64,000 bases of DNA from Tepidiformaceae bacterium (lineage in GTDB: Bacteria > Chloroflexota > Dehalococcoidia > Tepidiformales > Tepidiformaceae), in NCBI GenBank assembly GCA_958295975.1, contig OY282446.1, positions 1,093,289-1,157,288 of the forward strand, read 5' to 3'. The translations under genes were made by a program, and so were the position numbers. How positions within the stretch are numbered: position 1 is the stretch's first letter; every line of letters starts with the position of its first letter. Positions 1 to 64,000 of this stretch are shown one piece after another. The notes below the pieces were generated by a model that worked only from the letters and a program-made list of their open reading frames with translations, searched no databases and was not told the origin of the DNA.

Positions 1-1
1 C

Positions 2-328
2 ACGGACACGCACCTCGCGCTCATCGACTGCGGGGCGCTGGGCATCAGCGGGCTGAAGGCGCAGAACGCGCTGCAGGGGTCCGGCATCATCGCCAACAAG
101 AACACCATCCCCTACGACGAGCGCTCCCCCTTCGTCACCAGCGGGCTCCGCATCGGCACGCCCGCGCTCACCTCGCGCGGCATGGGCGAGGCGGAGATGG
201 GGCGGCTGGCGGACTGGATCGCGCGCGTGCTGCGCGACCCCGACGGCGAGGGCGTGCGCGAGGGCGTGCGCCGCGAGGTGGCCGCGTTCGCGCGCCAGTG
301 GCCCGTGCCCGGCCTCTCCGACGCCTGA
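2..328 (+). CDS. glyA: Serine hydroxymethyltransferase, C-terminal part
   Basis: The frame is open from the window edge and gives 108 residues, so the gene is truncated by the window at its 5' side. GlyA is a PLP enzyme that interconverts serine and glycine and charges tetrahydrofolate with a one-carbon unit in the cytoplasm. The visible part carries the family hallmarks NKNTIPYDE and SGLRIGTPALTSRGM, followed by the usual helical end. The PLP lysine lies upstream of the window. It is followed by the rpsF operon, with a -10-like hexamer 22 bases after the stop, so rpsF probably has its own promoter. Confidence 0.93.
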   Translation, partial: TDTHLALIDCGALGISGLKAQNALQGSGIIANKNTIPYDERSPFVTSGLRIGTPALTSRGMGEAEMGRLADWIARVLRDPDGEGVREGVRREVAAFARQWPVPGLSDA

Positions 329-349
329 GCGCGAGGGCGGGCGGTGTGC

Positions 350-407
350 TATCCTGCCCGCGCAGCCGGGCGCCCCGACCGTGGGTCGGGGGAAACCCAC
401 CGTTCGG
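350..407 (+). promoter_or_regulatory. rpsF promoter -10 and possible S6:S18-binding leader hairpin
   Basis: A -10-like TATCCT lies at 350–355, implying a leader of about 60 nt before the rpsF start at 421. The leader can fold into a two-part hairpin: CCGA (375–378) pairs with TCGG (404–407), and GTGGGT (381–386) pairs with ACCCAC (395–400) around an 8-nt loop. CC and CGT are left as an internal bulge. S6:S18 autoregulation through a leader structure with a CCG-containing unpaired segment is known in many bacteria. Assigning this hairpin to that class is inference. Confidence 0.45.
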
Positions 408-420
408 CACGCGGAGCGCC

Positions 421-918
421 ATGCGCGAATACGAGCTCATGGCCGTCTACGACCTCGCCTTCACCGAGGAGCACGGCCAGAACGCCAGCGTCGAACACCT
501 CACCGGCCTCGTGGAGCGGAACGGCGGCACGGTGGCCAGCGTGGACCACTGGGGCCGCCGCCGCCTCGCCTACCCCGTCAACGGCCAGCTGGACGCGGAT
601 TTCGTGGTCACGCGCGTGGAGCTGGATCCCGCCGCGGTGGCCCCGCTGAACGCCGATTTCGGCATCGAGGAGCGCGTCTACCGGCACCTCGTGGTGCGCG
701 CGGACGAGCTGCCGCCGCCTCGCCCGCCCACGCCCCCGCCGGGAATGCGCGGCCCGCGCCCGCCCGAGGCGCCGCGGCCCGCGCCCGCCGCTCCGGCTGC
801 GGAAACGCCCGTCGAGCCGGTGGCGGAGCCGCCCGCCGCCGCGCCCGCGCCGGAAGCGTCCGCCGAACCGCCTCCCGCGCCCCCGCCGGAAGCGCCCGCC
901 GAACCCCCGCAGGAGTAG
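421..918 (+). CDS. rpsF: 30S ribosomal protein S6 with long Pro/Ala-rich tail
   Basis: S6 is a small-subunit protein that pairs with S18 on the platform. The chosen ATG gives the canonical beginning [11 protein letters not shown] and a 165-residue protein. The ferredoxin-like S6 fold occupies about residues 1–100 (for example [14 protein letters not shown] and VYRHLVVR). The rest is a Pro/Ala/Glu-rich tail of about 65 residues with no family counterpart, as some high-GC bacteria have. An in-frame GTG or ATG upstream would add unrelated sequence overlapping glyA and was rejected. ssb starts 5 bases downstream and rpsR follows, the classic S6–SSB–S18 operon. Confidence 0.95.
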
Positions 919-923
919 CCGCG

Positions 924-1412
924 ATGGGCAACCTCAACAAGGTCATGATCATCGGCAACACGGGGCGCGACGCCGAACTGCGCTACACCGCCAACGGCAC
1001 CGCCCTCTCCGACTTCAGCATTGCCGTGAACTCGCGGCGGCGCTCCCCCAGCGGCGACTGGGAGGACGAGACGGAGTGGTTCAACGTCACGCTCTTCGGC
1101 GACCGCGCCGAGCGCATCAGCCAGTACATCACGAAGGGCAAGCAGCTCTACGTGGAGGGCCGTCTTCGCACCCGCAACTGGGACGACGACCAGGGCGTGC
1201 GCCACTACCGCACCGAAGTGATCGCCAACAACGTCGAGTTCCTCGACCGCCGCGGCCAGGACGGCGGCGGCGATGGCGACTGGGGCGGCAACCGTGGCGG
1301 CGGCAGCCGTGGCGGCGGCCGCGGCGGCGACGACTGGGGCAGGAGCGGCGGCGGCGGAGGCCGTGGACGCGGTTCCGGCGTCTCCGACGCCGACGACCTG
1401 CCTTTCGAATAG
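924..1412 (+). CDS. ssb: Single-stranded DNA-binding protein
   Basis: This 162-residue protein binds and protects ssDNA during replication and repair and recruits partners through its acidic tip. The OB fold covers about residues 1–110, with the typical start [21 protein letters not shown] and the ssDNA-contact region [13 protein letters not shown] Gly/Arg/Asp-rich linker (about 111–154) leads to the tail DADDLPFE, a good match to the conserved DDDIPF tip that docks SSB partners. It sits between rpsF and rpsR, 5 bases after rpsF, and is co-transcribed with them. Confidence 0.96.
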
Positions 1413-1438
1413 ACGCGCGAAGCACCGGAGGAATCGCC

Positions 1439-1861
1439 ATGACCCAGCCCCAGCCGCCCGCGGCCCCCGCCGCGCCCCCCGCTCCCGCCGCCGCTCCCCG
1501 TTCCGGCCCGCCCGGCGGCGAGCGGCGCTCCGGCCCGCCCGGCGACCGCCGCGGCCCCGGCGGCGACCGCCGTCGCGGCGGCGGCGGCAGGCGCTTCGGC
1601 GGCAGGCGCCGCGTCTGCCGCCTCTGCAACAAGGTGCGCTGCTCCCCGGGCGACGAGTACAAGGTCGACTACAAGGACGTGGACCGACTGCGCCATTTCA
1701 TCAACGACCGCGGCAAGATCGAGCCGCGGCGCAAGCTGGCCACCTGCGCGCTGGCCCAGCGCGCGCTGGCCCGCGCCGTGAAGCGCGCGCGCCACGTGGG
1801 GCTGCTGCCCTACACGCTGCGGCACGTGCGCGAGACGCGCATCTTCCCCCTGCGGGGCTAG
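1439..1861 (+). CDS. rpsR: 30S ribosomal protein S18 with N-terminal extension
   Basis: S18 binds S6 and the central domain of 16S rRNA. The conserved core is in the last 80 or so residues: CRLC near residue 60, then [31 protein letters not shown] and LLPYTLRHV. The first 55 or so residues are an Ala/Pro then Arg/Gly-rich extension beginning MTQPQPP, which makes the protein 140 residues against the usual 75–100. The start is supported by GGAGGA about 7 bases upstream (CACCGGAGGAATCGCC before ATG). The CxxC pair suggests the zinc-type form of S18, although other ligands are not obvious. Confidence 0.95.
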
Positions 1862-1878
1862 GCGCGCCCCGCGAGCCC

Positions 1879-2886
1879 GTGACGCGCCGTGACCGCACCA
1901 CCGGCCTGCCCCTGCCGCGGCGGGGCCTGCGCCGCCGCGCGCGCGCCAGCGACGGGGGCTTCCTCGCCAGCCGCGCCGCCCGCTTCGCCGTGGTCGGCGT
2001 GGCCGTGGCCGCGCTCCTGCTGGTGGCGGGCCTCCTCGTCTTCAACTGGTTCGACCAGTCCGTGGCGCGCCCGCGCAAGGTGGTGCTGCGCGTGGGGGCC
2101 GAGGAGTTCACGCTCTCCTACTACGCCGCGCGCCTGCCCGGCTTCTCCCGCGCGGGGGGCGGCGCGAGCGGGCTGCTGCTCACGCAGGAGCTGCTGGGCC
2201 AGCTGGAGCGCGAGGGCCTCGCCGCCGCCCTCGCCGCCGAACGCGGCGTCGTGCCCGCGGAGGCGGACGTGCTGGAGGCCATCGCCGCCTCCCTCGGCGT
2301 CGCCTGGAGCGCCGGACGCGACAGCCCCTTCGACGCCCGCTACCGCCAGGAGCTGCGCGACAGCGGCATGGGGGACGCCGACTACCGCCGCCGCGCAGCC
2401 GCGCGCGAGACCGCGCGGCTGCTGCTCGAATCCGTGCGCGCCGAAACCCCCGCGCGGGGCGAGCTGCTGCGGCTGCGCGTGGTCGCGCTGGCGAGCGAGG
2501 AGGCCGCCCGCGCCGTGCTCGAGCGCGTGGCCGCGGGCGAGGACATCGGCGCCATCGCGCAGGTCGAATCGACCGACGACGCCTCGCGCCAGGTGGACGG
2601 CATCCTGCGCTCGCCGCCCGCGCTGCTGGCCGCGCCCCTGCGCGAGGCGCTCGCCGCCGCCGCCGAGGGCGAACTGCTCGGGCCGCTGGAGGCGGACGGG
2701 CGCTTCTGGGTGGCGCGCCTCGACGGGCGCGAGGCGGACGCGCCCTACACGGAGGTGCAGATCGACGAGCTCGCCGCCCTGCGCCTGGAGGAGGCGCTGG
2801 CCGCGGCCCGCGACCGCATCCCCGTCGAACGCGATTTCACCACCGACGACGCCAGCTGGGCCATCGACGAGGCGACGGGCTCGTGA
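1879..2886 (+). CDS. Membrane-anchored SurA/PrsA-like peptidyl-prolyl isomerase
   Basis: The 335-residue protein has a basic N-terminus, one transmembrane helix at about residues 36–58, then an extracytoplasmic domain. The segment starting near VLRVGAEEFTLSYYAAR resembles the SurA N-terminal chaperone region. A later stretch (EEAARAVLERVAAGEDIGAIAQ through GPLEADGRFWVARLDGR) resembles a PpiC/parvulin domain. It therefore probably folds exported proteins. Start: a GTG 17 bases after rpsR, since longer in-frame versions would overlap rpsR with low-complexity sequence. The stop overlaps the GTG start of hom, implying translational coupling. Parvulin catalytic residues were not verified. Confidence 0.75.
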   Translation: MTRRDRTTGLPLPRRGLRRRARASDGGFLASRAARFAVVGVAVAALLLVAGLLVFNWFDQSVARPRKVVLRVGAEEFTLSYYAARLPGFSRAGGGASGLLLTQELLGQLEREGLAAALAAERGVVPAEADVLEAIAASLGVAWSAGRDSPFDARYRQELRDSGMGDADYRRRAAARETARLLLESVRAETPARGELLRLRVVALASEEAARAVLERVAAGEDIGAIAQVESTDDASRQVDGILRSPPALLAAPLREALAAAAEGELLGPLEADGRFWVARLDGREADAPYTEVQIDELAALRLEEALAAARDRIPVERDFTTDDASWAIDEATGS

Positions 2887-4181
2887 CGGACGCGATCGGC
2901 GTCGGCCTGCTCGGCCTGGGCAACGTGGGCGGGGCCGTGGCCACGGCCCTGCTGGAACGCGCCGCCGCGCTGGAGGAACGGGCGGGCGCGCCCCTCGCGC
3001 TGCGCCGCGTGGCCGTGCGTGACCCCGGCAAGGCGCGCGACGCGGCGCTTCCCCCCGGCCTGCTCACGGGCGACGCGGGGGCGGTCGTGGCCGACCCCGC
3101 CGTGGACCTCGTGATCGAGGTGATCGGGGGCGAGGGCGCGGCGGGCGCGCTGGTGCGCGACGCCCTCGCGCGCGGCAAGCACGTGGTCTCCGCCAACAAG
3201 GAGCTGATCGCGAAGGCGGGGCCGGAGCTGTTCGCGCTGGCGCGGGCGCACGGGGCGGCGCTGCGCTTCGAGGCCAGCGTGGGCGGGGGCATCCCCGTGA
3301 TCGCGCCCCTGCTGCGGGACCTGCCCGCCAACCGCCTCTCCGCCGTGCGCGGCATCATCAACGGCACCACCAACTTCATCCTCACGGCCATGGCCCAGCG
3401 CGGCGCGGCCTTCGCCGACGCCCTCGCCGAGGCGCAGGCGCTGGGCTACGCCGAGTCCGACCCCACGAACGACGTGGACGGCCACGACGCGGCCTACAAG
3501 ATCGCCATCCTCGCCAGCCTCGCCTTCGGCGCGCGCGTGCCGCCCGAGGCGGTGGCCGTGGAGGGCATCCGCGCCCTCGCCCCGCAGGATTTCCGCTACG
3601 CGCGCGAGCTGGGCTACGCCATCAAGCTGCTGGCCACCGCCGAGCGCCACGGCGAGGCCGTGCTCGCGCGCGTGCATCCCGCCCTGCTGCCCGAACGCCA
3701 GCCCCTCGCGCGCGTGGACGGCGTGCAGAACGCCGTGCAGCTGAGCGGCGACCTGGCGGGCACGCTCACCTTCCAGGGGGCGGGCGCGGGCCCGGGCCCC
3801 ACCGCCAGCGCCGTGCTGGCGGACGCGCTGGCCATCGCCGCCGCCCTCGCCGCGGGCGCGCCGCCGCCGTGGGATCCGGGCCCCTGGCGGGAGGCGGCGT
3901 CCCCCGGCCCCGGGGCCATCGAGACGCGCTACTATCTGCGCATGGCCGTGCCCGACCGCCCCGGCGTGCTCGCCGCCATCGCCCGCGAACTGGGCGAGGC
4001 GCGCGTCAGCATCGCCGCCGTCGAGCAGCGCGAGACGCAGCCCGAGCGCGGGACCGCCGAGCTGGCCATCATGACGCACCGCGCCCGCGAAAGCGCCGTG
4101 GACGCCGCCCTCGCCGCCCTCCGCCTCCTGCCCGAGGCGCACGCCGTGAACGCCGTCCTGCGCGTGGAGGACGGGCCGTGA
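2883..4181 (+). CDS. hom: Homoserine dehydrogenase with ACT domain
   Basis: This enzyme reduces aspartate semialdehyde to homoserine (NAD(P)H) on the route to threonine and methionine. The 432 residues contain the N-terminal nucleotide-binding motif GLLGLGNVGGAV, the substrate region HVVSANKELIA, GGGIPVI, INGTTNFIL and ESDPTNDVDGHDAAYK. A C-terminal ACT domain (from about residue 350, PDRPGVLAAIARELGEARVSI) is the usual site of threonine feedback. The GTG start overlaps the stop of the upstream isomerase gene, and its TGA overlaps the GTG of the next gene. thrC two genes downstream makes a threonine operon. Confidence 0.96.
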   Translation: MTDAIGVGLLGLGNVGGAVATALLERAAALEERAGAPLALRRVAVRDPGKARDAALPPGLLTGDAGAVVADPAVDLVIEVIGGEGAAGALVRDALARGKHVVSANKELIAKAGPELFALARAHGAALRFEASVGGGIPVIAPLLRDLPANRLSAVRGIINGTTNFILTAMAQRGAAFADALAEAQALGYAESDPTNDVDGHDAAYKIAILASLAFGARVPPEAVAVEGIRALAPQDFRYARELGYAIKLLATAERHGEAVLARVHPALLPERQPLARVDGVQNAVQLSGDLAGTLTFQGAGAGPGPTASAVLADALAIAAALAAGAPPPWDPGPWREAASPGPGAIETRYYLRMAVPDRPGVLAAIARELGEARVSIAAVEQRETQPERGTAELAIMTHRARESAVDAALAALRLLPEAHAVNAVLRVEDGP

Positions 4182-5185
4182 GCGCCGGGCCCGCCCTGCA
4201 GCCCGCGGACGAGGCGCTGGTCGAGCTGGAGACGCGGCTGCGCGCGCAGCAGGCCATCGGCGAGGACCTGCGCGCCGAGCTGATCCAGCTCCGCCGCCGC
4301 GTGGAGTCGCTGGCCGAGCAGTCCATCGAGACGGAGCGCGCGGCGCGGGCCGTCGGCCCCGAACTGGCGAACTACCGCGGCCTGCCCGCGCGCGCCGCCG
4401 AACTCGCGCGGGACGCCGAGCAGACGCGCACGCAGGTGACGGAGACGCGCAACGCCCTCGACGTCGTCGAGCGCACGCGCGACGCGGAGGCGCTCACCGC
4501 CAGCCGCGAACTGGCCGGGGCCATCGGCCGCATCGATGGCCTCGACGCCCGCCTCGACCTGCTGGCCGCCGCCGCCGCCACGCGCGAGACGCAGCTGCGG
4601 CAGCTGTCCGACGCCCTCGCCGCCTTCGTCGAGTGGCGGCGCGCGACGGAGGCGCGCGACGAGCAGTTCGACCTGCGCCTGCAGCGCCTCACGGAGCTGG
4701 CGGAGGAGATCGAGGGCCGCGTGCTGGCCGCCGCCGTGGAGCGCCAGGTGCGCCCCCTCGAAACCATCCACGAGCGCCTCCAGATCCTCGCGGGCATGGC
4801 CCAGCGCGCCGAGGAGCGCATCGAGGAGCTGCGCGCCGAGCGCCACCTGGCCGTCGACGTGGAGGAGGAGCTGGGCCGCCGCCGCGACGAGTACGAGCGC
4901 GTCGAGGGCCGCGTCAGCCGCGCCGAGGGCGAGCTGGAGCGGCTCGTCCGCCTGATCGAGGAGGCGCGCGCCGCCACGCTGCTGGTGGATGGCCGCCAGA
5001 CCGGCCTGACCGAGCGCGTGAGCCTCATCCGCCGCGACATCTCGGAGATGGTGGACCACGTGCGCGAGGAGTTCGCGCGCTTCGGCCAGATGCAGGAGCA
5101 GTCCCGCCGCAAGCAGATCGAGACGCTCGAACAGGAGCTGCGCGAGATGAAGTTCCACGGCCCGCGCCCGCCCGCGGAGCGGTGA
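4178..5185 (+). CDS. Long coiled-coil protein between hom and thrC
   Basis: The 335-residue product begins VSAGPALQPADEALVELE and is almost entirely charged, Glu/Arg/Leu-rich heptad-like helix (for example ELIQLRRRVESLAEQ and RDEYERVEGRVSRAEGELERL). It has no signal peptide or membrane segment, so it is probably a cytoplasmic extended coiled coil. The GTG start overlaps the hom stop (GTGA) and its own stop overlaps the thrC GTG, so it is locked into the threonine operon by 4-base overlaps at both ends. I do not recognise a family. A scaffold or cytoskeleton-like role would be a guess. Confidence 0.8.
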   Translation: MSAGPALQPADEALVELETRLRAQQAIGEDLRAELIQLRRRVESLAEQSIETERAARAVGPELANYRGLPARAAELARDAEQTRTQVTETRNALDVVERTRDAEALTASRELAGAIGRIDGLDARLDLLAAAAATRETQLRQLSDALAAFVEWRRATEARDEQFDLRLQRLTELAEEIEGRVLAAAVERQVRPLETIHERLQILAGMAQRAEERIEELRAERHLAVDVEEELGRRRDEYERVEGRVSRAEGELERLVRLIEEARAATLLVDGRQTGLTERVSLIRRDISEMVDHVREEFARFGQMQEQSRRKQIETLEQELREMKFHGPRPPAER

Positions 5186-6246
5186 GCGGCGCCCCCCGCC
5201 CGCGGGGCGTGCTGGCGCGCTGGGAGGCCGTCCTGCCCCTCACGCCGCGCACGCCGCGCATCACCCTCGGCGAGGGCGACACGCCCCTCGTGCGCTCCGC
5301 CGCCATCGAGCGCGAGCTGGGGCTGGACGAGCTCTGGTTCAAGCTGGAGAGCTGCAACCCCACGGGCTCCTTCAAGGACCGCGGCATGGTGGTGGCCGCC
5401 GCGCGCGCCATCGAGCGCGGGGCCGAATCCCTGCTCTGCGCGAGCACGGGCAACACCAGCGCCAGCGCCGCCGCCTACGCCGCGCGCTGCGGCCTGCGCG
5501 CCGGCATCCTCGTGCCGCGCGGGCGCGTGGCCGCGGGCAAGCTCGCCCAGGCCGCCGCCTTCGGCGCGCGCATCGTCGAGATCGAGGGCGGCTTCGACGA
5601 CGCCCTGCGCCTCGCCCGCGAGCTCGCCGCCAACCGCCCCGTGGCCCTCGTCAACTCCGTCAACCCCGACCGCATCGAGGGCCAGAAGACCGCCGCCTTC
5701 GAAATCTGCGAGGAACTGGGCGACGCCCCCGACGCCCTCGCCATCCCCGTCGGCAACGCGGGCAACGTCACCGCCTACTGGAAGGGCTTCCGCGAATGCG
5801 CCGAACTGGACCGCGCCAGCCGCCATCCGCGCATGTTGGGCTTCCAGGCGGCGGGCGCGGCCCCCATCGTGCGGGGCGCGCCCGTGGCCGAGCCCCGCAC
5901 CGTGGCCACCGCCATCCGCATCGGCAACCCCGCCAGCTGGCGGGGCGCGACCGACGCCCGCGACGAGAGCGGCGGCGCCATCGAGGCCGTGAGCGACGAG
6001 GAGATCCTCGACGCCTGGCGGCTGCTCGCCCGCGCCGAGGGCCTCTTCGTGGAACCGGCCAGCGCCGCCGGCGTGGCGGGCCTGCGCAAGCTTGCGCGCG
6101 AGGGCGGCCTGCGCGGCGGGCGCGTCGTGGCCGTGCTCACCGGCTCCGGCCTGAAGGACCCCGAAACCGCGCGCGAGCACTGCGCCCCCGACATGGCCGC
6201 CGCCCCCGCCACGCTCGAAGGCGTCGAACGCGCGCTGGGGCTGTAG
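5182..6246 (+). CDS. thrC: Threonine synthase
   Basis: This PLP-dependent lyase converts O-phosphohomoserine to threonine, the last step of the pathway begun by hom upstream. The 354-residue protein is of the short fold-type II class. The PLP lysine is in TGSFKDRGM (about K65), the phosphate/PLP loop is CASTGNTSASAAAYAARCG, and the C-terminal VLTGSGLKDPE binds the cofactor ring. Its start GTG overlaps the coiled-coil gene stop. Cysteate synthase is a close relative, but the neighbouring hom favours threonine synthase. Confidence 0.92.
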   Translation: MSGAPRPRGVLARWEAVLPLTPRTPRITLGEGDTPLVRSAAIERELGLDELWFKLESCNPTGSFKDRGMVVAAARAIERGAESLLCASTGNTSASAAAYAARCGLRAGILVPRGRVAAGKLAQAAAFGARIVEIEGGFDDALRLARELAANRPVALVNSVNPDRIEGQKTAAFEICEELGDAPDALAIPVGNAGNVTAYWKGFRECAELDRASRHPRMLGFQAAGAAPIVRGAPVAEPRTVATAIRIGNPASWRGATDARDESGGAIEAVSDEEILDAWRLLARAEGLFVEPASAAGVAGLRKLAREGGLRGGRVVAVLTGSGLKDPETAREHCAPDMAAAPATLEGVERALGL

Positions 6247-6258
6247 TACACTCGCGCC

Positions 6259-6621
6259 ATGTCCCGCCTCGCGCGCGCGCTGCCGCTCCTGCCCGCCGCC
6301 GTCCTCGCGCTGGCCCTGATCGCGCCCCTCGCCGCGCTCGACGCGCCCCCCGCGCCCGCGCCCGCCGCCGCCCTCCAGCAGCAGACCGACGCCGGGACGG
6401 GCGTGGACGTGACGCCGGTGCTCATCTGGGGGCTGGTGGGCGCGGCCCTCCTCTGCGCCCTGCTCGGCGTGCTCTACCTGCTCAAGCGCGAGCTGGGCGG
6501 CTTCGACCCGCGCCCGGGCGCGTGGACCGCCCCCATCAGCGTCATGCCCAGCAGCGAGCTGCCCGCCGGGGAGTCCGACTTCCCCGAGCCGCCCGCGGAG
6601 GGCGACGGCCACGGCCACTGA
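6259..6621 (+). CDS. Small membrane protein of unknown function
   Basis: The 120-residue product has a hydrophobic N-terminal signal or anchor (about residues 8–27), a Pro/Ala linker, a second membrane helix (about 54–75, LIWGLVGAALLCALLGVLYLL) and an acidic cytoplasmic-type tail ending in DGHGH. Nothing in it suggests an enzyme. A -10-like TACACT at 6247–6252 lies exactly 6 nt before the ATG, so the message is probably leaderless and separate from the thr operon. rdgB follows with overlapping sequence. Confidence 0.7.
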   Translation: MSRLARALPLLPAAVLALALIAPLAALDAPPAPAPAAALQQQTDAGTGVDVTPVLIWGLVGAALLCALLGVLYLLKRELGGFDPRPGAWTAPISVMPSSELPAGESDFPEPPAEGDGHGH

Positions 6622-6640
6622 CGCGCCCCCCGTCGCGCGC

Positions 6641-7225
6641 CTGCTGCTGGCCACGAACAACGCGGGCAAGGTGCGCGAGCTGCGCCGCCTGCTCGCCGAC
6701 GCCCCCTTCGCCATCGTCGCGCCCGCCGACCTCGGCCTCACCCTTGACGTGGCCGAAACGGGCGCGACCTACGCGGAGAACGCGGCCCTGAAGGCGCGCG
6801 CCTTCGCCGAAGCTTCGGGCCTGCCCGCCCTCGCCGACGACTCCGGCATCGAGGTGGACGCGCTGGGCGGCGGCCCCGGCCCGCGTTCCGCCCGCTACGG
6901 CGGCCCCGGCCTCGACAATGCCGGGCGCACGGCGCTCATGCTGCGCGAGCTGGCGGGCGTGCCCGACGGCCAGCGTGGCGCGCGCTACCGCGCCGTCGTC
7001 GCCGTCGCCCGCCCCGGTGGCCGCCTCGACTCGTTCGAGGGCGTGTGGGAGGGGAGCATCGGCCACGGGCCGCGCGGCTCCGGCGGCTTCGGCTACGACC
7101 CCATCTTCCGCACGCCGGACGGTCGCGCCGCCGCCGAGCTGTCGGCCACGGAGAAGGACGCGCTCAGCCACCGCGGCCAGGCCGTGCGCGCGGCCCTCCG
7201 CGCCCTGCGCGCCCTGCGCGGCTAG
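6641..7225 (+). CDS. rdgB: RdgB/HAM1 non-canonical purine NTP pyrophosphatase
   Basis: This enzyme hydrolyses dITP, XTP and dHAPTP to keep deaminated purines out of DNA. Family motifs are clear: LLATNNAGKVRELRRLL at the N-terminus, ETGATYAENAALKARAF, LADDSGIEVDAL, GGFGYDPIF and AELSATEKDALSHRGQA. The frame has no ATG, GTG or TTG that keeps the essential TNNAGK loop. The first canonical codon is a GTG at 6671, inside the motif, and no canonical start occurs in the 190 or so bases upstream. A CTG (6641, 6644 or 6647) is the likeliest start. 6641 is a working choice. Confidence 0.88.
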   Translation: MLLATNNAGKVRELRRLLADAPFAIVAPADLGLTLDVAETGATYAENAALKARAFAEASGLPALADDSGIEVDALGGGPGPRSARYGGPGLDNAGRTALMLRELAGVPDGQRGARYRAVVAVARPGGRLDSFEGVWEGSIGHGPRGSGGFGYDPIFRTPDGRAAAELSATEKDALSHRGQAVRAALRALRALRG

Positions 7226-7287
7226 CCGGGGCCAACGGGCACGCCCGCGCCGTAGCCCCCGGGCGCGGGCGCGGTAGACTGTGCGGT

Positions 7288-8466
7288 ATGGACTTCCGCC
7301 TTCCCGACGAGACCGACCGCTGGCGCGACGAGCTGCGCGCCTTCCTGCGCGCGGAGCTGCCCGACGGCTTCGAGGGCGACGACGATTTCTTCGACGACGA
7401 GGAACAGGCCCCCTTCGCGCGCGCCTTCCTGCGGAAGCTGGGGGAGCGCGCCTGGCTCGCGCCCCCCTGGCCGCGCGAGTACGGCGGCATGGGCGCGACC
7501 GCGCTGGAGCAGATGATCCTGAACGAGGAGCTGGCCTGGCACCGCGCGCCCAGCGGCGGGCGCCTCTTCACCATCGGCATCACCGGGCCCACGGTGCTGG
7601 CGCACGGCACGGAGGAGCAGAAGGCGCGCCTGCTGCCGGAGATGGCCTCCGGCGCGGCTTGGTACTGCCAGGGCTTCAGCGAGCCGGAGACGGGCAGCGA
7701 CCTGGCCTCGCTGGCCACGCGCGCGGTGCGCGACGGGGACGACTACGTGCTCAACGGCCAGAAGATCTGGACGTCGAACGCGCACCTGGCGGACAGGATG
7801 ATCGTGCTCGCGCGCACGGACCCGGAGGCGCGCAAGCACCGCGGCATCAGCGCCTTCATCCTCGACATGCGCGCCCCCGGCGTGGCCGTGCAGGCGGTGC
7901 CCAACATCGCCTACCGCAACGATTTCAACCAGGTCTTCTTCGAGGACGTGCGCGTGCCCGCGCGCGACCTGCTGGGCGGGGAGAACAACGGCTGGCGCGT
8001 GGCCATGACGGTGCTCGACTACGAGCGCTCCAACATCGCCGCCATCAGCGGGGCGCGGCGCACGGTGGCCGACCTCGTGGGCTGGGCGCGGGCGGAGCAC
8101 GGCGGGCGCCGCCCCTGGGACGACGCGCACGTGCGCGGCACGCTGGCGGGCCTCCACGCGGAGGGCGAGATCGGGCGGCTGGTGGCCTGGCGCACGGCCT
8201 GGCTGCAGTCGCGCGGCGAGGTGCCGAACTACGAGGCCAGCATGGGCAAGGTGTGGATGGCCATGTACGGCATCAAGGTGGCGAACGCGGGCGTGAACCT
8301 GATGGGGGCCTACGGCCAGCTGGCGCCGGGGTCGAAGTGGGCGCAGCTGCGGGGGCGCGTGGAGACGGCCTACCTGCTGGCGGTGTCGGGCCCGATCGCG
8401 GGGGGCGCGGCGGAGATTCAGCGCGACATCATCGCGCAGCGCGGCCTCGGCCTGCCGCGGGGGTAG
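7288..8466 (+). CDS. Acyl-CoA dehydrogenase
   Basis: This 392-residue flavoenzyme introduces the alpha,beta double bond in acyl-CoA and passes electrons to electron-transfer flavoprotein. It has the N-terminal helical domain, the FAD/substrate signature CQGFSEPETGSDL (about residues 126–138), the beta-domain WTSNAHLADRM, and the C-terminal helical domain ending AAEIQRDIIAQRGLGLPRG, which includes the conserved IQR element. The exact substrate cannot be read. A -10-like TAGACT at 7275–7280, 7 nt before the ATG, implies a leaderless transcript. A nearby enoyl-CoA hydratase (24.0–24.8 kb) and SDRs fit fatty or aromatic acyl-CoA degradation. Confidence 0.92.
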   Translation: MDFRLPDETDRWRDELRAFLRAELPDGFEGDDDFFDDEEQAPFARAFLRKLGERAWLAPPWPREYGGMGATALEQMILNEELAWHRAPSGGRLFTIGITGPTVLAHGTEEQKARLLPEMASGAAWYCQGFSEPETGSDLASLATRAVRDGDDYVLNGQKIWTSNAHLADRMIVLARTDPEARKHRGISAFILDMRAPGVAVQAVPNIAYRNDFNQVFFEDVRVPARDLLGGENNGWRVAMTVLDYERSNIAAISGARRTVADLVGWARAEHGGRRPWDDAHVRGTLAGLHAEGEIGRLVAWRTAWLQSRGEVPNYEASMGKVWMAMYGIKVANAGVNLMGAYGQLAPGSKWAQLRGRVETAYLLAVSGPIAGGAAEIQRDIIAQRGLGLPRG

Positions 8467-8536
8467 AAGAGCGCCGCGCTGGCGCGCGGCTGAGTGGCGA
8501 GGAGAGCGCGCGGCGATGCCGCGCTGAGTGGCGAGT
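8467..8536. repeat. Dispersed intergenic repeat, copy 1
   Basis: About 70 bases directly after the acyl-CoA dehydrogenase stop closely match the segment after dnaE (18619–18687). Positions 8469–8494 are identical over 26 bases to 18624–18649. The remainder shares AGAGCGCGCG and CCGCGCTGAGTG with small gaps. It contains short GCGC inverted elements and has no coding sense. Confidence 0.75.
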
Positions 8537-8564
8537 GTGGTAGCGTGGGTGCTATCGTTCGTTC

Positions 8565-8975
8565 ATGGCGACCACGGCGAGCGAGGAACGGCTCAGGGAG
8601 CTTTGCGATCTTCCCTGGCACATCGAGATCGTGCACAGCGAAACCGAGGACGGCGACGCGGGCTGGGTGGCCGAGGTGCGTGAACTGTCGGGCTGCATCG
8701 CCCAGGGCCGCACGCCCGACGAGCTGTTCGCCAACATCGACCGCGCGCTGCAGGCGTGGATCTGGGATGCGCTGGAATGCGGCGAAACCGTCCCCGAGCC
8801 GCGCGAGGAATCGTCCCACAGCGGCAAGGTGCTCGTGCGGATGCCGCCCTTCCTGCACGGGGAGCTGGCCGCCGAGGCCGAGCGGCAGGGCGTCAGCCTC
8901 AACCAGCTGGCCGTCTCCCTGCTGGCGCGCGGCTGCGGCGAGGCCGCCGGGCGGCGTTCCGCGTCCGGCGGCTAG
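8565..8975 (+). CDS. HicB-like antitoxin-family protein, orphan
   Basis: The 136-residue protein has a HicB-type partial RNase H-like fold (about residues 15–75: HIEIVHSETEDGDAGWVAEVRELSG, then GRTPDELFANIDRALQAWI) and a C-terminal ribbon-helix-helix-like segment (KVLVRMPPFLHGELAAEAERQGVSLNQLAVSLLARG). It therefore looks like a DNA-binding HicB antitoxin. HicA toxins are small and normally sit directly adjacent, but none is seen on either side. A -10-like TATCGT at 8553–8558 stands 6 nt before the ATG, indicating leaderless expression. Confidence 0.78.
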   Translation: MATTASEERLRELCDLPWHIEIVHSETEDGDAGWVAEVRELSGCIAQGRTPDELFANIDRALQAWIWDALECGETVPEPREESSHSGKVLVRMPPFLHGELAAEAERQGVSLNQLAVSLLARGCGEAAGRRSASGG

Positions 8976-9010
8976 CCGGTACACTGCGGAGGCCACGGCG
9001 GAGGCTCCAC

Positions 9011-9289
9011 ATGGCGAAACGACGGCGTCCCTCGAACCGCTCCTTCCTGATCGCGGTGCTCGTCGGGTTCGCGTTCATCATCGTCGGCATCTTCCTGCTC
9101 ATGCAGGAGATCCCGCAGCCCGGCCTGCCCACGCTCGTGCTGGGGATGATCATCGCCGGGGTCGCGGCCAGCTGGTGGGACCGCCTCAGCCGCGAGGAGA
9201 GCGCGGCCCGCGAAGCGGCGGCGGCGGAGGCGTCGGACGCCCCCGTCGTGGAGGAACCGGGGGAACCCGCCACGGAAGCGGACGGCTAA
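9011..9289 (+). CDS. Small two-helix membrane protein
   Basis: This 92-residue protein has a basic N-terminus (MAKRRRPSNR), two hydrophobic helices (about residues 12–30 and 38–55) joined by QEIPQPGLPT, and an Ala/Glu-rich acidic tail. The tail is presumably cytoplasmic, giving a hairpin in the membrane. No family is recognised. GGCGGAGGCTCCAC upstream offers a plausible Shine-Dalgarno sequence. The gene ends just before a thioredoxin-like remnant in the same frame. Confidence 0.65.
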   Translation: MAKRRRPSNRSFLIAVLVGFAFIIVGIFLLMQEIPQPGLPTLVLGMIIAGVAASWWDRLSREESAAREAAAAEASDAPVVEEPGEPATEADG

Positions 9290-9295
9290 CCAGCG

Positions 9296-9412
9296 TCTGA
9301 CATCCCCGAAGTCACGGACGCGACGTTCGAGCAGGCTGTGCTGAAAAGCCCCGTGCCAGTGCTGGTGCTGTTCTGGGAAGGGCGGTGGGGCAAGGAAATG
9401 TACTTCACGGCT
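9296..9412 (+). pseudogene. Thioredoxin N-terminal remnant
   Basis: Translation in this frame reads SDIPEVTDATFEQAVLKS followed by PVPVLVLFWEGRWGKE. This is the usual thioredoxin beginning (VTDATFEQEVLKS...PVLVDFWAPWCGPC), but the WCGPC redox site is replaced by GRWGK and no start codon lies at the expected place. After about 38 codons the similarity stops, and the downstream sequence is the antisense of the LRR gene. I read it as a broken thioredoxin gene left beside an insertion point. The local sequence is visibly more AT-rich than its surroundings. Confidence 0.65.
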
Positions 9413-9486
9413 TTGCCCGTGCTGACGCTTCTATCTTGTCAAACACGACACGAAGGCTGGATGCATCTGCCTTTCCAGAAGCCCCT

Positions 9487-10503
9487 TCATCTATCCGGTA
9501 ACGGTAAGATTTTCCCCACAGGGCACCAGTCGAGACCCCGAGCCGTCATGAGCGTCGCGAGGTCGTTCGTCTCCGCCAGCCGCAGCCGCTCGTCGATGCA
9601 GCCCGTGAACGAGTTGCCCGCGAGGCGGAGCGTGGCAAGCGTGGGCGGCAGCTCCCGCAGCCCCGCCGGGAGATTCCCGCCCAGCGAGTTGTTGCGAACG
9701 TCCAGTGCCGTCAGTCTCGTCAGGCTTGCGGTCCACGTCGGAAGGCCCCCGCTCAGCAAGTTGTCCGACAGGTCCAGTGCCATCAGCGCCGTCAGGCTCC
9801 CCAGCTGGGTTGGGATGGCCCCCGTTAGCGTGTTGTCCGACAGGTCCAGCTGCATCAGCTTCGTCAGCGCCCCCAGCTGCGTCGGGATGCCCCCCGTCAG
9901 CTCGCTCCCGCCAAGGTCCAGCGTGGTCAGCGCCGTCAGGTTCCCCAGCTGCGTCGGGATCACGCCGCGCAGGGTCCACTGCCGCGTGTAGTGCTCCGCA
10001 TCCAGGAAGCGCCGCTGGCGCGCGCTGTATACCTTCGTGCTCTCCCGCGTGTCGCTGAAGTCCAGCCCCGTCACGCGCTGCGGCGTGCCCCCCAGCGTCA
10101 CCGCATGCCAGTACCCGAGCGTGCTGCCCGCCGACCAGTTCAGCGGCGAGGAGTGGTCCCACCAGCTCGGCGTGTCGTAGTCGATCCAGCCGGAGACGCG
10201 CAGCGTGGACATGATCGCCAGCAGCGTGTCGCAGTCCACCGCCAGCCCCGGATTCGACGCGCGCGAGACGCCCAGCGTGCGGGCCGTGCACGTCGGCGGG
10301 TTCGCCAGCAGCGCCGTCGCCGGGGTGGTCGCGGTCGGCGTGGCCGTGGCGGTCGGAGCAGTCGTGGCCGTGGCGGTCTGCGCCGTCGCGGGCGCGTCCC
10401 CGCGCTGCGTCACGCTGAGCGCCACGGCCAGCGCCAGCACCGCGACGAACGCCGCCGCCAGCGCCCCCAGTCGCGCGCGCTTCCCCCGCATCAGTCCGGC
10501 CAT
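9487..10503 (-). CDS. Membrane-anchored leucine-rich-repeat protein (plant-type LRR)
   Basis: The 338-residue protein starts MAGLMRGKRARLGAL, with one N-terminal membrane helix or signal, then a Thr/Ala/Pro linker. An N-terminal cap with two cysteines (NPPTC...VDC) precedes about six LRRs of the plant-specific form LTALxxLDLSDNxLxGxIPTQLGxL. A C-terminal cap follows with two more cysteines (TGC...DWC). It is presumably an exported ligand-binding or adhesion protein. The long in-frame upstream extension would run into tRNA-His. ATG codons at 10515 and 10491 are alternative starts. It sits between a thioredoxin remnant and the tRNA. Confidence 0.85.
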   Translation of the reverse strand: MAGLMRGKRARLGALAAAFVAVLALAVALSVTQRGDAPATAQTATATTAPTATATPTATTPATALLANPPTCTARTLGVSRASNPGLAVDCDTLLAIMSTLRVSGWIDYDTPSWWDHSSPLNWSAGSTLGYWHAVTLGGTPQRVTGLDFSDTRESTKVYSARQRRFLDAEHYTRQWTLRGVIPTQLGNLTALTTLDLGGSELTGGIPTQLGALTKLMQLDLSDNTLTGAIPTQLGSLTALMALDLSDNLLSGGLPTWTASLTRLTALDVRNNSLGGNLPAGLRELPPTLATLRLAGNSFTGCIDERLRLAETNDLATLMTARGLDWCPVGKILPLPDR

Positions 10504-10597
10504 GACGGCTCCCATACGCAGTGTGCGCCCCCCGCACCAGCCTTTACAACGCCCGGTTCGCCGTTGGGCGCGGCGTTCGGTACGATCAGGGCCGCGC

Positions 10598-10674
10598 GGT
10601 GGGCGTAGCGTAGTGGTTAACGCGTCAGGTTGTGGCCCTGAAGATCGAGGGTTCAAATCCCTCCGTCCACCCCA
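10598..10674 (+). tRNA. tRNA-His (anticodon GTG)
   Basis: A full cloverleaf is visible. The acceptor GTGGGCG (10599–10605) pairs with CGTCCAC (10664–10670). The anticodon stem TCAGG/CCTGA encloses the loop TTGTGGC with anticodon GTG, and the T arm is GAGGG-TTCAAAT-CCCTC. G at -1 (10598) opposite discriminator C (10671) is the histidine identity pair, and CCA (10672–10674) is encoded. A TACGAT box at about 10581 may be its promoter -10. Confidence 0.96.
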
Positions 10675-10680
10675 GCAGCG

Positions 10681-12033
10681 CTAGACGATGCGCCCGATGA
10701 GGAGCGCCGCCAAGCCGAGGAAGAGGGCGAAGCTGAGGATGTCCGTCGCGCCCGTGACGAAGATGTTGGCGGCCAGCGCCGGGTCCACGCCGCGCCACTT
10801 GAGGCCGAGGGGGATGACCGCGCCGATGAGCGTGGCGAGGGCGATGGCGCCCGCGAGCGCGCCCGCCAGCACGGCGGAGAGGACGGCGTTGCCCTCCCAC
10901 AGGTAGAGCGCGCCGCCCGCCACGGCGCCCACGGCGAGGCCGTTGGCGAAGCCCACCGCCGTCTCCTTGCGCGTGGCGCGCAGGGCGTCGCGCGGGCCCA
11001 GCTCGCCGAGGGCCATGCCGCGCACGGCGATGGTGGCGGTCTGCGCGCCCGCGTTGCCCGCCTGCCCGGCCACCACGGGCATGAGCGCGGCCAGCAGCGT
11101 GAAGCGCGCGAGCGTGCCGTCGAAGAGGTTGACGACGGCGGCGGCGAGGAAGGCCCAGAGCAGGTTGACCAGCATCCACGGCAGCCGCCGCCGCACGCTG
11201 GAGCGCACGGGGCCGAAGACGCGCTCGCTCTCGTCCATGCCCACCATGCGGTACATGTCCTCGGTGGCCTCCTCGGCGAGCACGTCGATCACCTCGTCGG
11301 CGGTGGTGGCGCCCACGAGCCGCCCCGCGCCGTCCACCACGGGGATGGCCAGCAGGTTGTAGCGCCGCAGCGTGCGGGCCACGTCCTCGCGGTCCATGTC
11401 CGCGTCCACGGCGTGCACGTCGCGGTCGGCCAGCCCCGCGAGGGGTGCGTCCGGGGCGGCCACGATCAGGTCGCGCACGCTCACCACGCCGCGCAGGCGG
11501 CCCTCGCCGTCCACCGTGTAGAGGTAGTAGGCGCGGTCGGCGCGGGGACGGAGGCGGCGCAGGGCGGCCAGCGCGCCCTCCGCGCTCAGCTCCTCGCGCA
11601 GGGAGACGAAGCCGCTGCGCATGATGCCGCCCGCCGACTCGTCGGGGTAGGCGAGCAGGGGGGCCACCTCGTCGCGCCGCGCCAGCGCCGCCAGCGTCTC
11701 CCGCCGCCGATCGGGGTCCAGCAGGCGGAGCACGTTGGCGGCGCGCTCGGCGGGGGCGGCGTCGAGCAGGGCGGGCAGGGCGTCCGGCGCGACCGCCGCG
11801 GCCAGCGCCGCGCGCCCCTCCTCGTCCAGGTACTCGAGCAGCTGGCCGCCGGCGGCGGCGGGGACGCGCCGCAGCAGCGCGAACCGCTCCTCCTCGGTGA
11901 GGGCCGGCAGCGCCGCGGCCAGGTCGGCGGGGTGGAGGGCCGTGAGGAGCGCGGCCTCCCCGTGCTCCCCGTCCGCGCGCGCGAGCTCGCGCAGCCGGGG
12001 AACGAGCTCGTCCATCGCGGGCCGTTCGTCCAT
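10681..12033 (-). CDS. mgtE: Magnesium transporter MgtE
   Basis: This 450-residue, Mg2+-gated channel-type importer has the standard order: an N-terminal superhelical domain (FALLRRVPAAAGGQLLEYLDEEGRAALA), two CBS domains, then a C-terminal membrane domain with about five helices. The signature MPVVAGQAGNAGAQTATIAVRG is present, and the TD-containing last helix (TGATDILSF) has the pore aspartate position. Start: the ATG at 12033 is 6 nt after a TACCAT -10 (read on the minus strand, 12045–12040), indicating leaderless expression. It ends 6 bases from tRNA-His and is divergent from the metal ABC operon. Confidence 0.94.
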   Translation of the reverse strand: MDERPAMDELVPRLRELARADGEHGEAALLTALHPADLAAALPALTEEERFALLRRVPAAAGGQLLEYLDEEGRAALAAAVAPDALPALLDAAPAERAANVLRLLDPDRRRETLAALARRDEVAPLLAYPDESAGGIMRSGFVSLREELSAEGALAALRRLRPRADRAYYLYTVDGEGRLRGVVSVRDLIVAAPDAPLAGLADRDVHAVDADMDREDVARTLRRYNLLAIPVVDGAGRLVGATTADEVIDVLAEEATEDMYRMVGMDESERVFGPVRSSVRRRLPWMLVNLLWAFLAAAVVNLFDGTLARFTLLAALMPVVAGQAGNAGAQTATIAVRGMALGELGPRDALRATRKETAVGFANGLAVGAVAGGALYLWEGNAVLSAVLAGALAGAIALATLIGAVIPLGLKWRGVDPALAANIFVTGATDILSFALFLGLAALLIGRIV

Positions 12034-12102
12034 CGCCCGATGGTACGGCGGCGGCGTGAACGGGGCGCGCAAGGAATTGCCAGCGGCGGCAGATGCGGCT
12101 GA

Positions 12103-12131
12103 TTGCACCTGCGGCCCGCTGGCGGTACGCT
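12103..12131 (+). promoter_or_regulatory. Promoter of the Zn/Mn ABC importer operon
   Basis: TTGCAC at 12103–12108 and TACGCT at 12126–12131 are separated by 17 bases, a good housekeeping-sigma layout. The GTG start codon of the binding-protein gene follows only 6 nt after the -10, so transcription should begin at or next to the start codon. No clear Zur or MntR dyad was found. Confidence 0.6.
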
Positions 12132-12137
12132 CGCGCC

Positions 12138-13115
12138 GTGAACCGCCTCGCCCTGCCCGCCGCCCTCGCGCTGGCCCTCGCCGCCCTGCTCGCCGCCGCC
12201 TGCGGCGCGGGGGGCGGCGGCGCGGACGGGCGCGTGCGCGTGGTCACCACCGTCTCGCCCCTGCGCAGCATCGTCGAGCGCGTGGGCGGGGAGCGCGTGC
12301 GCGTCACCGGCCTCGTGCCGGAGGGGACGAACTCGCACACCTTCGAGCCGCCCCCCTCCGCCGTGCGCGCCATCGCGCGGGCCGACCTCATCGTCGTCAA
12401 CGGCCTCAACCTCGAACGGCGCATCATCGAGCTGGCGGAGGCGAACCGCCGCGAGGGCGTCGAGATCGCGCGCCTCGCCGAGGGCGCCATCGACCCCGAC
12501 GAGTACGTCTACGACTTCACCTTCCCGCGCGAGGGGGGCGACCCCAACCCCCACCTGTGGACCGACCCCATCCTCGCCATCGCCTACGCCGGGCTGGCGC
12601 GCGACGCGCTGACGCGCGCCGATCCGGACGGCGCCACCGTCTACGCGGCCAACGCCGAGGCCTTCGCCGCGGACCTGCGGGAGCTGGACGCGGCCATCCG
12701 CGCGGCGGTGGCGACCGTGCCGCCGGAGCGCCGCCTGCTGCTCACCTACCACGACTCCTTCCCCTACTTCGGGCCGCGCTACGGCTTCACCATCATCGGC
12801 GCGATCCAGCCGTCCGATTTCTCCGAGCCCTCGCCGCGCGAGGTGGCGGCGCTCGTGCGCCAGATCCGCGAGTCCGGCGCGCCCGCCGTCTTCGGCTCCG
12901 AGGTCTTCCCCTCGGAGACGCTGGAAACGATCGCGCGCGAGGCCGGGGCCGTGCAGGTGACGGCCTTGCGCGACGACGACCTGCCCGGCGACCCGGGCGA
13001 CCCGGAGAACACCTACCTCGCCATGATGGCGGAGAACGCGCGCGCCATCGTGACCGCCCTCGGCGGCGACGCGGCCGCGCTCGACGCCTTCCCGCCCGCG
13101 CCCGCCGGTGGCTGA
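12138..13115 (+). CDS. Zinc/manganese ABC transporter substrate-binding lipoprotein
   Basis: This is a cluster A-I metal-binding protein (ZnuA/PsaA family) of 325 residues. The lipoprotein signal ends in LLAAACG. Metal-ligand positions expected for the family are visible: His in GTNSHTFEP, His in DPNPHLWTDP, His in LLTYHDSFPYFG and an acidic residue in the last third. There is no His-rich loop of the classic ZnuA kind, so Mn or Fe cannot be excluded. The GTG start gives a proper signal sequence and follows a promoter by 6 nt. Its end overlaps the ATPase gene. Confidence 0.9.
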   Translation: MNRLALPAALALALAALLAAACGAGGGGADGRVRVVTTVSPLRSIVERVGGERVRVTGLVPEGTNSHTFEPPPSAVRAIARADLIVVNGLNLERRIIELAEANRREGVEIARLAEGAIDPDEYVYDFTFPREGGDPNPHLWTDPILAIAYAGLARDALTRADPDGATVYAANAEAFAADLRELDAAIRAAVATVPPERRLLLTYHDSFPYFGPRYGFTIIGAIQPSDFSEPSPREVAALVRQIRESGAPAVFGSEVFPSETLETIAREAGAVQVTALRDDDLPGDPGDPENTYLAMMAENARAIVTALGGDAAALDAFPPAPAGG

Positions 13116-13959
13116 GCCGCCAACCGCGCCGCCGCCGGAGGAGCACCGGCATCCGCCGCCCCCGCCCGCGGGCGCGCCCCTCGTCGAGCTGCGCGCCCTC
13201 ACCGCGGGCTACGAGCGCGCCCCCGTGCTGCGCGACGTGACGCTCACCCTGCGGCGCGGCGAATTCGCGGGCGTGGTCGGCCCCAGCGGCTCCGGCAAGA
13301 CCACCCTCCTGCGCGCCCTCACGGGGCAGGCGCGGCGCTTCGCGGGAACCCTGACGCCCCATCCCCGCGCGGGCGAGCGCGCCCTGCGCCTCGGCTACGT
13401 GCCGCAGGTGGAGACCATCGACTGGAACTTCCCCCTCACCGTCGAGCAGGCCGTGCTGCTGGGGCGCTGGCGCGAATCGGGCTGGCGGCCCTGGCCCCGG
13501 CGGGGGGACCGCGCGCGCGCCGCGCGCCTGCTCGAGCGGCTCGGCATCGGGGACCTCGCGGGGCGCCAGATCCGCGCCCTCTCCGGCGGCCAGCAGCAGC
13601 GCGCCTTCCTCGCGCGCGCCCTCATCGGCGACCCCGACCTGCTGCTGCTGGACGAACCGGCCAGCGGCGTGGACATCCGCGCGCGCCACCAGATCATGCA
13701 CCTGCTGGGCGAGATCAACCGCGGCGGCGCCGCCATCCTGCTCACCACCCACGACCTCAACGCCGTCGCCTCCCACCTCTCCCGCCTCATCTGCGTGAGC
13801 GAGGGCGCGATCCTCGCCGACGGCCCCCCCGACGACGTGCTCACGCCGGAGACGCTGCGCCGCGCCTGGGGGGCGGAGATGCTGGTCATGCGCCGCGGGC
13901 GCGCCCTGTACGTGGTCGAGCGCGTGGACGATCCCGCCGAATCGGAGGCCCCTCCGTGA
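13108..13959 (+). CDS. Zinc/manganese ABC transporter ATP-binding protein
   Basis: This is the ATPase of the metal importer, 283 residues. After a Pro-rich N-terminus with an EEHRH stretch come Walker A GPSGSGKTT, signature LSGGQQQR, Walker B LLLLDEPASGVD and the switch histidine in TTHDLN. It is of the ZnuC/MntB type. The GTG start overlaps the binding-protein gene end by 8 bases, and the stop overlaps the permease start by 4, so the three are translated as one operon. Confidence 0.92.
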   Translation: MAEPPTAPPPEEHRHPPPPPAGAPLVELRALTAGYERAPVLRDVTLTLRRGEFAGVVGPSGSGKTTLLRALTGQARRFAGTLTPHPRAGERALRLGYVPQVETIDWNFPLTVEQAVLLGRWRESGWRPWPRRGDRARAARLLERLGIGDLAGRQIRALSGGQQQRAFLARALIGDPDLLLLDEPASGVDIRARHQIMHLLGEINRGGAAILLTTHDLNAVASHLSRLICVSEGAILADGPPDDVLTPETLRRAWGAEMLVMRRGRALYVVERVDDPAESEAPP

Positions 13960-14837
13960 GCGCCCTCGCCGAGCCCCTCGCCTTCGATTTCTTCCTGCGG
14001 GGCATGGCCGCCGCCGCGCTGGCGGGCGCGCTCTGCGCCGCCGTGGGCGTCTACGTGGTCCTGCGCGGCCTCTCCTACATCGGCCACGGCCTCGCCCACG
14101 GCATCTTCGGCGGGGCCGTCGTCTCCTTCGTCGCCGGCGTCAGCTTCTACGCGGGCGCGACCGTGTGGGGGGCGCTCTCCGTGCTGCTCATCAACGGCGC
14201 GGCGCGGCGGCGGCAGATCGGGGGCGATGCCGCCGTGGGCATCGTCACCACCTCCGCCTTCGCCCTGGGCGTGGCCCTCATCAGCCGCCAGGGGCGCTTC
14301 TCGCGCGATTTCGACGCCGCCCTCTTCGGCGAAATCCTCGGCATCACCAACGCCGACCTGTTCGTCATCGCGGGCGTCATCGCGCTCGCCGCCGCCGTCC
14401 TCTTCTTCTGGTGGAAGCCGATCCTCTTCACCACCTTCGACCAGGAGGTGGCGGGGGCCTACGGCGTGCCCGTGCCCTGGGTGGAGGCGCTCTTCTCGCT
14501 GGTGCTGGCGGCCACCGTCATCGCCTCCCTGCAGGTGCTGGGCGTCACCCTCATCGCCGCCGCCCTCGTCATCCCCCCCGTGACGGCGCGCCTGCTGGTC
14601 GATTCCTTCACGCGCCTGTTCGCGCTGGCGACCCTGCTGGGCGGCCTCGGCGGCCTCGGCGGCGTCTACCTCTCGTGGTTCGCCGACGTCTCCTCGGGGG
14701 CCGCCATCGTGCTCCTGCAGGCGGCCCTCTTCCTGCTGGCGCTGGGCTGGACGGCGGCGCGCTCGCGCTGGCCCGGCGCGGACGGCCACGGCGGCGTCGC
14801 GCGCCTCGCCGCCCTCCGCCGCCCGCCCCTGGACTGA
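13956..14837 (+). CDS. Zinc/manganese ABC transporter permease
   Basis: This ABC-3 family permease has 293 residues and about eight membrane helices. Family features include the N-terminal GVYVVLRGLSYIGHGLAHGIF, the cytoplasmic coupling loop DQEVAGAYGVPVPWVEALF, and LGVTLIAAALVIPPVTARLL. It forms the membrane channel of the importer with the two upstream proteins. The GTG start overlaps the ATPase stop (GTGA). A short basic tail after the last helix ends RRPPLD. Confidence 0.92.
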   Translation: MSALAEPLAFDFFLRGMAAAALAGALCAAVGVYVVLRGLSYIGHGLAHGIFGGAVVSFVAGVSFYAGATVWGALSVLLINGAARRRQIGGDAAVGIVTTSAFALGVALISRQGRFSRDFDAALFGEILGITNADLFVIAGVIALAAAVLFFWWKPILFTTFDQEVAGAYGVPVPWVEALFSLVLAATVIASLQVLGVTLIAAALVIPPVTARLLVDSFTRLFALATLLGGLGGLGGVYLSWFADVSSGAAIVLLQAALFLLALGWTAARSRWPGADGHGGVARLAALRRPPLD

Positions 14838-14893
14838 GCGCGGCGCGCTCCCCTTCGCGCGCGGGGCGCGTAGGATGGGGCCGCACGCGCCGC

Positions 14894-17800
14894 ATGTTCA
14901 CCCACCTGCATACGCACACCGAATACTCCCTGCTGGACGGCATGTCGCGCATCCCCCGCCTGCTCGACCGCGCCCGCGATCTGGGCATGGACGCCATCGC
15001 CATGACCGACCACGGCGCGCTCTACGGGGCGCTCGATTTCTACCGCGAGGCCAAGGCGCGCGGCATCAAGCCCATCATCGGGCTGGAGGCCTACGTGGCC
15101 CGCGGCTCCCGCCACGAGCGCACGCGCGAAAGCTCGCCCTGGCACCTCACCCTGCTGGCGCGCGACCTCACCGGCTACCGCAACCTGCTCCAGCTGGTCA
15201 CCCGCTCCAACCTCGAGGGCTTCTACTACAAGCCGCGCATCGACCGCGAGCTGCTGGAGGCCCACGCCGCCGGCCTCACCGCCCTCAGCGGCTGCCCCTC
15301 GGGCGAATTCTTCGAGCGGCTGGAGGCGGGCGACCGCGAGGGCGCGCTGACGGTGGCGCGCTGGTACCGCGAGACGTTCGACGGCCACTACGCGCTCGAA
15401 ATCCAGGAGCACGGCGTCGAGCGCTTCAGCCGCCAGAACCGCCCCATCCTCGACGTCGGGCGCGAACTCGGCATCCCCGTGGTGGCCACCAACGACGGCC
15501 ACTTCACCGAGGCCGCCGAGGCCGCCGCCCACGATGTGCTCCTCTGCATCGGCACCAACGCCACCGTCGATCAGGAGAACCGCTTCCGCATCGAGGGCGA
15601 GGGCTACCACCTGCGCGGCGAGGACGAGATGCGCGCCCTCTTCCCGGAAACGCCGGAGGTGATCGACGCCACGCAGGGCATCGCCGACGCCTGCGACCTG
15701 GAGTTGCGCTTCGACCGCGCCCTGCTGCCCGAACCGGACGTGCCGGAGGGGAGCACGAGCGCGGAGCACCTCGCCCGCCTCTGCCGCGAGGGGCTGGAGC
15801 GGCGCCTCGGCGCGATCACGCCCGCGCTGCAGGAGCGCCTCGACTACGAGCTGGAGGTGCTGCGCGAGACGGGCTTCACGGACTACTTCTTCGTGGTCCG
15901 CGAGATCGCCGATTTCGCCCGCCGCGAGCGCATCCCCATGGGCATGCGCGGCTCCGCCGCCGCCTCCCTCGCGCTCTACTCGCTGGGCGTCACCGACATC
16001 GACCCGGTGGCCGGCGACCTCGTCTTCGAGCGCTTCCTCAACGTGGAGCGGCGGCAGATGCCGGACGTGGATTTCGACTTCGCCGACGACCGCCGCGACG
16101 AGGTCATCCGCTTCGCCCACGAGCGCTTCGGCGCGGACAAGGTGGCGCAGATCATCACCTTCGGCACGCTGGGGGCGAAGGCCGCCATCCGCGACGTGGG
16201 GCGCGCCCTGGGCATGTCCTACGCCGACGTGGACCGCGTGGCCCGCTGCGTGCCCAACGCCCTGCACATCACCCTCGACGAGGCCCTCGCGCAGTCGCTG
16301 GAGATGAAGCAGGCCCACGACGAGGACCCCCAGGTGCGCCGCCTCGTGGACACCGCGCGCCAGCTGGAGGGCGTGGCCCGCCACGCCAGCACGCACGCCG
16401 CCGGGGTCGTCATCTCGCGCGAACCGCTCGCCGGCTACGTGCCCCTGCAGCGCACCGGGCGCGGCGACGAGTCCGCCATCCCCACCACCCAGTTCGCCAT
16501 GGAGCAGGTGGACGCCATCGGCCTGCTCAAGGTCGACTTCCTCGGCCTCTCCAACCTCACCATCCTCGGACGCGCCGTCGACCTCGTGCGCGAAACGCGG
16601 GGCGAGGAGATCGACCTGCAGCGGCTGCCCGACGGCGACGCGAAGACGCTGGAGACGCTGGGGCGGGGCGAGACCTTCGGCGTCTTCCAGCTGGAATCGG
16701 CGGGCATGCGCCGCTACGTGCAGGAGCTGAAGCCGCGCGGCATCGCCGAGATCTGCGCCATGGTGGCGCTCTACCGCCCGGGGCCGATGGCCCACATCCC
16801 CACCTACATCCGCGCCAGCCACGGCGAGGAGGCCATCCAGCACCCCCACCCCGACCTCGCCGGCATCCTCGCCGATACCCACGGCGTCATCGTCTACCAG
16901 GATCAGGTGCTGCAGATCGCGCGGCGCTTCGCGGGCTACACGCTCGGCCAGGCCGACGTGATGCGCAAGGCCATGGGCAAGAAGCAGCCCGAGGTGATGG
17001 CCGCCGAACGCTCGCGCTTCATCGAGGGGGCCGCGGCCAACGGTTACGCCGAGCGCGACGCCCGCGCCGTGTGGGAGCTGATCGAGCCCTTCGCGGGCTA
17101 CGCCTTCAACAAGGCCCACGCCTGGTGCTACGGCCACATCGCCTACCAGACGGCCTTCCTCAAGAGCAACTACCCGGCGGAGTACCTCACCGCCGTGCTG
17201 CAGCAGGCGGGGGCCGCCCCCGACCCCCACGCGCGCATCGCCCAGGCGGTGGCGGAGTGCGCGCGCCTCGGCATCGAGGTGCTGCCGCCCGACATCAACC
17301 ACAGCGGCGCGCGCTTCCGCGTGGAGCGGCGCGACGACGGCGAGCTGGCTATCCGCTTCGGGCTGGGCGACATCAAGAACGTGGGCGCCGCCGCCATGGA
17401 GGGGGCCATCCGCGAGCGCGAGAAGGGCGGCCCCTACACGGGCGTGGAGGACTTCTGCAAGCGCGCCGACCTCTCCGCCGCCACCAGCCGCACGATCGAG
17501 CACCTGGCCCTCGCCGGGGCGCTCGACGCCATCGGCGAGCGCGGCGCCATCCGCGCCAGCAGCGACCGCCTCGCCAGCTTCGCGCGCCGCGAGCGCGAGC
17601 TGCGCGACAGCGGCCAGTCCACCATGTTCGACCTCTTCGGCAGCGAGGTGGACACGCCCCTGCCCGGCCTCGAACTGCTGGACGCCCCCCTCCCCCGCGA
17701 GGAGCGCCTGCGCTGGGAGAAGGAGCTGCTCGGCGTCTACCTGAGCGAGCACCCCTTCCGCCAGGCCGCGCGCGAACTGGCCCCCCACGTCTCCCACCAT

Positions 17801-18613
17801 CTGGCCGACCTCTCCCTCGAACTGGCGGGCGAAACGGTCACCGTGGCGGGCCTCATCGCCGAGATCAACGTGCGCCAGACGCGCGACGGCCGCCGCTACT
17901 ACCTCGCCGTGCTCGAGGACCTCTCGGGCCGCGCCGAGCTGGCCGTGTGGAGCGACGTGATCGAGGCCTCCGCGGAGGAGACGTGGACGGAGGGGCAGAT
18001 CGCGCTCGTCTCCGTGGAGTGCCGCGAGCGCGGCGACCGCCTCAACCTGAGCGTGCGCCGCGCCGCGCCCTGGAACGCCGAGGAGGGCCGCCTCGTGGGC
18101 TTCACGCCCGAACTGTGGCAGGTGGAGGAGCGCCGCGGGAACAACAACCGCCGCCGCGCGCCCGCCGCCGCGCGCCCCGCGAACGGCAACGGGAGCGCGC
18201 CCGCCGCGCCGTCCCCGCCCGTCGCGCCCCCGCCCGCGTCGAACGGGGGCGCGCCCGCGCCGCAGCCCGAGCCCGCGCCGCCCGCCGCCACCACCGAGGC
18301 CGAGGGCCCGGGCGTGCGCTCCCCCGTGGGCGGCGAGGGCGCGCGCCTCGTCATCACCGTCTACGAGACCGAGGACGAGGTCACCGACAAGGCCCTGCTC
18401 GACTGCGTGGCCGCCCTCCTGCGCGACCGCCCCGGCGACGACGAGGTGCACCTCGTCATCCACGACACGGAGGGGCTGGACCATTCCTTCGATTTCACGC
18501 GCGCCGCCGCCAGCGAGGAATTGGCGCGGAGCATCGAGAAGGTGCTGGCGGCCAGCAAGGGCACGGCCCGTCTCGCGCGCGCCCGCCAGCCCGAGCCCGT
18601 CGGGGGGCGCTAG
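14894..18613 (+). CDS. dnaE: DNA polymerase III alpha subunit
   Basis: This replicative polymerase subunit has 1239 residues. The N-terminal PHP domain begins MFTHLHTHTEYSLLDG and carries the metal-type motif DHGALYGALDFY. The palm has GSAAAS and the catalytic aspartates in PDVDFDF (about residue 390); finger motifs include FQLESAGMRRY and FNKAHAWCYG. Near the end are a helix-hairpin-helix region and an OB fold (VTVAGLIAEINVRQTRDGRR). A Pro/Ala/Asn-rich linker of about 60 residues separates these from a last small alpha/beta domain. TAGGAT at 14871–14876 is a -10 candidate 17 nt before the ATG. Confidence 0.96.
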   Translation: MFTHLHTHTEYSLLDGMSRIPRLLDRARDLGMDAIAMTDHGALYGALDFYREAKARGIKPIIGLEAYVARGSRHERTRESSPWHLTLLARDLTGYRNLLQLVTRSNLEGFYYKPRIDRELLEAHAAGLTALSGCPSGEFFERLEAGDREGALTVARWYRETFDGHYALEIQEHGVERFSRQNRPILDVGRELGIPVVATNDGHFTEAAEAAAHDVLLCIGTNATVDQENRFRIEGEGYHLRGEDEMRALFPETPEVIDATQGIADACDLELRFDRALLPEPDVPEGSTSAEHLARLCREGLERRLGAITPALQERLDYELEVLRETGFTDYFFVVREIADFARRERIPMGMRGSAAASLALYSLGVTDIDPVAGDLVFERFLNVERRQMPDVDFDFADDRRDEVIRFAHERFGADKVAQIITFGTLGAKAAIRDVGRALGMSYADVDRVARCVPNALHITLDEALAQSLEMKQAHDEDPQVRRLVDTARQLEGVARHASTHAAGVVISREPLAGYVPLQRTGRGDESAIPTTQFAMEQVDAIGLLKVDFLGLSNLTILGRAVDLVRETRGEEIDLQRLPDGDAKTLETLGRGETFGVFQLESAGMRRYVQELKPRGIAEICAMVALYRPGPMAHIPTYIRASHGEEAIQHPHPDLAGILADTHGVIVYQDQVLQIARRFAGYTLGQADVMRKAMGKKQPEVMAAERSRFIEGAAANGYAERDARAVWELIEPFAGYAFNKAHAWCYGHIAYQTAFLKSNYPAEYLTAVLQQAGAAPDPHARIAQAVAECARLGIEVLPPDINHSGARFRVERRDDGELAIRFGLGDIKNVGAAAMEGAIREREKGGPYTGVEDFCKRADLSAATSRTIEHLALAGALDAIGERGAIRASSDRLASFARRERELRDSGQSTMFDLFGSEVDTPLPGLELLDAPLPREERLRWEKELLGVYLSEHPFRQAARELAPHVSHHLADLSLELAGETVTVAGLIAEINVRQTRDGRRYYLAVLEDLSGRAELAVWSDVIEASAEETWTEGQIALVSVECRERGDRLNLSVRRAAPWNAEEGRLVGFTPELWQVEERRGNNNRRRAPAAARPANGNGSAPAAPSPPVAPPPASNGGAPAPQPEPAPPAATTEAEGPGVRSPVGGEGARLVITVYETEDEVTDKALLDCVAALLRDRPGDDEVHLVIHDTEGLDHSFDFTRAAASEELARSIEKVLAASKGTARLARARQPEPVGGR

Positions 18614-18618
18614 AGATA

Positions 18619-18687
18619 GAGGAGAGCGCCGCGCTGGCGCGCGGCTGAGGAGCGAGAAGAGCGCGCGCCGCCGCGCTGAGTGCGAAG
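18619..18687. repeat. Dispersed intergenic repeat, copy 2
   Basis: Second copy of the element after the acyl-CoA dehydrogenase. Positions 18624–18649 are identical to 8469–8494, and the following 40 bases match with small gaps. It lies between the convergent ends of dnaE and ccdA, so it could serve as a transcription-termination or nucleoid feature. Confidence 0.75.
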
Positions 18688-18746
18688 CGGGGAGACGCGG
18701 GCTCGTTGGTCAGGGCGTCCCGCGCGGGAGTCAGGGAGCAGAGGCG

Positions 18747-19778
18747 CTAGAGGCCCTGGTTGAATTCGGCGAAGCCGAAGTACTCGTTCAGGTTGGTGAG
18801 CGCGCCCGCCAGCAGCAGCGCGCCGAGGGCGATCATCATGACCGCGCTGGCCACCTCGAAGGCGGGCATGAAGCGCCCCAGCTTGCGCGTCGCGCGCGTG
18901 GCGTCGCCCAGGGCGAGGCCCGTCAGCAGGAAGGGCACGCCCAGCCCGGCGGCGTAGAAGGCCAGCAGGTAGGTGCCCGTGGCGGCGCTGCCGGAGGTGG
19001 CCGCGAGCGTGAGGATGGCGCCCAGGATGGGCCCCACGCAGGGCGTCCAGCCGATGCCGAAGGCCCCGCCCACCATGGCCGAGCGCGTGTAGCCCACCTT
19101 GCGCTTGCCGCCGAAATCGGCCTTGAAGGTGCGCTGCAGCAGGTTGAACTGCAGGTAGCCCGCGAACTTGGCCCAGGCCGCCAGCGAGGCCAGCCCCAGC
19201 AGCGCCATGCGCGCGCGGTCGTCGCGCAGCTCCGCGAACTCCACCACGGCCAGGAAGACCGCCGCCGCCGCCGCCAGCCCCAGCGCCGCCACCAGCGGCG
19301 GCCTGCGCCCGAAGGAGGGGATGAGCAGCGAGCCCAGCACGATCAGGAGCGCGCCCGCCGCCGTCTCCAGCTGGGGCAGGTAGTCCTGCAGGGCCACGCC
19401 CGTGAGGCCCGCCCCCGCCCCCAGCGCGATGAACACCGCGCTCAGCCCCAGCACGAAGGCCAGCGCGTGCGAGAACGTCTTGCGCGTGTCCGCCACCACC
19501 CGTCCGTTCTCCACGGACGCGCCCGCCAGGTTCGTCAGGTAGATGGGCACGAGCGGCAGCACGCAGGGCGAGACGAAGGAGAGCACCCCCGCCGAGAAGG
19601 CCACGAACGGCCCGCCCGCGCCCCGCAGGCTGAAGGCGTCGCCGCCCACCCCGGCGATGGCGAAGACGGCCACGGGCACGGCCACGAGCAGGGCGAAGGC
19701 GGCGTAGAGCGCGCCCGCGCGCCCGCCGGGCAGGGCCCTGCCCGCGATGCCGCTGCGCGCCGTCGGTCCGGAAGCCAT
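18747..19778 (-). CDS. ccdA: Cytochrome c biogenesis protein CcdA (thiol-disulfide electron carrier)
   Basis: CcdA moves reducing equivalents across the membrane to extracytoplasmic thioredoxin-like proteins. The 343-residue protein has an N-terminal anchor helix plus the DsbD-beta-type core. The two redox cysteines are in FVSPCVLPLVP (C72) and GIGWTPCVGP (C247), each at the start of a three-helix repeat. An insertion in the middle contains additional helices. Start: ATG at 19778, 7 nt after a CATAAT box on the minus strand, favouring this codon over two ATGs upstream. No ResA/CcsX partner is adjacent. A broken thioredoxin remnant lies 10 kb away. Confidence 0.9.
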   Translation of the reverse strand: MASGPTARSGIAGRALPGGRAGALYAAFALLVAVPVAVFAIAGVGGDAFSLRGAGGPFVAFSAGVLSFVSPCVLPLVPIYLTNLAGASVENGRVVADTRKTFSHALAFVLGLSAVFIALGAGAGLTGVALQDYLPQLETAAGALLIVLGSLLIPSFGRRPPLVAALGLAAAAAVFLAVVEFAELRDDRARMALLGLASLAAWAKFAGYLQFNLLQRTFKADFGGKRKVGYTRSAMVGGAFGIGWTPCVGPILGAILTLAATSGSAATGTYLLAFYAAGLGVPFLLTGLALGDATRATRKLGRFMPAFEVASAVMMIALGALLLAGALTNLNEYFGFAEFNQGL

Positions 19779-19847
19779 GGGCGCCATTATGGGGGCGGCG
19801 CGCGCCATGCGCCCCTTGAAGGTAAAGACGGCGGAAGCGGGGCCGGG

Positions 19848-21113
19848 CTAGCGGGCCTCGAGGTCGATCACCTGCGCGCCCAGGTCCACCACCTGCCCGC
19901 CGTCCGCCCAGACGCGGATGGTGTAGGCGGTGACGGTGGCGTCGCCCACGGCGTCGAGGTTGATGGGCCCGCTCACGCCCGTGTAGTCGATGTCCCGCCC
20001 CTCCGCGAGCAGGGCCGCGCACTCGCCGTAGTCCGTGCACTCCACGCCGCCGCGCGTGAGGCCCCCCACCGCCGCCAGCATCGCATCGCCGTCGGCGGGG
20101 TCGCCCGCCACGAGGGCGGCGAGGGCCAGCAGCACGACGCAGTCGTAGGCCTCCGCGCCGTAGAGCAGGTAATCCCCGCCGGTGGCCTCGCCCAGCCGCT
20201 CCAGGAAGGCGGGGGCGGCGCCGCCCCCCTGCTCGATGCCCAGCATCCCGTCCAGCACGGACGGGTCGTCCGGGTCGATCGCCTCCCACAGGTCGTGACT
20301 GTAGAGCCCGTGGGCGGCGAACTGGCGCTCGGGGCCCACGCCCGCTTCCAGCAGCTGGCGCACCGTGTCCGCCCCGTCGCTGCTGAAGCCGAGGTTGATC
20401 ACCATGTCGGGAACGTAGTTGACCACCACGCTCACCTCGGCGCTGCGCGAGGGCTCCTCCGGGTCGTAGAGCACGGTCAGGCTCTCCGCGCCCAGCAGCG
20501 CGAACTCCTCCTCCAGCAGGACCGCGAGCGCGTTCCCCCAGGCGTCCGCGCGCCCGATGACGGCGATGCGCGACGCCCCCCGCTCCACCACCGCGTCGGC
20601 GATGACCGTGGCGACGGCCGTGTCCGGCGCGATCGTGCGGAAGTAGTAGGCCGCGTTCTCCTGCGTGCTGAAGACGGGCGAGGTGTTGGAGGCCGAGCAC
20701 TGCGGCGTGCGCTCGTCGAAGAGCATCTGCACGAACGCCTGCGAAACGGCCGAGGCGGCCGCGCCCACGATGGCGTGCGCGCCCTCGCCCAGCAGCCGCT
20801 GCACCGCCCCCAGCCCGATGGCCGGGTCGGTGGCGGAGTCGGTCATCGTCAGCCGCACGTCCCCGCCCTGCGCGTTCACGTCCTCCACCGCCAGCCGCGC
20901 GGCGGCGATCATGGGCACCCCGATGAAGGCCAGCGAGCCCGTCTCCGGCAGCACCACGCCGAGATGCAGCGCGGGCGCGGCGGGCGTGGCCGCGGGCTCG
21001 GCGGGCGTGGCCGTCGCGGGCTCGCCGCCGCCATCGTCGCCGCACGCCGCCAGCGCCAGCGCGCAGACGAGCGCCGCCGCGAGCGCGACCCCGCTCCGCC
21101 ACGCCGCCCGCAT
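19848..21113 (-). CDS. Branched-chain-amino-acid-type ABC binding lipoprotein, copy A
   Basis: This is a periplasmic-binding-protein type I lipoprotein of 421 residues. The signal ends LALAACG, followed by an Ala/Pro/Thr linker and a LivK/Peripla_BP_6-like fold (LGVVLPETGSLAF, LAVEDVNAQGGDVRL, AVQRLLGEGAHAIVG, SNTSPVF). The start at 21113 gives a clean signal peptide. It lies 28 bases downstream of a near-identical copy, so the two are probably co-transcribed. No livHMGF permease or ATPase is nearby, so the ligand and transporter partner are unknown. It may instead be a sensor-type binding protein. Confidence 0.88.
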   Translation of the reverse strand: MRAAWRSGVALAAALVCALALAACGDDGGGEPATATPAEPAATPAAPALHLGVVLPETGSLAFIGVPMIAAARLAVEDVNAQGGDVRLTMTDSATDPAIGLGAVQRLLGEGAHAIVGAAASAVSQAFVQMLFDERTPQCSASNTSPVFSTQENAAYYFRTIAPDTAVATVIADAVVERGASRIAVIGRADAWGNALAVLLEEEFALLGAESLTVLYDPEEPSRSAEVSVVVNYVPDMVINLGFSSDGADTVRQLLEAGVGPERQFAAHGLYSHDLWEAIDPDDPSVLDGMLGIEQGGGAAPAFLERLGEATGGDYLLYGAEAYDCVVLLALAALVAGDPADGDAMLAAVGGLTRGGVECTDYGECAALLAEGRDIDYTGVSGPINLDAVGDATVTAYTIRVWADGGQVVDLGAQVIDLEAR

Positions 21114-21141
21114 GGCCGCCAGTCCCGCGACCCCGGAGGGG

Positions 21142-22407
21142 CTAGCGCGCCTCAAGGTCGATCACCTGCACGCCCAGGTCCACCGCCTGCCCGCCGTCCG
21201 CCCAGCTGCGGAGGGTGTAGGCGGCGACGGTGGGGTCGCCCACGGCGTCGAGGTTGAGCGGGCCGCTCACGCCCGTGTAGTCGATGTCCCGCCCCTCCGC
21301 GAGCAGGGCCGCGCACTCGCCGTAGTCCGCGCACTCCACGCCGCCGCGCGTGAGACCCCCCACCGCCGCGAGCATCGCCTCGCCGTCGCCGGGGTCGCCC
21401 GCCACGAGGGCGGCGAGGGCCAGCAGCACGACGCAGTCGTAGGCCTCCGCGCCGTAGGCCAGGTAGTCCCCGCCGGTGGCCGCGCCCAGCCGCTCCAGGA
21501 AGGCGGGGATGGTGTCGCCCCCCTGCTGGATGCCCAGCATCCCGTCCAGCACGGACGGGTCGTTCGGGTCGATCGCCTGCCACAGGTCGGGGCTGTAGAG
21601 CCCGGTGGCGGCGAACTGGCGCTCGGGGCCCACGCCCGCTTCCAGCAGCTGGCGCACGGTGTCCGCCCCGTCGCTGCTGAAGCCGAGGTTGATCACCATG
21701 TCGGGGACGTAGTTCACGACCGCGCTCACCTCGGCGCTGCGGGACGGCTCCTCCGGGTCGTACAGCACGATCAGTCTCTCCGCGCCCAGCCGTGTGAACT
21801 CCTCCTCCAGCAGGGCCGCGAGCGCGTTCCCCCAGGCGTCCGCGCGCCCGATGACGGCGATGCGCGACGCCCCCCGCTCCACCACCGTGTCGGCGATCAC
21901 GGGGGCCATGGCCGTGTCCGGCGAGATCGTGCGGAAGTAGTAGTCCGCGTTCTCCTGCGTGCTGAAGACGGGCGAGGTGTTGGAGGCCGCGCACTGCGGC
22001 GTGCGCTCGTCGGAGAGCGTCTGCACGAACGCCTGCGAAACGCCTGAGGCTCCCGCGCCCACGATGGCGTGCGCGCCCTCGCCCAGCAGCCGCTGCACCG
22101 CCCCCAGGCCGGTGGCCGGGTCGGTGCCGGAATCGGCCATCGTCAGCCGCACGTCCCCGCCCTGCGCGTTCACGTCCTCCACCGCCAGCTGCACGGCGGC
22201 GATCATGGGCACGCCGAGGAAGGCCAGCGAGCCCGTCTCCGGCAGCACCGCGCCGAGATGCAGCGCGGGCGCGTCGGGCGTGGCCGCGGGCTCGGCGGGC
22301 GTGGCCGTCGCGGGCTCGCCGCCGCCATCGTCGCCGCACGCCGCCAGCGCCAGCGCGCAGACGAGCGCCGCCACGAACGCGCCGCCGGTACGCCACGCCG
22401 TCCGCAT
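21142..22407 (-). CDS. Branched-chain-amino-acid-type ABC binding lipoprotein, copy B
   Basis: This 421-residue paralogue of copy A is collinear without gaps and identical over long stretches in both protein and DNA. Differences cluster at single residues (for example copy A ALHLGVVLPETGSLAFIG against copy B ALHLGAVLPETGSLAFLG). The lipobox is LALAACG. The second gene of the pair starts 28 bases after this one ends. A GAGAAT box 6 nt before the ATG is a weak leaderless -10. The duplication is recent or kept alike by gene conversion. Ligand unknown. Confidence 0.88.
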   Translation of the reverse strand: MRTAWRTGGAFVAALVCALALAACGDDGGGEPATATPAEPAATPDAPALHLGAVLPETGSLAFLGVPMIAAVQLAVEDVNAQGGDVRLTMADSGTDPATGLGAVQRLLGEGAHAIVGAGASGVSQAFVQTLSDERTPQCAASNTSPVFSTQENADYYFRTISPDTAMAPVIADTVVERGASRIAVIGRADAWGNALAALLEEEFTRLGAERLIVLYDPEEPSRSAEVSAVVNYVPDMVINLGFSSDGADTVRQLLEAGVGPERQFAATGLYSPDLWQAIDPNDPSVLDGMLGIQQGGDTIPAFLERLGAATGGDYLAYGAEAYDCVVLLALAALVAGDPGDGEAMLAAVGGLTRGGVECADYGECAALLAEGRDIDYTGVSGPLNLDAVGDPTVAAYTLRSWADGGQAVDLGVQVIDLEAR

Positions 22408-22480
22408 GGCGCCATTCTCGCGCCGCGTGGGCGCTGCCGCAATCCGCTAGACTGCCGCCACGACGAATCGGGAGGCGGAC

Positions 22481-23281
22481 ATGCGCGAGTTTCGGGGCAG
22501 GACGGCCGTGGTCACGGGCGGCGGCAGCGGCATCGGGCGGGGCCTCGCCCTCGCCTTCGCGGGCGAGGGCATGAACGTCGCCATCGCCGACGTGGAGCGC
22601 GACGCGGCGGAGGACGCCGCCCGCGAGGTCGAGGGCCTCGGCGTGCGCGCCATCGCCGTGGAGACGGACGTGGCCGACCGCGCCTCCGTGCACCGCCTCG
22701 CCGACCGCGCCTTCGACGAGTTCGGCGGCGTGCACGTCCTCTGCAACAACGCCGGCGTCGTCACCTTCTCCCCCATCCACGAGCTGGACGAGGCCGACTG
22801 GGACTGGGTGATGGGCGTCAACCTGCAGGGCGCGCTCCACGGCGTGCAGGCCTTCCTGAAGCGCATGGTGGCGCAGGACGAGCCCTGCCACATCGTGAAC
22901 ACGGCCTCCATCGCGGGGCTGGTCTCCCACCCGGGCATCGCCTCCTACAACGTCTCCAAGTTCGGCGTGGTGGCGCTCACGGAGTCGCTGCGGCTGGACC
23001 TGGCGGACACGCAGGTGAGCGCCAGCGTGCTCTGCCCGGGGGGCGTGCGCACGCGCATCATGGAGTCGGACCGCAACCGGCCCGCGGCCCTGGGCGGCCC
23101 GGGCGATTTCGCCGTGCGCGCGGGCACGCAGGCGCCCGCCCCCATCGACCCCGCGGAGGTGGCCGCGCGCGTGCTCGCCGCCATCCGCGCGGACGCGCCC
23201 TACGTGGTCACGCACAAGGAGCAGAAGGCCATGGTGGAGGGCCGCTTCGGCCCCATCCTCGCCGCCTTCGACGCGCTCTAG
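22481..23281 (+). CDS. Short-chain dehydrogenase/reductase
   Basis: This classical SDR of 266 residues has the NAD(P) motif TGGGSGIGRG, a D in the ADV region after beta 3, and NNAG. The catalytic Ser is in NTASIAG, with Tyr and Lys in SYNVSK. It catalyses an unidentified oxidation or reduction. The sequence VVTHKEQKAMVEGRFGPIL at the C-terminus is typical of SDRs found in acyl-CoA or terpenoid degradation loci. A GGGAGG Shine-Dalgarno sequence 6 bases before the ATG and a TAGACT box about 30 bases upstream suggest a short normal leader. A hairpin terminator follows. Confidence 0.88.
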   Translation: MREFRGRTAVVTGGGSGIGRGLALAFAGEGMNVAIADVERDAAEDAAREVEGLGVRAIAVETDVADRASVHRLADRAFDEFGGVHVLCNNAGVVTFSPIHELDEADWDWVMGVNLQGALHGVQAFLKRMVAQDEPCHIVNTASIAGLVSHPGIASYNVSKFGVVALTESLRLDLADTQVSASVLCPGGVRTRIMESDRNRPAALGGPGDFAVRAGTQAPAPIDPAEVAARVLAAIRADAPYVVTHKEQKAMVEGRFGPILAAFDAL

Positions 23282-23293
23282 CCCGCCGCTTGC

Positions 23294-23312
23294 GGCCTCC
23301 GGCAAGGAGGCC
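23294..23312 (+). terminator. Hairpin terminator after the SDR gene
   Basis: GGCCTCC (23294–23300) pairs perfectly with GGAGGCC (23306–23312) around a 5-nt GGCAA loop, followed by GGTCTTTC. The T-run is short, but the position 12 bases after the SDR stop and before the Doc module fits intrinsic termination. Confidence 0.55.
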
Positions 23313-23368
23313 GGTCTTTCGCGGATGCGCGCGGAATGCGCTAGGCTATGGCGAAAGGGAGAAGAACG

Positions 23369-23533
23369 ATGCCGCAGACCGCCCCCACCGCCAGGAAGTC
23401 CCGCGACGAGCGGGATGTGGACGCCGCGGTCCGCGCCACTCCCACGCCCCGGGAGCGCGAGCGCTGGTTGGCCGCCGCCGACGAGGTGATCGAGCGCCGG
23501 CGCGAAGTGCTCGAGGAGCTCGCCAGGCGCTGA
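23369..23533 (+). CDS. Putative antitoxin of a Doc-type toxin-antitoxin pair
   Basis: The 54-residue protein begins MPQTAPTARKSRDERDVDAA and is mostly charged helix (TPRERERWLAAADEVIERRREVLEELARR). It lies 4 bases upstream of the Fic/Doc gene, the usual antitoxin position, but no Phd-type DNA-binding fold is evident. Start: the ATG at 23369 is preceded by AAAGGGAGAAGAACG, a strong Shine-Dalgarno. The earlier ATG at 23348 directly abuts a TAGGCT -10 box and is less likely. The C-terminal helix could be the toxin-neutralising element; this is inference. Confidence 0.68.
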   Translation: MPQTAPTARKSRDERDVDAAVRATPTPRERERWLAAADEVIERRREVLEELARR

Positions 23534-23537
23534 CGCC

Positions 23538-24056
23538 ATGGCCCGGCTCTACTACATCACGGAGTCCGTGGCCGAGGCTTTGGTGACCCGCCTGACCGAG
23601 CGGATGTTTCCCGACGCGCCCGCGTTCCAGGTCCGCGGGCCGGAGGGGCGGAACGCCCTGCTCAGCGCGATCGCCCAGCCGCACTGGCCGTATTACCGCA
23701 CGCTTCCCGAGAAGGCGGGCGCGCTTCACTACAGCCTCAACAAGAACCACCCGTTCGCCGACGGGAACAAGCGCTTCGCCCTCACGGCGATGGACGTGTT
23801 CCTGCTCATGAACGACGCCGTGCTGGTCGCGGGCTCCGGCGAGGCCGAGGCGTTCGCGCTCGGCGTGGCCGACGGCGGCATCGACCGGGAGGCGTCCATC
23901 GCCTTCGTCCGCCGTCGCACCTTCCGTCTGGGCTGGAGCGCCGGGCAGGTCAGCGCCGCCGTTCAGCGCCTGCCCGACGATGAGCGGGAAGCGGTGCTCG
24001 CCGAACTGCGGAGCCCGACGAACCGCTTCCGTATCGTCCTGCCCCGCGACGCCTAG
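23538..24056 (+). CDS. doc: Doc-like toxin (Fic-fold protein)
   Basis: The 172-residue protein contains the Doc form of the Fic motif, HPFADGNKRFA (H71 to R79), where Lys replaces the second Gly of AMPylating Fic proteins. Doc kinases phosphorylate EF-Tu and stop translation. The helix before the motif (AGALHYSLNKN) and the DVFLLMN helix after it fit the fold. It is longer than P1 Doc (about 126 residues), with a C-terminal extension (FRLGWSAGQVSAAVQRLPDDEREAVLAEL). It follows its presumed antitoxin by 4 bases. The stop codon shares CTAG with the convergent enoyl-CoA hydratase gene. Confidence 0.85.
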   Translation: MARLYYITESVAEALVTRLTERMFPDAPAFQVRGPEGRNALLSAIAQPHWPYYRTLPEKAGALHYSLNKNHPFADGNKRFALTAMDVFLLMNDAVLVAGSGEAEAFALGVADGGIDREASIAFVRRRTFRLGWSAGQVSAAVQRLPDDEREAVLAELRSPTNRFRIVLPRDA

Positions 24057-24838
24057 CGCCCGGCGAACTCCGGCTCGCGGCGCTCCAGGAAGGCGGCGGC
24101 GGCGTTGCGGAAGTCCTCCGTCCGCGAGGCCGCGATCATGCCTTCCGCCTCGAACGTGAGCGCGTCCGCGAAGCCCTGCTCCGCGCCGTGGGCGAAGTTG
24201 CGCTTCATGCGCGCGTAGGCCGCCGTGGGGCCCGCCGCCAGTCGCCGCGCCAGCGCCAGCGCCTCCTCCGCCAGCGCCTCCGCGGGCACGACGCGCGTGA
24301 CGAGGCCAAGGCGCTGGGCGGTGGCCGCGTCGAGCTGATTGCCCAGCAGGTAGAGCTCCTTCGCGCGCGCCAGCCCCACGATGCGCGCCAGCTGCCAGCT
24401 GCCGCCGAAGTCGCCCGTCAGCCCCACGCGCGCGAAGGCCGTGACGAAGCGCGCGCCCTCGGCGGCGAGGCGCAGGTCAGCGGCCAGCGCCAGGGAGAAG
24501 CCCGCCCCGGCGGCGGCCCCGTTCACCGCCGCGATGGCGGGCTTGGGCATCTCCGCCAGCAGGCGCGAGGTCTCCTCGAAGCGCCGCAGCTGGGCGGCGT
24601 TGGCGAGCGGATCGAGGGCGTCGCCCGCGCCGATACCGCGCAGGTCGCCGCCGGAACAGAAGGCGCGCCCCGCGCCCGTCAGCACCACGCAGCGCACGGC
24701 GTCGTCGTCCGCAGCCTCCTGCACGCGCGCCAGCAGCGCCTCCAGCAGCTCGCCGCTCATGGCGTTGAGCGCGTCGGGGCGGTTCAGGGTGACGGTGGCG
24801 ACGGCCCCGTCGGTCTCGTAGCGCACGGTGTCGGACAT
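24053..24838 (-). CDS. Enoyl-CoA hydratase/isomerase family protein
   Basis: This crotonase-fold protein of 261 residues acts on acyl-CoA thioesters. The oxyanion-hole signature AFCSGGDLRGIG and the second motif AAVNGAAAGAGFSLALAADL are present. At the catalytic-acid position it reads GLTGDFGGSW with Asp, as in PaaG-type isomerases, rather than the two Glu of classic hydratases. An isomerase or other crotonase reaction is therefore possible. GGAAGGGAG upstream of the ATG is a strong Shine-Dalgarno. Its stop overlaps that of doc through a shared CTAG. Confidence 0.88.
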   Translation of the reverse strand: MSDTVRYETDGAVATVTLNRPDALNAMSGELLEALLARVQEAADDDAVRCVVLTGAGRAFCSGGDLRGIGAGDALDPLANAAQLRRFEETSRLLAEMPKPAIAAVNGAAAGAGFSLALAADLRLAAEGARFVTAFARVGLTGDFGGSWQLARIVGLARAKELYLLGNQLDAATAQRLGLVTRVVPAEALAEEALALARRLAAGPTAAYARMKRNFAHGAEQGFADALTFEAEGMIAASRTEDFRNAAAAFLERREPEFAGR

Positions 24839-24887
24839 GGCCGGGCTCCCTTCCGCGGTGGCAGGGGCGCATTCTGGCGCGGCGCGC

Positions 24888-26144
24888 CTACGCCCGCCAG
24901 TCCAGCTCCACCGCGCCGAAGCGCACGGCGTCGCCCTCCGCCGCGCCCTCGCGCCGCAGCGCGCGCGCCACGCCCCAGCGTTCGAGGCGGCGGTCCACCT
25001 CGTCGCGCGCGCCCTCCTGCTCCAGGTCCATCATCTCCACGAAGTCGACCACGCGCCGCCCCTCCACCGCGAAGAGGCCGGGGCCGCGCCGCACGATGCG
25101 GAAGCGCTCCTCGGGCCGGGGGCGCACGACCGGCAGGGGCGACGGCGCGGCGGCGGCGCGTTCGCGCTCCTCCCGCACGACCGCCAGCAGCCGCGCCGCC
25201 AGCGCCTCCACGCCGGCGCCCGCCAGCGCCGAGACGGCGGCCACGGGAGCGCCCGTGTGCGCGGCCAGCGCCGCCGCCGCATCCTCCGCCAGCGCCGCGC
25301 CGAGGTCCGACTTGGTGACGGCCACGACGCGGGCCACGCCTTCCAGCGCCGGATCGTAGGCGCGCAGCTCGGACTCGATGAGCTCGTAGTCCGTCACCGG
25401 GTCGGGCGAGGCGCAGTCCACCACGTGCAGGAGGGCGCGGCAGCGGCGCACGTGCTTCAGGAACTCGAAGCCGAGCCCGTGGCCCTCGCTGGCGCCCTCC
25501 ACGAGGCCGGGCAGGTCGGCCAGCGTGAAGCGCTCGTAGCCCGACTCGACGACGCCCAGCATCGGTTCGAGCGTGGTGAAGGGGTAGGCGGCGATCTTCG
25601 GTTTGGCGCGGGAGACGGCGGCGAGCAGCGTGGACTTGCCCGCGTTGGGCAGCCCCAGCAGGCCCACGTCGGCGAGCAGGCGCAGTTCGAGGCGCAGGGC
25701 CGCGGTCTCGCCCGCGTGGCCGCGCTGGGCGTAGCGCGGGGCCTGGTTGACGCTGGTGGCGAAGCGCTTGTTGCCCCAGCCGCCGCGCCCGCCCCAGGCC
25801 ACGAGCGCGGTCGCCCCCGCCTCCGCCAGGTCGGCCACGGGCTCGCCCGATTCCGCCTCGAAGGCGGCGGTGCCCGCGGGCACGTCGAGCGCCAGGTCTG
25901 CGCCACGGGGCCCGGCGCGCTGGTTCGGACCGCCCGCGCCGCCGTCACCCGCGCGGAACCTGCGCCTGCCGCGGTAGCGTTCGAGCGTGTAGGCGTCATC
26001 CACGGCGCGCAGATGGACGCAGCCCCCGCGCCCGCCGTCGCCGCCGTCGGGCCCGCCGAGGGGCACGAACTTCTCGCGGTGGAAGGTGGCCGCGCCGTCC
26101 CCGCCGCTTCCGCCCTCGACCGTGATTCCGACGCTGTCGAACAT
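24888..26144 (-). CDS. obgE: GTPase Obg/CgtA
   Basis: This essential ribosome-assembly and stress GTPase has 418 residues. The Gly-rich Obg fold is at about residues 1–158 (MFDSVGITVEGGSGGDGAATF). The G domain has G1 LPNAGKST, G3 DLPGLVEGA and TKSD. The optional C-terminal OCT domain is present (ERFRIVRRGPGLFAVEGRR, VDFVEMMDLEQEGARDEVDRRL). The ATG is preceded by GGAAG. The 233 bases upstream carry TACGG-containing palindromes and visibly less coding-like composition, so they probably hold the promoter. Confidence 0.95.
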   Translation of the reverse strand: MFDSVGITVEGGSGGDGAATFHREKFVPLGGPDGGDGGRGGCVHLRAVDDAYTLERYRGRRRFRAGDGGAGGPNQRAGPRGADLALDVPAGTAAFEAESGEPVADLAEAGATALVAWGGRGGWGNKRFATSVNQAPRYAQRGHAGETAALRLELRLLADVGLLGLPNAGKSTLLAAVSRAKPKIAAYPFTTLEPMLGVVESGYERFTLADLPGLVEGASEGHGLGFEFLKHVRRCRALLHVVDCASPDPVTDYELIESELRAYDPALEGVARVVAVTKSDLGAALAEDAAAALAAHTGAPVAAVSALAGAGVEALAARLLAVVREERERAAAAPSPLPVVRPRPEERFRIVRRGPGLFAVEGRRVVDFVEMMDLEQEGARDEVDRRLERWGVARALRREGAAEGDAVRFGAVELDWRA

Positions 26145-26356
26145 CGTTCTTCCAACCTTGGCTAGTTCGGAGGGGTGTGTAGAAGATGATGATACGCCGT
26201 ACGGGATCGTTCGGTTCCGGGGGAAAGCTCCGCGGGCGCAAGGCAAAACGGGCATGGCGGGCTGTACGGAAGGCGTGTGGCCCGCCCGTTGGGGCGTGTT
26301 CGGGATCGGAGCGCGTGGCGGACGGGCCGTGCGTTCCGGCGCGAACCCGGCGGGGA

Positions 26357-26378
26357 TTCCGTACGGAAGCCGTACGGC
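26357..26378. promoter_or_regulatory. Two abutting CCGTACGG-centred palindromes
   Basis: TTCCGTACGGAA (26357–26368) and GCCGTACGGC (26369–26378) are perfect palindromes placed end to end. Related TACGG cores recur at about 26190 and 26258 in the same intergenic region. They lie at the end of the ABC exporter operon and about 220 bases upstream of obgE. They may be operators or part of a termination structure; no regulator is known. Confidence 0.4.
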
Positions 26379-28342
26379 TATTCGCCGCCCGCGGGCTGGG
26401 GCGCGGGATCGCCGAGGTCGCCGCGACGGCGGCGGATGGCGGCCTCGTCCTCGCCCAGGGAGGCATCCTGCTCCTGCTCGTAGGTCATGCGGTAGAGGCG
26501 CGCGTAGACGCCGTTCGCGGCCAGCAGCTCGTCGTGCGCGCCGATCTCGACCATGCGCCCGTTCTCCAGCACCACGATGCGGCTGGCCTCGCGGATGGTG
26601 GAGAGGCGGTGGGCGATGACGAAGGAGGTGCGGTTCTGCAGCAGGTTGCGAAGGGCGCGCTGGATGATGACCTCCGTCTGCGTGTCCACGTAGGCGGTGG
26701 CCTCGTCGAGGATGAGGATGCGGGGGGCGGCCAGCACGGCCCGCGCGAAGCTGAGCAGCTGGCGCTGGCCCACGGAGATGTTCTGGCCGCGCTGGTGCAG
26801 CACGTGGCCGTAGCCGCCGGGCAGGCGCGCGATGAAGTCGTGCGCGCCCACCGCCCGCGAGGCCGCCTCGATCTCCTCGTCCGTGGCCCCCGGCTTCCCG
26901 TACTCGATGTTCTCGCGGATGGTGCCGCTGAAGAGGTAGGGCGACTGCAGCACCACGCCCATGTACTGCGTGAGCGAGCGCCGCTGGATGTCGCGCACGT
27001 CGTGGCCGTCGATGCGGATGGCCCCGCTGGAGACGTCGTAGCCGCGGCTCACGAGCGTGGTGATGGTGGTCTTGCCGGAGCCCGTGTGGCCCACCAGGGC
27101 GATGGTCTCGCCGGGCTCCACGTGCAGGTCGAAGTTCTCCAGCACGGGCACGCCCTCGACGTAGTGGAAGTCGACGTTGTCGAAGTCGACGCGGCCCTCG
27201 ACCGCGGTCAGCTCGACGGCGTCGTCGCGGTCGCGGATGCGGGGCACGGTTTCCAGCACCTCGAAGATGCGCTGGCCGCCGGCCATGGCCCGCTGCAGCA
27301 TGGTGTACTGCATGACGAGGTCGCGGATGGGCTCGAAGAAGCGCAGCACGAGGGAGATGAAGATGGCGATGAGGCCGAAGGTGGCGCCGACGGTGGCGGG
27401 GTCGGGGGAGTCGGCGCTGAGGGCGCGCAGGCCCACCACGATGAGCACGGCGGCGGTGGAGATGGCGATGCACAGCTCGATGAGGGGCACGATCACGGCC
27501 TGCAGCGTGCCCGCCCAGATGTTGGCGTTGCGGTTCTGCTGGTTCATCACGTCGAAGCGCCGCGCGTTCTCGTCCTCGCGGTTGAGGGACTGCACGGTGC
27601 GCACGCCCGCGAGGCTTTCGCCGAGGTTGCCGTAGAGCTCGCTGATGCGGATGCGCACGTTGATGAAGGCTTCGCGCGCGTGGCGCGCCCAGAAGGTGAG
27701 CACCAGCACCAGCGGCGGCACCACCGCGAGCGTGTAGAGGGCCAGCGTCCAGTCCGCCTCCATGAGCACGATGATGGCGATGGCGATGCCCACGATGTCG
27801 GCGGCGAAGGTGAGCGAGCCCGTGCTCAACAGCTCCTGCATGACGGTCACGTCGCTGGTGAGGCGGCTGATCATGCGGCCCACCTCCATCTCGTCGTAGA
27901 AGGAGAGGGAGAGGCCCTGCATGTGCTCGTACATCTTCGAGCGCAGCTCGTAGAGGAGCTGCGTGCCCACGCGCGCCATGACCAGCTGCTGCACCATGCC
28001 CGCCACCAGGGCCAGCACGCCCATGCCCCCCAGCAGGCCGATCCAGAGGGGCAGGCGGGAGGTCATGCCGGCGGAGGCGTCGGCCACGGCGCGCCCGATG
28101 AAGACGGCGGGCAGGTAGACGGAGAGGGAGACGAGCAGCATGCAGGCGAAGGCGAGCAGGAGGGCGCGCCGCCGGTGGCGCAGGTAGGGGATCATCTTGC
28201 GCACGACCTCGGCGTCGTAGGGCTTGCCGAGGTACTCCTCGTCCCAGCCGTCGCTGCCGCGGTCGCCGCCGCGCATCATGCCGCGCTGGCCGCCGATGCC
28301 GGAGCTGTAGCCCCCGGCCCCGCCGCCGCCCCACATGCCCAT
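26378..28342 (-). CDS. Heterodimeric ABC exporter, subunit 2 (canonical Walker B)
   Basis: This 654-residue half transporter has a Gly-rich N-terminus, six membrane helices (about residues 60–350) and an ATPase domain with Walker A GHTGSGKTT and Walker B ILILDEATAYVD (catalytic Glu present). The signature is degenerate, ISVGQRQ, instead of LSGGQ. It probably pairs with the next subunit as a multidrug or lipid exporter. The partner's Walker B has Asp for Glu, so both defects fall in one nucleotide site, as in TM287/288-type heterodimers. The genes are separated by 1 base, so translation is coupled. Confidence 0.92.
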   Translation of the reverse strand: MGMWGGGGAGGYSSGIGGQRGMMRGGDRGSDGWDEEYLGKPYDAEVVRKMIPYLRHRRRALLLAFACMLLVSLSVYLPAVFIGRAVADASAGMTSRLPLWIGLLGGMGVLALVAGMVQQLVMARVGTQLLYELRSKMYEHMQGLSLSFYDEMEVGRMISRLTSDVTVMQELLSTGSLTFAADIVGIAIAIIVLMEADWTLALYTLAVVPPLVLVLTFWARHAREAFINVRIRISELYGNLGESLAGVRTVQSLNREDENARRFDVMNQQNRNANIWAGTLQAVIVPLIELCIAISTAAVLIVVGLRALSADSPDPATVGATFGLIAIFISLVLRFFEPIRDLVMQYTMLQRAMAGGQRIFEVLETVPRIRDRDDAVELTAVEGRVDFDNVDFHYVEGVPVLENFDLHVEPGETIALVGHTGSGKTTITTLVSRGYDVSSGAIRIDGHDVRDIQRRSLTQYMGVVLQSPYLFSGTIRENIEYGKPGATDEEIEAASRAVGAHDFIARLPGGYGHVLHQRGQNISVGQRQLLSFARAVLAAPRILILDEATAYVDTQTEVIIQRALRNLLQNRTSFVIAHRLSTIREASRIVVLENGRMVEIGAHDELLAANGVYARLYRMTYEQEQDASLGEDEAAIRRRRGDLGDPAPQPAGGE

Positions 28343-28343
28343 G

Positions 28344-30176
28344 CTAGGCGCCCCCTCCGGCGGCGGGCGCCGTCTCCGCCTCGGGCGCGTCCGCCGCCGC
28401 GGTCGGGCCGAGCGCCTCTTCCTGGTCGCGCAGCTCGAGGTCGTAGATGGAGCGGTAGAGCCCGTCCTGCGTCAGCAGCTCCTCGTGGCGTCCGCGCTGG
28501 GCGATGCGCCCGTCCTCGAGCACGAGGATCTCGTCGGCGCGCATGACCGTGCGCAGGCGCTGGGCGATGACGAAGGTGGTGCGCCCCTCCATGAGCGTGG
28601 CCAGCGCCTGCTGGATGAGGAACTCCGTCTGCGTGTCCACGCTGGCGGTGGAGTCGTCGAACACGAGCACGCGCGGGTCGAGCAGCAGCGTGCGCGCGAT
28701 GGCGACGCGCTGGCGCTGCCCGCCGGAGAGGGTGACGCCGCGTTCGCCCACCCATTCGTCGTAGCCGTAGGGCAGGCTCATGATGAAGTCGTGGATGCGG
28801 GCGGCGCGCGCGGCCTCCTCGATCTCCTCCTGCGTGGCGTCGGGCCGTCCGTAGGCGATGTTGTCGCGGATGGTGCCGAGGAAGAGGAAGACGTCCTGCT
28901 GCACGGCCCCGATGGCGGCGCGCAGGGAGTCGAGCTGGTAGTTGCGGATGTCCGTGCCGTCGATGGAGATGGAGCCCTCGGTCACGTCGTAGAAGCGGGG
29001 CAGCAGGTTGACGATGGTGGACTTGCCGCTGCCGGTGGGGCCCAGCAGGGCGATGACCTTGCCCGGCGGCGCGTCGATCTCGATGTCGCGCAGCACGGCG
29101 CTCACGTTGTCGTAGCCGAAGGAGACGTTGCGGAAGCGCACGTGGCCGCGCGCGTTCTCCACGGGCACGGCGCCGGGGCGCTCCTGCACGGCGGAGCGCG
29201 CGTCCAGCAGCTCGAACACGCGCTGGCCCGCGGCGATGGCGCGCGAGAAGCCCGTGATCATGAAGCCCAGCATGCGCACCGGCATCTGCAGCAGGGCGAG
29301 CACGAGCACGAAGAAGAGCAGCGTCCCCTCCGTCAGGGTGCCGTTCACGATGGCGTACGCGCCGAAGCCCACGGTGGCGGCCTGCTGGATGCCGGAGAGG
29401 CCCTGCAGCAGGGGGGCGTGGCGCGCCATCATGGTGGCCTGGCGCAGCTGCAGGTCGCGCTGCTCGCGCGCGGCGGCGGCGAACTTGGCGGCCTCCACCG
29501 GCTCGCGGCTGAAGGCCTTGACCACGCGGATGCCGCCGAGGCCCTCGTCGGCCACCTCCGTGAGGCGCGCCTCGCTCGCCTGGATGTGCACCCACAGGGG
29601 GCGCATGACGCGGTGCACGGCCCACGAGCGCCAGGCGATGATCGGCAGCGTGGCGCAGCTCACGAGCGCCAGCTGCCAGTGGCTGGAGAACATCATGCCG
29701 ACGCCCACCACGATCATGACGGCGATCATGAGCAGGCGCAGGGAGACCATGGAGAGGAAGAGGCGCACGGCCTCCACGTCCTGCGTGGCGCGCGACATGA
29801 TCTGGCCCGTCTGCACCTTGTCGTGGTAGGCGTAGCTGAGCCGCTGCACGGTGTCGTAGATGCGGTTGCGGAGGTCGTAGGCCACTCGCTGGCCGAGGCT
29901 CTCGGAGATGTAGGTCTGGGCGAAGGCGCTGAGGCCGCGGCCCACGGCGAAGGCCACCACGGCGAGGGAGAAGAGGATGACCGTCAGCTCGCTGCCGTCG
30001 AAGCCGGCGATGCGGCCCTCCTCGCGCACGGGGCGCAGGCCCGAATCGATGGCGAACTCCACGAAGCGCGGCCAGACGATGCCGAACACGGCCGCCCCCG
30101 CCATCGAGAGCAGCCCGATGGTGAGCATCTTCCAGTAGGGGACGGCGTAACCGCCGATGCGCAGCAGAATGCGCAA
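28344..30176 (-). CDS. Heterodimeric ABC exporter, subunit 1 (Walker B Asp variant)
   Basis: This 610-residue half transporter has six membrane helices, Walker A GPTGSGKST, a canonical LSGGQRQ signature, and Walker B VLVFDDSTASVD, where Asp replaces the catalytic Glu. Its signature completes the hydrolysing site with subunit 2. Start: TTG at 30176, with GGGAG 9 bases upstream. No ATG lies in frame nearby. An Ala/Glu/Pro-rich tail follows the ATPase domain. It is divergent from two small genes across a 132-base intergenic region. Confidence 0.92.
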   Translation of the reverse strand: MRILLRIGGYAVPYWKMLTIGLLSMAGAAVFGIVWPRFVEFAIDSGLRPVREEGRIAGFDGSELTVILFSLAVVAFAVGRGLSAFAQTYISESLGQRVAYDLRNRIYDTVQRLSYAYHDKVQTGQIMSRATQDVEAVRLFLSMVSLRLLMIAVMIVVGVGMMFSSHWQLALVSCATLPIIAWRSWAVHRVMRPLWVHIQASEARLTEVADEGLGGIRVVKAFSREPVEAAKFAAAAREQRDLQLRQATMMARHAPLLQGLSGIQQAATVGFGAYAIVNGTLTEGTLLFFVLVLALLQMPVRMLGFMITGFSRAIAAGQRVFELLDARSAVQERPGAVPVENARGHVRFRNVSFGYDNVSAVLRDIEIDAPPGKVIALLGPTGSGKSTIVNLLPRFYDVTEGSISIDGTDIRNYQLDSLRAAIGAVQQDVFLFLGTIRDNIAYGRPDATQEEIEEAARAARIHDFIMSLPYGYDEWVGERGVTLSGGQRQRVAIARTLLLDPRVLVFDDSTASVDTQTEFLIQQALATLMEGRTTFVIAQRLRTVMRADEILVLEDGRIAQRGRHEELLTQDGLYRSIYDLELRDQEEALGPTAAADAPEAETAPAAGGGA

Positions 30177-30308
30177 TGCCGTTTCTCCCGTGCGTTCGAG
30201 CGACCGAGGCTACCATACCCTAACGCGAAGGTGAAATTGGCGCGCCGCCGGGCCAGTCGCTGACGGGAACCTGCTACCCTGCCCGTACACAGCGGGAGGA
30301 GGCGCCTG

Positions 30309-30590
30309 ATGTCCACGTTCGCCGTGATCCTCAACGAACCGAACGAGCGGGTGGTCGCACGGCTGCGGGAGACGTTCCCCGAACCGAACCACCTGTCGCT
30401 GAGCCCTACCGTTTACCTGGTGTCCGGGGATCTGCTGGTGGAAGGGCTTACCGCCGCCCTCGGGTTCGCCGGCGACGACGCCATCGACGGCGCCGTGGGC
30501 GTGGTGTTCCGGCTGAACGGCACCTACGGCGGGCGCATCCACCAGTCCGTCTGGGACTGGCTGGCCCGCGCCGAGGCGGTGATGGCGTGA
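30309..30590 (+). CDS. Small conserved-looking protein, function unknown
   Basis: The 93-residue protein begins MSTFAVILNEPNERVVARL. It seems to be a compact alpha/beta domain (FAVIL, HLSLSPTVYLVSG, GVVFRLNGTYGG) ending in a helix with WDWLARAEAVM. A strong GGGAGGAGG Shine-Dalgarno precedes the ATG, and a TACCCT box about 25–30 bases upstream could be its -10. It overlaps the next gene by 4 bases (GTGA), so the two likely act together. I do not recognise a family. A small mobile or toxin-antitoxin-like pair is possible but unproven. Confidence 0.65.
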   Translation: MSTFAVILNEPNERVVARLRETFPEPNHLSLSPTVYLVSGDLLVEGLTAALGFAGDDAIDGAVGVVFRLNGTYGGRIHQSVWDWLARAEAVMA

Positions 30591-30808
30591 ACGACGCCGG
30601 CGAGCAGCAGGGGGAAGCCGACCCCATCACCGTGAACGTCCGCATCGGCATCGAGAGCAGGCTCGCCAGACTCGAGAACGAGGTGCGCCATCTGGCCAGC
30701 AAGGAAGACCTCGCCAACATGAAGGTCTGGGGTCTGGTCACCATCGGGGGCGCGCTGCTCACGCTCGCCCTCGGCATCTCCAGCGTCGTGGCCAGGTTCT
30801 GGCCCTAG
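30587..30808 (+). CDS. Small coiled-coil plus membrane-helix protein
   Basis: The 73-residue protein has a short amphipathic or coiled region (ESRLARLENEVRHLASKEDLANM) followed by one membrane helix (about residues 48–68, WGLVTIGGALLTLALGISSVV). This layout resembles phage XhlA-like or other small tail-anchored proteins, but the similarity is only in architecture. The GTG start overlaps the stop of the upstream small gene. A perfect 9-bp hairpin lies downstream, before the convergent groEL. Confidence 0.65.
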   Translation: MNDAGEQQGEADPITVNVRIGIESRLARLENEVRHLASKEDLANMKVWGLVTIGGALLTLALGISSVVARFWP

Positions 30809-30848
30809 GCCCGTTCGCTCCCGCCGCGGCGCTTCCCCTACACGCGAC

Positions 30849-30877
30849 GGCGCGGCCCCCGCGATGGAGGCCGCGCC
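30849..30877. terminator. Bidirectional hairpin between convergent genes
   Basis: GGCGCGGCC (30849–30857) and GGCCGCGCC (30869–30877) form a perfect 9-bp GC stem with an 11-nt loop. It stands between the ends of the small membrane gene and groEL and could stop transcription from both sides. There is no U-tract, so termination may need other factors. Confidence 0.5.
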
Positions 30878-30909
30878 GCGCGGTCGTGGCCGGAGATGTG
30901 CGCCCGGGG

Positions 30910-32872
<1,963 letters not shown>

Positions 32873-32916
32873 GTCGTTCCTCCGGAATTCGTTGTGTTCG
32901 CGAATGCGTGCCGCGC

Positions 32917-32946
32917 ATGTTAGCACTCTCCGCGCGAGAGTGCCAA
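32917..32946 (-). promoter_or_regulatory. CIRCE operator (HrcA) overlapping the groESL promoter
   Basis: TTAGCACTC (32920–32928), a 9-base spacer and GAGTGCCAA (32938–32946) match the CIRCE consensus TTAGCACTC-N9-GAGTGCTAA at 17 of 18 arm positions. On the minus strand, -35 TTGGCA (32946–32941) and -10 TAACAT (32922–32917) are 18 bases apart and embed the operator arms. HrcA bound here would therefore block the groESL promoter. The leader to groES is about 40 nt. Confidence 0.93.
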
Positions 32947-33006
32947 TCGGCCCGCCCATCCGCGCCCGGCGCGAGCCGTAGCGGGCGCGGGCGTACGATG
33001 CGGGGC

Positions 33007-35043
33007 GTGGGCATGAGGAGCGCGCGCTGGCGGCGGCGAACCCGCGGACGCCTGCGCCGCCGTCTCACCGGATTCACCGCGCTCGAGCTGGTGCGCGCCC
33101 TGTGGCTGGGCGCCATCGTGGGGCTGGCCGCGGGCGCGGTCGCCATCCTCTTCTTCGAGCTGCTCGAATTCTCCACGCGCCATCTGCTCACGGGGCTGAC
33201 GGGCTACGCGCCGCCGGAGGCGTTCGGCGAGGGCGGGGGCGAGGCCGAGGGCCCCACGCGCCGCTGGGCGCTGCCGCTGGTGGCGGGGCTGGGCGGGCTG
33301 GCCTCCGGCGTCGTGTTCTTCCTGCTCGTGCCCACCGCCCGCACGCACGGCATGGACGAGGCCATCGACGCCTTCCACCGCCAGGGCGGACGGCTGCCCT
33401 GGCGCGGTATCCCGGCCATGCTGCTCGGCTCCGTGCTCACCATCGGGTCGGGCGGGGCGGCGGGCGCGGAGGGGCCCGCGGCGGGCATCGGCAGCGGCCT
33501 CGGCTCCACCATCGCGGCGCGGCTGGGGCTGAGCGCCGCGGACCGGCGGCGGGCGCTGGTGGCGGGCATGGGCGCGGGCATGGGCGCCGTCTTCCGCGCC
33601 CCCCTGGGCGGGGCCATGATGGCCGTGGAGTCGCTCTACCGCCACGATTTCGAGGCCGACGCGGTCGTGCTCTCCCTCATCTCCTCCATCGTGGCCTTCG
33701 CCGTCTTCGGCGCGTGGGCGGGCTACGACCCCATCTTCGGGGGCACGGCGGGCTTCTCCTTCACGAACGCGGGCGAGCTGCCCTACTACCTGGCGCTGGG
33801 CGTGGCCTGCGGGCTGCTTGGCATCCTCTACGCGCACGGCCTGGAGGGCGTGCGGGCCTTCTTCCGCCGCGTCACGCTGCCGCCCTGGGCCAAGCCCGCC
33901 ATCGGCGGCCTGCTGGTGGGGGCCGTGGGCATGGCCGCGCCCGAGGCCATCCACATCGGCTACGGCTGGGTGCAGCGCCTGCTCAGACCGGAGCAGGTGA
34001 CGGACTTCTCCTTCTGGCTGCTGGCGGCGCTGCCCGTGCTGCGCATCGCCACGGCGGCGCTGACGGTGGGGTCGGGGGCGGCGGGCGGCGTGTTCGCCCC
34101 CGGCATGGTGGCCGGGGGGATGCTGGGGGCGCTCTTCTGGCGCCTCTTCCAGGACCTGCCCGGCTTCCCCGACGAGCCCGGCCCGCTCGTCGTCATCGGC
34201 ATGATCGCCGTCTTCGGCAGCATCGCCCACGCGCCCCTCGCCATGATGCTGATGGTGGGCGAGATGACGGGGAACCTCTCCCTGCTGGCCCCGGCCATGG
34301 TGACCGTGGCGGTGGCCACGCTGCTCACCGGCAACGTCACCATCTTCCGCAGCCAGGTGGCCACGCGCGCCGAATCGGCGGCCCACCGCCACCGCTTCGC
34401 CTTCCCCCTGCTGGACGCGCTCCCCGCGCAGCGCGCGATCGTACCCCTGCCCGCCGTGCCGGCCGGCGCCACCGTGGCGCAGGCGCTGGCCGCGCTCGAC
34501 GCCGCCTCCAGCGCGCGCGGCGCGGTGGTGGACGCCGGGGGCCGCCTCGTGGGCGACCTGAGCGTGGAGGCGCTGCGGGCGGCCCCCGACGCGGGCGCGA
34601 CCGTGACGCCGCTGGCGGGAGGGCCGCACGCCGCGCTCCCCGCGGACACGCCCCTCGACGAGGCGCTCGACCGGCTCGCCGGCCACGAACGCCGCTGGCT
34701 GCCGGTGGTGGAGGGGGCGGACGGGCGGCTGCTGGGCGCCATCGACGGGCGCGCGGTGGTGCGCGCCTGGCGGCGGGCCGTGCGTGAGCAGGTGCGCCCC
34801 CTCTCGCCCGTGGACGAGGAGGTGGGCACGCTGGAGCTGTCGGTGGCGGCGGACGCGCCCGCGCGCGGGCGCACGCTGGCCGAGGCGGAGCTGCCCCCCG
34901 GCGTGCGCGTGCTCACGGTGGAGCGCGCGGGCCGCGCCTTCGCCCCCGCGGGCGACACCGTGCTGCGCACCGGCGACCGCCTCACGCTGGCGGTGCCGCG
35001 GGGGGCGCGCGCGGCCACGCTCGCCTTCATCCTCGGCGAATGA
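33007..35043 (+). CDS. ClC-family chloride channel/antiporter with CBS and RCK-C-like domains
   Basis: This anion channel or H+/Cl- exchanger has 678 residues from the GTG at 33007. It has about 10 or more membrane helices. Selectivity motifs are a variant GSGGAAG, GAEGPAA (Glu of the gating position retained; usual GREGP) and GVFAPGM. A CBS pair follows (from about residue 480), then a TrkA-C-like end (GVRVLTVERAGRAFAPAGD...GDRLTLAVP). TACGAT at 32994–32999 lies 7 nt before GTG 33007, which favours that start over ATG 32998 (inside the -10 box) or ATG 33013. Confidence 0.9.
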   Translation: MGMRSARWRRRTRGRLRRRLTGFTALELVRALWLGAIVGLAAGAVAILFFELLEFSTRHLLTGLTGYAPPEAFGEGGGEAEGPTRRWALPLVAGLGGLASGVVFFLLVPTARTHGMDEAIDAFHRQGGRLPWRGIPAMLLGSVLTIGSGGAAGAEGPAAGIGSGLGSTIAARLGLSAADRRRALVAGMGAGMGAVFRAPLGGAMMAVESLYRHDFEADAVVLSLISSIVAFAVFGAWAGYDPIFGGTAGFSFTNAGELPYYLALGVACGLLGILYAHGLEGVRAFFRRVTLPPWAKPAIGGLLVGAVGMAAPEAIHIGYGWVQRLLRPEQVTDFSFWLLAALPVLRIATAALTVGSGAAGGVFAPGMVAGGMLGALFWRLFQDLPGFPDEPGPLVVIGMIAVFGSIAHAPLAMMLMVGEMTGNLSLLAPAMVTVAVATLLTGNVTIFRSQVATRAESAAHRHRFAFPLLDALPAQRAIVPLPAVPAGATVAQALAALDAASSARGAVVDAGGRLVGDLSVEALRAAPDAGATVTPLAGGPHAALPADTPLDEALDRLAGHERRWLPVVEGADGRLLGAIDGRAVVRAWRRAVREQVRPLSPVDEEVGTLELSVAADAPARGRTLAEAELPPGVRVLTVERAGRAFAPAGDTVLRTGDRLTLAVPRGARAATLAFILGE

Positions 35044-35083
35044 CCCGGGCCGCGCGGGAACGGCGCTCCGCTACCATGCGCCC

Positions 35084-35557
35084 GTGCCCTACCGCGACGG
35101 CAGCCTGAAGGCGCGCGAATTCACCTTCCTCTGCGAGGACCGCATCCTGGCCGCGCTGCCGCCGGAGCTGCCCCCGCCCGAGCGCCGCGTGCGCTGGACC
35201 ATGCTGCAGCTCCACTTCGGCGACGCGCGCACGCACTTCGAGCTGCAGCCGCGCATGAAGTACGGCGTGGTGGAGGCGGGCCTGCACTTCGAGGGGCCGC
35301 CCGACGCGAACGCCGCCTGGGCGGAGCTGCTGGCCGCGCACGCCGCCGACCTGCTGGGCGAGCTGGGCCCGGCCTGGGAGCTGGAGGAGTGGACGGCCTC
35401 GTGGCGGCGGCTGCACCGCACCTTCCCCTTCGCGCGGCTCACGCCGGAGCTGGCGGGCGAGGTCTCGGCGGAGCTGGCGCGGGCCATGGCGGCGCTGCAC
35501 CCGCTGATCGTGGCGGGCGGCGGCGCGCCCCCTCCCGTGGCCCCCCGCCGCCGCTAG
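35084..35557 (+). CDS. Conserved hypothetical protein
   Basis: The 157-residue soluble protein begins VPYRDGSLKAREFTFLCED. It is mixed alpha/beta with an Arg/Glu-rich middle (RVRWTMLQLHFGDARTHFELQPRMKYGVVEAGLHFEG) and a Pro/Arg tail. The GTG start follows a TACCAT -10 by exactly 6 nt. No cofactor motif is visible and I do not recognise the family. Its stop shares CTAG with the convergent TOPRIM-like gene. Confidence 0.7.
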   Translation: MPYRDGSLKAREFTFLCEDRILAALPPELPPPERRVRWTMLQLHFGDARTHFELQPRMKYGVVEAGLHFEGPPDANAAWAELLAAHAADLLGELGPAWELEEWTASWRRLHRTFPFARLTPELAGEVSAELARAMAALHPLIVAGGGAPPPVAPRRR

Positions 35558-36141
35558 CGCGCCAACCGCGCGACCTCGCGCCAAAGCTTGTCGAACGAGC
35601 GGCAGCGCTCGCGGATTGTTTCGACGTCGACGAGCTCGGTGAGGCGGGCCTGGTCGAGTGTGGGCCGGTAGTCAAACCCGTCGCTGCGCTGGCTGCTGAG
35701 CCAGTCCTCGGCATTTGGCATGGCTTCTGGCTTCTCCACAGGGGTGATATTGTTCCGAAAATTCGGATCTCGCTCAAGGGCGGAAGTGTCGGCAATGAGC
35801 CAGTTCTCGTACTCAAGCACTGCGACGACGGCAGCGCATTTCGTATTCCCCGGCACGCTTTCCAGCCGGTTCTGAAGGGCGGGCCCAAGAATACCGGCGC
35901 AGTCCGTGTAGTCTTGATCAACGAGCACAATAATTCGTGCATCGTCCGCCGTGCTATCGAGAGCCAGTTGAGCGTAGCTCTCCAAGCGCTTCACCACATC
36001 GCCTTTCCCCTTGGGTTCGTTGATGGGATCCACCACGTCAATGCCGTCATCCAGCCCCTGTGCCTCAAGTATTCGGTTGATAAGGATGGGCAGCGCACTG
36101 ATTTCGCCGTGTCCCTCGCTGATCGGAACAATCGAAGGCAT
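35554..36141 (-). CDS. TOPRIM/DUF4276-like protein, likely effector of an ATPase pair
   Basis: The 195-residue protein has the sequence logic of a TOPRIM-like nuclease fold: a first acidic motif EGHGE (residues 9–13) after MPSIVPIS, and a DxD in VLVDQDYTDC (D75, D77). A further acidic stretch is LEYENW. This matches DUF4276-type proteins that accompany AAA ATPases in many genomes. The ATG overlaps the stop of the ATPase gene (ATGA), so the two are co-translated. Its DNA is visibly more AT-rich than its neighbours, suggesting transfer. A role as nuclease or defence effector is inference. Confidence 0.75.
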   Translation of the reverse strand: MPSIVPISEGHGEISALPILINRILEAQGLDDGIDVVDPINEPKGKGDVVKRLESYAQLALDSTADDARIIVLVDQDYTDCAGILGPALQNRLESVPGNTKCAAVVAVLEYENWLIADTSALERDPNFRNNITPVEKPEAMPNAEDWLSSQRSDGFDYRPTLDQARLTELVDVETIRERCRSFDKLWREVARLAR

Positions 36142-37343
36142 CAGAGATCGAAGAACTTAATCTGGCGACTGCTAGACACTGTGGTTTTGTCTGGAGGGAG
36201 CTTGTTGAGACGCAGGAGGTCTCCCGCTGTGAAGAGACGATCATGGAGCGCCTTGCGGGAACCTTGATCGACCCTGCCGATCACCGTGGCACCGGTCTCT
36301 GCCGACACACCCAGCAACTCGTCCGTACGCACTGCATCGAAGTGCAGGAGGTCGGTCGAGTGAGTTGTGACGATTACCTGGGTCTGCCTCTTCGCGTCTT
36401 GGAAGGCATCGATCAGGGCGGCTAGTGCTGCGGGATGGAGCGCGATCTCTGGTTCCTCGATGCCGACGAAGGTAGGGGGCGTCGAATTGTTCTGGAGGAG
36501 GGCTGTGAGGATGCCCAGCACCCGCAGCGTGCCATCCGACATGCTCGTTGCGCGGAATCGCCAAGGCTTCTTTTGTCCAGGGACTGTTTGGTTGAACTCG
36601 ATCATTTCGTGTGCACCGGGAGAAATTCGCTTGACCGAGTTAATACCAGGAACCACGGAGCCGAGGTACTGTTCGATGCGCTCCATTGTTTTAGGGTGTT
36701 GTTTCCGCAAGCTGGCGAGGACGCTCGCAAGGTTGCCGCCTTCATGCTTGAGAAAATTGTCAGGATTCGGCTTCTGAGGCTCACGGATGATGCCCGGGTT
36801 AAGGTTGTAGAATCGCATCCGAACCAGCGCGTCGTAGACAGACCAGAATGGCTCATTCGCGCTGATGGCAACTAGATAAAGCCGGTCGTGCATCACGGCA
36901 GGCATGGCCACATTGAGAGATGTTTCGACTTCCTGTGCGGTATTAGAGACACGGAAACTCGCGTGATCAGTGAGCTCCGGTCCGGCAACGATGCACTCCT
37001 CGTCCTTCACAGAGAAACCGCCAGCACTGCCGGATTCGATCTTGAAGCTGTAGTGGCCATCCGGGCCGTCCGGGATATGAAATTCGAGCCGAATCTCGAA
37101 ATTGCGGGGATGGCTGCGCGAACGGCGGCGCACCTCGCCAATGCCCCCCCGGTCGCGGAGGGCGTGGTCGAGCGTGGTGTCCAGCGCGTCGGTGACGAAG
37201 CGGATGGCATCCAGAAAATTGCTCTTGCCCGAGCCGTTGGGCCCGACGAGGAAGGCCAGGCTCCCCAGATTCACGTCGCACGCCGCGATGCTCTTGTAGT
37301 TGCTGATGCACACGCGCGTGAGGAAGGGCGGCGCGACGGTCAT
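36141..37343 (-). CDS. AAA-type (RecF/SMC-like) ATPase, defence-associated candidate
   Basis: The 400-residue ATPase is of the AAA_15/AAA_21 (COG4637-like) type. It begins LTRVCISNYKSIAACDVNLG, with Walker A GPNGSGKSN (34–42), an ABC-like signature MSDGTLRVLG (about 265), Walker B FVGIEEPEIALHP (about 295) and VIVTTHSTDLL after it. The middle is a helical insertion. It overlaps the SCP2-like gene upstream and the TOPRIM-like gene downstream by 4 bases each. Known two-gene systems with such an ATPase plus a TOPRIM partner (OLD/Gabija, PARIS) are anti-phage. Composition again points to transfer. Confidence 0.85.
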   Translation of the reverse strand: MTVAPPFLTRVCISNYKSIAACDVNLGSLAFLVGPNGSGKSNFLDAIRFVTDALDTTLDHALRDRGGIGEVRRRSRSHPRNFEIRLEFHIPDGPDGHYSFKIESGSAGGFSVKDEECIVAGPELTDHASFRVSNTAQEVETSLNVAMPAVMHDRLYLVAISANEPFWSVYDALVRMRFYNLNPGIIREPQKPNPDNFLKHEGGNLASVLASLRKQHPKTMERIEQYLGSVVPGINSVKRISPGAHEMIEFNQTVPGQKKPWRFRATSMSDGTLRVLGILTALLQNNSTPPTFVGIEEPEIALHPAALAALIDAFQDAKRQTQVIVTTHSTDLLHFDAVRTDELLGVSAETGATVIGRVDQGSRKALHDRLFTAGDLLRLNKLPPDKTTVSSSRQIKFFDL

Positions 37344-37750
37344 GCGAACGTGGTCTCCATGTCCGCGCTCATGTCGAAGTAGTCCTGGAAGGTCTGGTTG
37401 TAGCGGTAGAAGAGGTCGCGGCGCGTGTAGTCCTCGCCCGTGGCGAACTCCTCGTCGCCGCGCAGGTCGAGCGAGTTGAGCGTATGGAGGGCCTCGGCGC
37501 GACCGTTGGCGCGGATGTTTTCGAGCATGGCGCGCCAGTCGGCGGGCGGCTGCGTGAGCGTGAAATCGGGGTCGCCCGCCGCTTCGGCCACGGCGGTCAC
37601 GGCGAAGGCCGCGAAGGTGACGGTGAAGCGGCGCTCGCCCACGCGCACGCCCATGACGGCGTCGCAGCTGCCGAGCCGCGCGAAGCTGTCGGAGCGGTTG
37701 AGGCGGTCGGCGGCCTCCCGGAACCATTCGACGGAGGGGAAGACGGGCAT
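37340..37750 (-). CDS. SCP2-like lipid-binding domain protein
   Basis: The 136-residue protein starts MPVFPSVEWFREAADRLN. It has the pattern of SCP2-type sterol/lipid-carrier domains: VMGVRVGERRFTVTFAAFAVTAVAE, then DPDFTLTQPPADWRAML and a final helical part with LDLRGDEEFATGEDY. No other domain is seen. It is the first gene of a run with the AAA ATPase and TOPRIM-like genes (ATGA overlap). A TACACT -10 exactly 6 nt before the ATG gives a leaderless transcript. It may be a chance neighbour whose promoter the pair uses; its base composition is closer to the host. Confidence 0.65.
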   Translation of the reverse strand: MPVFPSVEWFREAADRLNRSDSFARLGSCDAVMGVRVGERRFTVTFAAFAVTAVAEAAGDPDFTLTQPPADWRAMLENIRANGRAEALHTLNSLDLRGDEEFATGEDYTRRDLFYRYNQTFQDYFDMSADMETTFA

Positions 37751-37756
37751 GAGGGC

Positions 37757-37826
37757 AGTGTACCTGAGGAGAGCGCCACGCTGGTGGCGCTGGCGGCGTG
37801 GGCAAGGTTTCCCGGGGGAGTAGGCT
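37757..37826. promoter_or_regulatory. Divergent leaderless promoters flanking repeat copy 3
   Basis: On the minus strand, TACACT (37762–37757) lies 6 nt before the SCP2-like ATG. On the plus strand, TAGGCT (37821–37826) lies 6 nt before the GTG of the duplicated lipoprotein. Between them is a weak third copy of the dispersed repeat. No convincing -35 elements were found. Confidence 0.55.
37766..37793. repeat. Dispersed intergenic repeat, partial diverged copy 3
   Basis: GAGGAGAGCGCC, then ACGCTGG and TGGCGCTGG, match the first part of the copies at 8467 and 18619 with several substitutions. Only about 28 bases are preserved, so this copy is less certain. Confidence 0.4.
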
Positions 37827-37832
37827 GGCCGG

Positions 37833-40028
37833 GTGGGCGTGATTCCGTGGCGGAGCGGTCTGGTTGCGCTGGTTGCGCTGCTGGCGGCATGCGGCGGCGA
37901 GCCGTCCGGGCCCATGCCAACGCCGCCGCCCACGGCTACGCCGACGGTCGCGCCCACGCCGGACGCGTCGCCCGTGCGCTCTGCCGAGGCGATGCCGCCT
38001 CCTTCGCCTTCCGTTACACGCACCGTGCCGCCTGAGCCGAGCGCGTCGCCCACGCCGTCGCCCGATCCGCCCGCTATCGACTACCTGCCGCTGGCGATGG
38101 GGGAGCCGCGCGCCCTGCCCGCCGGGCTGGCGCTTTTCTTCGGGCGCTCCCCCTGCTGGCGGTGCGATGCCGGGTACGTCGACATTCTGCGGGTCGTGTT
38201 CGATGCGGAGGCGCGCGCGTTTCGCGTGGATCGCCCGCTGGCCTCCCTCGACGGGGTGCTGCCCCAGCCCGCCAGCAATAGCACCCCGTACCATCTGCCC
38301 CAAGACTTCGCGGTGAGCCGGAGCGGGCGGGAGATGGCGGTTGCCGTCTGCGGCGTCGGCGCCTGTGCATGGCCTATGGGGAGATCGGAGCCGGATGCCG
38401 AGAGGCACGTCTGGTTCTCGCGCGATGGCGGGGGATCGTGGGAGGCGGCGGGCGTGGCCCTCCCCGGTTCCTTCATCCTGGAGGTGACGGCGGACGACGT
38501 GCTCGTCTGGGAGAAAAACGAGTGGTACGACCGAAGCCTGTGGGATCACCTGGACGACGGGGAATGGGCGGAATTTCTGGCGCCGCTCGCGCCGCTGGGC
38601 GTCACGCCCTCGACCTCGTGGCAGTATCGCCTGCGGTGGCTTGGTTCAGGAGAGGAATTCACCGCCGGGGATGAAGGCTCCGTATATCCGTACAGGGGCT
38701 GGCAGGATGGCCAGCCGGACCTGCCCGCTCCGCCAGCGCTCGGCGGCCTGGAGTGGCGCATGGCGGATGCCCATCCCGATGGCGCGGTCGCCTGGCGCGC
38801 GTGGTACGAGGATGACGATGACTCGCTGCTCGCGGTCGCTGACGCGCTGGGGTCGCTTCAGGGCGTCTACGGGCTGCCCTCTTCCGGCCATCGCATGAGC
38901 TTCGTGGCGGAGAACCTGCTCGTGCGCGGGGTGTATCGGCCGCCGGTGGAGGAATCCCCCGACGAGCCGCCCGCGACGGAAATGGAGCTGCTCGATCTGG
39001 CGACGCTGCGCGCGCACCCGATCGCGGGGCTTTCCCTGCCCATGGACGAAGGGCCAGCCTCGCTGGGCCGGTCCTACGGGTTCCTGTTCGCGCGCCCGGC
39101 GGCGGGGGCGGCTGGTGAGCCGTCCGGCGCTGCGCCCTCGGGAGCGCCAACGCCGTCCCCGGTCACGCTGGCGCTCCCGCCGGTCGAGTGGGACTGGGAC
39201 CTGCTCGAGTGGGACCCGGACTTCAGGCGGCTGGACCACGCCAATCCGCGCGACCTTCCGGCCGGGTATGCGCTCATCTATGCGGTAGTTCCCTGCTACG
39301 GCTGCGGCATCGGCCGCATCGGGGATGTTCGCCGGGCGGTATTCGACGAGAAGGCCGGGACGCTGCGCGAGGAGCGGTTGCTGGCCTTCTTCGAAGAGCG
39401 GGGCGACGACGCTTTTGGTTTCGCCGTGAGCCAGAGCGGGCGTGAGATGGCGGTCATGGCGTGCGCCGTGGGATTCTGCGGGCCCGGCGAGGCCTTGCCG
39501 AGCGAGGATGCGGAGCAGCGCCTCTGGACCTCGGACGATGGCGGCGGCACGTGGACGAACGCGGGGGAGGTGACGACGGGCGCGTCGCTGCTGCGAGTGA
39601 CAGCGGACGATATTGTTCTTCTGGAGAGGCCGACATCCGGTCAGGAGCTGGTGCGGTGGTTTGCGTCGGGGAAGGAGCTGGCGGTTCCCGCCGCCCCGGC
39701 GGAATTCGTCGGCGGGGGCCTCTTCGCGGGGTGGAGCGAGGACCACCTCCCCGTCTGGCGCTTCGACGATGTCCATCTGGCCGCTGGCGGCGACCGCGTG
39801 CCTGCTCCGGACGGAACGAGATGTGTCATCACGTGCGCCATCACCAACGCGCGTGGCGTGTCGCTGATCGTCGCGAATGCATCCGGCGCGATCGTCCTGA
39901 TCGACCTCGCGGCACGGCGCGTTCATCCGCTCTCGGGCCTGCCGGTTGCGAGCGGCTACGCCTCCGACTACAAGCGGCCTGGCGTACCGGCGTACTACCA
40001 CCTGCTGCGCGTGGCCCCGGCGGAGTAG
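37833..40028 (+). CDS. Lipoprotein with two homologous Asp-box/CxxC halves
   Basis: The 731-residue protein has a lipobox LVALLAACGG and a long Pro/Thr/Ser linker (about residues 25–85). Two similar modules follow, at about 94–230 and 480–620. Each contains LPAG(L/Y)AL followed by PC-x-x-C, FAVS(R/Q)SGREMAV with two later cysteines, an Asp-box (SRDGGGSW, SDDGGGTW), and a shared LxVTADD(V/I). It is probably a surface beta-propeller-like receptor or enzyme; function unknown. The GTG start follows TAGGCT by 6 nt. It is convergent with an ABC ATPase gene, 4 bases away. Confidence 0.78.
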   Translation: MGVIPWRSGLVALVALLAACGGEPSGPMPTPPPTATPTVAPTPDASPVRSAEAMPPPSPSVTRTVPPEPSASPTPSPDPPAIDYLPLAMGEPRALPAGLALFFGRSPCWRCDAGYVDILRVVFDAEARAFRVDRPLASLDGVLPQPASNSTPYHLPQDFAVSRSGREMAVAVCGVGACAWPMGRSEPDAERHVWFSRDGGGSWEAAGVALPGSFILEVTADDVLVWEKNEWYDRSLWDHLDDGEWAEFLAPLAPLGVTPSTSWQYRLRWLGSGEEFTAGDEGSVYPYRGWQDGQPDLPAPPALGGLEWRMADAHPDGAVAWRAWYEDDDDSLLAVADALGSLQGVYGLPSSGHRMSFVAENLLVRGVYRPPVEESPDEPPATEMELLDLATLRAHPIAGLSLPMDEGPASLGRSYGFLFARPAAGAAGEPSGAAPSGAPTPSPVTLALPPVEWDWDLLEWDPDFRRLDHANPRDLPAGYALIYAVVPCYGCGIGRIGDVRRAVFDEKAGTLREERLLAFFEERGDDAFGFAVSQSGREMAVMACAVGFCGPGEALPSEDAEQRLWTSDDGGGTWTNAGEVTTGASLLRVTADDIVLLERPTSGQELVRWFASGKELAVPAAPAEFVGGGLFAGWSEDHLPVWRFDDVHLAAGGDRVPAPDGTRCVITCAITNARGVSLIVANASGAIVLIDLAARRVHPLSGLPVASGYASDYKRPGVPAYYHLLRVAPAE

Positions 40029-40032
40029 CGCG

Positions 40033-40917
40033 CTACTGGGGGCGGGACCAGCGCTCGTTGGGGAGGTCGGGGGCCGGTTCCGGCGCGGCGGGGGCCTCCG
40101 TGGGTTCGGGGCGCGGACCGAAGGCGGTCGGGTCCGCGCCGATGAGGGAGGGCAGCGAGCGGCTCTCCGCGTCCGCGCCCTCGGGGGCGGCGAAGGGGCT
40201 GCGCTCGCGCGATTGCACGCGCCCCCAGACGCCCCCGCCGCGCCCCGGGACGAGCCGCCCGTCCTCCAGCTCCTCCACGCGCCCGGCCAGCTCCATGACG
40301 AGGCGGTCGTGCGTGCAGGCGATGATGGAGACGCCGCGCTCGCGGCAGACGTCGCGGATGAGCGTGAAGACGGCGGTGGCGGTGGCCGAGTCGAGCTCGC
40401 CCGTGGGCTCGTCGGCCAGCAGCAGGGCGGGCTCCGTGACCAGCGCGCGGGCGATGGCCACGCGCTGCTGCTCGCCGCCGGAGAGTTCGTAGGGGCGGTG
40501 GCGGGCGCGGCGTTCGAGGCCCACGAGGGCGAGCGCGTCGCGGGCGCGGGCGGCGCGTCCGCGGCGCACGCCGGCGATGCGCAGGGGCAGCTCCACGTTC
40601 TCCTGCGCGGAGAGCAGGGGCAGCAGCCCGAAGGACTGGAAGATGAAGCCCAGCTTGTGGCGGCGCAGGCGCACGAGGGCGGACTCGTGCATGGCGTCCA
40701 CGCGCTCGCCGTCGATGATCACCTCGCCGCTGGTGGGGCGGTCCAGCCCGGCGATGGTGTTGAGCAGCGTGGTCTTGCCGGAGCCGGAGCGCCCGATGAG
40801 GGCCAGGAATTCGCCGGGCGCGAGGGAGAGGCTCACGTCGCGCACGGCCCACACCTCCTCCGCGCCGAGGCGGAAGCGGCGGGAGACGCCGCGCAGCTCG
40901 ACGGCGGCCCCCGTCAC
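40033..40917 (-). CDS. MacB/LolD-type ABC transporter ATPase
   Basis: This 294-residue ATPase has Walker A GRSGSGKTT, signature LSGGEQQR, Walker [14 protein letters not shown] and switch His in ACTHDR. It belongs to the family that drives mechanotransmission permeases (MacB, LolCDE, FtsE). A C-terminal tail of about 55 residues rich in Pro/Glu/Ala is unusual. The GTG start overlaps the stop of the second ATPase gene (40914–41846), which itself follows the large permease. The three are one minus-strand operon. Confidence 0.9.
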   Translation of the reverse strand: MTGAAVELRGVSRRFRLGAEEVWAVRDVSLSLAPGEFLALIGRSGSGKTTLLNTIAGLDRPTSGEVIIDGERVDAMHESALVRLRRHKLGFIFQSFGLLPLLSAQENVELPLRIAGVRRGRAARARDALALVGLERRARHRPYELSGGEQQRVAIARALVTEPALLLADEPTGELDSATATAVFTLIRDVCRERGVSIIACTHDRLVMELAGRVEELEDGRLVPGRGGGVWGRVQSRERSPFAAPEGADAESRSLPSLIGADPTAFGPRPEPTEAPAAPEPAPDLPNERWSRPQ

Positions 40918-41846
40918 GGGCGCTCCTCCGGCGGGACGCGGCGCACGGAGTCGGGCAGCACCTCGAGGCGGCCCTCGCCGAGGAAGAGGCGGGCGCGCTC
41001 GCCGATGCTGAGGCGGTCGAGGAATTCGCGCGGCACCTGCAGCCGCCCCGCCGAATCGACCAGCACGTATTCGTCGTGCACGACGCGCGTGACGCCGCCG
41101 CTGCGTTCGGCGCGGCGGAAGATCTCCATGCTCGTGCGCCCGTCGCGGATGGCCACCACGCGGTCCACGCGGGAGGCGATTTCGGGGTCGTGCGTGACGA
41201 TCACGACGGTCACGCCCTGTTGGGCGTTGAGTTCGCCGAGGGCCTCGTAGATGCCGTCGGCGGCGATGGCGTCGAGCTCGCCGGTGGGTTCGTCGGCCAG
41301 CAGCAGGGGCGGGCGATTGGCGAGGGCCACGGCGATGGAGACGCGCTGCTGCTCGCCGCCGGAGAGCTGTTCGGGCAGGTGGTCGCGGCGGTGCGACAGG
41401 CCGACGGCATCGAGCAGCTCGCGGGCGCGGTCGCGCGCGGCGGCGGCCTCCACGCCTTCCAGCATGAGGGGCAGCTCGACGTTGCGGGCGGCGCTCAGGT
41501 AGGGGATGAGGTTGCGGCCCGTCTGCTGCCAGATGAAGCCCACGGCGGAGCGGCGGTAGCGCACCAGCTCGCCCTCGGTCATGGTGAGCAGGTCGCGCCC
41601 GCCCACGAAGGCGCGCCCGGCGCTGGGCTGGTCGAGGCCGGCGAGAATGTTGAGCAGGGTGCTCTTGCCGGAGCCGGAGGCCCCCACGATGGCCATGAGC
41701 TCGCCGGGGCGCACCTTCAGGTCCAGCCCGCGCAGGGCCACCACCTCCAGCTCGTCGCTCTTGTGAATCTTGAAGAGGTCCTCGCAGAGGATGTAGGGGG
41801 CGTCCGCGCCGTCGCGGTCGGGGATGGCGGGGGCGCTGCTCGTCAT
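40914..41846 (-). CDS. ABC transporter ATPase fused to an AbrB-like domain
   Basis: This 310-residue protein has an ATPase domain at residues 1–245 (Walker [39 protein letters not shown]) of the MacB type. The C-terminal part, about residues 257–300, reads [18 protein letters not shown], then [23 protein letters not shown]. This matches the swapped-hairpin AbrB/SpoVT pattern (VDxxGRxxVPxxxRxxLxIxxG). In this fold the domain binds DNA or mediates oligomerisation. Such a fusion to a transporter ATPase is not one I know well. Operon position is between permease and second ATPase. Confidence 0.85.
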
Positions 41847-41849
41847 GGC

Positions 41850-44800
41850 CTAGGCCTCCCCGATGCGCAGGGCGCGGTGCAGGGCCAGCCGCGCGTAGAG
41901 GCGCACGAGCGCGGCGGCGGTGAGGGCGAAGACGAGGGCGAGCAGGCCGTAGACGGTGAGCACTGCTTCCCAGCTTACCTGCGAGAGCAGGGGGGGAACC
42001 ACGTCGGCGCCGTCCTCGGTGAGGGCCAGCGCGCCGATCATGAGCCGCCCCAGGGGGAAGCCGAGGGCGGCCCCGGCGGCCATGCCGGCCACGATCACGA
42101 AGAGCTGCTCGAAGGCCACGAGGCCCGCCACCTGCCGCCCGGAGAAGCCCATCGTGCGCAGGATGGCGAACTCCAGCGAGCGCGTCTGCGCCGCCAGCCA
42201 GGAGAAGACGGCGAAGCCCAGGGCCGTGAGCAGCAGCACCGCCCCGAAGGAGAGGAAGAGGATGCCCTCCCAGCTGGCGGCCACCAGCGGGTCGCTCGAT
42301 TCGCGCGCGAGGATGGCGGCGCGGTCCCACGTGGCGCGCGCGCGCACGCCGCGTTCGGCCAGCCACTCGACGTCGAGGGGGACGCCCTCCACGCGCGCCA
42401 GCCACACCTCGTTGGCGGTGACGCCCCCGGCCTGGCGGGGGATGCCGCGCGCGGCCTCGCGCAGGGCCTCCAGATCGGCCACCAGCAGGTGGTCGCGCCC
42501 GCCCGGCCAGAAGCCGGGGAAGAGGGCGAACGAGCCCGCCACGCGCGCCGCGATCACCTGCCGGTTGACGCGCAGGGGGAAGGCGTCGCCCTCGCCCAGG
42601 CCCGTGGCCTCGAGGAAGGAGCGGCTGGCCAGCACGCCCAGGGGCGCCGCCGGACGGCGCAGGCGCAGCCCCACCGCGCCCGCGGTGAAGCCGTCGTAGC
42701 TGAAGGCGATGCGCGCGGCGTGGCCGCCGTCGCGCCCCGCGCGGTCGCGCGCGATGGCCGTCTCCGCCGCGCCGGACGCCCCCGTGATGGACTCGTAGCG
42801 GTCCAGCGACTCGAAGGGCTCGACGGTCACGGCGTCCTCGCGCGCCGCGCCCGCGGGCCAGGCGAGCACGTCGTCGAGCAGGGCCGTGGCGCGCCCCGGC
42901 GCGGCGGCGAAGCGGCGCACGCCGAGGAAGACGGACTCCAGCTCGAGCGCCCCGGCCAGGTCGGGGACGCGCTCGCGCGGGGAGACGGGCCGTGCCAGGT
43001 CGACCACGTAGAGGCGCCAGCCGTCGGCGTCCTCCTCGACGGCCTCGGGCGGGAAGATGTATTCGTAGAGCAGGCCGTGGCCGTCGCGCAGGCGCAGGCC
43101 CGGGCGGGCGGCGTCAGGGGGCAGGGAGATGCGCGCCCAGATGCCGAGGGCGCGCGTCCCCGCGGGCAGGGGGGCGGCGGCGGGCGGCGGCTCCGCCGCT
43201 TCGGGGCGCAGGCGCGCCAGCAGCTCCGGCAGGTCGCCGCCGAAGTCGTCGCGCCAGAAGGCGGTTTCGGCGAAGCCCGCGCCCGCGCCCAGCAGCTCGG
43301 CGGGCATGGAGCGGCCCGCCTCGGGGACCCAGGCGGCGTCGATGCGGGCGACCGCCACGGCCCCGTCCAGCCCGTCGATGGCCTCGATGGCCGCCGTCAG
43401 CCCCTCGGGCGAGGCGCGCGCGGGCTCGCGCACGCCCGCGATGCGCCCCTCGGCCCCGGCCTCGTAGGCGGCGCGGTCCGCGAAGCTGCGGTCGAGGGTG
43501 GCGCGGAAGCCCGCCGCGAACATGCCCACGGAGGTGGCCAGCAGCAGCAGCAGGATGAGGCGGCTGTGGTGCAGGGGGCTGCGCGCCATGCGCCACAGGC
43601 CGAGCGCGGCGGTGGCCCCGCCCAGCCCCCGCAGCGCCCACGAGGCCGCCCGCAGCGCGAGCGGGAAGAGGCGCAGGAAGAGGAGCGCGATCATGAGCAT
43701 GAACAGGGCGGGCGAGACCAGCAGCAGGGGATCGGCGGAGAGGTCGCCGAAGAGCCGCTCGGTGACGAGCGAGCCGCGCTGGCGCAGCTGGTAGAAGAGG
43801 AAGGCCCCCGCCCCCACCAGCGCGAGGTCGAGGTAGTAGCGCAGGAAGAGGGGCTGGCGGGGGGGCCGCGCCAGCCCTTGCTTGTGGTGCACCACGGTGG
43901 ATCGGGCGGCGCGCCAGGCGGGCCAGAGCAGGGCCGCCAGCGCCAGCGCCGCCCCCAGCAGGGCCATGCCGAAGGCCTCCGCCGTGAGGGAGACGCGCAG
44001 CAGCTCGCCCTGGCTGAGGGCGCTGAAGGGGGGCGTGGGGCCGAGCAGGCGGATGGCGCCCGCCGCCAGCGGAGGCCCCAGGCCCGTGGCCAGGATGGCC
44101 AGCGCCAGCCCCTCGATCAGGGAGATGGCCAGTATCTGGCCGGAGCTCGCGCCGCGGCTCTTCAGCAGCGCGATCTCGCCCGCCCGCCGCTCCACCAGCA
44201 TGGTCGACACCAGCACGAGGTAGTACAGGGCGATGCCGGCGATGAGCAGCATGAGCGCGAACAGGGGCAGGCGCGTGAAGAACAGCTTCCCGCGGTAGTC
44301 CGTGATCGTGTCCGCCAGGCTCGATTCCACGGCGCTCAGCTCCAGGCGCGCGCCCACGGCCCGTTCGAACGCGCGCAGGGAGCCCTCCACGCCCTCGGCG
44401 TTGCGGCTGGTCACGCGCTCGCGGTCGACGAAGGCGATGGTCTCGAAGGAGCCGTCGATGGAGGGCAGGTAGGGCGCGATCGTCTCCGCGAAGGCGCGTT
44501 CGTCGATGACCAGCGGCCAGGTGGGCCAGCGCGTGTTCGCCACCGTCAGCCGTCGGGCGTTGCCGAACCAGGCGCGCGCCTCGGGGTCGTGCGGCTCCAC
44601 GAAGCCCGTGATCACGACCGTCAGGGGTTCCGCGTCGTCGCGCCAGAAGGGGTGCAGCTCGAAGACGTCGCCGGGGCGGGCGCCCAGCGCGCGGGCGGCT
44701 TCGGCGCCCATCCACGCCTCGAGGCGGGGCGCGCCGCCGCCCGCGTACGGGGGCGGGAGCGCGGGTTCCGCGCCCGCCACGAGCGTCACGCGGTCGGCGA

Positions 44801-45209
44801 AACCGGAGAAGAAGAGGAAGTGGGCGCGCGGGCGCAGCTCGTCGTCGTGGCGCACGGGTTCGCCCGGCGGCGTCAGGAAGAAGGTGGAGGAGCGCCCGTA
44901 GAAGCCCATGCCCTCGATCAGCGGCCCCGCGTGATGGCGCAGCAGGGAGACGGTGGTCTCGCGCCGCGCGGCGTGCAGCGAGGTCTCGCCCGGCTGGCTG
45001 TTGGCCACCACCTTCAGGTCGAGGTTGAGGGGGTCTTGCTGGCGCAGCGTGAAGCGGAGGCCGAGGTCGCGCACGGCGTCGGAGTAGAGGACGACGCTGG
45101 ACATGAGGGCGGCGGCGAGGATCGCGCCGAAGGCCACCGTGGCCAGCAGCCGCCAGCTGGCCAGGCCGCGGCGGGCGGCGATGCGCAGGAGGGGCGTGAG
45201 GCGCGCCAT
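41850..45209 (-). CDS. Giant FtsX/MacB-like ABC permease A
   Basis: The 1119-residue protein starts MARLTPLLRIAARRGLASW. It has an N-terminal helix, a long extracytoplasmic domain, an FtsX-like helix cluster in the middle (MLLIAGIALYYLVLVSTMLVERRAGEIALLKSRGASSGQ), a second large outside domain, and a C-terminal FtsX-like cluster (SLEFAILRTMGFSGRQVAGL). This duplicated two-FtsX architecture is typical of LolC/MacB-type permeases working with ATPases like those downstream. It is a paralogue of the divergent permease B, with 73 bases between their starts. Substrate unknown. Confidence 0.9.
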   Translation of the reverse strand: MARLTPLLRIAARRGLASWRLLATVAFGAILAAALMSSVVLYSDAVRDLGLRFTLRQQDPLNLDLKVVANSQPGETSLHAARRETTVSLLRHHAGPLIEGMGFYGRSSTFFLTPPGEPVRHDDELRPRAHFLFFSGFADRVTLVAGAEPALPPPYAGGGAPRLEAWMGAEAARALGARPGDVFELHPFWRDDAEPLTVVITGFVEPHDPEARAWFGNARRLTVANTRWPTWPLVIDERAFAETIAPYLPSIDGSFETIAFVDRERVTSRNAEGVEGSLRAFERAVGARLELSAVESSLADTITDYRGKLFFTRLPLFALMLLIAGIALYYLVLVSTMLVERRAGEIALLKSRGASSGQILAISLIEGLALAILATGLGPPLAAGAIRLLGPTPPFSALSQGELLRVSLTAEAFGMALLGAALALAALLWPAWRAARSTVVHHKQGLARPPRQPLFLRYYLDLALVGAGAFLFYQLRQRGSLVTERLFGDLSADPLLLVSPALFMLMIALLFLRLFPLALRAASWALRGLGGATAALGLWRMARSPLHHSRLILLLLLATSVGMFAAGFRATLDRSFADRAAYEAGAEGRIAGVREPARASPEGLTAAIEAIDGLDGAVAVARIDAAWVPEAGRSMPAELLGAGAGFAETAFWRDDFGGDLPELLARLRPEAAEPPPAAAPLPAGTRALGIWARISLPPDAARPGLRLRDGHGLLYEYIFPPEAVEEDADGWRLYVVDLARPVSPRERVPDLAGALELESVFLGVRRFAAAPGRATALLDDVLAWPAGAAREDAVTVEPFESLDRYESITGASGAAETAIARDRAGRDGGHAARIAFSYDGFTAGAVGLRLRRPAAPLGVLASRSFLEATGLGEGDAFPLRVNRQVIAARVAGSFALFPGFWPGGRDHLLVADLEALREAARGIPRQAGGVTANEVWLARVEGVPLDVEWLAERGVRARATWDRAAILARESSDPLVAASWEGILFLSFGAVLLLTALGFAVFSWLAAQTRSLEFAILRTMGFSGRQVAGLVAFEQLFVIVAGMAAGAALGFPLGRLMIGALALTEDGADVVPPLLSQVSWEAVLTVYGLLALVFALTAAALVRLYARLALHRALRIGEA

Positions 45210-45282
45210 GCGGCCCGTACGGTACGCGCGCGCGGGCGGCCCCGCGAGCGGAGCGGGCGCGCGGCTCGTAAGCTGCGCCCCC

Positions 45283-48200
45283 ATGGGCGGCCCGGCGCGC
45301 CTCTGGCGGCTCCTTCCCTGGCACGGCGCGGCCAGCTGGCCGATGCTGGGAGTGCTCATGCTGGGCGTGCTGGCGGCTTCCACGCTGCTGGCGGCGGCCC
45401 CCATCTACGCGCGCGCCATGGCCGACCTCGGCCTCAAGTTCACGGTGCGCGAGGAGCTGCGCGGCGATCCCCTCGTGCGCGTGGGCGTGGCGGCCGTGCA
45501 GCTGGGCGCGCCCGACTCCGTGGCCCTGCGCGAGGCCGTCGCGCAACGCCTCGACGAGCGCCTCGGCTGGTTCCAGCGGGAACGCGCGCTGGCGCTGGAA
45601 TCGTCGCGCCTCACCATCGGGCGCACGGGCGAGGAGCGGCGCGCGGGCTCCGCCCTGGGGCGGCTCCACGCGCTCGAGGGGTTCGAGCGCCGGGTGCGCG
45701 TGACGGAAGGCCGCCTGCCCGCCCCGGGCCTGCGCGAGGGGCGGCTGGAGGTGGTCATGGGCGAGCGCGCGGCCATGGTGGCGCGGCTCGCGCCGGGCGA
45801 CGAGTTCCTGCTCATCGAGGAGCTGGACACCTGCGACCGCATCATCCCCCAGGGCCTGCAGCCGCAGCCCCCCTGCCAGCTGACGGCGGTGGCGCGCCAC
45901 GCCATCCCCGCGCGGCTGGCGGGTCTCGTGGCCGTGGAGGACGCCGACGATCCCTTCTGGGCGGGCGCCGCCGCGCGCTACGTCTCGCCCGCGCCGCCGC
46001 TGGTCGATTCGGGGCTGGTGGTCCCCCTGCTGGCGCACCCCGAGGCCCTGCTCGGCGACTTGGCGGAGCGCTGGCCCGGGCAGCGGCTGGACCTGCGCTG
46101 GCACGCCTTCGCCGACGTGGACCGGCTCGACCAGGGCAACTACGAGCGGGCGCGGGACGACATCCTCGCCCTCAACCGCGAGCTGCGGGCGCTGGACGGC
46201 TACGCCGTGAGCCCCCTGACGGCGACGCTGGACGCCTTCGGGCGGAGCGCCGCGTTCCAGCGCGCGCCGCTGGTCATCCTGCTGGCCCAGATCGCGGCCA
46301 TCGCCCTCTTCTACGTGGCGCTCGTCTCGGCGGCGGCGGTGGAGCGGCGCGCGGAGGAGATCGCGCTGCTGCGCGGGCGCGGCGCGAGCGTGGCACAGGT
46401 GACGGCCCTGCACGCGCTGGAGGGGCTGGCGCTGGCCGCCCCCGCCGTGCTGGCCGCGCCCTTCCTGGCGGGGGGCGCGACCGCCCTGCTGGGGCTCACG
46501 CCCCTCTTCAGCGACCTCTCCGGCGGCGGGCCGCTGCCCGTCACGTTCGAGCCGCTGGCCTTCCCCCTGGCGGCGCTGGGGGCGCTGCTCGCGGCGCTGG
46601 CGCTGGCCGTGCCCGCGTGGCTGGCGGCGCGGCGCGAACCGAGCGGCGGGCGGCGCGCGCTGGAACGCCCCGGCCCCGGCCTCTTCCAGCGCTACTACCT
46701 CGACGCGGCCCTCGCCGGGCTGGCCCTGCTCGCCCTCTGGGAGCTGAACGAGCGCGACTCCGTGTTCACGCCCTCGGCCACGGGCGGGGTGTCGAGCGAT
46801 CCCCTGCTGCTGGCCACGCCCGCCATCGTCATCGCCGCGGCGGCGGCGGTGCTGGCGCGCGTCCTGCCCCTCCTGCCGCGGCTGGCGGCGCGCGCGACGG
46901 AGCGGCTGTCGGGGGCCTCCCTGGCCATGGGCCTGTGGCAGCTGGCGCGCCGTCCGGGGCCCCCCACGCAGCTGGGCCTGCTGCTCATGATGACGGTGGC
47001 GACGGGCATCTTCGCCGCCAGCTACGCGGCCACGGCGGAGCGCTCCCACGCCGACCGCGCGCGCTTCGCCGCGGGCGTCGAACTGCGCGCGGGCGCCACC
47101 GGCGGGGCCATCGACCTGCCCGACGATCCCGCCGTCCTCGAAGCGGGCGCGCGCGAACTGGGGGGCGTGACCGGGGCCGCCGCCGTGCTGCGCCTCGAGG
47201 GCGAGACGGCCACGCCCGCCAGCCGCGGCCCGGCCGTCTCCGTGCTGGCCATGACGCGCGCCGCGGGCGACCTCCTCTGGTGGCGCGACGACTTCGCGGA
47301 CGAGCCGCTGGAGGCCATGCTCGACCGCCTCGCCGCGGGCGGCGCCCCGCCCGGCCTGCCCGTGCCGGAGGGCTCGCGTGAGCTCTCCGTGTGGGTGAAC
47401 CCGGAACGCGCGCGCCCCACGGTGACGCTCTGGGCGCGGGTGCGCGACGCCGCCGGACGGCACGATCTGGTCGATTTCGGCAAGATCGACTTCACCGGCT
47501 GGCGCGAGCTGCGGGCCGTGATCGAGAGCCGCAGCTTCCGCCCCCTGGTGGAGCCGGTCTCGGTCGTCGGCCTCATCCTCACGGAGCCTCCCAACCAGTT
47601 CAACGCCGACGACGCGCCCCTCTACCTCGACGACCTGGCGGCGCTGGACGGGGCGGGCGCGCGCACGCTGCTGGACGGGTTCGAGGGGGCCTCGCGCTGG
47701 CTCGCCATCCCCGGCGCGGAGTCCTTCCCCGACGAACTGCGGCTGGACGCGGGGGCGGCGCGCTCCGGCGAACGCGGCGCGCGGCTGGCCTTCCGACGCG
47801 GCACCACGGGCGAGCGACGCGGCCTCTTCCCCGCGGGCCGCGACGCCTCCCTGCCCGCGCTGGCGAGCGACGCCTTCCTGCGCGCCAACGGCCTCGGGGT
47901 GGGCGACGAGACGCGCGTCGAGATCGACGGCATCGTCGTGCCCGCGGTCGTGCGCGGGCGCTACGAGCGCTTCCCCACGCTGCCCGCGCTGGAAGGCCCC
48001 TCGCTCGTGCTCGACCGCGACCGGCTGCTGCGCTGGGCGGCGCTGGTGGAGACCGCGCCGGGCGACCTCGCGCGCGCCAACGAGCTGTGGCTGGACCTGG
48101 CCCCCGACGCCCCCCGCGCGCCCCTGCTGGCGGCGCTCGACGGCTGGGGCCTGCGCCGCGTGACGGACCGCGCGGAGGCGCTGGCGGCGGCGGCGTCCAA

Positions 48201-48636
48201 CCCCCTCATCGCGGCCAGTGGCGCGGGCGTGCTCGCCGTCTCCTTCGCGGCGGCGCTGGCGCTGGTGGCCGCGGCCCTGCTCGTCTCCCTGTGGACGGTG
48301 GTGCGGCGGCGGCGCGTGGAGTTCGCCGTGCTCGCCGCCATCGGCCTCACGCGGCGGCAGGCGCTGGCCGCGCTGGCGCTGGAGTACGCCGCCGTGGGCG
48401 CGGCGGGCGTGGTCGCGGGCGCCGTCGCCGGGCTGGTGGTGGGACGCCGCATGTTGGCCTTCCTCGACGTGACGGAGCTGGGGCTGCCCGTGGAGCCGGG
48501 CTTCGTGCTGCAGACGGAGTGGGGCTTCGTGGCGGTGGGGGCGGGCGCGGTGGCGGTGGTGCTGGCGCTGGCGCTGGCGGCGGCGGCGCGCGCCCTCACG
48601 CGCGGCTCCGAGGCCGCCGCCCTGCGCATGGAGTGA
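45283..48636 (+). CDS. Giant FtsX/MacB-like ABC permease B
   Basis: The 1117-residue protein is a full-length paralogue of permease A. It begins MGGPARLWRLLPWHGAASW and shares the central FYVALVSAAAVERRAEEIALLRGRGAS cluster and the C-terminal VEFAVLAAIGLTRRQALA cluster. The two outside domains are more diverged. TAAGCT (45269–45274) lies 8 nt before the ATG. It has no ATPase gene of its own on its strand, so it likely shares the two divergent ATPases, giving a transporter with two different permeases and two different ATPases. Confidence 0.9.
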   Translation: MGGPARLWRLLPWHGAASWPMLGVLMLGVLAASTLLAAAPIYARAMADLGLKFTVREELRGDPLVRVGVAAVQLGAPDSVALREAVAQRLDERLGWFQRERALALESSRLTIGRTGEERRAGSALGRLHALEGFERRVRVTEGRLPAPGLREGRLEVVMGERAAMVARLAPGDEFLLIEELDTCDRIIPQGLQPQPPCQLTAVARHAIPARLAGLVAVEDADDPFWAGAAARYVSPAPPLVDSGLVVPLLAHPEALLGDLAERWPGQRLDLRWHAFADVDRLDQGNYERARDDILALNRELRALDGYAVSPLTATLDAFGRSAAFQRAPLVILLAQIAAIALFYVALVSAAAVERRAEEIALLRGRGASVAQVTALHALEGLALAAPAVLAAPFLAGGATALLGLTPLFSDLSGGGPLPVTFEPLAFPLAALGALLAALALAVPAWLAARREPSGGRRALERPGPGLFQRYYLDAALAGLALLALWELNERDSVFTPSATGGVSSDPLLLATPAIVIAAAAAVLARVLPLLPRLAARATERLSGASLAMGLWQLARRPGPPTQLGLLLMMTVATGIFAASYAATAERSHADRARFAAGVELRAGATGGAIDLPDDPAVLEAGARELGGVTGAAAVLRLEGETATPASRGPAVSVLAMTRAAGDLLWWRDDFADEPLEAMLDRLAAGGAPPGLPVPEGSRELSVWVNPERARPTVTLWARVRDAAGRHDLVDFGKIDFTGWRELRAVIESRSFRPLVEPVSVVGLILTEPPNQFNADDAPLYLDDLAALDGAGARTLLDGFEGASRWLAIPGAESFPDELRLDAGAARSGERGARLAFRRGTTGERRGLFPAGRDASLPALASDAFLRANGLGVGDETRVEIDGIVVPAVVRGRYERFPTLPALEGPSLVLDRDRLLRWAALVETAPGDLARANELWLDLAPDAPRAPLLAALDGWGLRRVTDRAEALAAAASNPLIAASGAGVLAVSFAAALALVAAALLVSLWTVVRRRRVEFAVLAAIGLTRRQALAALALEYAAVGAAGVVAGAVAGLVVGRRMLAFLDVTELGLPVEPGFVLQTEWGFVAVGAGAVAVVLALALAAAARALTRGSEAAALRME

Positions 48637-48654
48637 CGGGGCGGCAGTGTTGTG

Positions 48655-48676
48655 CACGTGCGCGCGCGCGCACGTG
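48655..48676. terminator. 22-bp perfect palindrome (hairpin or cruciform)
   Basis: CACGTG, five CG dinucleotides, then CACGTG read the same on both strands. The palindrome is 18 bases after the permease B stop and 100 bases before the nuclease–methylase gene. It may terminate the permease transcript or form a cruciform. No T-run follows. Confidence 0.5.
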
Positions 48677-48776
48677 AGAGTATGGTTAACCCGCTCGGCG
48701 CACAGGCGTTCGCGCAAGCGGACCCAGTGCGGCGGACCATGCGTTGGTCAGCGGTAACGCGACCTGGGGAGCGGCC

Positions 48777-51248
48777 ATGGTTCCCGGCCCGGCCAAGCGC
48801 GGACGCGATTTTGCCACCGGCAAGCCGGTCGCGCTGTCCCAGCCCGAAGAGCAGGTGCGCCAGGAGTTCGAGCGCATCCTCGTCGAGAGCTACGGCTATG
48901 CCACGGATGAACTCGATATCCGCGTGCGCATCCCCCGCGGGACGGGCCAGTTCGACGACGAAGCCGATATCGTCATCTACCGCTCCGCCACGGGGCGCGA
49001 CCCCGCGCGCGACATCCTCGGCATCGTCGAGACCAAGCGCCCGGAACGCTCCGACGGCATCGCCCAGATCAAGTCGTACATGACGGCCACCTCCGCGGAT
49101 TGGGGCGTTTGGACGAATGGGGAGGACATCGCCTACCTCTGCCGTCGGGACAATCGCATCCTGGACGACTACCTCACCAACATTCCGGAGCGGGGACAGT
49201 CCACGGCGGACGTCGGGCGGCTGTCGAAAGGCGATCTTCGCCCGTTCCGGCGGCAGGAGCTGAAATCCGCGTTCTGGCGAATCCTGAATACCCTGTACGC
49301 CAACACCACCATCAGCCGTCGCGAGAAGCTCGGCAACGAGATGATCAAACTCATCTTCTGCAAAATCGAGGATGAGCGGGCGTACCGTGAGCGCACGCCA
49401 GCGTTCAGGGCCGAGGCGGGCGAGGATCCGGAGGCGGTGAAGGCGCGTGTCGACGAACTGTTTGAGCGCGTCCGCGAGCAGCTCACGCACGATGGCGTCT
49501 TCGCCGAGCACGAAACGATCACGCTCGACGCCACGTCGGTCCGCTGGGTCGTGGGGCAACTGGAGCGGGGGAGCCTGCTCGAAACCGACAGCGATGTCGT
49601 CGGGGACGCCTTCGAGGTCTTCGCGGAGTCCAAGCTCGTGGGCGAGAAGGGGGAGTTCTTCACCCCGCGGGGAGTGGTCAAAATCGCCGTGCGCCTTGCC
49701 GATCCCCAGCCGCTCGCGACGATCTGCGACCCCGCCTGCGGTTCCGGCGGATTCCTGATTCATGCGATGAAGCACATCTGGGATGCGATGGAACGCCACC
49801 CCCGCTGGCGGGGAAGTCTCGATATCGACGCCCGGAAGCGGGAGATGGCGACCCAGACCATCTATGGAATCGACAAGGAAACCGACCTCGTGCGGATTGC
49901 GAAGGCGTACATGGCCATATCCGGCGATGGCCGGAGCAATGTCGTCCACGACAATTCTCTGCACACTGCTGATAAATTCACTACTGCAGGCAAGCAGCAT
50001 TTTGTCGATGGACATTACTTCCGTAAGTTCGACTTCGTGCTAACGAACCCTCCGTTCGGCACCAAGACGAAAGTGTTGCCTGAAGACTGCAAACCCTTCG
50101 CTCTTGGTCATGTGTGGAAGAAGAGTGCTTCCGGACGTTGGGAACAAACTGCCAAAATTCCGAGCAAAGGAAAGGATCCTTATGTTCTTTTTGTCGAGCG
50201 TTGCCTCGATATGCTTCGGTCGGAAGGAGTGCTGGCCATCGTGCTTCCCGAGACTGCCTTCCATGCCCGGAGCTTGGGGTATCTTCGTCAGTTTATGTAC
50301 CAAGGGAATAGTATTTCGGCGATCATTAGTCTTCCGCACAACACCTTTCGCCCTCATAATAATGCCAAAACCTGTCTCGTTATTCTCCGTAAAGGTCAGA
50401 CTCAGCAAGAACAGATTGTCATGGCCAATCCCGTCGAAATGGGCCACGATCACCAAGGAAAGTCCATCTATCGGACCGGGACGGAAGAAGTCTGGGACGA
50501 TCTGCAAAAAATCCTTGAAGAGATCGACGCCGAGCCGAGCGACGATCATGGTTTCCTGTTTACCGTCGATGCGGACGCCATCAATCCGGATATTCTGGTT
50601 CCGGCTTACTATCAGGGATTGCTGAATGCCCCCGACCTGCCCGACGGAAGGACTGGGGTGACGCTGGGAGAACTTGTCGACGGCGGCTTCATCGAAGCCT
50701 GGGATGGGCACGGCTCCCCGCCGGCGACGGCGAAGGGGAACGGTCCGATCCCCTATATCCGCGTCTCCGACATCGTCAATTGGGAACTGTACCGCAATCC
50801 GGTCTCCGGCATTCCCGAGGAAACTTATCGGCGCATCCTCGGGAAGAAGCGCCGTCCCGAAGCCGGGGATGTCGTGTTCGTGCGTCGTGGGAGTTACCGC
50901 ATCGGAACGGTGGCGATGGCTTCGCCCCGTGATTCGGAAGTGCTGTTGACGCGGGAGCTCCTGTCGCTTCGGGTGGTCGGCGAGAATCCGTACGGCATCA
51001 CGCCGTTCTACCTGCTCTTTCTGCTTTCCTCGCAATACGTGCAGGACCAGATTCCGTGCAGGGTGTTCAGCGACACCACGCTCCCGAACCTGGACGACAG
51101 ATGGCGGGAACTGGTCCTCCCGATCCACCGGGATCGATCAGAAGCTCGGTCGGTGGGCGCCGAGGTCGAACGCGCGATTCGGAGCAAGTGGCAGGCGCAG
51201 GATCACATCGACGCTCTGCGCGAGGCGTCCGGCGGTCTCACCACGTAG
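48777..51248 (+). CDS. Single-chain restriction enzyme: nuclease, N6-adenine methylase and specificity domains
   Basis: This 823-residue protein has an N-terminal PD-(D/E)xK domain like that of HsdR (DEADIVIY, D64; GIVETKR, E85 and K87), then an HsdM-like helical part and N6-methylase (FFTPRGVV, DPACGSGG at about 319, NPPFG at about 424). The C-terminus is HsdS-like target recognition (from about 620: VTLGELVDGGF, IPYIRVSDI, AGDVVFVRRGS). It looks like a Type IIG-style enzyme derived from Type I parts, without a helicase. ATG 48777 has GGGGAG upstream. The DNA from about 49.9 to 50.6 kb is clearly AT-richer than the host, so it was probably acquired. Confidence 0.88.
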   Translation: MVPGPAKRGRDFATGKPVALSQPEEQVRQEFERILVESYGYATDELDIRVRIPRGTGQFDDEADIVIYRSATGRDPARDILGIVETKRPERSDGIAQIKSYMTATSADWGVWTNGEDIAYLCRRDNRILDDYLTNIPERGQSTADVGRLSKGDLRPFRRQELKSAFWRILNTLYANTTISRREKLGNEMIKLIFCKIEDERAYRERTPAFRAEAGEDPEAVKARVDELFERVREQLTHDGVFAEHETITLDATSVRWVVGQLERGSLLETDSDVVGDAFEVFAESKLVGEKGEFFTPRGVVKIAVRLADPQPLATICDPACGSGGFLIHAMKHIWDAMERHPRWRGSLDIDARKREMATQTIYGIDKETDLVRIAKAYMAISGDGRSNVVHDNSLHTADKFTTAGKQHFVDGHYFRKFDFVLTNPPFGTKTKVLPEDCKPFALGHVWKKSASGRWEQTAKIPSKGKDPYVLFVERCLDMLRSEGVLAIVLPETAFHARSLGYLRQFMYQGNSISAIISLPHNTFRPHNNAKTCLVILRKGQTQQEQIVMANPVEMGHDHQGKSIYRTGTEEVWDDLQKILEEIDAEPSDDHGFLFTVDADAINPDILVPAYYQGLLNAPDLPDGRTGVTLGELVDGGFIEAWDGHGSPPATAKGNGPIPYIRVSDIVNWELYRNPVSGIPEETYRRILGKKRRPEAGDVVFVRRGSYRIGTVAMASPRDSEVLLTRELLSLRVVGENPYGITPFYLLFLLSSQYVQDQIPCRVFSDTTLPNLDDRWRELVLPIHRDRSEARSVGAEVERAIRSKWQAQDHIDALREASGGLTT

Positions 51249-51265
51249 TCCTGCCGCCCGCGCCC

Positions 51266-52000
51266 CTAGCGCGGGGCGACGAGGATGGCGCGCGCGTCCG
51301 CCGGGTCCGCGCCCGCGGGCGCGCGGATGGCCAGCTGGTCGCCCTCCGCCACGGGCGCGGCCCAGGGCTCGACCGCGACCAGGGGCACGCCCGGCAGCAG
51401 CAGGAGCGTCACGGGGCCGTCGGGACCGGCCAGCGTTGCCACCACCGCGCCCTCGCCCGCGGCGGGGTCGGGCGCGACGGAGTCGACCGCCCCCCACAGC
51501 ACCGGACGCCAGGCGGGATTGGCGGTCAGCTCCGCGCCCGTGAAGCCCGCGGGGGAGCGCGCCAGGCCGTCCGCCGCGGGGGCGGACGGCGCGCGCAGGA
51601 GGACGATGCGGCGGATGACGAAGTTGCGCACGGGGTCGGGCTCGCCGAGCACCGTGAGCCAGTGACCGGGGGCGATGGCGTCGGGGCCGAGCGGCACGAG
51701 TGCCTCGACGGCGGCGTCGGGGGCGAGCGCGACCGTGAGCGGCTGGCCCTCATGGCTGGCGGGCGCGAGCGTGAGCGTGCCGCCGGAGGCCTCGCGCACG
51801 TCGAAGCGCGTGGCGGGGCTGGCGGGCGGGGGCGCGGCGAAGGGCGCGGGCTGCGCGGGCGCGTCGCTGGTGGCCGGGCGCGAGAGGGTGAAGGCGGCGA
51901 TGCCCCCGCCGACCACGACCGCGAGCAGCAGAGCGGCGGCTGCGAGGGGCGCGGCCCGCCGCCAGCGGGGCGCGGGCGCGAGCGGCTCGCCGACGGCCAT
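51266..52000 (-). CDS. Membrane-anchored protein of unknown function
   Basis: The 244-residue protein has a basic N-terminus and one membrane helix (about residues 17–40, AAALLLAVVVGGGIAAFTL). A Pro/Ala linker leads to an outside region of beta-type sequence (GGTLTLAPASHEGQPLTVALA, HWLTVLGEPD). It may be an anchored beta-domain of the DUF5666 kind, but I am not sure. ATG 52000 is preferred over ATG 52009 because it lies 7 nt after a TATCAT box that overlaps the earlier ATG. It is divergent from the NHL gene. Confidence 0.65.
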   Translation of the reverse strand: MAVGEPLAPAPRWRRAAPLAAAALLLAVVVGGGIAAFTLSRPATSDAPAQPAPFAAPPPASPATRFDVREASGGTLTLAPASHEGQPLTVALAPDAAVEALVPLGPDAIAPGHWLTVLGEPDPVRNFVIRRIVLLRAPSAPAADGLARSPAGFTGAELTANPAWRPVLWGAVDSVAPDPAAGEGAVVATLAGPDGPVTLLLLPGVPLVAVEPWAAPVAEGDQLAIRAPAGADPADARAILVAPR

Positions 52001-52007
52001 GGCGCGC

Positions 52008-52043
52008 ATGATAGGGCGCGTGGGCGCCCTGCGCGCCTATAGT
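52008..52043. promoter_or_regulatory. Divergent leaderless -10 boxes between the anchored protein and NHL genes
   Basis: On the minus strand, TATCAT (52013–52008) lies 7 nt before ATG 52000. On the plus strand, TATAGT (52038–52043) lies 7 nt before ATG 52051. Both intervals fit leaderless transcription, and only about 50 bases separate the two genes. Confidence 0.55.
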
Positions 52044-52050
52044 CGGGTGT

Positions 52051-54468
52051 ATGGCGAGCGTGAAGCGCGTGCGAACCGCAGCCGTGGCGGGGCTGGCCCT
52101 GCTGCTGGCCGTCGCCGTCGCGGGACCGGCGATGGCGCAGGGCGGCGCGGACGCGGCCAGCGTCGAGGTGCGCGTCTGGCAGAACGTGGACGATGACCGC
52201 GACCTGTACGTGAGCACGCGTCCGGCGGGCGGCTCGTGGCGCACGGCGCCGCTCACGCTGGACGGCCTCACCGCCAGCGAGAGCTACCGTTACGGCGACA
52301 TCGCGCTTCCCGCTCCGGATGCGGTGGACATCCGCATCTGGCAGGACGTGGATGAGGGATGGCGCTTCTTCGTCAACGCGCGCCCCGCAGGCGGGGCGTG
52401 GCCGGGGACGCGCTCGCTGCTGCCGGACGACGGGCTCAGTTCGAGCGGGCGCTACCGCTACGGCGACATCACGCTCGCGCTCCGCCCGCAGGTGACGACG
52501 CTGGCCGGTCGCGCGGGCAAGCGCGGCTATGCCGACGGCCTGGCTGGCGAAGCACTGTTCGGAGAGCGCCTCGCGGGAGAGCAGTTCCAGCAGAGCCGGG
52601 GGCTGGGCCTGGCGATCGACGGCGATGGCAACGTGATCGTCGCGGACGCCCGGAACCACGCCATCCGCCGCATCGCGCCGGATGGGATGGTGACGACCAT
52701 CGCGGGCGGCAACGGAGCGGGCCTGCGCGACGGCCCCGCCACGGCCGCGCAGTTCGCGAGACCCATGGACGTGGCCATCGCCGCGGACGGATCGATCTAC
52801 GTCGCGGACTCAGACAACCACCGCATCCGCCGCATCGTGGACGGGACGGTGACGACCGTCGCTGGCAGCGGACCCGCGCTCACCCGGTCCAACTTCGCCG
52901 ACCCCGACTCGCGGGGAGGCCACCGCGATGGTCCGGCGAAGCGGGCCCTGCTCAACTTCCCCCACGGGATCGCGTTCGCGCCGGACGGCGGACTGCTCAT
53001 CCTCGAGGAACAACGCCGCATCAGGCGCCTCTCCCCCAACGGCTGGGTCTCCACGTTCGCCGAGAGCGACCACTACGACCAGCAGGACGGGGCCATCGAG
53101 GACGCGTCGTTCGGTACCCTGCGCGCGATTGACATCGACGCGGAGGGCAACGTCCACGTCATCGATAGCCTGACCACTACCTCTCACGCCGCCGCCGTCG
53201 CCATCCGGAGGATCGACGTCCGGGGCTTCATGTCGACGATCTTCAGCGGCGCTCCCGCGGGCGCGGGCGGAGTGCTCTCCATCCCGTCTGGCCTGGCGGT
53301 AGCGGACGACGGCACCATCTACGTCGCGAACACGGGACGCCACCAGATACTCGAACTGCGCGACGGCGAGTTGCGCGGGGTGGCCGGGACCGGCGACGCG
53401 GGGCGCGCCGACGGCGACCGCGACGAGGCGACGTTCAACAAGCCCGGCGCGATCACGATAGCGGGCGACGGGACGCTCGTGGTCGCGGACGAAGGCAACG
53501 GACTCATCCGCCGGGTCGTTCCGGCTACGGACCAGCGCGACGCAACGGTTCCGGCGGTGGCGCGGGCGGAGTGGCTGTCCGCGAGGGTCGAACGCTTCAC
53601 CCTGCGCGGGGCGCCGTTCGGCGTCAGCGGCCCGAGGGGGATGGCGCTCGACGCCGCTGGTCATGTCATCGTCGCCGACTTCTCGGGCCACGCCATCCGT
53701 CGCATCTCGCCGGACGGGACGGTGGCGACGATCGCCGGAGGCAATGGCGAGGGCGTCCGCGATGGGCCGCGAGAGCGCGCGCAGTTCGCGGGCCCCTGGG
53801 GCGTTGCCGTGCACCCCGACGGCTCGATCTACGTCGCCGATTCGCGCGGGAACCGCATCCGCCGCATCGCGCCCGACGGACCGGTGACGACGGTCGCCGG
53901 AGGCGGACCGATCGCGCGGGTCGGCGGCTACCGCGGCGACTTCCGCGACGGGCCCGCTGATCGCGCGCGGTTCCGGGAGCCGAAGGCGATCGCCTTCGAT
54001 GGCGAGGGGAACCTGCTCATCGCCGACAGCGGCAACAACCTCATCCGGAAACTCTCGCCGACGGGGTGGGTCTCGTCGCTCGCGGACGGCTTCGGCACGG
54101 GCGGAGTGGCGGTGGACGACAGTGGGAATGTCTTCTTCACCCAGACCCGGGACCAAGGCTCTCCCATTCGCAAGTTCGGGCGCGACGGCACGGTTTCAAC
54201 GGTGCTGGAGGCCCCGTACGCGTGGCGCGGCGGGGGGCTCCTGCCGTTCATCGAGGGGATCGCCGTGGGTCTTGACGGCGCCCTCTACGTGGCGGACCCG
54301 GGCTACGACCGCGTCGCCAAGGTTGCCCTGGACGGCTCGCTCGCGTTCATCGCCGGTGGGCGCGGAACCGATCCGATTGGGTTCGCGGCGGTTCTCCCCC
54401 TTGACGACGGAACGCTCCTGGCCTCGGGGTACGGTGCCATCTGGAAGATCACCCTCGACGCGGAGTGA
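52051..54468 (+). CDS. Secreted NHL-repeat beta-propeller protein
   Basis: The 805-residue protein has a signal peptide (about residues 1–30, ending PAMAQ) and two N-terminal repeats of about 50 residues (VEVRVWQNVDDDRDLYVSTR and VDIRIWQDVDEGWRFFVNAR, each ending YRYGDI). Many NHL repeats follow, of the form GLAIDGDGNVIVADARNHAIRRIAPDG-V-TIAGG, arranged in two series (about 160–480 and 500–800), suggesting two propellers. It is presumably an exported binding or structural protein. A leaderless TATAGT box precedes the ATG by 7 nt. Confidence 0.88.
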   Translation: MASVKRVRTAAVAGLALLLAVAVAGPAMAQGGADAASVEVRVWQNVDDDRDLYVSTRPAGGSWRTAPLTLDGLTASESYRYGDIALPAPDAVDIRIWQDVDEGWRFFVNARPAGGAWPGTRSLLPDDGLSSSGRYRYGDITLALRPQVTTLAGRAGKRGYADGLAGEALFGERLAGEQFQQSRGLGLAIDGDGNVIVADARNHAIRRIAPDGMVTTIAGGNGAGLRDGPATAAQFARPMDVAIAADGSIYVADSDNHRIRRIVDGTVTTVAGSGPALTRSNFADPDSRGGHRDGPAKRALLNFPHGIAFAPDGGLLILEEQRRIRRLSPNGWVSTFAESDHYDQQDGAIEDASFGTLRAIDIDAEGNVHVIDSLTTTSHAAAVAIRRIDVRGFMSTIFSGAPAGAGGVLSIPSGLAVADDGTIYVANTGRHQILELRDGELRGVAGTGDAGRADGDRDEATFNKPGAITIAGDGTLVVADEGNGLIRRVVPATDQRDATVPAVARAEWLSARVERFTLRGAPFGVSGPRGMALDAAGHVIVADFSGHAIRRISPDGTVATIAGGNGEGVRDGPRERAQFAGPWGVAVHPDGSIYVADSRGNRIRRIAPDGPVTTVAGGGPIARVGGYRGDFRDGPADRARFREPKAIAFDGEGNLLIADSGNNLIRKLSPTGWVSSLADGFGTGGVAVDDSGNVFFTQTRDQGSPIRKFGRDGTVSTVLEAPYAWRGGGLLPFIEGIAVGLDGALYVADPGYDRVAKVALDGSLAFIAGGRGTDPIGFAAVLPLDDGTLLASGYGAIWKITLDAE

Positions 54469-54473
54469 CGCGC

Positions 54474-55250
54474 TCAGCGGGCCTTCGCGCCGCCGTCGAT
54501 GGGGTAGGCCGCGCCCGTCATGAAGGACGCCTCGTCGCTCAGCAGGAAGGCCGCCAGCGCCGCCACCTCCTGCGGCTCGCCGTAGCGGCGCAGGGGCAAC
54601 CCCGCGGCGATGGCGGCGCGGCGCGATTCGGGATCGTCGGGGTCGCCGCCGCGCTCGATGGAGCGCATCATGCGCGTCTCGATGGGGGCCGGGCAGATGG
54701 CGTTCACGCGCACGCCGTCGCGCGCGAACTCCAGCGCCGCCGTGCGCGTGATGCCGATGACGGCGTGCTTGCTCGCGCCGTAGGCCACGAGGTGGGGCGT
54801 GCCCCCCAGCCCCGCCGTGGAGGCGGTGTTGACGATGGCCCCGCCGCCGCGCGCGCGCATGGCCCCGTGCACGGCCCGCAGCCCCAGCCACACGCCCTTC
54901 ACGTTGACCGCCATGACGCGGTCGAACACGTCCTCGGGGTAGTCCGCGAGGGGCGCGACCGCGCCCTCGATGCCGGCGTTGTTGAAGAAGGCGTCGATGC
55001 CGCCGAAGCGCTCGACGGCCTTGCGCGCGTAGCGCTCGTGGTCGGCGCGACGGGTCACGTCGGCGGGGACGGCGATGGCCTCGCCGCCCGCCCCGGCGAC
55101 GGCGCGCACGGTTCCCTCGAGGTCGCTGGCGGGCAGGTCGACGGCGACGACGCGCGCGCCCTCGGCGGCGAGGCGCACGGCGGCGGCGCGTCCGATGCCC
55201 CCGGCGGCGCCGGTGACGACGGCGACCCTGCCCTCGAAGCGCTGGCTCAT
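54474..55250 (-). CDS. Short-chain dehydrogenase/reductase
   Basis: This SDR of 258 residues has the cofactor motif TGAAGGIGRA, the Asp after beta 2 (VVAVDLPASD) that favours NAD over NADP, and NNAG. The catalytic Ser is in NTASTAG, with YGASK, and the C-terminal GAAYPIDGGAKAR is typical of FabG-like or steroid-type SDRs. Substrate unknown. It is convergent with the NHL gene, 5 bases apart, and lies upstream of tRNA-Pro on the opposite strand. Confidence 0.88.
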   Translation of the reverse strand: MSQRFEGRVAVVTGAAGGIGRAAAVRLAAEGARVVAVDLPASDLEGTVRAVAGAGGEAIAVPADVTRRADHERYARKAVERFGGIDAFFNNAGIEGAVAPLADYPEDVFDRVMAVNVKGVWLGLRAVHGAMRARGGGAIVNTASTAGLGGTPHLVAYGASKHAVIGITRTAALEFARDGVRVNAICPAPIETRMMRSIERGGDPDDPESRRAAIAAGLPLRRYGEPQEVAALAAFLLSDEASFMTGAAYPIDGGAKAR

Positions 55251-55336
55251 GGCGTGACCTCCGGCGCGGCTGCGCGCGTCCAGTGTAGGGCGGGCGCGAC
55301 GGGGAGGCGCGGGGGCGCTATGCTGGGGGTTCGGGT

Positions 55337-55413
55337 CGGGGTGTAGCTCAGCCTGGCAGAGTGCTTCGTTCGGGACGAAGAGGTCCCCGGTTCAAATCCG
55401 GGCACCCCGACCA
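55337..55413 (+). tRNA. tRNA-Pro (anticodon CGG)
   Basis: Acceptor CGGGGTG (55337–55343) pairs with CACCCCG (55403–55409). The anticodon stem CTTCG/CGAAG encloses TTCGGGA with anticodon CGG, and the T arm is CCCGG-TTCAAAT-CCGGG. Discriminator A and CCA (55411–55413) are encoded. A TATGCT box at about 55319 could be its -10. The frameshifted methylase gene begins 5 bases beyond the 3' end. Confidence 0.96.
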
Positions 55414-55418
55414 GCCTT

Positions 55419-58138
55419 CTACAGCAGCCCTCCCTGCCTGGTCTCGGCGTACAGCGGCTGGTTCGTGATGCTCGGCTCTTCCGACAGCGCCTTGCGGATG
55501 CGCGCCACGTGCTCGCGGTCGTAGCCCAGCGCGTCGGCCACGATGTCGTCCAGCCGCATCCGCACGGGGTCGCGCGCCATCTCCGGCAACGGGAGGAGCT
55601 GCTGGTTCTTCATCTCCTCGAAGGCGGTGGCGAGCGCGTCGCGCGCTTTCGGGTTGGCGGGGAAGTCGGGCACGCGCAGCGCATTCTGTGTGGCAAGGGA
55701 GAACGCAGGGCGGGACGGAATCACGTTGTCTCTCTCGGCAAGCGTGGCGAGGAAACCAGGCGAGGAGTTGAACCAGGCGCAGATGGCGGCGGCGGTCTCG
55801 TCATCCTGCGGGCGGCACGGCACCCAGCGCGAACCGACGGCTGGCTCGTCCACCAGAACAGCCCCAACACGATTCGTATTCAGCCGAATCCTGTTCGACA
55901 GCAGCAGACGGCCGCGCTGCCCCCAATATCGCTCCGCCAGATGTTCCTTGCCCTTGATTGGCTCGATGTAGACGTCCGTCTCGGCGCGCATGGACATCGT
56001 GACATCTGGCCTGTTATGCCAGAGCGCTCGTCTTCCCGAATTCGTTGGCTGATCGAACTTGCGATAGGAATCACGAATTCGCTGCCCAGCGGGGCGAATC
56101 TCAGCGAGGCTGTCCAGCCGCACGAGATTCGCAGCCATCTCGCGGTAGGCGATTCCCAGCCACGGCGCATGGAAGTTGACCGCATACCAATCTCCGGATG
56201 CCATGTGCTCCGCATCCACCCATTGCTCCGTGAAATCGCCGCTGCCACCTTCCTCAAGCGTCTTGGCGAGAGCGATGGCCTCGAACGGCGTGCGCGGGTT
56301 GTACGCGAGATTGACGAACCGCGTAGGCGGCTTCTCTGCATCCGGGTTCCAGCGGCGGCAGACGATCAGCACTTCGCCGATGCTCGTATTCTCGGAGAAG
56401 AAGATGCGCTGCGGATCGTGCGAGCTGATCACCGTATCGATGTGCATGTCGGCAGCCCAGAACTGGCGAATGGCAGAACCGGCAGGTCCGGCAATAGCGG
56501 AAGTGGGAAGAACGGTGGCCAGCGTTCCGTTGTCACTCAGGAGCCGCGTTCCGAGCACCACGAACATGTTGCTGGAAGCTCGCAGGTTGCCATCCCCTTG
56601 AAGCGCGATAAACTCCCGTTCCTTCATCATGCGCTCGGCCTGGGGCCCCATCTGGTCATGCCGCAGGCTATCCCGCGTGAAGGGCGGATTCATAATCACG
56701 AGATCCATCGGGGGAGGCGTCTCCTGACCCCACTCCTCAGCCCCACACGCCGCGACGACGGCCACGGATTCAGCAGCATCCCCTCTCCATAAAGAAACTC
56801 CAGCGAGCCGATGCGCGCCACCTTGCGCTTGGCCTCGAGCGGCACATCGCGCTCGTCATCGGGATCGGGAAACAAGCCGAACGGCGTCTGATTGACGTGC
56901 ATCTGCCCGAACGTCGCCTTCGGATGAATCATCGCCAGCGTGCTCGCCGTCAGGTGCGTTGCCGTCAGATTCGTGTCATAGCCGTAGATCACGTCCTCAA
57001 CCAGCGCCTCGGCCAGCAGCTCGTCCAGCTCGGCATCGTGCTCCGTATCGCCGCGCTTCAGCTGGTTCAGACGCTCGACCGTGGCCATGAGCAGCGTGCC
57101 CGTGCCGCAGGCGGGATCGCAGACGCGCAGGGAGTCGATGGCGTCGTGGTCCCACGTACGCCCGCCGCCCGGCAGCGCCAGCGAGGCCAGCAGCGTCGCG
57201 GCGGCGGAAGACGTGTAGAACGAGCCGTCGTAGCGCGCGGTGTCGAGGATGCGGTGGAAGATGCGGCCCAGCAGATCGTGCCGCACGCCGGTCGTGCGCC
57301 GCGCGACACCGCCCACGTCGAGCGCCAGCGCGCGGATGATGCGGTTCGCGTCCATCGTCGCGGGCAGCGCGCCCAGCGCCGTCATCGCGGCCTCGAAGAT
57401 CGGCTGGTAGTCGATCTGCAGGATCGCGCCCCACACGGCGCGGAAGGCGGCGATGGGGTCGTCCGCCTGCGCGCAGGCTTCGGGCGAGGCCTGGCCCTCG
57501 ATGTGGTCCAGCCGGTGCTGGACGAGCATCGACGTAGCCAGCACCAACGCGGCGCGCTTCGCCCGCTTCAGGTAGTCGTGATCACGATCGGATGCCCTTT
57601 CCCCCTTCGGTTCGGGAAGGCGAAGCGCCTCGGCCAGTGCGCGGCGCGTGTCGAGCGGGATGTCGTTCGCGGCCTTGTCCAGCGCGACGAGCAGCTGACC
57701 AGCGGCCATGTCGGCGTCGTCGATGTGCTGCGGGGCCATCCGCACGGCCTCGGCCAGCTCGCGCACGGTGCCATTGGTCCAGTCTTTGGGAGCGGGCGTG
57801 CCTTCGCGCGCCTTGCCGCTGGTCGCGTCGCGCGTTCGCAGCACCCAGCTCAGGGGCGTCTCCGGCGTCATATCCTCGTAGCGTTGGCCGGGTTCGTAGC
57901 AGACGGCGAACACGAGCACCGCCGCGTTCTGGGTCAAGCGCCGGTCGGCGTCCTTGACGGCCCCGCTCCTGGAGTTGATCTCGGCTTCGAGAATCACGAG
58001 GCCGTCTTCAAGCGTGACGCGGATGTCGTGCTGCCGGGTGCCGTGCGTCTGTTCAGGCTCGACCGTGAGACCGAGGAGACGGAACTGATCCGCCACCGCC
58101 CCGTTGATCAACGGCTCTTTGGAGGGTTCGCGGCTCAT
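55419..58138 (-). pseudogene. Frameshifted Type IIG-like N6-adenine methylase/restriction protein
   Basis: The reading starts at 58138 (MSREPSKEPLINGAVADQF) and runs to about 56785 with an N-terminal nuclease-like segment (DGLVILEAEINSRSG) and methylase motif I (DPACGTGTLLMA). It then shifts frame. The catalytic motif IMNPPFTRDS and the C-terminal recognition region occur in another frame down to 55419. Adding one base to the run of four C at 56780–56783 (G on the coding strand) restores a single open frame (LYGEG-D-AAESVAVVAACG). It may be a pseudogene, a phase-variable tract or an assembly error. Full length would be about 906 residues. The 3' half is AT-richer, and the gene abuts tRNA-Pro. 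Confidence 0.82.
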
Positions 58139-58210
58139 GGCTGGGGCCTCCGCGCGAACGGATGCGCGCACTCTAAGGGATGGCGCGCGCGTCCGCCAGC
58201 GCGGGGGCGC

Positions 58211-58846
58211 TCAGGGGCGCTTGCGCGCGAGCGCGGAGACGCGCGGGATGGGCGGGATGGCGTGCGGGCCCAGCTCCACCAGGTCGATGGCGTCGAAGCC
58301 GCACTCCGTGAGCAGGGCCGCCAGCCGTCCCCAGCCGCGCAGGTCCGCGGGCGCGCCGAGCAGCCGCCGGTGGAGCGCGTCCAGCGGCGCCCAGCGCACG
58401 GGCGCGAATTCGACCAGCAGGGCCGCGCCGCCGGGGGCCAGCACGCGCGCGATCTCCCGCGCGAGGGCGCGCACCTCGTCGTCGTCGAGCGCGCGCAGCA
58501 CGTGCAGGGCGGTGACGGCGTCGAAGGCGGCGTCGCGGAAGGGCAGGCTCCCGGGCCAGGCGACGAGGTCGGGGGGGAGCGCGCCGCCCGCCGCCGCGTC
58601 CAGCCGCACGGGCATGGCCTTCGCGCCCGCGCGCGCGGCCAGCAGCGCGGCGAAGGCGCCGCCGCCGAGGCTCACGTCGAGCCAGCGTTCGGCGCGGTCG
58701 AGCGCCAGCAGCTCGATCATGCGGTCGGGGCGGGGGAAGAGGGCGGCGCGGGCGGCCTGCGAATCGAGCGCGCGCGCGGGCAGGCCGCGTGCCCGTGCGA
58801 GGCGGCGTCGGCGCGCGCGGATGGCCTCGCGACGGCGGCGGATCAC
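58211..58846 (-). CDS. SAM-dependent methyltransferase, class I
   Basis: The 211-residue protein begins VIRRRREAIRARRRRL, a basic stretch, then a Rossmann-like methyltransferase core. Motif I is unusual (WLDVSLGGGAFAALLAARAG, with Ser-Leu in place of the first Gly). Later parts are FDAVTALHVLRALDDDEVRAL, ARVLAPGGAALLVEF and a C-terminal ALLTECGFDAIDLVELG typical of methyltransferase-11 proteins. The substrate is unknown. The GTG start overlaps the stop of the upstream 141-residue gene, so both belong to the operon beginning with the M23 peptidase. Confidence 0.78.
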   Translation of the reverse strand: MIRRRREAIRARRRRLARARGLPARALDSQAARAALFPRPDRMIELLALDRAERWLDVSLGGGAFAALLAARAGAKAMPVRLDAAAGGALPPDLVAWPGSLPFRDAAFDAVTALHVLRALDDDEVRALAREIARVLAPGGAALLVEFAPVRWAPLDALHRRLLGAPADLRGWGRLAALLTECGFDAIDLVELGPHAIPPIPRVSALARKRP

Positions 58847-59268
58847 AGCTCGTAGGTTAGGCGCACGCGGCGGTTGGCGCGCGCGGCGCGTTCGGCGAGG
58901 GCGCGCAGGGCGTCGGCCTCGTCGGGCAGCGTTTCGGCGTCGGCGCGTCGCGTGAGAGTGCGCGCGAAGTCGTCCCCGCGCAGGGCCTCGCCGAGGGCCG
59001 TCAGAGTGGCGGCGAGGGGGGCGGCGTCCTGCCAGGCGCGCGCCAGCATGGCCTCGTCCTCGGCGTCCGCGGCCTCGCGTTCGTAGAAGGCGGCGAGCGG
59101 CCCCAGGCGCACGCCGAGGGCGGCGGCGCGTTCGGCGAGGGCGATGAGGGGGTGGCGCGCGCCGAAGCCGCGCACCTCGGCGAAGGACATGAAGGCCACG
59201 AGGGCCGCGCCGCCGCCGGGCAGCGCGTCCGCCTCGCCCTCGCCCTCGATCTCGACCGCCAGACGCAT
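58843..59268 (-). CDS. Conserved hypothetical protein, helical
   Basis: The 141-residue protein begins MRLAVEIEGEGEADALPGGG and is otherwise mostly Ala/Leu/Glu-rich helix (AALVAFMSFAEVRGFGARHP, AMLARAWQDAAPLAATLTALGEALRG) with no membrane segment. No family recognised. It lies between the M23 lipoprotein gene (2 bases away) and the methyltransferase gene (4-base overlap), so it is translated in the same operon. Confidence 0.65.
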   Translation of the reverse strand: MRLAVEIEGEGEADALPGGGAALVAFMSFAEVRGFGARHPLIALAERAAALGVRLGPLAAFYEREAADAEDEAMLARAWQDAAPLAATLTALGEALRGDDFARTLTRRADAETLPDEADALRALAERAARANRRVRLTYEL

Positions 59269-59270
59269 GG

Positions 59271-60239
59271 CTAGAAGCCGTTGCGCCCGTCGGTGAAGCG
59301 CAGGGGATCGACGAGCACGCCGTGCACGGAGATCTCCCAGTGCAGGTGGGCGGCGGTGGAGAGGCCCGTGTTGCCCACCTGCGCGATGAGCTGGCCCCGG
59401 CGCACGGTCTGGCCCTCGGCCACGGCGAAGGCGCTGAGGTGGGCGTAGCCGGAGAGCACGCCGCCGCCGTGGTCGATGACGACCATGCCGCCGCGCACGG
59501 CCAGCTGGCGCGCGAGGGCCACGCGCCCGCCGTTGGCGGCGTACACGGGCGTGCCCTCGGGAGCGCCGAAATCCGCGCCCCCGTGGCGCGCGCCGGAGGG
59601 GCCGTCGTTGTAGGAGCGCACCTCGCCGAAGTGGCTGGTGACGGGCCCCCCCGCGGGCGCGCGCCAGCCGCCGCTCCAGAGCTTGTCCGGCGTCTCCAGC
59701 CCGTAGGTTTCGGCCAGCAGGGCCTCCTCGCGGGCGCGCTCGGCATCGTCCAGGGGGATCGCGCCGGGTTCGCCCTCGTAGACGATGTGGGCGGTCTCCC
59801 AGGCGGTCTCGCGCACGTCGATGCGGCGCTCGAAGACGCCCGCCGAGCCGTTCGCGAGCGTGAAGCGCACCACCAGCGGGTGTTCGCCGGGCGGGGCCTC
59901 CATGCCCACGCCGATCACCGTGTACTTGCTGAATTCGCCCTGTCCGAGGGGGTGGACGCGGCCCAGGAACGCGGCCTCGCCCTCGCGCACGCCGCCCGTG
60001 ACGGAGACGAGGATGGCGCTCCCCTGCGCCACCACGTCCGCCGAGACGATCAGCTCGGGCGGCTCGTCCGGGTCGGCCGCGGAGACGGTGGCGGTGGTGG
60101 GGGCCGGCGTGTCCACGGGCGCGGGCGTGACCGCGCGCACCTCCACGCGGGGCGCGTCCGCCGCGCCGCCGCCGCAGGCCGCCAGCAGCAGCGCCGCCAG
60201 CAGCGCCAGCGCCAGCCCCGCGCGCGCCTGCGTCCGCAT
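59271..60239 (-). CDS. M23-family metallopeptidase lipoprotein (LytM domain)
   Basis: This 322-residue putative cell-wall endopeptidase has a lipobox LLLAACG followed by a Thr/Pro linker. A beta-rich domain (about residues 60–150) precedes the LytM domain at about 200–318, with zinc-ligand motifs RHGGADFGAP and AHLHWEIS and GYAHLSAF between. Both HxxxD and HxH are complete, so it should be active. CACGCT 7 nt before the ATG is a weak leaderless -10. It heads an operon with the 141-residue protein and the methyltransferase. Confidence 0.92.
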   Translation of the reverse strand: MRTQARAGLALALLAALLLAACGGGAADAPRVEVRAVTPAPVDTPAPTTATVSAADPDEPPELIVSADVVAQGSAILVSVTGGVREGEAAFLGRVHPLGQGEFSKYTVIGVGMEAPPGEHPLVVRFTLANGSAGVFERRIDVRETAWETAHIVYEGEPGAIPLDDAERAREEALLAETYGLETPDKLWSGGWRAPAGGPVTSHFGEVRSYNDGPSGARHGGADFGAPEGTPVYAANGGRVALARQLAVRGGMVVIDHGGGVLSGYAHLSAFAVAEGQTVRRGQLIAQVGNTGLSTAAHLHWEISVHGVLVDPLRFTDGRNGF

Positions 60240-60300
60240 GGCCCCAAGCGTGGGGCACGGGCGCGCCGCCGTCGACCCGCGCGCGGTGGGGCGGGGACGC

Positions 60301-61407
60301 TCAGTCCACCCACCGCAGCCGCATCTTGAGGTTCTGCAGGCGGTTGTACGGGACGCGCTTCTCGTGTTGCAGGCGTCCGGCCACGATGCCGGGGTCGATG
60401 CCCTGCCGCTTCGCGAAGGCGCGCACGGACGCCTCGGCGAAGTTCTCCGCCGTGATGAACGCCGCCCAGTCGGTGGGTGGAATCAGCAGGTCGCGGGCGA
60501 AGGCGTCGCAGGCGTCCTCCTCCCCGGCGTTCCGTTCGACGCCGTGCGGGCCGTCGATGCGAACATCGCGGAACCACCCGCGCAGGAGATGCGCGGCTTC
60601 GTGATAAAAGCTGAACCAGAGCACGTCGGCGGTCTTGTGGCGCAGGTTGAGCTGGATGTGCCCCTTGTCGCGCCGGAGCCAGCGGGCGGCGCCGGTGGCG
60701 TTCGCCTTCGGGTACTCCCTGATGAAGGAGACGGCCACGCCCGCCCCGGCGCAGCGCGTTCGCATTTCGGCGCTGAAGACGGGCGGGTCGCTCGCGGTGA
60801 AGGCCCGCAGCGCCGCCAATGCCTCGCGGAAACGCGCCTCATCGTAGGGCGCGGCCTCGCGGGCGTCGCCGTCGAGTTCGCCCTCGCGCAGCCAGACGGC
60901 GAGCGCGCCCGGCGACGCCCGCGTCGCGTCGGTCACGCGCAGGCCGACGGCGGTCGCCGTCCGCCACTGCGCCTGCCACTGATCGAACTGGCTGAAGCCG
61001 AGGAACTGCAGCACCGCCCGCGCCTTCTCCCACGGCCGGGCGTGGCTCGTGACGGGGATCAGGCCGCGCTTCACGAGTTCGGCCACGGGGAAGCGGGGGA
61101 GCCACTCCCCCGCTTCCCGTTCGAGCCGTTCGCGCTCCTCGATGCGGCTCCTGGCGAGCCGGTAGCTGCTCTCGGAGTTGGTCCAGAAGCTCGCGGGGAT
61201 GCCCAGCGCCAGCTCGAGACCGAGCGCGGTTTCGGGCGTGAGCGCCTTCCCGCCGCGGATGAGTTCGTTGATCATCTGCGGCGGGCGGCCCATGCGGCGG
61301 GCGAGCTCCTGCTGGCTCATGCCGCGCGCCTCGATCTCCTCGCCGAGGAGTTTGCCGGGCGGAATCGCGATGTCGGGCCAGACGCGGTCGCGCGTGTCAG
61401 TCGCCAT
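60301..61407 (-). CDS. higA: HigA-type antitoxin fused to ImmA/IrrE metallopeptidase
   Basis: The 368-residue protein has an N-terminal HTH of the HigA/XRE kind (about residues 14–80: IPPGKLLGEEIEARGMSQQELARRMG, LALGIPASFW). A C-terminal ImmA/IrrE-like zinc peptidase follows (H269-E270-x-x-H273 in FYHEAAHLLRG, with acidic E296/E297 in NAGEEDACDAFARDLLIP). The linker is helical. It overlaps the toxin gene by 11 bases. Such fusions are known in some HigBA-like loci and suggest a proteolytic switch. It is the second gene after higB, under the palindromic operator. Confidence 0.88.
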   Translation of the reverse strand: MATDTRDRVWPDIAIPPGKLLGEEIEARGMSQQELARRMGRPPQMINELIRGGKALTPETALGLELALGIPASFWTNSESSYRLARSRIEERERLEREAGEWLPRFPVAELVKRGLIPVTSHARPWEKARAVLQFLGFSQFDQWQAQWRTATAVGLRVTDATRASPGALAVWLREGELDGDAREAAPYDEARFREALAALRAFTASDPPVFSAEMRTRCAGAGVAVSFIREYPKANATGAARWLRRDKGHIQLNLRHKTADVLWFSFYHEAAHLLRGWFRDVRIDGPHGVERNAGEEDACDAFARDLLIPPTDWAAFITAENFAEASVRAFAKRQGIDPGIVAGRLQHEKRVPYNRLQNLKMRLRWVD

Positions 61408-61693
61408 AGTGGTTCGACACCTCCTCAATCGTGACGGTCCCGCCGTCATCGGACACGGTGACGATCAGCCGCCAGCGCCCCGTCAGCGTGAGCGCCCACT
61501 GACCTTCCCGATCCCCTTTCAGCCGGTGGGCGTGGAACGTGCGGAAGCGCTCGATGGCGCTCCAGTCCACCGCGTCGTACAGGGCGTTCACGCGCTGCAC
61601 GTAGCGTTCGCCCACCTCGGGCGAATATTTGCGGCGCTCCTTCGCGGACTCGTACCGGCGCTGGAGCGGTCGGCTCCTGAATTCAACGTCCAA
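61397..61693 (-). CDS. higB: HigB-like toxin of the RelE superfamily
   Basis: The 98-residue protein reads MDVEFRSRPLQRRYES, then GERYVQRVNALYDAVDW, then FHAHRLKGDREGQWALTLTGRWRLIVTV and EEVSNHY. This is the HigB/RelE ribosome-dependent mRNA interferase pattern. The TTG start is supported by GAAGGA 8 bases upstream and by family alignment of the first residues. Toxin before antitoxin is the normal higBA order. Confidence 0.88.
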   Translation of the reverse strand: MDVEFRSRPLQRRYESAKERRKYSPEVGERYVQRVNALYDAVDWSAIERFRTFHAHRLKGDREGQWALTLTGRWRLIVTVSDDGGTVTIEEVSNHYGD

Positions 61694-61704
61694 CGCCAGC
61701 GTCC

Positions 61705-61749
61705 TTCACCTGATGGGTGAAGAATAGATCGCCGCCGGGCAAGCGTCAA
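61705..61749 (-). promoter_or_regulatory. higBA promoter with palindromic operator
   Basis: On the minus strand, TTGACG (61749–61744), a 17-base spacer and TATTCT (61726–61721) form a near-ideal promoter. Directly overlapping the -10 end is a perfect palindrome, TTCACC-TGATG-GGTGAA on the plus strand (61705–61721). It is placed to let the HTH antitoxin repress transcription. A TTCACC half-site recurs at about 61759. Confidence 0.75.
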
Positions 61750-61786
61750 ACTTTGCCTTCACCCTTCCCCTGAAGACCCCTGTCGC

Positions 61787-62938
61787 CTATGCCGTGGCGG
61801 CGACGATGCCCCGGCGGTGGGCGAGGCGGGGGAGGCGCGCGCCCAGCGAGGCGAACACGTCCCAGCTGATGGTGTCCGCCGCCTCGGCGACCTCGCGCAC
61901 GGCGATGGCCTCGCCGCCCTGCGCGCCGATGAGCACGGCCTCGTCGCCCGCGGCGGCGTCGGGGACGTCGGTGACGTCGACGAGGAACTGGTCCATGCAG
62001 ACGCGCCCGACGATGGGGACGCGCCGCCCGCCCACGAGCGCGTGTCCGCGGTTGCCCAGCGCGCGCTTCCAGCCGTCCGCGTAGCCCACGGGCACGAGCG
62101 CGGCGCGGGAGGGGCGCGCGGCGCGCCAGGTGAGGCCGTAGCTGACGCCCTCGCCGGGGGCGAGGTCGAGGACGCGCGCGAGCCGCGCCTTGAGGGCGAG
62201 CGCGGGCCGCAGGCCGGGGTCGGGCGTGTTGGCGGGCAGCGCGCCGTAGAGGCCCAGCCCGATGCGCGCGGCGTCATGGCGCAGCTCCGGGCGGCGCAGG
62301 GCGGTGGCCGTGTTGGCGGCGTGGATCAGGGGCGCGGGACCGGCCAGCGCGAGCGCTCCGGCGAAGACGGCGGCCTGTGCGGCGGAGAAGGCGTCGTCGG
62401 CCTCGTCGGCGTTGGCCATGTGCGTCCAGATGGCCTCCAGGCGCAGGCCCGCGCGTTCGCGCACGCGCGCGGCGAGGGCGGCGGCCTCGCGCGGGGGCAG
62501 GCCGAAGCGGTGCATGCCGCTGTCCACCTTCACGTGCACGGGCGCGGGCTCCCCCCCGGCGGCGCGCGCGGCGAGGGCGAGGGCGTCCGCGAGGCGGTCG
62601 TCCGTGACGGTGAGGGCGAGGCGGCTGGCCACGGCGGCGGGCGCGTTCTCGGGGAAGGCGTGGCCGAGCACGAGCACGGGGCGCGTGACCCCGGCCCCGC
62701 GCAGGGCGACGCCCTCGGCCACGGTGGCGACGGCGAAGCGATCAACGCCGGCGGCCTCGAGGGCGGGGGCGACCAGCGCCGCGCCGTGCCCGTAGGCGTT
62801 GGCCTTGACCACGGCCATGATCTGCGTGCCGCCGAGCGCCGCGCGCAGGGCGCGGGCGTTGTGGTCGAGGGCGTCGAGGTCGACCTCGATCCAGGCGTTG
62901 CGGGCGGCGGTGGCGGCGGCGAGCGTCTGGCGGGGCAC
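61787..62938 (-). CDS. alr: Alanine racemase
   Basis: This PLP enzyme makes D-alanine for peptidoglycan, with 383 residues. The PLP lysine is in AVVKANAYGHG (K45). The catalytic tyrosine of the second domain is in EGVSYGLTW, with GYADGW and RVCMDQFLVDVTD as further signatures. The start is a GTG at 62938 with GGAGGAAG upstream. A longer version would enter the divergent promoter region. It stands divergent from the TPR lipoprotein gene. Confidence 0.95.
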   Translation of the reverse strand: MPRQTLAAATAARNAWIEVDLDALDHNARALRAALGGTQIMAVVKANAYGHGAALVAPALEAAGVDRFAVATVAEGVALRGAGVTRPVLVLGHAFPENAPAAVASRLALTVTDDRLADALALAARAAGGEPAPVHVKVDSGMHRFGLPPREAAALAARVRERAGLRLEAIWTHMANADEADDAFSAAQAAVFAGALALAGPAPLIHAANTATALRRPELRHDAARIGLGLYGALPANTPDPGLRPALALKARLARVLDLAPGEGVSYGLTWRAARPSRAALVPVGYADGWKRALGNRGHALVGGRRVPIVGRVCMDQFLVDVTDVPDAAAGDEAVLIGAQGGEAIAVREVAEAADTISWDVFASLGARLPRLAHRRGIVAATA

Positions 62939-62997
62939 GCGCCTTCCTCCGCGCGGGAGGTTTGCCCGCCCGCGCGCCCAGCGTAGCATCCGCCGCG

Positions 62998-64000
62998 ATG
63001 GGCGCGAGCGGGGGACGGCTGCGGCGGGCCGCGGGCGCGTTCCTGCTGGCGGCGGCGCTGGCCTCCTGCGGCGGATCCGCGCCCGATGCCCCCGCCTCCC
63101 CGACGGCGTCGCCCGTGGCGACGGCTTCCGCGTCCGCCACGGCCTCCGCCACGGTCGCGTCGCCGTCGCCGTCGCCCGTTCCGACGCCCGAGGCCCCCGT
63201 CGCGCTGGCGGACGCGCACGCGCTGCTGCGGGCGGGCCTCTTCGCGGAGGCGGCGGACGCCTTCGCCTCCGTGGCCGCGGCGGCGCGGGCGGCGGACGAC
63301 GCGGCCCTGCTGTCGGCGGCGCGGCTGGGGGAATCGGCGGCGGCGCGCGAGGCGGGCGAGCGCGAACGCTCGCTGGCGCTGGCGCGGCTGGCGCTGTCGG
63401 CGGCCCCGGCGGGATCGCGCGAGGAGACGCGCGCCGCCTTCGCGCTGGGCGTGCGCCTGAACGAGGCGGGCCTCTTCGCGGAGGCGGCGGACGCGCTCCG
63501 CCCCCACGCCGTGCTCGGCGGCGGCCACGCGCTGGCCCTGCACGTGGCCGCCGAGTTCGCGCGCGCGCTGGCCGGAAGCGGCGACGCGGCTGGCGCGGCG
63601 CGCGCGTGGGACGCGCTGCTGGCCCTGCCCGATCTGGGCGAACCGCTGCGCCTCGCGGTCCTGCGCCAGCGCGCCGATCAGGCCCGCGCGACGGGCGACC
63701 TCGCGGGGCGGCGGCGCTGGCTGGGCGAGCTGGCGGCGCTCACGGGCGGGGCGGCGGTGCGCCACGAGCTGGCGGCGGCGGCCTTCACCCTCGGCGACCT
63801 CGCCCTCTTCGAGGAGCAGCTGCGGGCCATCGTGACGCAATGGCCCGGAAGCGAGGAGGCGTTGCAGGCGATCGCCGACCTGCGCGCCGCGGGCTTCGCC
63901 GTGGACGCGGGCGCGGAGGGCTACGTCCTTTACCGCCATCGCGCCTACGCGGAGGCGCGGGCGGTGCTGGCGGCGGGCCTGACGGAGCCGGGGCTGACGG
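62998..64000 (+). CDS. Lipoprotein with TPR-like helical repeats, possible lytic transglycosylase N-terminus (partial)
   Basis: The first 334 residues are visible and the gene runs off the window. The signal has lipobox ALASCGG. A Ser/Ala/Thr/Pro linker is followed by helical repeats (LADAHALLRAGLFAEAADAF, RLGESAAAREAGERERSLAL, LNEAGLFAEAADALRPH). This resembles the superhelical N-terminal domain of Slt70-type soluble lytic transglycosylases, but the catalytic domain, if present, is outside. TAGCAT (62984–62989) is 8 nt before the ATG. An alr neighbour and an M23 protein fit cell-wall work. Confidence 0.75.
   Translation, partial: MGASGGRLRRAAGAFLLAAALASCGGSAPDAPASPTASPVATASASATASATVASPSPSPVPTPEAPVALADAHALLRAGLFAEAADAFASVAAAARAADDAALLSAARLGESAAAREAGERERSLALARLALSAAPAGSREETRAAFALGVRLNEAGLFAEAADALRPHAVLGGGHALALHVAAEFARALAGSGDAAGAARAWDALLALPDLGEPLRLAVLRQRADQARATGDLAGRRRWLGELAALTGGAAVRHELAAAAFTLGDLALFEEQLRAIVTQWPGSEEALQAIADLRAAGFAVDAGAEGYVLYRHRAYAEARAVLAAGLTEPGLT

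What the first reader, a model, noticed from the sequence alone, without database searches (positions are those of the whole stretch)
35554..37750. Three-gene leaderless unit SCP2-like + AAA ATPase + TOPRIM/DUF4276-like: candidate defence system
Three minus-strand genes are chained by two ATGA overlaps and driven by a TACACT box 6 nt before the first ATG. The ATPase (RecF/SMC-like, GPNGSGKSN, EEPE Walker B) and the small protein with EGHGE and DQD motifs look like the two-component ATPase plus TOPRIM nuclease arrangement of OLD/Gabija or PARIS, but neither protein is an obvious member of those systems. A lipid-carrier SCP2-like protein as first gene is odd. The ATPase and TOPRIM-like genes are AT-richer than the flanking DNA.
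Basis: partly seen in the sequence, partly recalled or inferred. Interest (0 to 1): 0.75.

Follow-up and report, generated by a model that had tools for sequence, protein, structure and literature searches.

The report
HEC-01 defence pair behind resident gene
Two of the three genes are a known type of candidate anti-virus pair (an ATPase plus a small probable nuclease) that was acquired from elsewhere and slotted directly behind an ordinary resident gene, whose start-up signal it appears to borrow.

Summary
The three minus-strand genes are real. The ATPase (36141-37343) and the 195-residue protein (35554-36141) match PADLOC's candidate system HEC-01 (E=1.7e-153 and 1.1e-42); the small protein is DUF4276. 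Its model (pLDDT 94) has TOPRIM-like strand order, and its best aligned solved structures are OLD-family TOPRIM domains (Z 8.6-9.2). So: a new member of a known kind.

The 'SCP2-like' first gene is not part of it: it is in 34 of 38 family genomes, stands before an empty site in all 8 other held genomes of the genus, has no protein match in 90 HEC-01 loci, and does not pass Pfam's SCP2 cut-off. The pair is an AT-rich insertion (GC 0.590 against 0.737) fitted to that gene's stop codon (ATGA).

Unexpected: the two other HEC-01 copies found in the genus lie elsewhere, yet begin with a shrunken remnant of the same resident gene: its TACACT leaderless start joined to its end. HEC-01 here seems to travel with a captured host leader. 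Anti-phage function remains inferred; in Poribacteria the pair sits among metabolic genes.

The parts
36141..37343 (-). HEC-01A: OLD/RecF/SMC-type ABC ATPase, 400 aa (Walker A GPNGSGKSN, signature SDGTLR, Walker B EEPE, H-loop THS)
   Evidence: PADLOC HEC-01A E=1.7e-153; G34, N36, G39, K40, S41, SDGTLR and EEP invariant in 52 of 52; model pLDDT 93.9, Foldseek best to PtuA (retron, Septu), SMC and Rad50 heads
35554..36141 (-). HEC-01B: DUF4276 TOPRIM-like putative nuclease, 195 aa
   Evidence: Pfam DUF4276 E=2.4e-16; PADLOC HEC-01B E=1.1e-42; E9 and D75 invariant in 62 of 62, position 77 D or E in 61 of 62; model pLDDT 94.1, best aligned to OLD TOPRIM domains
37340..37750 (-).
   Evidence: 34 of 38 family genomes; protein match in 0 of 90 HEC-01 loci; Pfam SCP2 below cut-off
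37757..37762 (-). TACACT -10-like box of a leaderless start, 6 nt before the resident gene's ATG; inferred to drive the whole unit
   Evidence: kept in 9 of 9 held genomes of the genus and in both HEC-01 leader remnants
37340..37343 (-). ATGA overlap (resident gene stop / ATPase start): left edge of the insertion
   Evidence: sequence; the 8 relatives have a stop (TAG, TGA or TAA) here and no ATPase
36141..36141 (-). TGATG junction, 1-nt overlap of ATPase stop and DUF4276 start
   Evidence: sequence
35084..35557 (+). Convergent resident gene of unknown function; its 3' end marks the right edge of the insertion
   Evidence: its matched end lies 53-108 bp beyond the resident 136-aa gene in 8 of 8 other held genomes of the genus; no Pfam match at E <= 0.1

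Best explanation
It is a HEC-01 module: an OLD-type ABC ATPase (HEC-01A) with a DUF4276 TOPRIM-like putative nuclease (HEC-01B), gained horizontally and fitted behind the stop codon of a resident leaderless gene. Most likely working (inferred): the pair is transcribed from the resident gene's TACACT promoter and translated by coupling through ATGA and TGATG; the ATPase, in the manner of AriA of PARIS, holds the TOPRIM protein in check and releases or activates it when it senses a phage-related trigger; the TOPRIM protein then cuts nucleic acid (DNA, or tRNA as AriB does) with metal ions held by E9, D75 and D77, stopping phage growth, perhaps with the cell. Shown here: gene pair, family, modelled fold, intact motifs, insertion, overlap architecture. 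Inferred: promoter use, coupling, complex, trigger, substrate, defence.
For: PADLOC and Pfam matches; 62 of 62 scanned DUF4276 proteins match HEC-01B models. DUF4276 directly downstream of the ATPase in 73 of 90 loci, 58 of the 73 at -4 to +4 nt, in many phyla. TOPRIM-like model aligned best to OLD C-terminal domains 6nk8, 6njx, 6njw, 6njv (160-167 residues) and also to PARIS 8ux9 chain A; catalytic and Walker residues kept. Insertion: empty junction in 8 of 8 other held genomes of the genus, ATPase in 3 of 38 family genomes, own included, GC 0.590 against 0.737. Defence-like neighbours in some places: DrmA/DrmB beside L054 and L066, which are near-identical; a Streptomyces plasmid pair followed by an ATPase and a helicase gene, annotation only.
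Against: No phage test exists here. The matched neighbourhood test was inconclusive: 129 neighbours of 12 HEC-01 loci hit 138 PADLOC families, 121 control proteins of the same 12 genomes hit 155. In Poribacteria the pair sits between PhyH and sulfatase genes with host-like GC. Foldseek alone gave no TOPRIM row in its top 50 and nothing at E <= 0.001 for the small protein; VIA Z of 8.6-9.2 is only slightly above unrelated rows (up to 8.2), though those cover 101-128 residues, and PARIS at Z 7.2 is in the range that may mean only a common arrangement. 17 of 90 loci lacked an adjacent DUF4276 at the threshold.
Confidence: 0.65

Rival explanations
1. The pair has a cell-maintenance role (DNA repair or RNA processing), or has been domesticated, rather than anti-phage defence.
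For: The 24 Poribacteria loci form one clade; 21 of 24 have PhyH upstream and 20 of 24 a sulfatase downstream, on the same strand; GC is host-like (mean difference +0.015 in 23 loci). In the window both flanking genes are resident ones shared with relatives, and the 136-aa one hits 0 PADLOC families.
Against: Patchy presence (3 of 38 family genomes at E <= 1e-20; 8 of 400 genomes of the phylum at E <= 1e-40; own included in both); AT-rich insertion; HEC systems were catalogued because they are embedded in a defence system (passages of PMC12988326); phyla are partly mixed on the ATPase tree (20 label changes, at least 11 possible), which is no proof of transfer.
Confidence: 0.2
2. The three genes form one three-component defence system in which the 136-aa protein (SCP2-like) is a sensor or membrane part.
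For: ATGA overlap with the ATPase; both other HEC-01 copies found in the genus carry a remnant of this gene as a leader.
Against: 31 of 38 family genomes have the 136-aa gene and no ATPase match, and in G029 and G035 the intact gene lies apart from HEC-01; 0 of 90 HEC-01 loci have it as a protein match; in front of HEC-01 in G029 and G035 most of the gene is gone while the ATPase is kept (the DUF4276 ORF of G035 is shortened).
Confidence: 0.04
3. The pair acts as a toxin-antitoxin-like or addiction unit, with the TOPRIM protein toxic and the ATPase restraining it, kept mainly by selfish stability.
For: Compact two-gene overlapping unit found in different places in the genus; a Streptomyces plasmid copy. 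In PARIS a TOPRIM nuclease that cuts host tRNA is activated by the ATPase (abstract of PMC12409363; passages of PMC12839542).
Against: An ABC ATPase partner fits triggered immunity better; only 1 of 72,556 plasmid records matched the ATPase at E <= 1e-40.
Confidence: 0.11

Closest known systems
HEC-01 (PADLOC-DB 2.0.0; Hma-embedded candidates, Payne et al. 2024 preprint as cited in PMC12988326; preprint not read)
   Same: Both genes, their order and the best HMM matches (HEC-01A PDLC04178, HEC-01B PDLC04196).
   Different: Here it stands behind a resident leaderless gene whose start it seems to share, between two resident genes.
PARIS (AriA/AriB)
   Same: Separate OLD-type ABC ATPase and TOPRIM genes; an AriA model matches at E=2.1e-32; PARIS chain 8ux9_A aligns to the DUF4276 model at Z 7.2 over 164 residues (that chain A is AriB is my reading).
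   Different: HEC-01A fits far better (1.7e-153); no AriB model among the matches; DUF4276 instead of the AriB family (AriB as DUF4435 is recalled).
OLD nucleases / Gabija GajA
   Same: Same two kinds of domain, ATPase then TOPRIM; OLD C-terminal domains are the best aligned structures.
   Different: Two separate proteins here; no helicase gene directly beside the pair.
MADS MAD3/MAD4
   Same: MAD3 is a related ATPase (NCBIfam 106.1 bits), MAD4 faintly like DUF4276 (12.7 bits, E=0.099).
   Different: Both far below the family cut-offs (420 and 160 bits).

Membership tests
HEC-01 | HEC-01A-type ATPase | tested here: met
   PDLC04178 E=1.7e-153 over residues 4-396
HEC-01 | HEC-01B (DUF4276) protein next to it | tested here: met
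   PDLC04196 E=1.1e-42 over residues 1-194; 1-nt overlap with the ATPase
HEC-01 | Embedded in or beside another defence system (the way the HEC group was found, per passages of PMC12988326) | tested here: inconclusive
   Both flanking genes are resident genes shared with relatives; not every ORF of the window was scanned; an HsdM-like gene lies 11 kb away
HEC-01 | Anti-phage activity | not testable with these tools
   needs phage assays
PARIS | AriA plus AriB | tested here: not met
   AriA-like at E=2.1e-32 but HEC-01A far better; no AriB model among the 14 PADLOC matches of P0001 at E <= 1
Gabija | GajA (ATPase-TOPRIM fusion) with GajB helicase | tested here: not met
   Separate proteins; the direct neighbours are the 136-aa gene and the convergent 157-aa gene
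OLD (class 1) | ATPase and TOPRIM in one polypeptide | tested here: not met
   two ORFs, 400 and 195 aa
TOPRIM fold | alternating strand-helix fold with Glu after the first strand and D-x-D after the third (motif recalled) | tested here: met
   In the model: strand 3-8 then E9; second strand very short (two-residue bridges at 35-36 and 40-41); strand 68-75 ending at D75, with D77. OLD TOPRIM rows are the top four by VIA, at modest Z; Foldseek alone does not show it
MADS | MAD3 and MAD4 above cut-off | tested here: not met
   106.1 of 420 and 12.7 of 160 bits
SCP2 (first gene) | Pfam PF02036 above cut-off | tested here: not met
   14.2 of 21.3 bits; 0 of 4 homologues match at E <= 0.1; fold not tested

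The most novel reading that the evidence does not exclude
In this genus HEC-01 is a roughly 1.85-kb mobile cassette that carries a captured host leader: the leaderless start of the resident 136-aa gene. In the window the resident gene is whole and overlaps the ATPase by ATGA; in G029 and G035 the cassette lies elsewhere, and the resident gene is cut down to its TACACT box, start and first few codons joined to its end (last 11 or so codons in G029), in G029 an 18-codon mini-ORF that still overlaps the ATPase by ATGA. A defence module would thus solve the problem of expression in a leaderless-transcribing host by piggy-backing on a resident gene's start and then moving with it; translation of the mini-ORF might even regulate it.
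Probability: 0.5. Interest if true: 0.5.

Novelty: new member of a known kind. Interest (0 to 1): 0.38.

Why it matters
It corrects a three-gene reading to a known two-gene candidate, adds a modelled-fold link of DUF4276 to OLD-type TOPRIM nucleases, and gives a clean natural case (8 empty sites, one filled, two copies elsewhere with a shrunken host leader) of how a defence module may borrow a host gene's leaderless start. HEC-01's trigger and substrate are unknown to me, and the Poribacteria copies raise the question whether all HEC-01 pairs are defence.

Tried and rejected
Rejected: the trio as one system; the first gene as SCP2; membership in PARIS, Gabija, OLD or MADS. A mosaic origin of the GC-rich ATPase 5' end was considered: residues 1-62 are 0.72 and 0.70 identical to G035 and G029, but a median 0.66 to all 89 relatives against 0.47 for the rest, so the high N-terminal identity is ordinary P-loop conservation; the high third-position GC at both ends of the insert is not explained. 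Foldseek against the PDB for DUF4276 gave only common alpha/beta folds, lumazine synthases first, none at E <= 0.001; the TOPRIM link rests on VIA-align, strand order and motifs. Profile search of DUF4276 against solved chains: 0 matches at E <= 1. The defence-neighbourhood test with control was inconclusive: the control stretches hit Cas10, type I RM, AbiEii and Cas12f models (the last probably TnpB, my reading). Paper searches: 'DUF4276' 0 papers; 'HEC-01' with 'PADLOC' 0; 'Hma-embedded' with 'PADLOC' 1; the MADS search listed unrelated papers; HEC-01/05/06, 29 papers of which 20 listed, mostly unrelated; TOPRIM/PARIS 18; guilt-by-embedding, 10 listed. Papers: passages of PMC12988326, PMC10568477, PMC12839542 and PMC10855318, abstract and outline of PMC12409363. 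The founding HEC preprint is not held and was not read, so whether HEC-01 itself was tested there is unknown to me.

Rows dropped before counts: the relatives scan kept the best 80 of 148 loci, to which 8 loci of the phylum search and 2 of the genus were added (90 in all; some hold little flank). A3 used 61 of 69 length-filtered DUF4276 relatives (of 78 hits) plus P0001; A4 used 51 of 89 ATPase ORFs plus P0002. The neighbour sets came from 12 of the 90 loci; test set A5 held all 129 called ORFs; control set A7 held 121 of 130 called ORFs: 8 were left out when A6 was made (two very long ones and six of the last stretch) and one more for the residue limit. One search also ran an iterated DUF4276 profile that drew in shadow ORFs; I did not use its counts.
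Full report
What is there. Three intact minus-strand ORFs: 136 aa (37340-37750), 400 aa (36141-37343) and 195 aa (35554-36141). The first junction is an ATGA overlap; the second is TGATG, a 1-nt overlap, not ATGA. TACACT lies 6 nt before the first ATG.

What the proteins are. The 195-aa protein is DUF4276 (Pfam E=2.4e-16, above its cut-off) and HEC-01B in PADLOC (E=1.1e-42); the 400-aa protein is HEC-01A (E=1.7e-153), far ahead of, among others, AriA (2.1e-32), MAD3 (1.8e-28), OLD (3e-21) and GajA (1.1e-17) models. NCBIfam puts MAD3 and MAD4 far below cut-off. All 62 members of a DUF4276 alignment match HEC-01B models. HEC stands for Hma-embedded candidates; PMC12988326 (passages) says that several, naming HEC-06, have shown antiviral activity and credits a 2024 preprint that I could not read.

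Fold. The DUF4276 model (pLDDT 94.1, pTM 0.91) runs strand 3-8, E9, helix 11-27, a very short strand (two-residue bridges near 35-41), helix 48-63, strand 68-75 ending at D75 with D77 after it, helix 82-94, strand 101-107: TOPRIM order (the TOPRIM motif itself is recalled). E9 and D75 are invariant in 62 of 62; position 77 is D or E in 61 of 62; E112, W114 and Y158 are also invariant. Foldseek found nothing at E <= 0.001. VIA-align of Foldseek's 1000 best chains puts four OLD C-terminal entries first (Z 8.6-9.2, 160-167 aligned residues) and lists PARIS 8ux9_A at Z 7.2 over 164 residues; the other listed rows reach Z 8.2 but cover 101-128 residues. The tool warns that Z under 8 may mean only a common arrangement. 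I read this as OLD-type TOPRIM, with moderate strength. The ATPase model (pLDDT 93.9) resembles PtuA, SMC and Rad50 heads, and its Walker, signature and H-loop residues are kept.

A pair, not a trio. In 90 loci (80 named, 8 of the phylum, 2 of the genus) a DUF4276 ORF lies directly downstream of the ATPase in 73, 58 of them at -4 to +4 nt; in 4 of the other 17 (L028, L077, L081, L087) a DUF4276 ORF is present at another spacing, and L098 ends 188 bases after the ATPase. In the DNA held, none of the 90 loci has a protein match to the 136-aa gene at E <= 1e-3. That gene is in 34 of 38 family genomes, the ATPase (E <= 1e-20) in 3 of 38, own included. In all 8 other held genomes of the genus the 136-aa gene is followed, 53-108 bp on, by the same convergent gene that lies beyond DUF4276 in the window: the empty site. 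The label SCP2 is not supported.

Foreign origin. The pair has GC 0.590 against 0.737 elsewhere in the window, with third-position GC near 0.71 against 0.94 in the resident gene; but both outer ends of the insert have host-like third positions, which I cannot explain. In 47 non-Poribacterial loci with enough flank the pair is on average 0.037 poorer in GC than its flanks; 26 of 47 are poorer by more than 0.03 and 2 of 47 richer by more than 0.03. The ATPase tree (quick method) mixes phyla in places (20 label changes, at least 11 possible, shuffled mean 49.5), which suggests but does not prove transfer.

The captured leader. G029 and G035, the only other holders found in the genus, carry HEC-01 in other places while keeping an intact 136-aa gene with an empty site. 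Directly before their ATPase lies TACACT, 6 nt, ATG. In G029 the remnant aligns to its own genome's 136-aa gene in two abutting pieces, the 5' region (41 columns) and the 3' end (32 columns); 0 of 1000 shuffles reach either score. Read by eye it gives 18 codons that overlap the ATPase by ATGA. In G035 the 5' piece is clear (0 of 1000), but the 3' piece is weak against its own gene (71 of 1000) though not against G029's gene (0 of 1000), and by eye the mini-ORF stops early. Against the window's gene the scores are weaker: 5' 18 and 2 of 1000, 3' 0 and 10 of 1000 for G029 and G035 (shuffles keep base composition only). A pattern for the remnant, 3 mismatches allowed, occurs once each in G029 and G035 and in none of the other 7 genomes of the genus. 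The DNA shared by the two copies (86% over 1850 columns) starts about 100 bases before the ATPase start, and the flanks next to it do not match; a separate block (70% over 998 columns) lies behind the copy in G029 but in front of it in G035. The three genus ATPases form one branch (99). So HEC-01 in this genus is tied to this gene's start in 3 of 3 copies found. Whether capture came first and movement later, or a cassette with a leader recombined back into the resident gene, is open.

Is it defence? [quoted passage not shown] passages of PMC12839542, abstract of PMC12409363), patchy spread, DISARM-type genes next to L054 and L066 (PADLOC tally, placed), a Streptomyces plasmid pair followed by an ATPase and a helicase gene. 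Against: a matched neighbour scan was inconclusive (138 PADLOC families hit by 129 neighbours, 155 by 121 control proteins), and in Poribacteria 21 of 24 loci have PhyH upstream and 20 of 24 a sulfatase downstream, with host-like GC in 23 loci and a single clade. I therefore give defence good but not overwhelming odds.

Verdict. A well-preserved HEC-01 pair: a new member of a known candidate kind. The new point is the borrowed leaderless leader.

Noticed in passing
48744-51248 (+): Second AT-rich block: an 834-aa protein with a type I restriction R N-terminus and an N-6 DNA methylase (Pfam; PADLOC MTase_I E=3.4e-70); in 2 of 38 family genomes at E <= 1e-60, own included, the other match only 36% identical and partial.
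   Followed up: partly
L043, L048-L052, L057, L067, L072, L075, L077, L078, L082-L084, L087, L088, L094, L098, L099, L107: In these 21 of 24 Poribacteria loci HEC-01 lies behind a PhyH gene, with a sulfatase behind it in 20 and an ABC-transporter gene further upstream in 12; GC is host-like; L077, L087 and L094 carry two ATPase ORFs.
   Followed up: partly
L054 and L066: Near-identical Thermoanaerobaculia loci with HEC-01 directly before DISARM-type DrmA/DrmB genes; L066 has DUF4276 between them, L054 has no match for it. ORFs like L054's DrmA also occur in L070 and L096.
   Followed up: partly
L025 (G000:C1:1510913-1511905): A second, distant relative of the ATPase (29% identity, E=5.8e-24) elsewhere in the same genome.
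   Followed up: no
L023, 572-1078: The DUF4276 ORF of G035 is shorter (168 aa) than that of G029 (192 aa) and its C-terminal end differs, so it may be broken.
   Followed up: no
MT835995.1, 21132-22271: An unannotated 23-kb phage record from human faeces encodes an ATPase 45% identical to this one near its end, the only match among 50,697 phage records at E <= 1e-15.
   Followed up: no
31264-32475: Matches GroEL genes at about 77% DNA identity.
   Followed up: no
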